This document shows positions 1 to 25,386 of a stretch of 25,386 nt of DNA, piece after piece. The stretch's first letter is position 1, and each line of letters opens with the position of its first letter. Under the pieces are notes generated by a model that worked only from the letters and a program-made list of their open reading frames with translations, was not told the origin of the DNA and made no database searches. Origin of the DNA: a virus; IMG/VR virus record IMGVR_UViG_3300037070_002095, positions 1 through 25,386 of that record, one strand, 5' to 3'. The position numbers and the translations under genes were made by a program.

Positions 1-291
1 TTGCAGAATCTCGCCACTGATTGACACCACTTCCTGTTGTACGCGCGTGAGTAACGGAAATTGTGACTCATCGCCAAAGAAGTCGGTGAACTCCGGGCGC
101 ACGGTGACTTCGCCGCCCTCGCGCGTGTAACCCAGATGGACGGCATCGGGGTTCTGTCCCGCATCAGGGGTTAAGGTTGCGGGGTCAACAATCAGCCTGC
201 CGTTGTGACCGGGTACGGCCAAATCAGCGTAAATCTTTCCCGGCCCAATCAGGACTTTAGTTCCATCAAAGTTATCTGGAGTTCCGGCCAT
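1..291 (-). CDS. Phage tail tube-like protein (partial, C-terminus cut by window edge)
   Basis: The gene starts at ATG 291 behind a clear AAGGAG ribosome-binding site (about 301-306) and stays open to the left edge, giving 97 residues. The visible part has GPGKIYADLAVPG near residues 16-28 and a section reading LGYTREGGEVTVRPEF at about 53-68. This layout (a short label-like start, then 'LGYT..G..' followed by an alternating beta-rich segment) is common in siphophage major tail or tail tube proteins. It is the last gene of the head-to-tail series in transcription order, directly after a tail-terminator candidate, where a tail tube gene is expected. The assignment rests on position and general resemblance, not a diagnostic motif. 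Confidence 0.6.
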   Translation of the reverse strand, partial: MAGTPDNFDGTKVLIGPGKIYADLAVPGHNGRLIVDPATLTPDAGQNPDAVHLGYTREGGEVTVRPEFTDFFGDESQFPLLTRVQQEVVSISGEILQ

Positions 292-308
292 TGCGTTAAT
301 CTCCTTCG

Positions 309-809
309 CTATCGAGAGTCAAAGTTGAGTGTCAGCACCATCGAAGCGGCCCGTCCTATCTGGGTTTCACTTGTAAGCACTGGTCCATAAAAGTGTTCCA
401 CGTCCACCACCACGCCAAACACGCGGTTTGCATCATCGCCAAAGTAATCAGCGATTGACGCCTTGTGCAGCACTCCGTGCATAACCTTCACGTAGCGCAT
501 GATAAGTATCGTGACCGCTTCATCGTCTGGTCCAGTAACCATCAGGTGCAAAGCTATCCGCAACGGTTGTGTATGTCGCGCCGAGTCCTCAGACTCGTCC
601 ACAAGATTAGCCGTTGGGCCAATCGCAACTAATGGAAACTCCTTGCGTCTAACCTTACCTAACGTCCGTTCCCTAAAATCGTCGTAGTCGTCAGCGGGAA
701 AGTAATAGTCCAGCGCTTGTTTGTAGTCACGTTCTATAAGCGCAAGTATGCGTGGTACTACCACGTCCTCCATCACTCCGCTGAATCCGGGTTTCGGTGT
801 CCATGTCAC
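309..809 (-). CDS. Tail terminator / tail completion candidate
   Basis: This 166-residue protein begins with GTG at 809, which shares its first base with the TAG stop of the upstream gene; GAAAGGG lies about 7 nt before it. It has no membrane segment or catalytic motif. Residues 12-30 (VMEDVVVPRILALIERDY) look like an N-terminal helix, followed by mixed alpha/beta sequence ending in MVLTLNFDSR. Size, order and position between a Mu gpG-like protein and a tail tube candidate fit the minor tail, tail terminator or completion proteins of siphophages. Function is inferred from gene order; the sequence alone would be called hypothetical. Confidence 0.5.
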   Translation of the reverse strand: MTWTPKPGFSGVMEDVVVPRILALIERDYKQALDYYFPADDYDDFRERTLGKVRRKEFPLVAIGPTANLVDESEDSARHTQPLRIALHLMVTGPDDEAVTILIMRYVKVMHGVLHKASIADYFGDDANRVFGVVVDVEHFYGPVLTSETQIGRAASMVLTLNFDSR

Positions 810-1285
810 TACGCAACCCTTTCACTCACATTGAATCCCGCGTCCCTGACAAACTGAACCAGTCCGCGCTGCAACGCCTTTTGTAGCCGTCGCTTCTGTT
901 GTTCGCTGAAACTGATTGGCGGCCGGCCCTTACGTTGGTGAATCCGCGCATAGGGAACCTTACTGCCTATGATCAATTCATCCTCTCGCGGTTCAAGTAT
1001 TGCGTCTGGCGCTTCAGGGTCAGTCAGCGAGTTAATCAAATCGTGCTCGCGCTGTAAGATTGGCTCGCCCGGATAATGAATCTCTTTCCATTCTCGATAA
1101 GCCGGACTCAATGGTGCCCACTTTTGTCCACCCGCTGCCCCTTCAGTGTCGAACTGCTCTTGTTCGATTAGATAAAACTCGCTGATTACCTCCGGCCACA
1201 ATGGACGGAGATCGTTCAGACTATCAAGCCGATTGAATGCTCGGTCAAACATCGGCAAGCCGTCAACGTCAACCGTAAACCTCAT
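809..1285 (-). CDS. Phage virion morphogenesis protein (Mu gpG-like tail completion)
   Basis: A 158-residue protein starting at ATG 1285, in ATGA overlap with the preceding connector gene. The central segment (about residues 54-90) reads KWAPLSPAYREWK, then ILQREHDLINSL, and the C-terminal part has YARIHQ followed by a basic segment. This 'W.pLsp.y...K......iL..t..L..S' pattern, followed by 'YA.iHQ', is the hallmark of the phage virion morphogenesis family (Mu gpG / tail completion gpS type). Such proteins act at the head-tail joint or in tail completion. The neighbours fit: a gp6-like connector before it and tail genes after. Confidence 0.8.
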   Translation of the reverse strand: MRFTVDVDGLPMFDRAFNRLDSLNDLRPLWPEVISEFYLIEQEQFDTEGAAGGQKWAPLSPAYREWKEIHYPGEPILQREHDLINSLTDPEAPDAILEPREDELIIGSKVPYARIHQRKGRPPISFSEQQKRRLQKALQRGLVQFVRDAGFNVSERVA

Positions 1286-1872
1286 ACAAGCACCGCTCCT
1301 TGCGCGCGATAGAAATCAGCAACCTGTTTGACGCGCGGCGGATATTTCTCTCTTAACGGCTGCCGCTCAAGGTCAAGCAGGTTCAGGTTCGCCGGGTCGG
1401 TTTCTCTCAGCACGTTGATAACCATTTCGATAACCGCAAGCTTCACGTCCGCAGGCGTGGCTTCGTAGCCCCAACGCGCCGTGATCGTGATCGGCAATCC
1501 GTCCCACCAGCCTGAACTGTTTAACCCGACGACGGAGCGCGTTAGTAACGTGCCGCTCGGACTGCTCGATAGCACCAGGTAGCCGTCACGCTCAACGAAC
1601 GATGGCACAGTGTAACCGTCCGGTACGTCCAGTGTGGTATTCAGCGTGCCAGCTACATACGGCGGCAGTCGCAGGTATGGACCACCGTCGCCATAGACGA
1701 TCTTAGTTGTCGCGGTCATGCCCGCTGGTTCAAAGAACTCGTCTTCTACGCCACAGAGGTGATCAAAGAAGCGGCTAGCGCGTTCAATGACGGCATTGAT
1801 ATACGCATCGCTGAACGTAGTGCCAATTTGCGCGCCCGCCTCTCTAACCTCATCTTCAGTGCAATAGGCCAT
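1282..1872 (-). CDS. Head-tail connector, gp6-like
   Basis: A 196-residue protein with the typical start of head completion/connector proteins: MAYCTEDEVREAG, then helices that include YINAVIERASRFFDHLCG (about 24-41). The middle is beta-rich (YLRLPPYVAGTL, about 66-77) and the end is helical (VKLAVIEMVINVLRET). Connectors of this type dock under the portal and close the head. The ATG at 1872 lies three bases after the TAG stop of the glycosyltransferase upstream and has no good Shine-Dalgarno, so it may rely on re-initiation. Its stop overlaps the next gene by ATGA. Confidence 0.7.
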   Translation of the reverse strand: MAYCTEDEVREAGAQIGTTFSDAYINAVIERASRFFDHLCGVEDEFFEPAGMTATTKIVYGDGGPYLRLPPYVAGTLNTTLDVPDGYTVPSFVERDGYLVLSSSPSGTLLTRSVVGLNSSGWWDGLPITITARWGYEATPADVKLAVIEMVINVLRETDPANLNLLDLERQPLREKYPPRVKQVADFYRAQGAVLV

Positions 1873-1874
1873 GA

Positions 1875-3194
1875 CTACGCGGCTTTAGCCTTGCCTCCCT
1901 TATTCTCCTTCGGCGCGGCAACCATCTTGTTTTCCTGCGGCTGCTCAACCGACTTCGCATCCTTATCAGTATCAATCCACGGTTCCGTTTTCTCGGTCCG
2001 CTTCTCAACCAGTCCTGCCTGTTCCGCCCAGCTAAGCGGAATCTCACCGCCTACGCCACAGCACAGCGAAACAGCCTTGTTAGAGTCAGTAGTCAGTTGC
2101 TTCTCAGCCGTCCAGTAGAGCCGCTTGTCGCTCGTCCACATCTTTGTCACTTGCTCATGCTCCTTGTTTGCCCATCGCTCAACGGTTGCTAGCAGCGCCT
2201 TTTCCAGCCGATCAAACTCAGTCTCAGGGGTGAGAGAATCGGCTAGTTGTAATGCCGCGTCTGACCGTGAGTGATAATAAACCTCGTCGTGCAGCAATCG
2301 GTCGATTTCCGTGGCCCATGAGTCAACGTCGCTACGGTCGCAGAACCTAGCCGCTGAACCAAACGCTTCCTTTAGCCCCGGCGTCGGATGCGCGATTGTT
2401 GGTATCCCCGCACACGCTGCCTCCACACCCACGCGCCCGTAGGATTCATAGTCGCTTGGCATCAGCAGGATACGCGTCCGCCGGAACACATCGCGCACGT
2501 CAGGATCGTTTTTCAGATGCGTCACGTTCGGCAGCCCGTAACAATTCTGCGTGTTACCCGTTTCGTCATAGAAAACGTGATGCTCGCTGTTCGAGGCTCG
2601 CGGACAAGCAACCTGATAGCCGTATCCGCCCTGCGCGGTGATGAAAGGTTGCAGCGGGAAGCGTTGGGCTAGTTCGTAGAAGATCGCCGCGCCCTTGCCG
2701 GAGGTAGGGTTGACTAGCGTTATCGCGTCGCCGCGCTCGCACTTGTAACGCTCCGGCTCAACCACTGGGTGAATCGTAATCTGATGACCTTCCCATTCTT
2801 GCGCCTCGGCAATCCACTCACTATTGAAAATGGCAAGCTGGCACTTGAGCGTGTTGACATGCCAGTAATCAAGCTGTGCCGAGTTGTGAACAAAGTGAGC
2901 AATAGGCTTCTTCGCGTCAAGCGCCAGTTGCATTGCCTGACTTGTTAAGTCAAGGTGTGTGACGAGTAGATCCTGCTCGTAGGCCAGATCAAGCAGCCAG
3001 CGTTGGCGATTGCGGCGGGGTGGTCTAACTACCTGAATCCCGTCAATGCCGTAAGGTGCCGTTGCCGAGCGGTCACAAACCACGATGCAGGAGTGTCCAC
3101 GGTCAACCAACGCGCGGAACGCCGCGTGTACAGTTGTCTCCGAACCAGCGTTGTGCTCGGGCGGGAAAAGGTGAAAGTAGCCGAGAATCTTCAT
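1875..3194 (-). CDS. GT4-like glycosyltransferase with head-protein-like C-terminal extension
   Basis: A 439-residue protein. Residues 1-340 form a GT-B glycosyltransferase: an N-terminal Rossmann start with the loop FPPEHNAGSE, and a C-terminal half with TSGKG (about 164-168), then SDYESYGRVGVEAACAGIP (about 247-265), the GT4 sugar-nucleotide loop in which the E of GVEAACAG is conserved. HPTPGLKEAFG follows. After about residue 350 comes a separate segment: KRLYWTAEK, then GGEIPLSWAEQAGL, then a Lys/Glu-rich tail to KAKAA. The 'LY.t.d......GgEIp..xAe..GL' pattern recalls, from memory, short proteins encoded beside phage connector genes. The gene sits among capsid genes in ATGA overlap with the upstream gene. 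The sugar and target are unknown; a virion or host-surface glycan is plausible. Confidence 0.8.
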   Translation of the reverse strand: MKILGYFHLFPPEHNAGSETTVHAAFRALVDRGHSCIVVCDRSATAPYGIDGIQVVRPPRRNRQRWLLDLAYEQDLLVTHLDLTSQAMQLALDAKKPIAHFVHNSAQLDYWHVNTLKCQLAIFNSEWIAEAQEWEGHQITIHPVVEPERYKCERGDAITLVNPTSGKGAAIFYELAQRFPLQPFITAQGGYGYQVACPRASNSEHHVFYDETGNTQNCYGLPNVTHLKNDPDVRDVFRRTRILLMPSDYESYGRVGVEAACAGIPTIAHPTPGLKEAFGSAARFCDRSDVDSWATEIDRLLHDEVYYHSRSDAALQLADSLTPETEFDRLEKALLATVERWANKEHEQVTKMWTSDKRLYWTAEKQLTTDSNKAVSLCCGVGGEIPLSWAEQAGLVEKRTEKTEPWIDTDKDAKSVEQPQENKMVAAPKENKGGKAKAA

Positions 3195-3691
3195 ACGTCA
3201 ATAATCGTATAGTACACTGTGACCTGTAGCGTATTAGCTGTATCTCCACCTGTAAAATCTCCACTAAAGCCGTTATCCGCTGAAACCAGAAACGGAGAGT
3301 TAGCAATATCATTTAAATCATAGCCAACACCCTCAACGGGAGATCCTGAGACGGCACCAAAAAACGGGGTCATCCACGCGACAACATCCGCTGGGCCTCC
3401 CCAGTCAAGGAAACCACTCGCGGACGCGGGCAGGCTGTGTAAAGCGCTACTACCTCCATGACGCAGGAACAGGGAAGGAAACACGGCGTCAAGGTTTTCA
3501 TAGTCAACAATAAGATGAAGCTTGTAAAAACCAGAGACAAGCCGGAGCAACCGCCCTACACCGGGGGATTCAACAACCTCAAGCGGCGTGGTTGGCAGTG
3601 CCTTGATCTGCGCGTCGGTTAGCTCAACCGTGCGCGAGAGCACCGTTACTACGCCCTCTGCTAACTGGTTCGCGGTAATCCCATCCGTCAT
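3191..3691 (-). CDS. Capsid decoration / head-associated protein candidate
   Basis: A 166-residue protein. It begins with a short helical segment, then IKALPTTPLEVVESPGVG (about 29-46), and ends with SADNGFSGDFTGGDTANTL followed by a VTVYYTIIDV terminus. The 'lpttp..vv..pG.gk' start and '..G..aNtl.vtvyy.iid' end recur in beta-rich phage proteins encoded just downstream of major capsid genes, which suggests a capsid-surface or structural role. No enzyme motif is present. It is coupled by ATGA to the genes on both sides. The function is inferred from this pattern and position. Confidence 0.55.
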   Translation of the reverse strand: MTDGITANQLAEGVVTVLSRTVELTDAQIKALPTTPLEVVESPGVGRLLRLVSGFYKLHLIVDYENLDAVFPSLFLRHGGSSALHSLPASASGFLDWGGPADVVAWMTPFFGAVSGSPVEGVGYDLNDIANSPFLVSADNGFSGDFTGGDTANTLQVTVYYTIIDV

Positions 3692-3981
3692 ATCAAACCC
3701 TCAATGTCATCGTCCGTCCGTGGCGCTACGTCAAACGTAAACGTGTTGCCGCTGATTACTCCCAGTCGCGTCTCGTTAAGTCCGTTACGGTAGATCAGGA
3801 TTGGCGGAGCGGTAAACATGAACACTGCGTTGCTCCCATTGATCGCCCCACTGGGTACCTCTCGCGTCCCGCCGCTTGAGCCGTCACTATCACCAGACGG
3901 CGGCACTTCAACGGCGGGCGTGTATGACACTGGGTAGGTAAACGACATGTTGGTTATAGCAAGCGGCCCCGTTGCTAACAC
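3688..3981 (-). CDS. Small structural protein with a phage 'PSGxINGxN' domain
   Basis: A 97-residue protein read from GTG 3981; an internal ATG at 3948 is the alternative start, and neither has a strong Shine-Dalgarno. After a Pro/Gly/Ser-rich linker (about 27-40) comes VPSGAINGSNAVFMFTAPP (about 42-60), then IYRNGLNETRLG and a TFTFDVAP segment near the end. This resembles a small beta domain often seen in phage structural proteins ('PsG.iNGsN..FtlsaaP......yrNG'), commonly attached to fibre or baseplate proteins. Here it stands alone just after the capsid gene, so it may decorate the head. It overlaps the next gene by ATGA. Confidence 0.55.
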   Translation of the reverse strand: MLATGPLAITNMSFTYPVSYTPAVEVPPSGDSDGSSGGTREVPSGAINGSNAVFMFTAPPILIYRNGLNETRLGVISGNTFTFDVAPRTDDDIEGLI

Positions 3982-4000
3982 GAAGCCGCCTGCGTCAAGC

Positions 4001-4031
4001 GTAGCGAGGAAAGGGTGGCAAACCTCGCTAC
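4001..4031 (-). terminator. Hairpin just after the major capsid gene
   Basis: A perfect 9-bp inverted repeat, GTAGCGAGG (4001-4009) and CCTCGCTAC (4023-4031), encloses a 13-nt loop within 10 nt of the capsid stop codon. No T-run follows on the minus strand, so it is not a classic intrinsic terminator. A partial terminator, RNA 3'-end stabiliser or processing site would fit, allowing more capsid protein than downstream connector proteins. The repeat is certain; the role is inferred. Confidence 0.45.
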
Positions 4032-4038
4032 CGCGTTA

Positions 4039-5331
4039 CTAGCTATTTGCGCCAGCGTGGAGATCCATGCGGACGATTGCGGGCGGCCTGAACACTCCAA
4101 ACGCGGCCCGCAACTCCGCCAGCACCGCCACGAGGTTGCGAACAAAGTAGTCCTCAACACCATCGCTCATTCTGATAGTTGCCTGTTCGCGATCCCATAG
4201 CACCGCTTGCTTCGTGTCGCCAGTGTAGCCGGTGCCTTGAAACACGGCCTCGGATTCAACGACAATCTGACCCCAGAGCCGCTTCTGGCCCAACACCATT
4301 GGACCACCGAAGTAATAGCGATTCTCGTTGTCTTGGGTTAGATCCAGCGCTTCCCAATCAAAGGGGTTGAGAATAAACCCGCTAATTCGTTGTGCCCTGC
4401 CGATAACTCTCGCTTTAGTCAACGCCTTGCGGGTCGTAGTCAGCATGTTATCGTCAAAGCTTTGGATTGTGATGTTCGGCGTGTTGTCCAAGCCGAGGAA
4501 GTTCTCACCCGCGCCATTGCCCTTGATCATTTGTTCCTCAAGTTCAAGTTCAAGTCCAATGTTCAGGAAGTTGTCAATAAGCGTCTGAATCTGCGGCGCA
4601 TCGCTTAATGCTCTGCGAGTCACTGGAATCCAGTGCGCGATAGTCTTAACGCTCGTTGTCACCTTTTCCAGCGCAAGGGTTGATTGCGGCTTCAAGCCGT
4701 TGCCTGCCTGTTGAAAGGACGTTGGGCTAGTTGTCGCTTCAGCCACGGGCGCGGCGTTGCTGGTGTAGCCCGTAACACGCGGGAACTCGATCAGGTCACT
4801 GCCGGTACGGCCTACCGTTACCACGTCTCTGATGGTTAGCGGCTGAAACGGGAAGTCCACGAGAGGGGCATAATCCCGGCGCACCAACGCACCGGCTGAA
4901 GTAGCCGAAACGCCTGTGACGAGATCCTTAGCCTCAACTGCCGGGGATGAACCTACGCGCACTCCGTCAGGCGGAAAGCCGTTTGGGGCAATCGCGTGAA
5001 TCCATTCCTTGTATTCCTTAGATTCGGTGAAGCGATAGCCGAGGGACTTCCTGCCTGCTTCGCGCGGATCGTCCTGTTTGCCGTCGCCGTAGTTGGGTGT
5101 ATCGCTCGTTGAGTTCAGCGCGGTATTGATTGCCTCGTTGCGGGCACGAGCGGCTTGGTACTGCTTCGACTCCTCCAGCGAGGTGCTTAATTCCTCAATT
5201 CGCTTGCCACGCGCTTCTACTTCCGTTTTCTGCTCGCCTGTCAGCACTTCCTCGCCTTGCTTAATCCAGAAGTCCTTATCTACGGCAAGTAGCGTAGTCA
5301 ACTCCTTTGCGTTCTCTGCGATTGTCGGCAT
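4039..5331 (-). CDS. Major capsid protein, HK97 fold
   Basis: A 430-residue protein with a strong AAGGAG ribosome-binding site before ATG 5331. Residues 1-75 are helical and charged (EQKTEVEARGKRIEELSTSLEES), like the N-terminal delta domain that is removed by the prohead protease in HK97-type capsids. From about residue 125 the typical capsid order follows: SAGALVRRDYAP, then FPFQPLTIRDVVTVGRT, TSVKTIAHWIPVTRRAL, a long helix with ELELEEQMIKGNG near 265, ILNPFDWEAL, LWGQIVVESEA, and a VLWDREQATIRMSDG / YFVRNLVAVLAELRAAFGV end. The length is normal for the family. The gene directly follows the protease. It ends with TAG, which shows TAG is a real stop in this genome. Confidence 0.95.
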   Translation of the reverse strand: MPTIAENAKELTTLLAVDKDFWIKQGEEVLTGEQKTEVEARGKRIEELSTSLEESKQYQAARARNEAINTALNSTSDTPNYGDGKQDDPREAGRKSLGYRFTESKEYKEWIHAIAPNGFPPDGVRVGSSPAVEAKDLVTGVSATSAGALVRRDYAPLVDFPFQPLTIRDVVTVGRTGSDLIEFPRVTGYTSNAAPVAEATTSPTSFQQAGNGLKPQSTLALEKVTTSVKTIAHWIPVTRRALSDAPQIQTLIDNFLNIGLELELEEQMIKGNGAGENFLGLDNTPNITIQSFDDNMLTTTRKALTKARVIGRAQRISGFILNPFDWEALDLTQDNENRYYFGGPMVLGQKRLWGQIVVESEAVFQGTGYTGDTKQAVLWDREQATIRMSDGVEDYFVRNLVAVLAELRAAFGVFRPPAIVRMDLHAGANS

Positions 5332-5344
5332 GGTTCGAATCTCC

Positions 5345-6604
5345 TTAAACTTGCGCCAGCGCAGCTAATGCGACGCTATGTCGGCGCTGTGATTGAGTCC
5401 TAAGCACGCCCACGTTGATCGAGTCATCCGCTTTTTCCTTAGGCGGTGGTTCCGAGGCGGTTAGAAGCTGATCTAACGCGTCTCGCGCGGCCACGACTTT
5501 TGCCCGGTTAGAAGCTGAAAGTATGCGCCCTTCCTTGACTCGATTTTCATGGTTGCGCTGCATTTTTGTGGTGTGCTTCTCTAATGCGGATACCACATCG
5601 TCGAAGGACTCAAAGGAGCCGGATACCGATTCACCTTTGAGATAAAATTCATCGTCCGTGCTGTTCAAAAACTCTTCTATCTGCGCGAGGATTAGCGGCT
5701 GCATTGTTGGCCCATACTCGCTGATTACTTCGCTAACTTTCGCGCGCCAGTCAAAGGACGATTCACCAATTGACGGCGCATTCTTAGCTGATTCGGCAAT
5801 CTTGCAAATCACGCGACGAAAGGCAGATTCAATCTCCCATGTTGAGGGGGTTGTTTGAGCTAGTTGGTCAGCAAGCATTCCCTTGCCGGTAGCAATCTTT
5901 GCAGCGTTAGCCGCGCGGCATGACTTGCCATGCTCAGACGCTTCCTCAATCTTCTTAAATTGAGCCAGACAGGTCAGACAGCCATAACCGCCTGTTGGTA
6001 TCGTCTTGCCGTTGATCTCAACAGTGCCGAAAGGAATACCGCCCTCGTCCTTCACCGCCGTTGCCGCCGCTCGTTTGTTCATCGGCGCGGTCACAATCGA
6101 GTCCTCGATAGCCTCAACCTTTTTTAGCAGCCGGATACGATTAAACTTTTGCGCCTTGACCTGCATCGCCGGAAGCGCGTCAGCCTTCACGTACTTTGGC
6201 AGTTCCGCTTCATAGTCTTTTGCGTCAATATAGCTATACTCAGTTGGTGCATAGCCAAAGGAGAAACCGACCGTCTTGCCTGCGTCCATCCGCTCTTTAG
6301 CTTTAGTGCGAATTGCCTGTGCGTCAGGCGTTGAGTGAAATTGTGACCGGACAAACCACCCGTGATCGTCCTCGTGCGCCTCAACGGGAAACCCTACCGC
6401 CTTATCAAAGTCCCAGTCGTGAGAGTGGGCCGTAAACCCAGAGTGCAGGTATTCGTCAAGCGTGTCCGCGAATGCGCCCTTAAGAACAATGTCCCCGCCC
6501 TCGTCAATGACGCCGTAAACTGAACGATAGCCCTCAATGGTTCCCGACCCTTCGTCGTTTAGCTTGAGATCCTTAAGCGGCGTGAACTTGCGCTCAATGT
6601 TCAT
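5345..6604 (-). CDS. Prohead protease (HK97 gp4-like) with zinc-knuckle-like insert and long C-terminal part
   Basis: A 419-residue protein. Residues 1-185 match HK97-family prohead proteases: GTIEGYRSVYGVIDEGGDIV (about 22-41), the catalytic His in TAHSHDWD, and the catalytic Ser in KTVGFSFGY (about 129-137). It would cleave the capsid delta domain during maturation. Usual family members are about 180-250 residues. Here residues about 208-234 hold C-x2-C ... H-x3-C (GCLTCLAQF, then EHGKSC), which could bind zinc. Roughly 180 further residues follow, including a charged helical end, perhaps a scaffold-like portion. ATG 6604 has no Shine-Dalgarno and lies 17 nt after a strong terminator. The capsid gene follows. 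Confidence 0.88.
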   Translation of the reverse strand: MNIERKFTPLKDLKLNDEGSGTIEGYRSVYGVIDEGGDIVLKGAFADTLDEYLHSGFTAHSHDWDFDKAVGFPVEAHEDDHGWFVRSQFHSTPDAQAIRTKAKERMDAGKTVGFSFGYAPTEYSYIDAKDYEAELPKYVKADALPAMQVKAQKFNRIRLLKKVEAIEDSIVTAPMNKRAAATAVKDEGGIPFGTVEINGKTIPTGGYGCLTCLAQFKKIEEASEHGKSCRAANAAKIATGKGMLADQLAQTTPSTWEIESAFRRVICKIAESAKNAPSIGESSFDWRAKVSEVISEYGPTMQPLILAQIEEFLNSTDDEFYLKGESVSGSFESFDDVVSALEKHTTKMQRNHENRVKEGRILSASNRAKVVAARDALDQLLTASEPPPKEKADDSINVGVLRTQSQRRHSVALAALAQV

Positions 6605-6620
6605 GGTTTCATTGGCCCAT

Positions 6621-6665
6621 AAAAGACGAAAGCCCGCCAGACTCCATTTAAGGAATCCAGCGGGC
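6621..6665 (-). terminator. Strong intrinsic terminator closing the accessory cassette
   Basis: The arms 6632-6645 and 6652-6665 pair over 14 bp (three G-U wobbles in the RNA) around a 6-nt loop. On the minus strand the stem is followed by TTTCGTCTTTT (6631-6621). The stem starts with GCCCGC and ends with GCGGGC. It lies after the 58-residue gene (stop at 6689) and 17 nt before the prohead protease start, so it should end transcription coming from the accessory cassette. Confidence 0.85.
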
Positions 6666-6688
6666 GGTAGCAGTCGTTAAGTGTTAGC

Positions 6689-6865
6689 TTACGCTGTCTC
6701 TTGACCCGTAGTCAGCTTATCAATTCTCTGAGCAAGTGTTAGCAACTCGCGGCGAATCCGTTGCAACTCCCTTTGTAGAAACGTCTTCTCGTCCACCTTA
6801 AACGATAGCTCAATCTTCCGGGGCGGCGGTGCGTTATATTCGCGCTTCGGCAAAGGAGAATCCAT
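6689..6865 (-). CDS. Small basic coiled-coil protein (58 aa), unknown
   Basis: A 58-residue protein from ATG 6865 to TAA 6689. It starts MDSPLPKREYNAPPPRK and then forms one long charged helix with a heptad-like pattern (FLQRELQRIRREL, then LAQRIDKL), so dimerisation through a coiled coil is likely. No Shine-Dalgarno is visible; a promoter-like sequence ends 9 nt before the ATG. The gene is followed by the strong terminator at 6621-6665. A DNA-, RNA- or protein-binding role is possible, but no family is recognised. Confidence 0.65.
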   Translation of the reverse strand: MDSPLPKREYNAPPPRKIELSFKVDEKTFLQRELQRIRRELLTLAQRIDKLTTGQETA

Positions 6866-6874
6866 CAGTCCCGG

Positions 6875-6905
6875 AGTTTAACACAGGTTTGCTATTCATT
6901 TGCAA
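6875..6905 (-). promoter_or_regulatory. Possible promoter for the 58-aa gene, close to its ATG
   Basis: On the minus strand TTGCAA (6900-6905) and TAAACT (6875-6880) are separated by 19 bp, and the -10 ends 9 nt before ATG 6865. It resembles the leaderless promoter layout seen elsewhere in the window, but the -35 is weaker and the spacer longer. It is therefore only a candidate. Confidence 0.35.
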
Positions 6906-6914
6906 TAGTTTCGT

Positions 6915-7109
6915 TCACTTACGGTCAAAGTCAAAGGTAATCTGTACGCCAAGCGCCCACCATAGGTGGTCTAGGGCGTGATTGCCAACATCAAGATCGT
7001 CGTTGTCAATATCACAAATCGGCTTACCATCGACAGTGATACGCCAACCGCCCTCGCCGTCTCTGACCTTGCCCTCTTCTTCAATTGCGGTAAAGTAAAC
7101 GCTTCTCAT
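6915..7109 (-). CDS. Hypothetical acidic protein (64 aa)
   Basis: A 64-residue protein in ATGA overlap with the upstream gene. It has a WRITVDGKPICDIDNDDLDVG section (about 22-42) and ends ITFDFDRK. It is acidic, likely a small mixed alpha/beta domain, and has no signal peptide or membrane segment. It is the penultimate gene of the cassette; no family is recognised. Confidence 0.6.
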   Translation of the reverse strand: MRSVYFTAIEEEGKVRDGEGGWRITVDGKPICDIDNDDLDVGNHALDHLWWALGVQITFDFDRK

Positions 7110-7378
7110 TTTTCACCGTCTGCTAATAGACGATCTTTCAGTACATGTAACCTGGCCGGACATGCAGGCTTCTGAGGCTCAAGATTCCCGCAAAACTTGC
7201 ACATCATGAGGTCATAGCTTATCGCGTAGGGTCGCCTGCGCGATGAGACGCCCTGACCTTCACCATGCTGCCGGCTGAACTCACAGGCGAGCACGGAAAC
7301 GGATAAGTTGTTCCCGCGCACTAATGCCAGCAGCGTTGCCGTCTCAGACTTGCTCAGTGCTTCGGTTGGTTTAATCAT
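7106..7378 (-). CDS. Hypothetical protein with CxxC (90 aa)
   Basis: ATG 7378 is chosen because it forms an ATGA overlap with the end of the GT11-like gene, giving 90 residues; an in-frame start at 7399 would intrude further into that gene. The N-terminal half is helical (SKSETATLLALVRG). The C-terminal half has MMCKFCGN, then a further Cys in PACPARLHVL, a partial zinc-binding set. No family is recognised. It is translationally coupled on both sides within the glycan cassette. Confidence 0.6.
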   Translation of the reverse strand: MIKPTEALSKSETATLLALVRGNNLSVSVLACEFSRQHGEGQGVSSRRRPYAISYDLMMCKFCGNLEPQKPACPARLHVLKDRLLADGEK

Positions 7379-8148
7379 TGCCAGTGAACTATACGCCAAT
7401 TACTTTCATAAATATCATCAGCGGTAATGGTCGTGTAGCGCGGCCCAAACCACGGCGATGGGGCAACCACTTGCTTGTCAGCCTGATTCGCCAGCACTGC
7501 CGCAATCGCGCTGAAACTACTGTTGCCGATGATAAAGTGAGCGCACGATTTCATCCGTTTAAAGTCAGCCAGGTAATCGCCCCCTTCGCTGTAGTCGACT
7601 CGATTACCAAACATCTGTTTTGCCGCGTCGATGTCATCACTGAACACGAGGAAGCGTTGGGCTGAGCCGAAGTGGGCCATTGCCGGTTCGTAGTAGCGCA
7701 AGTCAAGACGTGGGTGATAGGCATCGTCGTAGTCGCCGAGACGGACGTGAATCGCGCAGTAGTCGTTCAACGGCGGCTCATCGTGCATCCTGAGTTGCCA
7801 GCGAACCTCGTCAATCGCACGCTCAAAATAGCGCGTCGATTGAAAGTGGCCGGTGATATTCCAGTTCCCCGCTGAGAGTGCCACGTCATGGTAGCCCCAG
7901 TCGATAGGCTTGTCGGTGAAGTTTAGGCCGTCAGGGATCGCGGGTAGCGGATTAACCAGATGCTTGTAGATGTCGATGTCTTCGGTTGAGCCAAACGCGT
8001 CTCGGTGCCATGTATTGCGCCAGAGGGGGAAGACGGGAGTCAGGTTGTTGCGGCGAGCAATGCCGAAGACGGCGGCGACTTGGTACGCGCCATTCGCGAA
8101 GCGGCCATAGTTGCCAATGCTGAGGTTTGTCAAATAGCCGCGTGTCAT
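7375..8148 (-). CDS. GT11-like alpha-1,2-fucosyltransferase
   Basis: A 257-residue protein with the GT11 layout: GRFANGAYQVAAVFGIARRN (about 15-34, the 'GrlgNqmfqyaaa..lA' start), WHRDAFG, then IHVRLGDYDD (about 134-143, the H-x-R-x-G-D-Y motif thought to bind GDP-fucose), FLVFSDDID (about 167-175), and FIIGNSSFSAIAAVLA (about 206-221), the conserved 'GNSSFSwWaAwL' end motif. These motifs are diagnostic of bacterial alpha-1,2-fucosyltransferases and relatives. The length is near the family norm (about 280). The preceding and following genes overlap by ATGA. Fucose transfer to a glycan is the likely reaction; the acceptor cannot be read from sequence. Confidence 0.85.
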   Translation of the reverse strand: MTRGYLTNLSIGNYGRFANGAYQVAAVFGIARRNNLTPVFPLWRNTWHRDAFGSTEDIDIYKHLVNPLPAIPDGLNFTDKPIDWGYHDVALSAGNWNITGHFQSTRYFERAIDEVRWQLRMHDEPPLNDYCAIHVRLGDYDDAYHPRLDLRYYEPAMAHFGSAQRFLVFSDDIDAAKQMFGNRVDYSEGGDYLADFKRMKSCAHFIIGNSSFSAIAAVLANQADKQVVAPSPWFGPRYTTITADDIYESNWRIVHWQ

Positions 8149-8549
8149 TTCACCTGAAATTCACCCTCAAGCAAATTGCCACCATGTTGTTTCATTAATT
8201 CACCGCATCGCTCATATATCACGGTCAAGGCATTGATCAGCTTTTCCAAGTCTTCCCTGCCGTGCATGTGCAAGTAACCGTCTTCATCTCCGAAAACATA
8301 ATGCGAGCATCCGTCCCACTTCACTGAACCTGAAACCATTCGAGCGGCAAAGTCAAACTCCTCAGTGTCATCCTCTGAAGACTTACTACCCGCGCGGGAA
8401 TAGACCTTTGTGCCGTCTTCGGCAACGCCAATGACCTCAGCCGCGAAAAAGTCAATCGCCACGCTTGCGTACTCGCCTATTTCGTAGCGAACCGTGACGC
8501 CGAACTCGTCCCCTACCTGTTCAACGAGCATCTCTTTTACGATACTCAT
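8145..8549 (-). CDS. Hypothetical acidic protein (134 aa)
   Basis: ATG 8549 is preferred (134 residues) because it overlaps the stop of the methyltransferase gene by ATGA; a GTG at 8555 is just upstream in frame. The protein is acidic and mixed alpha/beta, with GSVKWDGCSHYVFGDEDGYLHMHG at about 75-98 and a C-terminal helix (EDLEKLINALTVIYER). No catalytic motif or known family is recognised. Its place between a methyltransferase and a fucosyltransferase suggests a link to the glycan pathway or a passenger gene. Confidence 0.6.
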   Translation of the reverse strand: MSIVKEMLVEQVGDEFGVTVRYEIGEYASVAIDFFAAEVIGVAEDGTKVYSRAGSKSSEDDTEEFDFAARMVSGSVKWDGCSHYVFGDEDGYLHMHGREDLEKLINALTVIYERCGELMKQHGGNLLEGEFQVK

Positions 8550-9172
8550 AACCACCCCCGATTAAAATACAACTCAACATCCACCAACGGATCACCCTGA
8601 ATCTCGGGAAACAGGTGGCGGTAATCTTCATGGACCATCACCAGGTTGCCAGTGTGACACAGTAGAAAGTATCCCTTCGTTATACCCAACAGGGTCATAG
8701 CAAAATAGTTCGCGCCGCCGTCGTCGTTGAACTTTGAGTAATCAGGTGTCAAGCTGGAGTCAATCTCGACAATAACAATCTTCGGCTTGGCCTTCAGTCC
8801 GTCGAATATCTCGTAATCGTGGCCATCCGTGTCGATACTCAGCAAATCGCAAGCCTCATCAACAAACGCGTTGATATTGTTCCCATCTACGTAGCAGCAC
8901 TGGTGACGCACGGGTAATCTGAGATTGTCCCAGTTCTCCTTCGATTTCAGGTAAAGATCGTAATCAGACTCAACGAACAGTCCTGACCATCCATGCTGTT
9001 GGAGAAGCAATGCGGTATTAGAACAGAAGCGTCCATCTGCCCCACCAATCTCCACCGCATGGCCCTTGTTGACGGTAAAGAACATACGATTCAGACACTC
9101 AAGCAAAATTCCTTCTTCCCCGTTCTGGCTGAACACGTAATCGCGCGCGTACTGTTTCAGGAAGCTAAGCAT
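8546..9172 (-). CDS. FkbM-like SAM methyltransferase (second copy)
   Basis: ATG 9172 is chosen since it overlaps the stop of the 52-residue gene by 8 nt; the 208-residue product starts MLSFLKQYARDY. It has FSQNGEEGILLECLNR (about 14-29), the SAM-binding loop AVEIGGADGRFCSN (about 39-52), GLFVESD (end of beta 2), and the FkbM-type core LLSIDTDGHDYEIFDGL (about 111-127) followed by IVIVEID. FkbM-family enzymes O-methylate sugars or polyketides. Beside glycosyltransferases it most likely methylates a sugar. It differs strongly from the other FkbM gene at 9323-9943, so the two probably have different substrates. Confidence 0.8.
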   Translation of the reverse strand: MLSFLKQYARDYVFSQNGEEGILLECLNRMFFTVNKGHAVEIGGADGRFCSNTALLLQQHGWSGLFVESDYDLYLKSKENWDNLRLPVRHQCCYVDGNNINAFVDEACDLLSIDTDGHDYEIFDGLKAKPKIVIVEIDSSLTPDYSKFNDDGGANYFAMTLLGITKGYFLLCHTGNLVMVHEDYRHLFPEIQGDPLVDVELYFNRGWL

Positions 9173-9323
9173 CAGGTTTGTTTTCAATCTCACGCTCGGA
9201 AGACAATCCAAGCATCGCCATGCGAATTGGACCGTTAGCGCGAAGGTCGTCAATAATCATTTCCACGATCGCCCGCTTTGCTTCTTCGCTTTTCAGCATT
9301 GCCAGAAATTCATCACTGCCCAT
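9165..9323 (-). CDS. Small helical protein (52 aa) between two methyltransferases
   Basis: A 52-residue gene whose ATG (9323) shares one base with the TAA stop of the upstream FkbM gene, and whose TAG stop overlaps the next ATG by 8 nt. The product is charged and helical (DEFLAMLKSEEAKRAIVEM, then IDDLRANGPI). The tight overlaps on both sides and sustained coding-like composition argue that it is real. No family is recognised. Confidence 0.65.
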   Translation of the reverse strand: MGSDEFLAMLKSEEAKRAIVEMIIDDLRANGPIRMAMLGLSSEREIENKPDA

Positions 9324-9943
9324 TAACTGTTCAACCTTTCCACGTAATCATCGTCAAGCGTCTCTATCGTCATCGTCCGTCGCCATGACTCCCAACAAAA
9401 GGGCCAGCGCCACTCGATTCGATGTGTCAGTTTCAGCCTACCCGCAATCCCACTATACCACGCCGCGTAAGGCTCTGGCGCAAGTTGATGAAATTGCACT
9501 TGCAGGTTGCAAATGCGTTTGTGATAACCATGCGTGATGATATGGTCCAACAGCACGTACTCTGCACCTTCGATGTTGATTTTGACCAGCGCGATTTCGT
9601 CATGCTTAGCCAGCAAGTCGTTGATGTCGAAGCACTGAACCTCGCTTGTCGGCTCCTCGTAATGCGACGTGTAGTAGAACGCGCCACCGACTAGCAGCGT
9701 GCCCTGTTCGATCCATGCAGCTTGTTTGATTATCTCACCATCGTAACCGTCAATTGCATCAGTTGGTTCGATGACGATGGGCGTGCAGCCGTAGCGGCGC
9801 TTAATCTCGTTGGCCCACTCGCCACGGTATGCGCCGATGTCGATTACTATGTCGTTCGGTTGCAGGTCGTATTCGTAGCGCAGATGTTCGAGGTTGCGAG
9901 ACTGCCAGATGGCTTGTGATTCTTCGTTGAGGGTTACGCGCAT
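9323..9943 (-). CDS. FkbM-like SAM methyltransferase (first copy)
   Basis: A 206-residue protein with the SAM-binding loop DIVIDIGAYRGEWANEI (about 31-47), an acidic end of beta 2 in PIVIEPTD, and the FkbM core motif IALVKINIEGAEYVLLDHI (about 117-135), where family members read 'lKiDiEGaE..vL.g'. Its DIND segment ahead of the core is also typical. It is probably a sugar O-methyltransferase acting with the flanking glycosyltransferases. It begins at ATG 9943 and ends in TAATG with the next gene. An upstream ORF in another frame runs about 140 nt into it (see the 9801-10106 entry). Confidence 0.82.
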   Translation of the reverse strand: MRVTLNEESQAIWQSRNLEHLRYEYDLQPNDIVIDIGAYRGEWANEIKRRYGCTPIVIEPTDAIDGYDGEIIKQAAWIEQGTLLVGGAFYYTSHYEEPTSEVQCFDINDLLAKHDEIALVKINIEGAEYVLLDHIITHGYHKRICNLQVQFHQLAPEPYAAWYSGIAGRLKLTHRIEWRWPFCWESWRRTMTIETLDDDYVERLNS

Positions 9944-10106
9944 TAATAATTAACACCTCGATTAGTAGATCGATAGCCGTCCTGATAGTCATACCCGCAT
10001 TGACTCCCGCCCTTATCGTTTCAAGGCGATCTAGGTTCGCTTCTAGCCACTCAAGACGTTCACTGTCAGAGTGTTCTCGCTTCACATACGCCTCGGCTCT
10101 ATTCAT
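9801..10106 (-). CDS. Hypothetical helical protein, long overlap with FkbM gene
   Basis: ATG 10106 is chosen for its ATGA overlap with the upstream glycosyltransferase gene and the GGAACG upstream; an ATG at 10118 is also in frame. The first 60 residues look coding: a charged helix (SERLEWLEANLDRLETIR) and then AGMTIRTAIDLLIEVLIINA. After that the frame lies inside the FkbM gene and the sequence becomes basic and irregular. A real gene probably ended near 9944 and lost its stop, or the C-terminal 45 residues are tolerated. The overlap of about 140 nt is the odd feature. Confidence 0.5.
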   Translation of the reverse strand: MNRAEAYVKREHSDSERLEWLEANLDRLETIRAGVNAGMTIRTAIDLLIEVLIINARNPQRRITSHLAVSQPRTSALRIRPATERHSNRHRRIPWRVGQRD

Positions 10107-10930
10107 CTTGCGTTCCATTCGTTATCACGTCTCCGATGATGATGAAACAGCACTGGATAATCATCATCCGCATACTCCGGCAGCTTCTCATAGGTGAACG
10201 CGCCGTCATTGTACGACGCTGGCCAATAGTGGAGCTTAATCCCTTCCCTGTACGCCAGCGTTGTCAGTATCGCCTGATCGTGCCGATGCTCACGGAACTC
10301 GGGATGGTTCGGTGCAATGCTCGGGCTATCATCAATCAGTCGCCCGCCGTCGAACAGGCACCACTTGAGCCACTCAGCAACGAATTGGCGCGAGTAGTCA
10401 GAGACACGGAAGAAAATTACCGAGGCTTGGCATTGTTTGCCAAAACGATCCCACGTCTTTTCTTGAATATATGAATGGTCTTCCGGCAGCGCGCCTAAAA
10501 GCCCGAACGGCCACACCGCCTCAACCACATCCCGCTTGCACCAGTGCGCGTGTTCCCAGTTGTTGCCGAATAGAAAGATGTCGCTGTCCATGCGGTCGAT
10601 GATGTGCTGCACAGGGGCGATGAACTCAATGCCCGCGTCGGCATAGACCAACGTCCCGCCTTGCGAACAGTGGTTCATCGCTTCAAGAATAATAAACGGC
10701 TTCCACGCCCAAAAACCACAACCACGCGGATTAGCGTCCATCAGTTCCAATAACTCAAACTGTGGCCCGTCAGCCCAACCTGAAAACTCAATTGCGTGAC
10801 GATTATAAATGCACTCGCTGGCCCATTGGCCTTGCGCGTTATCAACACCATTACGACCCGCGCTTTCAACACACAGTTCCGCCGCTCGACTCATGCTTTC
10901 ATCGCTGAAGGTGACGAGATGGATAGTCAT
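10103..10930 (-). CDS. GT-A-type glycosyltransferase (nucleotide-sugar transferase-like)
   Basis: ATG 10930 (275 residues) follows AAGAGG and overlaps the stop of a 29-residue membrane peptide by ATGA. The start MTIHLVTFSDESM is a first beta strand. Residues 67-73 read RGCGFWA, then WKPFIILEAMN, and TLVYADAGIEFI (about 91-102) carries the DxG/DAG acidic site expected in GT-A enzymes of the group that reads 'rG.GyW.WKPyiIl......gd.llY.DaG'. HRHDQAILTTLA (about 219-230) is the typical 'DQ.il..la' helix. It likely transfers a sugar to a glycan; donor and acceptor are unknown. Confidence 0.78.
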   Translation of the reverse strand: MTIHLVTFSDESMSRAAELCVESAGRNGVDNAQGQWASECIYNRHAIEFSGWADGPQFELLELMDANPRGCGFWAWKPFIILEAMNHCSQGGTLVYADAGIEFIAPVQHIIDRMDSDIFLFGNNWEHAHWCKRDVVEAVWPFGLLGALPEDHSYIQEKTWDRFGKQCQASVIFFRVSDYSRQFVAEWLKWCLFDGGRLIDDSPSIAPNHPEFREHRHDQAILTTLAYREGIKLHYWPASYNDGAFTYEKLPEYADDDYPVLFHHHRRRDNEWNAR

Positions 10931-11016
10931 GCGCCTCTTCGTTCCTTCAGTAGCCACCACAAAAAGCAGTACATAAACCCAGCTCCCACTAAAACCCCGT
11001 CAAGAAATCCCCTCAT
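10927..11016 (-). CDS. 29-aa single-span membrane peptide
   Basis: A tiny gene from ATG 11016 to TGA 10927. It has a good initiation site (GCGAGGTTGAG just before the ATG) and an ATGA overlap with the glycosyltransferase start at 10930. The peptide begins MRGFLDGVLVGAGF, continues as one hydrophobic stretch with YCFLWWLL, and ends with the basic KERRGA, so an N-out/C-in single membrane span is likely. It could anchor or help the transferase that follows, or serve mainly to couple translation. Confidence 0.55.
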   Translation of the reverse strand: MRGFLDGVLVGAGFMYCFLWWLLKERRGA

Positions 11017-11017
11017 C

Positions 11018-11053
11018 TCAACCTCGCTGAAATGTGATGAGATAGGTAGTCAT
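11018..11053 (-). pseudogene. Truncated 5' end of a glycosyltransferase gene (MTTYLITFQRG)
   Basis: This 11-codon frame starts at ATG 11053, in ATGA overlap with the 28-residue gene, and ends at TGA 11018. It reads MTTYLITF, against MTIHLVTF at the start of the transferase gene at 10930. The DNA also matches: 11024-11053 repeats 10902-10930 with a few substitutions and one 1-nt indel. It is best read as the leftover start of a duplicated or replaced glycosyltransferase gene. Confidence 0.55.
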
Positions 11054-11136
11054 AGCAATAACCACTCGATGGCAATAGCGACAACTAACCGCGCGGCAAT
11101 CAAGTCTAGCAAGTCAACCCTATTACGGCGCATCAT
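11050..11136 (-). CDS. 28-aa hydrophobic peptide
   Basis: A tiny gene from ATG 11136 to TGA 11050 with the same initiation sequence (GCGAGGTTGA before the ATG) as the 29-residue gene downstream. The peptide starts MMRRNRVDLLDL and then has a hydrophobic stretch ending AIAIEWLLL. A single short membrane helix with a basic N-terminus is possible. No family is recognised; it may be a leftover or a coupling peptide. Confidence 0.4.
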   Translation of the reverse strand: MMRRNRVDLLDLIAARLVVAIAIEWLLL

Positions 11137-11148
11137 TTCAACCTCGCA

Positions 11149-11370
11149 TCACTCACCTTCTGGCGGTGCAAATTGCCGATAATATCTCAAGCGACTCCTA
11201 AGGACAGATACAACCGTAATACCAAACTTGAACTCCATCCATTTGACTTTCAGCCATCGGCCTTTTTCTGACGCTTCAAGCAGTTCTTCTTCAGTGTCAT
11301 AGACACCGGGCAGTCCGCTACACATGAAGCAAGCAGGATTCATTGACGGATGCGGGATACGCGGCATCAT
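11149..11370 (-). CDS. Hypothetical protein (73 aa)
   Basis: A 73-residue protein in ATGA overlap with the GT25-like gene. It starts MMPRIPHPSMNPACFMCSGL with a CxxC, continues with an acidic helix (TEEELLEASEKGRW), and ends basic (VLRSRLRYYRQFAPPEGE). No family is recognised. It belongs to the cassette operon by tight coupling. Confidence 0.55.
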   Translation of the reverse strand: MMPRIPHPSMNPACFMCSGLPGVYDTEEELLEASEKGRWLKVKWMEFKFGITVVSVLRSRLRYYRQFAPPEGE

Positions 11371-11984
11371 TTAAGCCTATCATCACTCGCCTCAAATATA
11401 GACGTGTAATCATCCTCCCGCTGCCATATCGAACTGTACCTCGGCCTCTGCCACGCAACCATCGGCGCGACGATGAACGCGTTGAGTGACGGCAACCTGC
11501 TCGACAACCAGTTGTCAAACATCAACTCATCAAAGCTCGGTTGCCCCTCAAGGATTCGTCTGACACAACGCTTGTGGTAGGCAATCGCGTGCGTGGTCCA
11601 AGCTGCGCGGATTCTGAACAGGTGTTCGCTGCGCCTCTCAGGTTGCGGTTCATCCCCATTGTTCCAGCACAGCAGATTCGCGCCAAGATACAACACGTCC
11701 CAATCGCTTGGTAACTCGCTGATAGCCTGTTCCAGATGGTCTAACCTGCGCCACAGCACATCATCTTCAACGTGCAGCAGCGCATTAGCGTTCGAGTCAA
11801 ATAGAAAGTCCAGCAGGATATTGCGCTCGCTGTGGCTGAACGATTGATGCGGACCAATCTCCCTGACCGCATGGTACGGTTCGACTGTTAAGCCAACGCG
11901 TTGACACTCCGCGTGGCCTAGCGCGTACTCAGCAGGGTCGGCGGTGAGCATGATGCGGCGGTGGAAGTGATGGGACCAGTTCAT
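11367..11984 (-). CDS. GT25-like glycosyltransferase
   Basis: A 205-residue protein with the pattern of GT25/LPS-type transferases: GPHQSFSHSERNILLDFLF (about 44-62), ALLHVEDDVLW (about 68-78, in which EDD is the metal-binding acidic motif), DWDVLYLGANL (about 93-103), and AWTTHAIAYHKRCVRRIL (about 127-144, family 'g...a.ay.iS....kkll'). These enzymes add hexoses, often to lipopolysaccharide cores or protein glycans. It is shorter than many relatives (about 250) but carries all the main motifs. It starts in TAATG coupling with a 48-residue membrane protein and ends in ATGA with the next gene. Confidence 0.75.
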   Translation of the reverse strand: MNWSHHFHRRIMLTADPAEYALGHAECQRVGLTVEPYHAVREIGPHQSFSHSERNILLDFLFDSNANALLHVEDDVLWRRLDHLEQAISELPSDWDVLYLGANLLCWNNGDEPQPERRSEHLFRIRAAWTTHAIAYHKRCVRRILEGQPSFDELMFDNWLSSRLPSLNAFIVAPMVAWQRPRYSSIWQREDDYTSIFEASDDRLK

Positions 11985-12130
11985 TAGCGTTGCTCTTCCA
12001 GTACCGCAATGCGCTGTTCGATGCTATCGATCTGGCCGTTTCTCATGTTAGCCCCGAGAAAGTGGGCAATCAGCAAAGAGACGATCCAGAACCAAATCCA
12101 GCCGTGCCTACAAGGCTGATCGGCATTCAT
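11984..12130 (-). CDS. 48-aa membrane protein with coiled-coil tail
   Basis: ATG 12130 follows GTGAGGGG, and the TAA stop shares a base with the ATG of the GT25-like gene. The N-terminal part has one membrane helix (GWIWFWIVSLLIAHFLG, about 10-26). The rest is a charged heptad-like helix (IDSIEQRIAVLEEQR). It is a likely single-pass membrane protein with a cytoplasmic or periplasmic coiled coil, which might anchor the cassette's enzymes at the membrane. A small phage membrane protein of other function is equally possible. Confidence 0.65.
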   Translation of the reverse strand: MNADQPCRHGWIWFWIVSLLIAHFLGANMRNGQIDSIEQRIAVLEEQR

Positions 12131-12204
12131 CCCCTCACCCACTCGACCAACCGTTGTAGCCATGACTTGCGTAGTCGATAATACAACTCAGCATTCGCGT
12201 TCAT
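12127..12204 (-). CDS. 25-aa micropeptide, MNANAELY family, copy 1
   Basis: ATG 12204 overlaps the regulator's stop by ATGA and follows AAGGAGACA (12210-12218). The peptide begins MNANAELYYRLRKSW and ends in a short amphipathic basic helix (LQRLVEWVRG); its TGA overlaps the 48-residue gene. A second copy at 16789-16842 begins MNANAELYRRLCKPW. Of the first 15 codons, 6 differ only synonymously and 3 change the residue. This indicates the peptide itself is conserved. Confidence 0.6.
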   Translation of the reverse strand: MNANAELYYRLRKSWLQRLVEWVRG

Positions 12205-12383
12205 TTTGATGTCTCCTTTGTAAGTAACCATATCAAGATCTTGGCCAGCGTCTCACCGTCCGGTACCCGACCCTGCTCCAATCGCATCAAAGTTGCCGCG
12301 CCAATACCAATCTCCGCACCTAGTTCGCGCAGGCTTAATTCACTTATTACCCGGTAGCGATTTAACACATAGCCAAGTTTCAT
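12201..12383 (-). CDS. XRE-family HTH regulator heading the accessory cassette
   Basis: A 60-residue protein from ATG 12383, a lone helix-turn-helix domain: MKLGYVLNRYRVISELSLRE, then LGAEIGIGAATLMRLEQGRV (about 20-39), where the Cro/C1 pattern 'lr..lg.s...isriE.G' is plain. There is no room for another domain, so it acts as a small Cro-like repressor or activator. A promoter whose -10 ends 7 nt before the ATG lies just upstream, so it probably has a leaderless mRNA and may control its own operon of glycan genes. Confidence 0.8.
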   Translation of the reverse strand: MKLGYVLNRYRVISELSLRELGAEIGIGAATLMRLEQGRVPDGETLAKILIWLLTKETSK

Positions 12384-12390
12384 GGATAGG

Positions 12391-12420
12391 ATGCTACTAC
12401 AGGCGGGATACAAGTGTCAA
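12391..12420 (-). promoter_or_regulatory. Leaderless promoter of the accessory cassette
   Basis: On the minus strand TTGACA (12415-12420), an 18-bp spacer, TAGCAT (12391-12396) and 7 nt lead to ATG 12383. No Shine-Dalgarno is present. It lies within 16 nt of the MuF-like stop codon, so the cassette's transcription begins right at its left boundary. Confidence 0.65.
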
Positions 12421-12435
12421 GAGAAGGAACGCGGG

Positions 12436-13332
12436 CTAGTCCTGCACGTAGACATGAAAGCAACGGCAATTGTCGTAGCCTTCACACTCAGGATTAGGCG
12501 CGGGCGTGAGATCGTCTTGGTTGCCAGCTTCCTCACCATCGGCGGCGGCGCATGGCCCACAGACGTTGTTGTCGAGGAGCGCTGAGTATTCGACTCTACC
12601 CCACTCGTCGCTCCGCTGCTCCGCTTCATAGCCTCGACCTAGTGAGATGGTCCTGTTCGCCAGTCCCGTAGCCGTGCGGTCGATGTAACTGACTGACCCG
12701 GCGCTAATCTCGTTCTGTGTTGAAGTGATGAGTGCTGCGCCAATCGTGCCTAGCATGGCAAGCCTCGATGCGGCAGCGATGATGCGTGCCTGCGTGTCAT
12801 TAGCTACACGGCTGGTTGCCACATCGGCGAGCAGGTCCAGTTCACCAAAGTCATCAACGCCGTCACTCAGGTCCGTGGCTTTGACTACGCTTAGTTCCCG
12901 TTGGACTAACTGCCGCCCATCATTGAACGTGTCGAGGAGCAGCACGCGCAATCGGTTGCGCTGTGTTGCGGGAACGTCCACGGCCAGCGTGTGATAATCA
13001 GCCGGGTTGAGATCGGCGAGCTGGCCCAGCGCATCGTTGATCATTAGCTGGCGCATGGCGAGTAGTTGCGTGGTGAGACGCAGCTTGTTGCTGTCCTGCG
13101 CTTGAGCCACCCCTTTGACTGCGATTGCCTCGGCTGGTCGAGGTTGCCTACGTAGCGTTAGGCCATCATACTCGACTGACTTAGCGGGCAGGTGGTTCAG
13201 GCCAAGATGCGTGTAAAATTGCGTTGCCTTATCTTCGCCGTACAGGTTGATAAGCCGTTGCCAGCCGTTCGCGTGGCGATGAGCTAGCGCGGCGTCCAGT
13301 TTTAGTTGCAGGATTTTAGCTTGCAGACTCAT
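12436..13332 (-). CDS. MuF-like minor head protein (head morphogenesis)
   Basis: ATG 13332 (298 residues, MSLQAKILQLK) is chosen; it overlaps the upstream small gene by 17 nt. The long N-terminal two thirds are helical. The last 50 residues show the Mu gpF/SPP1 gp7 signature: YSALLDNNVCGPCAAADGEE (CxxC), then NPECEGYDNCRCFHVYV (C...CRC). These proteins are injected or minor head proteins needed for head assembly next to the portal. Its position after the portal fits. Downstream, the accessory cassette separates it from the protease, which normally follows directly or nearly so. Confidence 0.85.
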   Translation of the reverse strand: MSLQAKILQLKLDAALAHRHANGWQRLINLYGEDKATQFYTHLGLNHLPAKSVEYDGLTLRRQPRPAEAIAVKGVAQAQDSNKLRLTTQLLAMRQLMINDALGQLADLNPADYHTLAVDVPATQRNRLRVLLLDTFNDGRQLVQRELSVVKATDLSDGVDDFGELDLLADVATSRVANDTQARIIAAASRLAMLGTIGAALITSTQNEISAGSVSYIDRTATGLANRTISLGRGYEAEQRSDEWGRVEYSALLDNNVCGPCAAADGEEAGNQDDLTPAPNPECEGYDNCRCFHVYVQD

Positions 13333-13546
13333 CGGTGAACTTAACAGGTATACCCCACGCTTTAGCCTCGCCGCGCAAGCAAGATTGACGCATCTCCTCA
13401 ATCTCAGAGATCGTCAAGCAGCGATTACTGGCCGCAGCTAAAAGAAATTCGTTCAGCCGCGACATTGACAAGGTAAGATTATCGAGATCCTTACCAGCGT
13501 TGCGTGCTGCATAAACGATCATTCGTGTTTCATCAAGAATACTCAC
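13316..13546 (-). CDS. Hypothetical small helical protein between portal and MuF (76 aa)
   Basis: Start GTG 13546 is chosen: it overlaps the portal stop by GTGA and follows AAGGTAGGG; a TTG at 13561 is upstream in frame. The product is helical (ARNAGKDLDNLTLSMSRLNE, then ISEIEEMRQSCLRG) and ends WGIPVKFTDESAS. No family is recognised. A small head-assembly factor is possible from position alone. Confidence 0.6.
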   Translation of the reverse strand: MSILDETRMIVYAARNAGKDLDNLTLSMSRLNEFLLAAASNRCLTISEIEEMRQSCLRGEAKAWGIPVKFTDESAS

Positions 13547-15078
13547 TGCCCTACCTTCCAATCCTTCATCTGCTCCTCCAGCCTCCTGAACATTTGGTCC
13601 ATGTCAGCCAATTTGGCAAGCTGCTCCTTGTCCACGTCGCTGATGATTTGCGCGTCCAGTGGATCTTGCTCCTCGCGCACTTGGGCCAACTGCGTAATGC
13701 GTTCCAGTGTTACCGGGTTAATCATTGCGGGCAGGTAGTAAACGTCGCCCTCGTCGCCCAGCGGAGGCTTCTCTAGCGACTGGCGTGCTTCATTCAGTGT
13801 TACCGCACCGGCCTTCAATGCTTCCGAGGTTCGTCGGTAAAGCGCGTCTCTGTCCTCTTGCAGCACCCGCACGTTGCTCGTGTCAAACTCGAATCTTACC
13901 GTGCTTAGGTCAGTCTCAAACTCGCTGAGTAGCTGCCAATTAAGCTTTTCGGCCCATGAGCTTTGAATCGGGATAATCACTTCCTCGTAGCCTTGCTGCC
14001 GTGCCTGCTCGCTACTTGCATAGCTGGTGCCGTTCTGCTGACCCACGAGCAGTTGCAATGTCGCGGCGGGGATGCCTGTGACGGCTGAGACTCGAGACTC
14101 AGGAATCATGCGGAGCGCGGACAGGTCAAGCTCGGTAGGACTAAACCCGAACTTTTCCGCCGTGATAGGTAAGTCAAACACTACCGGCTCGCCAGCACGG
14201 CTGCCCGTGGTCTTAGCGATCCATGACTCTTTGATAGCGGCGGCAGTCGTTGGCGTGACTCTGGTGTTTGCATCCTTCGGACTCAGCACCGGCACCTGTA
14301 TGCCCATGTTGCTCATTATCGCAGCAGTGAATCGGGCCATCTTGCCATCGCCGTAGAGTTCAGTGACGAGGGAGTCGAACGCGCCTAGTCCCTCACGTGG
14401 ATTATTCGGGTTAACCCCACGCTTCAGGTGCAGCACGTCGCTTGCTTTGATTAGCTCAGGCGACTGTCCCTGTACGCGATACTCATAGTGGCTGATGAAC
14501 GGGTCTAGCTTGCCCCGCTCACCGTGGTCCGTGGCCCACTGGTTCACGTCCGGCGTGCGTCTATCACCTGGCCAGCGAGGAACAACCTCAAAGCCTCCCT
14601 CGCCTGTCTGTGGCAAGTACCACAACGCAACGGGCAGCCCGCCCAAGTCAGCCCGTGCTTTCCAGAAGTACACGCTGCCCTGCACCCACCAATTGAGCGA
14701 GGCAACCAGCGCATAGTCAGCCCAGACGTGATGAGTGTTTGGCCTGCGTATCAGTTGAGCACAGGGATGATCGTCTTCCGTGTCCCACTCGTCACCGCGC
14801 TTGCGCTTGACCGTTGGCCTAGCTTCAGGCAGCCGCGTACCGGTGTAGTTGACCACGCACATGACGAGCGAGTTGCCGTCCAGTGGGCCAAGATCGCGGC
14901 GGTAGTCGGCGGTGGTACGGTCCCGGTTCCAGCCCCAGCCGGTAAAGCGGAACGAGTTGGACCAAGTAGCTTGCGTGCCGAAGTTGGGAAGCGCCGCTTT
15001 AAGTGACAGGTAGACGTTGCGCGCACGCGCGGCGATTGATAGGCGTGGTGGGTGTAGCGGGATGATTTTATCTTCCAT
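13543..15078 (-). CDS. Portal protein, HK97 family
   Basis: ATG 15078 (511 residues, MEDKIIPLHPPRL) is chosen; an upstream TTG at 15108 would add 10 residues. Family features in order are: NSLVMCVVNYTGTRLPEA (about 70-87), HPCAQLIRRPN (about 103-113), VQGSVYFWKARA, VLHLKRGVNP with NPREGLGAFDSL (about 216-238), SRVSAVTGIPAATLQLLVGQ (about 332-351), and a C-terminal part rich in Asp/Glu helices. This is the phage portal family that forms the 12-subunit ring through which DNA enters. It lies between terminase and head protein genes as expected. No Shine-Dalgarno is visible, and coupling through an 18-codon frame upstream is possible. Confidence 0.93.
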   Translation of the reverse strand: MEDKIIPLHPPRLSIAARARNVYLSLKAALPNFGTQATWSNSFRFTGWGWNRDRTTADYRRDLGPLDGNSLVMCVVNYTGTRLPEARPTVKRKRGDEWDTEDDHPCAQLIRRPNTHHVWADYALVASLNWWVQGSVYFWKARADLGGLPVALWYLPQTGEGGFEVVPRWPGDRRTPDVNQWATDHGERGKLDPFISHYEYRVQGQSPELIKASDVLHLKRGVNPNNPREGLGAFDSLVTELYGDGKMARFTAAIMSNMGIQVPVLSPKDANTRVTPTTAAAIKESWIAKTTGSRAGEPVVFDLPITAEKFGFSPTELDLSALRMIPESRVSAVTGIPAATLQLLVGQQNGTSYASSEQARQQGYEEVIIPIQSSWAEKLNWQLLSEFETDLSTVRFEFDTSNVRVLQEDRDALYRRTSEALKAGAVTLNEARQSLEKPPLGDEGDVYYLPAMINPVTLERITQLAQVREEQDPLDAQIISDVDKEQLAKLADMDQMFRRLEEQMKDWKVGQ

Positions 15079-15124
15079 GCGGATTGTATCTGCCAGCCTG
15101 TACTTCAATCGTCGTCTCAGCCAT
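15068..15124 (-). CDS. Possible 18-aa coupling peptide before the portal gene
   Basis: ATG 15124 overlaps the large terminase stop (TGATG). The frame reads MAETTIEVQAGRYNPHGR and ends in TAA just inside the portal gene, so it overlaps the portal ATG. It could carry ribosomes from the terminase gene to the portal start, which has no Shine-Dalgarno. No protein function is claimed. Confidence 0.35.
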   Translation of the reverse strand: MAETTIEVQAGRYNPHGR

Positions 15125-16536
15125 CAATACACCCCCAACTCTCGTTTCAGATTTGCCGCTCGACAAGCCATCGCCCCGGCGACAAATGAATCAGGCGGAT
15201 GGCCTGAACCGCTTAAATCGTTGTTCGTACAGTAGCGATGCTCGGCTTCGCAGTAGTCAATCACCGGGCTGATAATACCACCGTTTTCAATCAGCGCAAT
15301 ATAATCGCTGAATACGTCGGCTCGTTGCTGACCTGTAAGTAGCACCCCCTCGGCCGCCACAGTCAGGTAATCGTCAACCATGTTGCCTACGCCGGTCTTG
15401 TCGTGACATGCTTCGCCGCCGTAGTGCTCAACCCGCTCATTGAACTTGCGAATCATCATGGGCCACGGCATCCGGCCTAGCCTGAGCCACGCGACCCGGC
15501 GCATCGGTCTAACGTCCACGCGCCAAGTGTCGATAACGGTCCAGTCACGCTCTTTGGCCCAATCAGCCCCGTGGGCATAGACAGCGAACTGTTCCGGCTC
15601 CTCGATGATGATGGGCCTGCCCGCTCCGCCGGTGAACACGCCCAGGTCACGCTGAAAGCATTGTGTCACCTTCTCAGGCAGGATAGCGCGGCCTTCCGGT
15701 GATGGCTCCTGTAGGTCATATTCAGCCGCCCACATGCTGGCTGTCACTTCACCACGCTTGGATTCAATCTCCTCTTGGGTCAGCCAACCGCCGGGTTGCG
15801 CGCTCGTCTCCTTCCAACACCACTCGTGGACCGGCCAGCCATTCTGTTTAGCTCGCTTCTTAATCTCGGTGAATGTGCCGTCGGGGTAGTGATGGGTTGA
15901 CGAGGCTACTGTCTGTTTGGGAACGGTTGCCGTAGACATTGGCTGGCCCATTGCAGCATCAAAAATAGCGAGATCCATTTCGTCCGTTTCATCACATCTA
16001 AGGCGACTCGGGTGCGGCCCTCGCGCTGATTTTGAGCTAGCCATGAGCGCTGTAACCAATCCACCTGATCGGTACCTTGTACGCCGCTGCACGTTCTCCT
16101 CACCACTGGACCACTTTTGCAGGTACTCCAACACACGTGTTGACTGCTCGCCTGAACCGCCGAGGATTGTTACTTCCGCGCCCAGCGTGTCGGCTTCAAT
16201 ATGGCCCAGCAAAGCAAGCAGGTACGACTTGCCGCCAAACCCGCGTGACGCTTGCCACACAGTTACGTTATGTCTGGCGAAATAGGCGTCACTGAAGGCC
16301 CTAAATGGAGTAGTGTGATTCTCACAGACTTGCGTGTCAGGAATGGTTATGCCGAATGCGGTGAGTAGGTATTGCTTTAGCTCATCATCCGTTTGCGGAT
16401 TCGCTGGTTTCGAGCTGCCTGGTTGGGAGTGGTTGACCTGCGACTGCTTCGAGAAGTCGAACTGTCTTGTCCGCCATGACCCCGTGCAGGGTTGCCATCT
16501 CACCGGCTGGCTGTTGCGTAACATACGACTCATCAC
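15124..16536 (-). CDS. Terminase large subunit
   Basis: The frame allows up to 470 residues from ATG 16536, but the recognisable protein begins near residue 50. VWQASRGFGGKSYLLALLG (about 92-110) is the Walker A-type site, of the divergent kind usual in terminases. RCDETDEMDLAIFDAA (about 179-194) is Walker B with the catalytic Glu. The nuclease half has AHGADWAKERDWTVIDTW (about 311-328), CHDKTGVGNMVDDYL, and DSFVAGAMACRAA near the end, giving the acidic cluster. It is the ATP-driven DNA packaging motor and nuclease. The first 50 codons lie inside the small terminase gene in another frame, so the true start is unclear. Confidence 0.9.
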   Translation of the reverse strand: MMSRMLRNSQPVRWQPCTGSWRTRQFDFSKQSQVNHSQPGSSKPANPQTDDELKQYLLTAFGITIPDTQVCENHTTPFRAFSDAYFARHNVTVWQASRGFGGKSYLLALLGHIEADTLGAEVTILGGSGEQSTRVLEYLQKWSSGEENVQRRTRYRSGGLVTALMASSKSARGPHPSRLRCDETDEMDLAIFDAAMGQPMSTATVPKQTVASSTHHYPDGTFTEIKKRAKQNGWPVHEWCWKETSAQPGGWLTQEEIESKRGEVTASMWAAEYDLQEPSPEGRAILPEKVTQCFQRDLGVFTGGAGRPIIIEEPEQFAVYAHGADWAKERDWTVIDTWRVDVRPMRRVAWLRLGRMPWPMMIRKFNERVEHYGGEACHDKTGVGNMVDDYLTVAAEGVLLTGQQRADVFSDYIALIENGGIISPVIDYCEAEHRYCTNNDLSGSGHPPDSFVAGAMACRAANLKRELGVY

Positions 16537-16786
16537 GCAACAGTTTGCTTTGTGCCCGCAAAGTCGTCAAGTTTTCCTGTAAATAGTCAAACACAAGATC
16601 ATCTAAGCGCTGGCCTTTTCGTGCGTTAACTTCCGCTAATTGTTCGCTGGTGAGAGTGCGTTTGTAGTTGCGGACGGATGATTCGGGCAAGTCGAGTTCA
16701 CGGCTAATTTCCATTACGCCGGAACCTAGCAGCAATGCCGCTAGCACTCGCGCTCGTTTTGATTCGGGATGTGGATAGCCGCGCAT
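16385..16786 (-). CDS. Terminase small subunit candidate (HTH)
   Basis: ATG 16786 (133 residues, MRGYPHPESKRARVLAALLL) is preferred; it lies just after the stop of a micropeptide. The N-terminal third is a helix-turn-helix (GVMEISRELDLPESSVRNYKR, split as GVMEISRELDLPE and SSVRNYKR, about 23-43). The rest is helical (LDDLVFDYLQENLTTLRAQS). Position directly before the large terminase and the size support a DNA-recognising small terminase. A plain regulator with the same fold is the alternative. The gene ends in TGATGA, well inside the large terminase frame. Confidence 0.6.
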   Translation of the reverse strand: MRGYPHPESKRARVLAALLLGSGVMEISRELDLPESSVRNYKRTLTSEQLAEVNARKGQRLDDLVFDYLQENLTTLRAQSKLLRDESYVTQQPAGEMATLHGVMADKTVRLLEAVAGQPLPTRQLETSESANG

Positions 16787-16788
16787 GG

Positions 16789-16842
16789 TTAAGCATACCA
16801 CGGCTTGCATAATCGTCGGTATAGTTCAGCGTTAGCGTTCAT
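16789..16842 (-). CDS. 17-aa micropeptide, MNANAELY family, copy 2
   Basis: ATG 16842 overlaps the upstream gene by ATGA and follows AAGGAGACA (16851-16859). The peptide is MNANAELYRRLCKPWYA. Its TAA stop lies 2 nt before the small terminase ATG, which has no strong Shine-Dalgarno, so it is well placed to couple translation. The homologous copy at 12127-12204 differs mostly at synonymous positions in the first 15 codons. Confidence 0.55.
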   Translation of the reverse strand: MNANAELYRRLCKPWYA

Positions 16843-17075
16843 TGGCGTTGTGTCTCCTTCGTGAAATCTCTCAGCGGGATCGTCTGGTCGCTAAGCGTTA
16901 TGCCGTTAAGCAACCGCCGACCCTTGCGTGACAGTCTGCGCTTGATACGTCGTAGTTCAGCATCCCGCTGCGTGTCGCTGTAAGTCGTTCCGGTAATTCG
17001 CAGCTGCTCACGATGCAGCTCCGTAATAAGAAGCGCGACAGTCTCGGCAATCTTCTGCTCCGTGTTATTCAACAT
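16839..17075 (-). CDS. Hypothetical basic helical protein (78 aa)
   Basis: A 78-residue protein starting MLNNTEQKIAETVALLIT. It is mainly helical and strongly basic in the middle (RRIKRRLSRKGRRLLNG, about 42-58), which suggests nucleic-acid binding. Its last codons (FTKETQRQ) contain the AAGGAGACA ribosome-binding site for the next micropeptide. No family is recognised. Confidence 0.6.
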   Translation of the reverse strand: MLNNTEQKIAETVALLITELHREQLRITGTTYSDTQRDAELRRIKRRLSRKGRRLLNGITLSDQTIPLRDFTKETQRQ

Positions 17076-17081
17076 TGGCGC

Positions 17082-17327
17082 TCATTTCCCCTGGTCGGCC
17101 TTGTGCCTGCGTTGCTTCACCTGTTCTTCTAAAGCCTTAAATCGCGGTTCCCAAACTGCCTGAACGTGGTTCATCGCTAAAGCTACAGATTCAGCGTCCT
17201 CGTAGCTTATATCTCGAAAAATCATCGCGTTATCAGCGTCCACAATGCAGCCATTAAGAGAGGGCTTGACAGTCTTGCCAATCAACTCGCTCGGACGTAA
17301 CGGATACTTAGGATTCTTCGTGCTCAT
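17082..17327 (-). CDS. Hypothetical protein (81 aa)
   Basis: ATG 17327 is chosen because GGAGTAGAGGCG stands just before it; longer in-frame extension upstream would overlap the preceding gene. The product starts MSTKNPKYPLRPSELIGKTV, contains NAMIFRDISYEDAESVALAMN (in two parts, NAMIFRD and ISYEDAESVALAMN) and ends in a charged helix (ALEEQVKQRRHKAD). No family is recognised. Confidence 0.6.
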   Translation of the reverse strand: MSTKNPKYPLRPSELIGKTVKPSLNGCIVDADNAMIFRDISYEDAESVALAMNHVQAVWEPRFKALEEQVKQRRHKADQGK

Positions 17328-17332
17328 CGCCT

Positions 17333-17500
17333 CTACTCCTTCCGCGTCCCGTTGGTTGTCACGCCTAGAAATTCTCTCAAGTTCCTTGTCTTGCCACACC
17401 ATTTGCAAGCGAAGTAAAACCCTAAAGGATGAGCCTTGCAGCTGACCACGCACCAGCGGTGTCCGAATAGACGGTCAAGATAGTAACGAACATAGACCAT
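17333..17500 (-). CDS. Small zinc-ribbon-like protein (55 aa)
   Basis: ATG 17500 follows GGGGAG at a workable distance; ATG 17527 would add nine residues. The protein has RWCVVSCKAHPLGF, then ACKWCGKTRNLREF, giving a C-x3-C ... C-x2-C set that could bind zinc. Such small Cys pairs are common in this phage. No specific function is recognised. Confidence 0.5.
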   Translation of the reverse strand: MVYVRYYLDRLFGHRWCVVSCKAHPLGFYFACKWCGKTRNLREFLGVTTNGTRKE

Positions 17501-17539
17501 CACGCGCTCACTCCCCCGCCTTTCCATTGGTTGCGCGCG

Positions 17540-17821
17540 TCATATAACACGACCATCCGTTTGCCTTGCGCCTCTAGCGATGCGCGCTTTGATTGCTTCA
17601 CGTTGCCGGTCAAATTCAGCTACGTCATTGCAGCCGAAGAATCGGGCCACGCTCTCAGCGTCAAGCACTCGCTTGCCATTGCTTAGCCGGTAACACTTCA
17701 ACTCAATACCGCCGATGTTCAGCACGCCTTTATGTGTCGGATAGGGCAGATCGTCGCCATCGTCTGTCATGCCCGTTTCATGCCATTCTACTGTGTTCAA
17801 TAGTAATTCTACCGCACTCAT
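17540..17821 (-). CDS. Hypothetical protein, weakly P63C/antirepressor-like (93 aa)
   Basis: ATG 17821 follows GGAAGGCGGG. The protein has GVLNIGGIELKCYRLSNGKR (about 32-51) followed by VLDAESVARFFGC. This recalls the start of phage P63C-type proteins ('G.l.iG...i.c.vLedGtRvls......al'), which occur in antirepressor-like and KilA-type proteins. The rest is short and basic. The resemblance is weak, so the function stays open. Confidence 0.5.
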   Translation of the reverse strand: MSAVELLLNTVEWHETGMTDDGDDLPYPTHKGVLNIGGIELKCYRLSNGKRVLDAESVARFFGCNDVAEFDRQREAIKARIARGARQTDGRVI

Positions 17822-17840
17822 CGCTTCTTCCCGCCTTCCG

Positions 17841-17927
17841 TCATTGTCGCCTTCCTAACGCAAACCCGATACATAGAGCCATGAAAGCAACTGCTACAAG
17901 GAGCGTTACTGCCGTGTTACTACTCAT
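17841..17927 (-). CDS. 28-aa single-span membrane peptide
   Basis: A tiny gene with a very good ribosome-binding site (TAGGAGGGAAGTG before ATG 17927), which overlaps the stop of the zinc-ribbon gene. The peptide starts MSSNTAVTLLVAVAFMALC, continues hydrophobic, and ends GRRQ, so it is a single transmembrane helix with positive charges at the C-terminus. Function unknown. Confidence 0.6.
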   Translation of the reverse strand: MSSNTAVTLLVAVAFMALCIGFALGRRQ

Positions 17928-18211
17928 CACTTCCCTCCTACCAACGGCGCATCACAATTCGTGCAACGCTCCGCCTCGAAGTCTGTCTCAGTGACCGACA
18001 CGCCGCATGTTGAACAGAATTGACGCGGGGAGGGGTTGCGTGGTTGCTGTAATGGATTACCAAACATTCGCGGAAACTGAGCACCGCAATGTGAGCAAAA
18101 GTTTAACGCGGGTCCGCCAAACGGTTTCAGGTTATCGTTACGACACTTAGCGCATGTCGCGGCCACTACCGGCCCTCGATAGTCACGCACCCGAATAACG
18201 CTTGCACTCAT
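17927..18211 (-). CDS. Double zinc-ribbon protein (94 aa)
   Basis: ATG 18211 overlaps the upstream stop by ATGA and follows GGAAGGGGAA. Four CxxC pairs are visible: CAKC (about 20-23) with CSHC (about 39-42), and CSTC with CTNC near the end, making two zinc ribbons joined by a Pro/Asn-rich linker (LQQPRNPSPRQ). It is probably an adaptor or nucleic-acid-binding protein. No enzyme domain is present. Confidence 0.7.
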   Translation of the reverse strand: MSASVIRVRDYRGPVVAATCAKCRNDNLKPFGGPALNFCSHCGAQFPRMFGNPLQQPRNPSPRQFCSTCGVSVTETDFEAERCTNCDAPLVGGK

Positions 18212-18444
18212 TTCCCCTTCCCTTCAATCCAGTCAAGCTCCGCCTTGCCATTGTTCGGCTTGCGTCCCGCCCGCTTCATATTCTCGTTCGGCTTCCACGC
18301 GTTAGCCGACTTAACCGCTACCCTGATACTCGGAACCTCAACCGTCACCGTCTCCAGCTTGCCTGCTCTTATGGCCGCGTGGACCGCTTGCCGCGATACA
18401 CCCTTGTCCTTTGCTAGTTGGTTAACCGTTATCGTCCTCACCAT
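18208..18444 (-). CDS. HTH regulator (78 aa), leaderless
   Basis: ATG 18444 is fixed by a promoter whose -10 ends 7 nt before it. The product starts MVRTITVNQLAKDKGVSRQA and continues VHAAIRAGKLETV, a winged or MerR/excisionase-like helix-turn-helix with the DNA-reading helix at about 16-25. The C-terminal half is basic (KRAGRKPNNGKAEL). It heads the minus-strand operon that leads to the terminase genes and likely regulates that operon or its divergent neighbour. Confidence 0.7.
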   Translation of the reverse strand: MVRTITVNQLAKDKGVSRQAVHAAIRAGKLETVTVEVPSIRVAVKSANAWKPNENMKRAGRKPNNGKAELDWIEGKGK

Positions 18445-18451
18445 GCCCAGC

Positions 18452-18480
18452 ACTTTACACTCTGAAATTTAGTTTGTCAA
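18452..18480 (-). promoter_or_regulatory. Leaderless promoter, minus strand
   Basis: On the minus strand TTGACA (18475-18480), a 17-bp spacer, TAAAGT (18452-18457) and 7 nt lead to ATG 18444. Its -35 and that of the plus-strand promoter are 15 bp apart and form an inverted TTGTCAA/TTGACAA pair (18474-18480 and 18496-18502), so one bound regulator could affect both. Confidence 0.75.
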
Positions 18481-18495
18481 TAACAAAATAATTGC

Positions 18496-18524
18496 TTGAC
18501 AAGGGGAAATTATTAGCTTATAGT
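18496..18524 (+). promoter_or_regulatory. Leaderless promoter, plus strand
   Basis: TTGACA (18496-18501), a 17-bp spacer and TATAGT (18519-18524) form a near-consensus promoter. Transcription should start within a few nt of ATG 18534, which has no Shine-Dalgarno, so the mRNA would be leaderless or nearly so. Confidence 0.8.
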
Positions 18525-18533
18525 GCTTTCACT

Positions 18534-18935
18534 ATGACGAACACAAAAACAACCAAACGCCAAGTCCGAATCAACCTACACCACGGCGTCTACTTCGTTG
18601 AATACGTTGACCGCAAGCCGCGCCAGCGATATTTAGCTGCACAGTTTGCCGCTGATATGCTGACGCGTGGGCAGGTTGAACAGTGGATTGCTGAACAGCC
18701 AAACTTGACGCTGGTGGTATCTGACGATTCTAAAAGCTACTTTGCATTAGGGCAGTCTAAGACAATAGGCGTGTTGGTTCGCTGCGCCGACAGGGATGCC
18801 GCTGACTACGAACTTGATCTATTGCGCCAATCCGACTGCCACAGGATTACCCGCACGTCCAGACCGGCAACCGAGAGCGAAGCAATGGCATGGTTTCCTA
18901 CTGGTCTGGAGGTAGCCAAACGTGAAAGAAAATAA
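18534..18935 (+). CDS. Hypothetical protein (133 aa), leaderless first gene of plus operon
   Basis: ATG 18534 is set by the promoter just upstream; a TTG at 18492 would lie inside the promoter. The protein starts MTNTKTTKRQVRINLHHGVY, continues VEYVDRKPRQRYLAAQFAAD, and has YFALGQSKTIGVLVRCADRD in the middle, suggesting a compact alpha/beta domain. It ends with MAWFPTGLEVAKRERK. No family is recognised. As the first early-type gene it may act on host or phage regulation. Confidence 0.65.
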   Translation: MTNTKTTKRQVRINLHHGVYFVEYVDRKPRQRYLAAQFAADMLTRGQVEQWIAEQPNLTLVVSDDSKSYFALGQSKTIGVLVRCADRDAADYELDLLRQSDCHRITRTSRPATESEAMAWFPTGLEVAKRERK

Positions 18936-18959
18936 ATTTCACCTAAGCAATTATTTTGC

Positions 18960-18988
18960 TTGACACGCGCAAATTAGCCGTGTATAGT
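18960..18988 (+). promoter_or_regulatory. Leaderless promoter before a Thr-rich leader peptide
   Basis: TTGACA (18960-18965), a 17-bp spacer, TATAGT (18983-18988) and 7 nt lead to ATG 18996. An inverted repeat, AAGCAA (18945-18950) and TTGCTT (18956-18961), touches the -35 and may be an operator. Confidence 0.75.
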
Positions 18989-18995
18989 GCCGGGT

Positions 18996-19049
18996 ATGGA
19001 AACGCGCAAGGTATCGAAGGCAACGACGCTCACCACCACGCAACAATGA
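18996..19049 (+). CDS. 17-aa Thr-rich leader peptide (METRKVSKATTLTTTQQ)
   Basis: This frame begins at the predicted transcript start and ends at TGA 19047-19049. Six of 17 residues are Thr, five of them within residues 10-15. Its stop overlaps a 3-codon frame (ATG at 19046, TAG) that ends a few nt before the next gene. It may be a leaderless leader peptide that feeds ribosomes into the operon. No terminator hairpin that would support attenuation was seen. Confidence 0.45.
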   Translation: METRKVSKATTLTTTQQ

Positions 19050-19062
19050 CTGTTTAGGTCAA

Positions 19063-19353
19063 ATGAACGCTAAATATCCCGGACATTGTAATCTTTGTAG
19101 CTCATCTATCGCGGTCGGTGATGAGATTGTACGTGATAATAACGAGCGACGGCACCGATCATTTGTTCACGTAGGTTGCAAACCAACATCCGGCACTATT
19201 CACCGCGCAGGATTCCGAGTAACAATTACGAAAGCTAATTCGCGTGACTTCACCGTAGGTTACAGCCGCCAGTTTGTCTATGAGTCAAAGGCTAATGAAC
19301 AAGCGAACTGGCTGCGCGGGTTTGGCTGCGAGGTTGAGGTGGTAGCACTTTGA
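19063..19353 (+). CDS. Small zinc-binding protein (96 aa)
   Basis: The N-terminus reads MNAKYPGHCNLCSSSIAVGD, then RSFVHVGCKP: C-x2-C ... H-x2-C within a 'YpG.C..C...I..Gd.i......wvH..C' layout. That matches a small zinc domain frequent in phage and bacterial proteins (PARP-finger-like). The remaining 50 residues are beta-rich with QFVYESKANEQANWLRGFGC at about 70-89. It is probably a nucleic-acid or protein-binding adaptor. AGGT lies before the ATG. Confidence 0.65.
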   Translation: MNAKYPGHCNLCSSSIAVGDEIVRDNNERRHRSFVHVGCKPTSGTIHRAGFRVTITKANSRDFTVGYSRQFVYESKANEQANWLRGFGCEVEVVAL

Positions 19354-19394
19354 AACTAACAACAGGAGAGAGGGAAGGGGAAGGGGTAAGGGGG

Positions 19395-19598
19395 ATGGTC
19401 ACTTATAATGGACAGCATTGCGTAGTTGTTTCTATCGTGAACGCTTACAAGGTTGAGATTCATACCCGCGACAATGGCGCTAAACAGGTTTATTTCACCG
19501 CCCTGCGGGAGTCTGAACTAGGCGAGATTCAACGGCAGATGAAAGCAGCACGTGAGTATCGGGCTGATAATTCCGAGCTTTGGGCCACACGCGACTAG
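19395..19598 (+). CDS. Hypothetical beta-rich protein (67 aa)
   Basis: ATG 19395 is chosen because a long purine-rich ribosome-binding region ends directly before it; a TTG at 19350 is the alternative. The protein starts MVTYNGQHCVVVSIVNAYKV and continues EIHTRDNGAKQVYFTALRES, an SH3-like barrel pattern, then a charged helical end. No family is recognised. Confidence 0.6.
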   Translation: MVTYNGQHCVVVSIVNAYKVEIHTRDNGAKQVYFTALRESELGEIQRQMKAAREYRADNSELWATRD

Positions 19599-19626
19599 CA
19601 ACCACCTTGAACGAGAGGGGAGAGGG

Positions 19627-19950
19627 ATGATGGAATTTACTAAACGATTTGTCATAACACTGAAAAGCGCGATTAAGGTTCAGGTGTCCCGCGTAGACGG
19701 ATCTCCACTACTAATTGAGACGACGAATCTTTTAGCCGATTGGCCTTGCAGGTTAAAGCCGTCAGCGGAGTCGCCCGACGATATAGAACCGCGCGAAGGT
19801 CCACAAATTGATCTCACTGTTATCCGTTTCTCAGAAAAGAATCGGCCACAATCATGGTACGACCACTGGAAAACCAAAGACGGTCTAACTGATCCAATGT
19901 TGATACAGATTAAGCGGGATAACATTCTTTCACGACAAGAGGTCAACTAA
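19627..19950 (+). CDS. Hypothetical protein (107 aa)
   Basis: Two adjacent ATGs (19627, 19630) follow GAGAGGGGAGAGGG, so either can start. The product has a beta-rich N-terminal half (FVITLKSAIKVQVSRVDG) and a middle with RLKPSAESPDDIEPREG, then IDLTVIRFSEK. No motif or family is recognised. It is one of a row of small early-type genes. Confidence 0.6.
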   Translation: MMEFTKRFVITLKSAIKVQVSRVDGSPLLIETTNLLADWPCRLKPSAESPDDIEPREGPQIDLTVIRFSEKNRPQSWYDHWKTKDGLTDPMLIQIKRDNILSRQEVN

Positions 19951-19952
19951 CC

Positions 19953-19997
19953 ATGCTAACCACCCGCATCAGCACCGAGGAATACCATGCGAATTGA
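19953..19997 (+). CDS. Possible 14-aa coupling peptide (MLTTRISTEEYHAN)
   Basis: ATG 19953 stands two bases after the upstream stop, and its TGA (19995-19997) lies just inside the next gene. It would carry ribosomes onto ATG 19987. The frame also contains the GAGGAA ribosome-binding site of that gene. There is little evidence beyond position. Confidence 0.25.
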   Translation: MLTTRISTEEYHAN

Positions 19998-20196
19998 CAC
20001 TGACAGATTCATAACCTGCGCTAACTGCGTCGAGACTGAGCACTTCGGCAACGTGACCGTCACGGTTGCTAAGAGGCTTGCTAAAGAAGGCGGATGGGTC
20101 ACGCGCAAGGGTGAGCCGTTATGCCTGGATTGTCAGACACCAGAGAATGATGACGTTGATAGCCAAACAAAAACTCAAAAGGAGACAAAACAATGA
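19987..20196 (+). CDS. Small zinc-ribbon protein (69 aa)
   Basis: ATG 19987 follows GAGGAATACC. The protein contains CANC (about 11-14) and CLDC (about 46-49), a zinc-ribbon pair, with GGWVTRKGEPLCLDCQ near the second. The C-terminal tail is polar (SQTKTQKETKQ) and encodes the AAGGAGACA ribosome-binding site of the next gene. ATGA overlap follows. Confidence 0.65.
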   Translation: MRIDTDRFITCANCVETEHFGNVTVTVAKRLAKEGGWVTRKGEPLCLDCQTPENDDVDSQTKTQKETKQ

Positions 20197-20495
20197 CACA
20201 CCCCATATTTGACGAGATTCTGGAATCAATTGCCCCGCACGACTTCGCGACAAACAGCGATTATGACTTACGCATATCCGGCATTTGCGCCGCTTGTAAG
20301 ACGCAACACGCGCCACCTGTATTGACTGGCGTCACGACCCGCAACAGCGCCGAAGCCACTGAATGGAGCGGGTCATGTGACCCCTGCGATCCGGCAAACT
20401 ACTGGATTGATGATGAAACAGACGAACGGATCAGCGCGGCAACCGGAGAGCGAACGTTACACGATTGTCCGATGGCTGATCAGAAAGGCGAGTAA
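20193..20495 (+). CDS. Hypothetical Cys-rich protein (100 aa)
   Basis: ATG 20193 overlaps the upstream stop and follows AAGGAGACA (20179-20187). It has GICAACKTQH (about 30-39), GSCDPCDPANYW (about 60-71) and a late HDCPMADQ, enough Cys for one zinc site. It is acidic otherwise. No family is recognised. Confidence 0.6.
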   Translation: MTHPIFDEILESIAPHDFATNSDYDLRISGICAACKTQHAPPVLTGVTTRNSAEATEWSGSCDPCDPANYWIDDETDERISAATGERTLHDCPMADQKGE

Positions 20496-20498
20496 TAG

Positions 20499-20714
20499 AT
20501 GACTACTTACTTGAATCCCACGGCTGACCAATCGTACCTCTGGCGGTACGCCGGACGCTGCGTGACCTGTGGCACGAAAGAGACACGTACCGGCGACTGC
20601 CGCTGTCGCTACTGTGATTCCTGCTCCGAGCACTGGCTCGCGGGCACGCTTGACGCCAGCGACGATGGGCGCCCGAAGCGGGAAACGTGTGCCGATTGTC
20701 GCGTAGAGGGCTAA
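20499..20714 (+). CDS. Zinc-finger protein with eight cysteines (71 aa)
   Basis: The protein has CVTC (about 21-24), then CRCRYCDSC (about 34-42), and CADC near the end; with EHW nearby this gives two likely zinc sites in 71 residues. AAGGCGAG precedes the ATG at 20499. It resembles other short phage zinc proteins but no specific function is recognised. Confidence 0.65.
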   Translation: MTTYLNPTADQSYLWRYAGRCVTCGTKETRTGDCRCRYCDSCSEHWLAGTLDASDDGRPKRETCADCRVEG

Positions 20715-20724
20715 AAACACGTCA

Positions 20725-20757
20725 CAGGGCGATTCTGGCTCAGGAATCGATACCCTG
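20725..20757 (+). other. Hairpin in the gap before the 105-aa gene
   Basis: CAGGGCGATTC (20725-20735) pairs with GAATCG (20744-20749) and, after a 3-nt bulge, CCCTG (20753-20757), around an 8-nt loop. A short CGGC/GCCG repeat follows at once. There is no T-run, so it is not a terminator; an RNA-stability or translation-control element in the 78-nt gap is possible. Confidence 0.45.
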
Positions 20758-20792
20758 CGGCTCGTCGAGGGCCGAAGGGGAATGGGAGGGGA

Positions 20793-21110
20793 ATGATGGC
20801 AACCGAAGCTTATGGCAAGGATTTCTGGGTTAGCAAGATTCTGCGGTCAAAGGATTCACGGGAACCGTGGCGACACGTCATCATCAACGATATTCGTAAT
20901 GGTCGGGCCAAGTGTCACAACCTGATACTGAGCGAAGACCAAAGCAGGCTACAGCAATGGACACGCGGCTCAATGATTAGCTTGAAGTCTCTCGCTACAC
21001 GTTGGGAATACTGCGGGGTTGCTGATTGTTGGTGCAAGATTGATGACACGAAGGGAGCAAACCGAAACGATGAGCACGACGATGCACACAATTCGCCGCT
21101 ATGCCCGTGA
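20793..21110 (+). CDS. Hypothetical protein with CWC motif (105 aa)
   Basis: Two adjacent ATGs (20793, 20796) follow GGGAGGGGA. The protein starts with ATEAYGKDFWVSKILRSKD, has ISLKSLATRWEYCGVADCWC (about 62-81), and ends with a polar His/Asp-rich tail. A similar DADCWCSYHYD segment is found in the 155-residue protein at 21756-22223, which suggests a shared small domain. No family is recognised. Confidence 0.6.
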   Translation: MMATEAYGKDFWVSKILRSKDSREPWRHVIINDIRNGRAKCHNLILSEDQSRLQQWTRGSMISLKSLATRWEYCGVADCWCKIDDTKGANRNDEHDDAHNSPLCP

Positions 21111-21420
21111 AGGGTTGAGTCAACCACAAGCGGGACAAACAGCACTGGCATTAATCGCAAACCTAGCTGACGATGCGATCGAGCAGCCGCCCGAGCAGCC
21201 CGCGCCGGAGGGCGGCGAAGGCTGGTATCAACTGCCCGCGCTGGTTGAGCGGCTAGTGGAGGCGCTGGAGCTAGCCAGAGGTTTGGTTAGGCATTCAACC
21301 AAGCACTGCTTACGTTGTCTGCAAGGTGATTGCCCGACGTACAGCCGCATCAAGCAAGTAGACACTATGCGAGCAGAGATTAGGGAGATGACAACCGCCG
21401 CCAAAGGAGGCCCGCGATGA
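21070..21420 (+). CDS. Hypothetical helical protein (116 aa)
   Basis: ATG 21070 is chosen; it overlaps the upstream gene by 41 nt, and GGGAG lies upstream. Helical regions flank a Pro/Glu-rich linker (IEQPPEQPAPEGGEGWYQLP). HCLRCLQGDC may bind metal. It ends in ATGA overlap with the next gene, within which AAAGGAGG forms that gene's ribosome-binding site. No family is recognised. Confidence 0.55.
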   Translation: MSTTMHTIRRYAREGLSQPQAGQTALALIANLADDAIEQPPEQPAPEGGEGWYQLPALVERLVEALELARGLVRHSTKHCLRCLQGDCPTYSRIKQVDTMRAEIREMTTAAKGGPR

Positions 21421-21755
21421 GCACAACGAGGGAGACGAAGCACAAGCTGACTGACGAGGAATTTTATGCAAGAGGTCTGGCACGAAGCGGGTATCACGAT
21501 AGGCTATTCACTGAAGGACGGCTCCGCCCAACGAATGAGCAGTTCGATGAGGGGTGGGATGCGGCGAGATCGTTCTACCGAAGCGAACGCTCCCACGCCG
21601 CCAACGTGGAGTTGATCAGAAAGCTGGTTGCCGCAATCGAAGCAAAGGCCGCACGTCAATGCTTACGATACAGAGTTAGGCGTATCAGAATGGGAATCGT
21701 GTCTCTAGCCGGAAGCACGAGAGGCACTGGAAGCCGTCAGAAAGGTAGGGATTGA
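21417..21755 (+). pseudogene. Hypothetical protein, C-terminus apparently frameshifted
   Basis: ATG 21417 has an excellent AAAGGAGG site. The first 80 residues look coding (LTDEEFYARGLARSGYHDRL, later EGWDAARSFYRS and LIRKLVAAIEAKAAR). From about 21656 the frame turns basic and irregular (RYRVRRIRMG), while the +1 frame reads NAYDTELGVSEWESCL, TAG, PEAREALEAVRKVGIE and ends in ATGA with the next gene. The ancestral protein probably continued in that second frame, so a one-base change plus a nonsense codon seem to have altered the end. The shortened or altered protein may still work. Confidence 0.55.
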
Positions 21756-22223
21756 ATGAGTGCTAATCACGTTTTGATAACCCCGCAGACTTGTCCATGC
21801 GACAAGCGATCTGACACGTCCTGTAATGTCTGCGACGGCGGATTGGCGATCTGCTCTATGTGCGGCAAAGCTGAAGCTGAATTAGATCAGCCATGCGCGC
21901 CGTCACGACCTGAAAGAGTTTGGCTACACGTCCACGTTGACGCCGATTGCTGGTGCTCGTACCACTATGACAAACAAGACGATCCGCGATTCTTAACCGA
22001 ATACGTCAACGCTAAATCGAACCGGCAACTAATCACCCAGTTGACGGAGGCGCTGGCTGGTATCGAACAGTGTGCTTTAGGCATCATGCCGATTCATCGT
22101 GATATGGACCACCTACGTGAGATTATTATCAGTCTGAATGATGCCCGATGGACACGACTGTACGCAATTCTCGGAACAGCACATGACGCCCACGCCGCCG
22201 TCGCAAAGGAGCGTGCGAAGTGA
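21756..22223 (+). CDS. Cys-rich zinc-binding protein with helical C-terminus (155 aa)
   Basis: ATG 21756 follows AAAGGTAGGG. The N-terminal half has CPCDKRSDTSCNVCDGGLAI (about 13-32), CSMCGK, and DADCWCSYHYD (about 62-72), giving at least two likely zinc sites. The C-terminal half is helical (LITQLTEALAGIEQCALG). It is the last clear gene of the plus-strand operon. A DNA- or RNA-binding adaptor role is possible; no family is recognised. Confidence 0.6.
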   Translation: MSANHVLITPQTCPCDKRSDTSCNVCDGGLAICSMCGKAEAELDQPCAPSRPERVWLHVHVDADCWCSYHYDKQDDPRFLTEYVNAKSNRQLITQLTEALAGIEQCALGIMPIHRDMDHLREIIISLNDARWTRLYAILGTAHDAHAAVAKERAK

Positions 22224-22327
22224 GTAACGCGGAGTCTACCTTTAGACGTGCGAGAGAAGAGGGCGCGGTCGAAACGGCTCAACGTACCCAGAGGGTGGAT
22301 ACCGTTCACGCCATTGGTTCCAGATAG
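22220..22327 (+). CDS. Possible 35-aa gene at the operon end
   Basis: GTG 22220 overlaps the upstream stop (GTGA), and AAAGGAG lies 8-10 nt before it. The peptide is charged (STFRRAREEGAVETAQRTQR). It overlaps, in antisense, the end of the GIY-YIG-like gene by 86 nt, which lowers its credibility. Confidence 0.3.
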   Translation: MSNAESTFRRAREEGAVETAQRTQRVDTVHAIGSR

Positions 22328-22613
22328 GCCGACGTTGAAATCTGTCAGCTAGCACGATAATAATGCTTGCCACTTGTGCTTCAGTTAAATCAAACCACTC
22401 GCCGCGAACCTGAAAAGGCGCAAGCTCTTCGTGGATCTCTTTCTCGATCCATTCATCTTCAAACGAAAGTGCGCTTTCTTTAGTCGTCACTGAAAACACT
22501 AAGTCCAACGGCATTGGATTACCACAGGCAAGTGTTGATAGACGTTTCTTTGGATTTTCCGCTACTCCGATTTTGACATAGTTCGTACCACGCATCCGGA
22601 TGAGGTAGATCAC
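22242..22613 (-). CDS. GIY-YIG-like (T5orf172/MUG113-type) nuclease-like protein
   Basis: GTG 22613 overlaps the stop of the ribbon-helix-helix gene (GTGA) behind AAGGAG. The 123-residue product has IYLIRM (about 2-7), NYVKIGVAENPKKRLSTLAC (about 11-30), GNPMPLDLVF and, after the glutamate-rich helix with DEWIEKEIHEELAPF, RGEWFDLT (about 70-77). This 'YlI....vKIG.s.np..Rl..l..gnP..l' and 'E...h..f...r..GEWF' series defines the T5orf172/MUG113 branch of the GIY-YIG superfamily. A DNA-nicking or homing role is possible, but activity is not shown. Confidence 0.75.
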   Translation of the reverse strand: MIYLIRMRGTNYVKIGVAENPKKRLSTLACGNPMPLDLVFSVTTKESALSFEDEWIEKEIHEELAPFQVRGEWFDLTEAQVASIIIVLADRFQRRPIWNQWRERYPPSGYVEPFRPRPLLSHV

Positions 22614-22780
22614 ACCGAAACTCCTTCGTCATCAGCTTTCTCTCGCAACAATATCTCCAGCATAGCCGTCTTGCTAATGCCTCGCTTTTCAGCCAGCAAC
22701 CGCAAAAGCTCTTGAGCCTCCGCCGTCAAACGTAAGCTAATCTGGCTCTTGATTAGGTTCGTGTCGGATTCATCTACCAT
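22610..22780 (-). CDS. Ribbon-helix-helix (CopG/Arc-like) regulator (56 aa)
   Basis: From ATG 22780 to TGA 22610, 56 residues. SQISLRLTAEAQELLRLLAE (about 12-31) followed by KRGISKTAMLEILLREK is the standard ribbon-helix-helix pattern: a short strand that reads DNA, then two helices. It is set by a promoter with its -10 ending 7 nt before the ATG, so it is probably leaderless. It likely binds its own promoter, where a palindrome covers the -35, and controls the GIY-YIG-like gene after it. Confidence 0.75.
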   Translation of the reverse strand: MVDESDTNLIKSQISLRLTAEAQELLRLLAEKRGISKTAMLEILLREKADDEGVSV

Positions 22781-22787
22781 GCAACTG

Positions 22788-22817
22788 ACGTTAGCATGAC
22801 TTACGTTTGACCGTCAA
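22788..22817 (-). promoter_or_regulatory. Leaderless promoter with palindromic operator candidate
   Basis: On the minus strand TTGACG (22812-22817), an 18-bp spacer, TAACGT (22788-22793) and 7 nt lead to ATG 22780. The palindrome TTGACCGTCAA (22807-22817) covers the -35 and could be the binding site of the ribbon-helix-helix protein. Confidence 0.6.
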
Positions 22818-23032
22818 GTAACTTGCTTAATCCAAGCTAACCCTGCTAGCCGATGTCAGCTAAGCCCGGTATCAGGCGTTCTGTCAATTTGACCGATGAC
22901 GGCTAACTCGCGTAGTTGTCGCAATTAGCAATTTAACGTGTTTTGTCACCTTTGGGAATGGGGGTAGCAGAATCGGTTTAAAACCTTTCCTGTCACTACA
23001 TAGCGCGATGAGAAAGGAAATAAAGTTTGCTG
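22818..23032. other. Intergenic region with TTTGACCG and GCTAA repeats
   Basis: No gene is seen in this stretch between the helicase stop and the promoter of the ribbon-helix-helix gene. TTTGACCG at 22888-22895 repeats the copy at 22806-22813 in the promoter. GCTAA or TTAGC recurs several times from 22788 to 22930. Possible roles are regulator binding or a replication origin next to the helicase gene; neither is shown. Confidence 0.35.
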
Positions 23033-24076
23033 TCAAAGTTCGACCTCCACATCGGCGGCGGAAACCAGCGAAAGGACGTGTGCTGACTCGTTTGGTCTCT
23101 CAAATCGACCTCGCGCAAGCAGACGATCCAGTCCTTCCAGCATCCAGTTGAGCACCGCTTGACCCGATAGCTGGATCTGCCGCTTCACGTTCTCGTCGCG
23201 CTCGGATTCCAGCAACGGGGGAAACTTTAGAATCACCACGCGGCGGTCGAGTCCCTTGAAATTCTCACCCTTTGGCACATCGTTCATCGCCCAGAGGAAC
23301 TTCGCGTGATTAAAAAACTCGTAACCGTCCTGATACTTCTTTTCTACCGTGACGCCTTCGCCCGAGATGAGCAGGCTGAGAAGCTGGACTTGTCGTACGG
23401 ACGCGGGGGTTTCGGTGCTGATTGCCAGAGTCTTGCCTTGCAAGTGCGCCAGCCCGAACCGATCTTCAAGGTTGTGAATGCCGAAGGATATAACCCGTTG
23501 ACCCAGCGCTGCCCGGATCCCTTCGATGAGCGTTGACTTACCGCAACCTGCCGGTCCATAAAGCCATACCGCCGTCTCGTGCGCCGTGTCCGTGGTCAGG
23601 GCGTAACCAGCAAACTCCTGAATGAAGTCGCGACAATCATTCGGCACCACTTTATCGAGAAACATTTCCCACACGTCAGAGCGCACGGCAGGGTCATAAG
23701 GAAAGCTGAACGCTGAAGTTAGTAAATCCTTGTAGCTGTGCATTCGGCGCTGCCGCGTATCAATCTCCAGCGTACAATCGGCAAAGGTCAGTAGGTTATG
23801 ATTGCCGTCCATTGCCTTGTCAGCCACGGCAATCTTGATTTTAATTAGCTCGGTGATGCTGCGAAGGTTGGCAAAGGTAGGTTGAATCTTTAGCGCACGA
23901 TCAGCGTCAATTATGTCTTGCACCTGCTGCTTGACCACGTAATCAGGCACCGTCTCATATGCTATCCCGTTGAACTTAAACCACGTTCCCGAAGCGTAAT
24001 GGACAGGCCGGTATAACTGACAGAACTTGTCCCGCACAAACGTATGCGGCCTGTCTCTGGGGGATTTACCTGCCAT
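23033..24076 (-). CDS. SF3 (D5/P4-type) replicative helicase
   Basis: A 347-residue protein. The N-terminal part (about 1-130) has the D5_N-like start with TWFKFNGIAYETVPDYVVKQ (about 31-50) and NLLTFADCTLEIDTRQR. The helicase core has Walker A LYGPAGCGKSTLIEGI (about 172-187), Walker B KTLAISTETP (about 214-223) and motif C FLWAMNDVPKGENFKGLDRR (about 259-278, with sensor Asn and Arg finger). It would unwind DNA as a hexamer at the phage origin. Relatives often carry an N-terminal primase domain or a longer C-terminal end; both are missing here. It follows an excisionase-like gene and has no Shine-Dalgarno. Confidence 0.85.
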   Translation of the reverse strand: MAGKSPRDRPHTFVRDKFCQLYRPVHYASGTWFKFNGIAYETVPDYVVKQQVQDIIDADRALKIQPTFANLRSITELIKIKIAVADKAMDGNHNLLTFADCTLEIDTRQRRMHSYKDLLTSAFSFPYDPAVRSDVWEMFLDKVVPNDCRDFIQEFAGYALTTDTAHETAVWLYGPAGCGKSTLIEGIRAALGQRVISFGIHNLEDRFGLAHLQGKTLAISTETPASVRQVQLLSLLISGEGVTVEKKYQDGYEFFNHAKFLWAMNDVPKGENFKGLDRRVVILKFPPLLESERDENVKRQIQLSGQAVLNWMLEGLDRLLARGRFERPNESAHVLSLVSAADVEVEL

Positions 24077-24090
24077 TGTTTATCGCGTTG

Positions 24091-24318
24091 CTACTTGTGA
24101 CCGTTGCCGTTGGATTGCTTTGACTTGCGGGCTTGCCGTCGCTGTTGCTGTTTCAACCGCTTGTCCCACAACTTAGCAACATCGGCAGTCTTAACGATCA
24201 GGTTTTTCTTACCCATGCGCTCGGCGGCCAGTTCTCCGGCGAGGATGAATTGCCGGACGCGAGCATCAGTGATTCCAAGATGAGTTGCCGCCTGTTGAAC
24301 GGTAAGATAACCAGTCAT
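24091..24318 (-). CDS. Excisionase-like HTH protein (75 aa), leaderless
   Basis: ATG 24318 gives MTGYLTVQQAATHLGITDAR then VRQFILAGELAAERMGKKNL, the pattern of helix-turn-helix 17 / excisionase-type DNA-binding proteins, with the wing at IVKTADVAKLWDKRL. The tail is basic and Gln/Lys-rich. A promoter whose -10 ends 10 nt before the ATG supports this start and the lack of a Shine-Dalgarno. It precedes the helicase and may act as a regulator or origin-binding factor rather than an excisionase, since no integrase is seen. Confidence 0.72.
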   Translation of the reverse strand: MTGYLTVQQAATHLGITDARVRQFILAGELAAERMGKKNLIVKTADVAKLWDKRLKQQQRRQARKSKQSNGNGHK

Positions 24319-24328
24319 TGCGGGCGGC

Positions 24329-24357
24329 AGTATAGCCCTGAAAATAATTTTACGCAA
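24329..24357 (-). promoter_or_regulatory. Leaderless-type promoter, minus strand (weak -35)
   Basis: On the minus strand TTGCGT (24352-24357), a 17-bp spacer, TATACT (24329-24334) and 10 nt lead to ATG 24318. The -10 is strong but the -35 keeps only TTG of the consensus. It is back to back with the plus-strand promoter at 24371; the -35 boxes are 13 bp apart. Confidence 0.6.
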
Positions 24358-24370
24358 TGAGAAAATTCCC

Positions 24371-24399
24371 TTGACAGTCGTTTACGGTTGCGTTAATCT
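24371..24399 (+). promoter_or_regulatory. Leaderless promoter, plus strand
   Basis: TTGACA (24371-24376), a 17-bp spacer, TAATCT (24394-24399) and 7 nt lead to ATG 24407, with no Shine-Dalgarno. It has the same spacing as the promoters at 18452-18480 and 18960-18988. Confidence 0.7.
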
Positions 24400-24406
24400 A
24401 CACGCC

Positions 24407-25177
24407 ATGTCAAGCGTGTTACACCAAGCCTTAACGGATTCCACGTATGTGCCCGAGCGTCTAAGCAAGTCAATGGCACAGATCGCGGACGAGGTTGAAT
24501 GGCGCGACTGTATCGGGCATTCCCGGCAAACTGGCGGAGTATTATTCGCTCGGAAGGAAAACCCATTTGAGAAGGAGAAAGCCCGTCAGCGAGTGCTTGA
24601 TTTGTACACGGTGGATCGATGGCCCGGAAACCTTTACATCCTGACAATGCCGGGATTGTACTGGACGTTCGAGAAAGCGTTGAAGCACCAACGCGAGCGA
24701 ATGGGAAAGACCGCGCGAACGTCAATCTACGCGATTGAACGTGACCCTGCCATTTTCTACGGTGCGATGAACTGGATACCACGTAAGAAGAACGGGCTAA
24801 TCACCCAAGTCTCACCACATTGCATTAGCACAAAGAAAATTCACGGTTATTATTTTACATCCGCAGAAGCATTTATCAGTGACGCGCATTGCCCGATTGT
24901 TGATGCTGCGTGGTTTGACTTCACGGGCTACGTGACACCGGAAACAATGACTGCGTTGCGTAAGTTCTGGCGGCATCGATGCAAATCGTTGTTGACCATC
25001 ACCACGCTTAACTGTCGCTTTTCAGCTCGCACGAAAGAGCAGATAGATAAGTGGGGCGGAATGGACGGATGGTTGTCACATAGTTTGCCGGGAATAGTTG
25101 AGGATGTTTATCGCTACTCGGATAACGCGCACTCGTACATGCTGCAAATTACAATCAGGAAAGATCCCAATGGATGA
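24407..25177 (+). CDS. Unknown protein, possibly Rossmann/methyltransferase-like (256 aa)
   Basis: ATG 24407 is set by the promoter; a TTG at 24371 lies inside its -35. The 256-residue protein has NLYILTMPGLYWTFEKALKH (about 75-94), TSIYAIERDPAIF (about 105-117), HCPIVDAAWFDFTGYVTPET (about 165-184) and SLLTITTLNCRFS. The order beta-loop, 'vE.d' at the end of a strand, then 'D..w.D..G' resembles a SAM-dependent methyltransferase fold without the glycine-rich loop. This is only a weak inference. It may be a replication-module protein, being divergent from the helicase operon. Confidence 0.6.
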   Translation: MSSVLHQALTDSTYVPERLSKSMAQIADEVEWRDCIGHSRQTGGVLFARKENPFEKEKARQRVLDLYTVDRWPGNLYILTMPGLYWTFEKALKHQRERMGKTARTSIYAIERDPAIFYGAMNWIPRKKNGLITQVSPHCISTKKIHGYYFTSAEAFISDAHCPIVDAAWFDFTGYVTPETMTALRKFWRHRCKSLLTITTLNCRFSARTKEQIDKWGGMDGWLSHSLPGIVEDVYRYSDNAHSYMLQITIRKDPNG

Positions 25178-25386
25178 TCCGGGACTCAAGTCAAAGTTTG
25201 TTGAAATGCAGCAACAGGATCGGTTTGCAGTTTCACCGCGTCGGGAAGTGGTGGTTAGTGATTACGAGTTAGGCCATCGGCTAGACGTAGCCCGCTTGAC
25301 TGAGCAGTTACAGCGAGCAGTCCATCCACGACATAAACGGATGTTGAGACGCGCGCTTAAAGACGCAATAGCAAGATTGACAGTCC
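25171..25386 (+). CDS. Hypothetical protein (partial, open at right edge)
   Basis: ATG 25171 follows AGGAAAG and overlaps the upstream stop by 7 nt. The 72 visible residues start MDDPGLKSKFVEMQQQDRFA and continue into a basic helix (VHPRHKRMLRRALKDAIARL). No family is recognised. The window ends inside the gene. Confidence 0.55.

Follow-up and report, generated by a model that had tools for sequence, protein, structure and literature searches.

The 25,386-bp virus record that we analyzed is hereafter called the window, and all the features listed in Table 1 lie on its minus strand. Read along that strand, the gene order is terminase, portal, MuF-like, the block at 6605-12435, S78 protease, HK97 capsid protein, two small open reading frames (ORFs), GT4, and connector. 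The original prediction described this block as a glycan cassette holding an XRE regulator, three glycosyltransferases (GTs), two FkbM methyltransferases, and several small ORFs, set between two head genes that are normally neighbors. We found all of these genes on the minus strand, and the MuF-like and protease genes are indeed close neighbors in phages that lack the module or carry it in another, contiguous layout (MW202444, and L047 with MuF 2549 and protease 2559). The enzyme list overlooked one further GT, GT4, which sits downstream of the capsid gene and outside the block, so that the block is most of a module that is split around the protease and capsid genes. A PHROG search gave no match for the two small ORFs between the capsid gene and GT4, and an Rfam search gave none for the window.

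Table 1. Features of the head-gene region of the window, in their order along the minus strand.
Feature	Position	Strand	Evidence
MuF-like head protein, upstream flank	12436-13332	-	PF04233 E 0.002, below cut-off; family alignment
Promoter-like TTGACA-18-TAGCAT	12391-12420	-	10/12; XRE ATG about 8 nt further (possibly leaderless)
XRE-type HTH regulator	12201-12383	-	PF01381 24.3 versus cut-off 23, E 3e-5
GT25-like glycosyltransferase, first module enzyme	11367-11984	-	Alignment family of relatives and HMM map
GTx, GT-A-fold glycosyltransferase (predicted) without Pfam family	10103-10930	-	Relatives and structure model
FkbM2, FkbM-family methyltransferase, optional member	9323-9943	-	PF05050 25.9 bits versus 22.7; TIGR01444 38.1 versus cut-off 37.7
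FkbM1, FkbM-family methyltransferase	8546-9172	-	PF05050 25.1 versus cut-off 22.7; family alignment
Small conserved protein	8145-8549	-	phrog_33479 E 7e-8; L005 homologue 71% identical
GT11, alpha-fucosyltransferase family	7375-8148	-	PF01531 49.8 bits versus 23.9, E 4e-13; phrog_2644 E 8e-36
Small conserved protein	7106-7378	-	37-43% identity in most split-layout relatives
Small protein, gene ends just before hairpin	6689-6865	-	Weak homologues in L010, L011, L012
Terminator-like hairpin, 14-bp stem and T-tract, just before protease start	6632-6665	-	Strongest terminator-like site of the region
Prohead protease S78, flank	5345-6604	-	PF04586 E 6e-12
HK97-type major capsid protein, candidate acceptor	4039-5331	-	PF05065 E 2e-35
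Pair of small ORFs separating capsid gene from GT4, further candidate acceptors	3688-3981, 3191-3691	-	
GT4, GT-B glycosyltransferase, downstream part of split module	1875-3194	-	PF00534 E 5e-14

Three enzymes of the block belong to known families by their own sequences: the HxRxGDY motif of GT11 is intact (HVRLGDY in the window, with H.R.GDY invariant across the alignment), and both FkbM proteins score just above the curated PF05050 cut-off. The GT25-like protein of the window has no Pfam match of its own, and a member of its family in L116 matches PF01755 below the cut-off (20.5 bits versus 24, E 5e-4). Sequence searches of the PDB with GTx and GT11 returned nothing useful. An AlphaFold2 model of GTx built on 38 homologues reached a pLDDT of 88.9 (a model from just 8 sequences, at 38.8, was unusable), and when this model was compared with the PDB by Foldseek, the best matches were the GT-A enzymes XXYLT1, LARGE1, WbbM, blood-group GTA/GTB, and LgtC, with E values from 6e-7 to 3e-5 and moderate TM scores of 0.42 to 0.56. 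GTx models as a glycosyltransferase of the GT-A fold, a prediction made at the level of the fold.

The block had also been predicted to be a self-contained transcription unit, with a promoter next to the MuF stop and a 14-bp-stem terminator before the protease gene, and its two ends fared differently. At the 3' end, a terminator-like hairpin does close the block, and all 15 distinct junction sequences that we compared have a hairpin and T-tract ahead of the protease gene. Its stem shows many compensatory changes, such as C-G/T-A at pair 2 and C-G/G-C at pairs 10 to 12; the pair numbers start at the loop and come from single folds, and the register is approximate where stem lengths differ. The hairpin is a real conserved element with terminator-like features, and it probably separates expression of the enzyme block from that of the protease-capsid-GT4 block. 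At the 5' end, the promoter-like site that follows the MuF stop belongs to the window alone and is not conserved, since relatives carry other sequence and small genes at that stretch; across the region, the 7 promoter-like sites are no excess over shuffled sequences (9.0 +/- 3.1). An XRE homologue is found at the equivalent place in some relatives, with the copy in L024 reversed.

A search of IMG/VR with the protease identified 11 relatives. In every one whose sequence spans the region, GT25, GTx, FkbM1, and GT11 lie between MuF and protease in the order of the window, and GT4 comes after the capsid gene. Because every covered relative has the core enzymes in identical order, the enzyme set is a lineage trait rather than a recent insert. 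The comparison of related phages for presence or absence of the block, which the original prediction had proposed, thus gave the outcome that argues against a discrete insert in this phage: within the lineage the covered close relatives all carry the enzymes, and we found no empty site. The module is absent from the more distant capsid-protein relatives L029-L036 and MW202444 and from mycobacteriophage Phrann (44% identity between the capsid proteins), so gain or loss occurred at the level of the lineage.

Beyond these relatives, scans made mostly on viral contigs (IMG/VR) returned 119 relatives for GT11 and 523 for GTx, and 80 loci kept from each were mapped with HMMs. Among the loci kept, 114 distinct ones have GTx and 87 have all four GTs, where distinct means non-identical GTx DNA, so that close relatives are counted separately. 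The module order is GT25 - GTx - (FkbM2) - (FkbM1) - GT11 - GT4, with the bracketed members optional, and it is fixed in 87 of the 87 distinct loci having all four GTs. FkbM1 occurs in nearly all covered split-layout relatives, and FkbM2 follows GTx in all 19 distinct loci that have it, in both layouts. Wherever the flanks are long enough, the module lies inside HK97-type head genes, and it does so in two different head backbones, either contiguously, with the capsid gene immediately upstream, or, as in the window, split around the protease and capsid genes. Late expression alone may explain this proximity to the capsid gene. The minimal form, capsid - GT25 - GTx - GT11 - GT4 - connector, has no other gene within it, with about 95 to 185 bp from the capsid match to GT25 and 33 to 54 bp from GT4 to the connector gene. 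All 22 split loci form a single clade in the GT25, GTx, and concatenated trees (support of 0.995 to 1.0); in the GT11 tree, this clade takes in 8 other loci.

A genome scan with GTx led to two contigs from Bacteroidota metagenome-assembled genomes, L047 (Saprospiraceae) and L048 (Taibaiella), which have GT25-GTx-FkbM1-GT11-GT4 after the capsid gene, in the same order as elsewhere. In tblastn comparisons, the portal, MuF, and capsid proteins of L047 and L048 gave no match to those of the window; these two contigs thus have the contiguous layout on a head backbone unlike that of the window. GTx was found in 9 of 395 Bacteroidota genomes, within the phage module only in the L047 genome as judged from short loci; a GTx homologue outside the module lies, in one case, near an fcl homologue. 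In the phage collection that we searched with GTx, no isolate phage has the module, and our search of open-licence literature found no description of it. The module is widespread among uncultured phages, with over a hundred distinct sequences.

All covered GT4 proteins of the split layout end in an extension of about 95 residues that combines a small domain with repeats of an ENK motif; no such C-terminal extension is seen in the GT4 proteins of the contiguous layout (about 330 residues). This extension resembles a stand-alone 76-residue gene that lies between the capsid and connector genes of the module-less phage MW202444 (L041:15608-15838), with 17.6 bits versus at most 6.4 in 200 shuffles and an hhalign probability of 88%. 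On these alignments, the simplest reading would be that the split-layout GT4 arose by fusion with a resident head-block protein. Phrann gp7, which occupies the same slot, scored 0.4 bits, under the best shuffle, so its kinship with the C-terminal domain is not demonstrable. Distances among GT4 proteins track capsid and portal distances with r values of 0.91 and 0.94, compared with 0.91 between capsid and portal themselves and 0.69 to 0.76 for the other GTs, all without correction for shared ancestry. Given the fused head-block domain and these correlations, GT4 is probably the module enzyme closest to the acceptor. In other phages, namely L034 and TurkishDelight (gp20), a lone GT-B enzyme is encoded immediately or soon after the capsid gene.

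The genes that adjoin GT11 bear on the predicted fucosylation. In many split-layout relatives, a GDP-L-fucose synthase gene adjoins GT11 (NF047922 E 4e-136, 453 bits, under the strict equivalog cut-off of 500), and in L013, GT11 is directly followed by a GDP-mannose dehydratase gene (gmd; TIGR01472 508 bits versus a cut-off of 415) and then fcl. The same locus was the only one returned by a portal search with a single sequence. The gmd and fcl products turn GDP-mannose into GDP-L-fucose, the donor expected for GT11. These neighbors support the fucosylation that had been proposed. Neither fcl nor gmd was found in the 25-kb window fragment.

We propose, with a probability of about 0.6, that a late, head-coupled pathway decorates a virion protein with a glycan that is fucosylated and probably O-methylated; both the acceptor and the chemistry are what we infer from the genes. 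The module enzymes would be made late, together with head proteins. GT4 would start or anchor the glycan on the capsid protein or on an accessory protein of the head, its extension would fall to GT25 and GTx, and the FkbM enzymes would O-methylate its sugars. L-Fucose would be added by GT11 from GDP-fucose, which many relatives may make themselves and which here could be made by the host or by genes encoded outside the fragment. The finished glycan would be exposed on the virion surface, where it could alter adsorption, stability, or recognition. A virion protein is the most likely target because of the head-gene location in two backbones, the minimal form without other genes, and phage precedents. 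Phage-encoded GTs are kept with structural genes here, as would be expected of a phage virion glycosylation system.

The GT11, GT25, and GT4 families also work in surface polysaccharide loci, and GTx has Bacteroidota kin outside the module, observations that fit a pathway changing sugars on the surface of the infected cell (O-antigen or capsule), for instance, against superinfection or against virions sticking to debris. We consider this unlikely, and a host-surface target is less favored than a virion target, because no flippase, polymerase, or lipid-carrier enzyme is recognized in the module and its minimal form consists of four soluble-looking GTs. Lysogenic conversion in particular is unlikely in most of these phages, since a tyrosine integrase is present in 0 of 14 records and a serine recombinase in 2 of 15, records that may themselves be incomplete. 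It is less probable again that the glycan is placed on tail or receptor-binding proteins instead of the head. Mycobacteriophages have a modified tail tube besides a modified capsid (PMC11600133), and large unidentified proteins lie between GT4 and the connector in many split relatives; such proteins are missing from the window, L019, and L024, however, and minimal modules are flanked solely by capsid and connector genes.

There is little likelihood that the target of the GTs is phage DNA, whose bases they would hypermodify with a glycan. Some viruses do encode GTs that attach diverse glycans to DNA (Pyle 2024, as cited in PMC12619734), but a location among head genes is unexpected for DNA modification, and this function is disfavored because a thymidylate synthase/hydroxymethylase family gene is present in 0 of 15 long module records and C5 methylases are rare (4 of 15). 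A search of the same 15 records for Tet/JBP also gave 0, was run without a positive control, and carries no weight. Least probable, to the point of being very doubtful, is that the block is a moron-like insert that has a promoter and terminator of its own, is expressed separately from the late genes, and is dispensable to the phage. In favor of it are the regulator and promoter-like site at the start of the block, the hairpin at its end, and the XRE or other small genes at the equivalent place in relatives; the promoter is not conserved, though, the enzymes are in all covered relatives with no empty site in the lineage, and the split loci all fall in one well-supported clade.

Glycosylation of phage virions as such is already known, in a few documented cases, and what is unusual here is the breadth and conservation of the module. 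Four GTs in fixed order in more than 100 distinct sequences, across two head backbones and with no isolate in the collection, suggest that such modules are common in nature. For testing, the module offers named genes, fucose as the likely sugar, and several candidate acceptors, and if virion glycosylation is its function, it would be relevant to the way phages adjust their adsorption, stability, and recognition.

Among known systems, cluster O mycobacteriophages have tandem GTs beside an O-methyltransferase that modify the capsid and tail tube (Freeman 2023, as cited in PMC11600133 and PMC11256854). These cluster O or Corndog-type phages share with the module the tandem phage GTs next to an O-methyltransferase; they differ from it in that the module, known from its genes, has a fixed set of four GTs and GT11/GDP-fucose genes inside the head block. 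No mycobacteriophage was among the tblastn matches of GTx, GT11, and GT4 at E 1e-5. The T4-like cyanophages S-SM2, S-SCSM1, and P-TIM68 resemble the module in having GT11 beside GT25 or nucleotide-sugar epimerase genes, and in P-TIM68, a GTx homologue adjoins a GT11-like gene; these clusters differ in that the stretches examined have no capsid genes and no GT25-GTx-GT11-GT4 order, and identities are 26 to 39%. Streptomyces phage TurkishDelight gp20 is, like GT4 of the window, a GT4-type enzyme, encoded between the capsid and tail genes and sharing about 31% identity with the window protein, but it consists of tandem GT4 domains alone, without the other module enzymes. Chlorovirus PBCV-1 uses its own GMD and GMER to make GDP-L-fucose and has several viral GTs, and the glycan of its major capsid protein contains fucose and a methylated capping sugar (PMC5408694). 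The sugar logic is like that of the module, with the glycan observed in PBCV-1 and predicted here, and the settings differ in that PBCV-1 is a eukaryotic virus with a jelly-roll capsid, in contrast to the HK97-type capsid here. We suggest, tentatively and at somewhat less than even odds, that a large set of uncultured tailed phages, apparently including some of Bacteroidota, has a dedicated pathway of capsid glycosylation, encoded in fixed order as a core component of the head block. One branch would make its own GDP-fucose, the initiating GT4 would be tethered to the head block through its fused domain, and the pathway would be a bacteriophage counterpart of the autonomous capsid glycosylation of chloroviruses.

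We found that the glycosyltransferase-methyltransferase module of several relatives (L004, L011 and, judging by eye, the Saprospiraceae MAG contig L047) contains homing-endonuclease-like genes, and that in L013, also module bearing, it holds an additional true GT25 (PF01755, E 6e-17) and an additional methyltransferase (L013:15279-16417). L034, a more distant relative without the module, has a single GT-B glycosyltransferase immediately 3' of the capsid gene (L034:6430-7305).

Many split-layout relatives have two large proteins of 538 to 975 amino acids between GT4 and the connector; these had no Pfam match and no clear PHROG match, and are missing from the window and from the relatives L019 and L024. 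In L028, the stretch that follows the MuF gene (approximately 2666-2800) appears by eye to hold another small DNA-binding-like gene in the XRE gene's position, preceded or accompanied by a promoter-like site of its own.

Additional features in the window and related loci
Feature	Location	Basis
Homing-endonuclease-like gene	L004:4635-5372	Pfam (L004 and L011 matches: GIY-YIG/NUMOD3, HNH/NUMOD4)
Homing-endonuclease-like gene	L011:5437-6252	Pfam (as for L004)
Putative homing-endonuclease-like gene	L047:6699-7205	By eye only
Large-protein pair, GT4-connector interval	L004:15811-19575	
Large-protein pair, GT4-connector interval	L011:14310-19666	
Putative GIY-YIG/T5orf172-type nuclease	Window 22242-22613	Resemblance by eye
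D5_N/DUF5906 primase-helicase-like protein	Window 23033-24076 (- strand)
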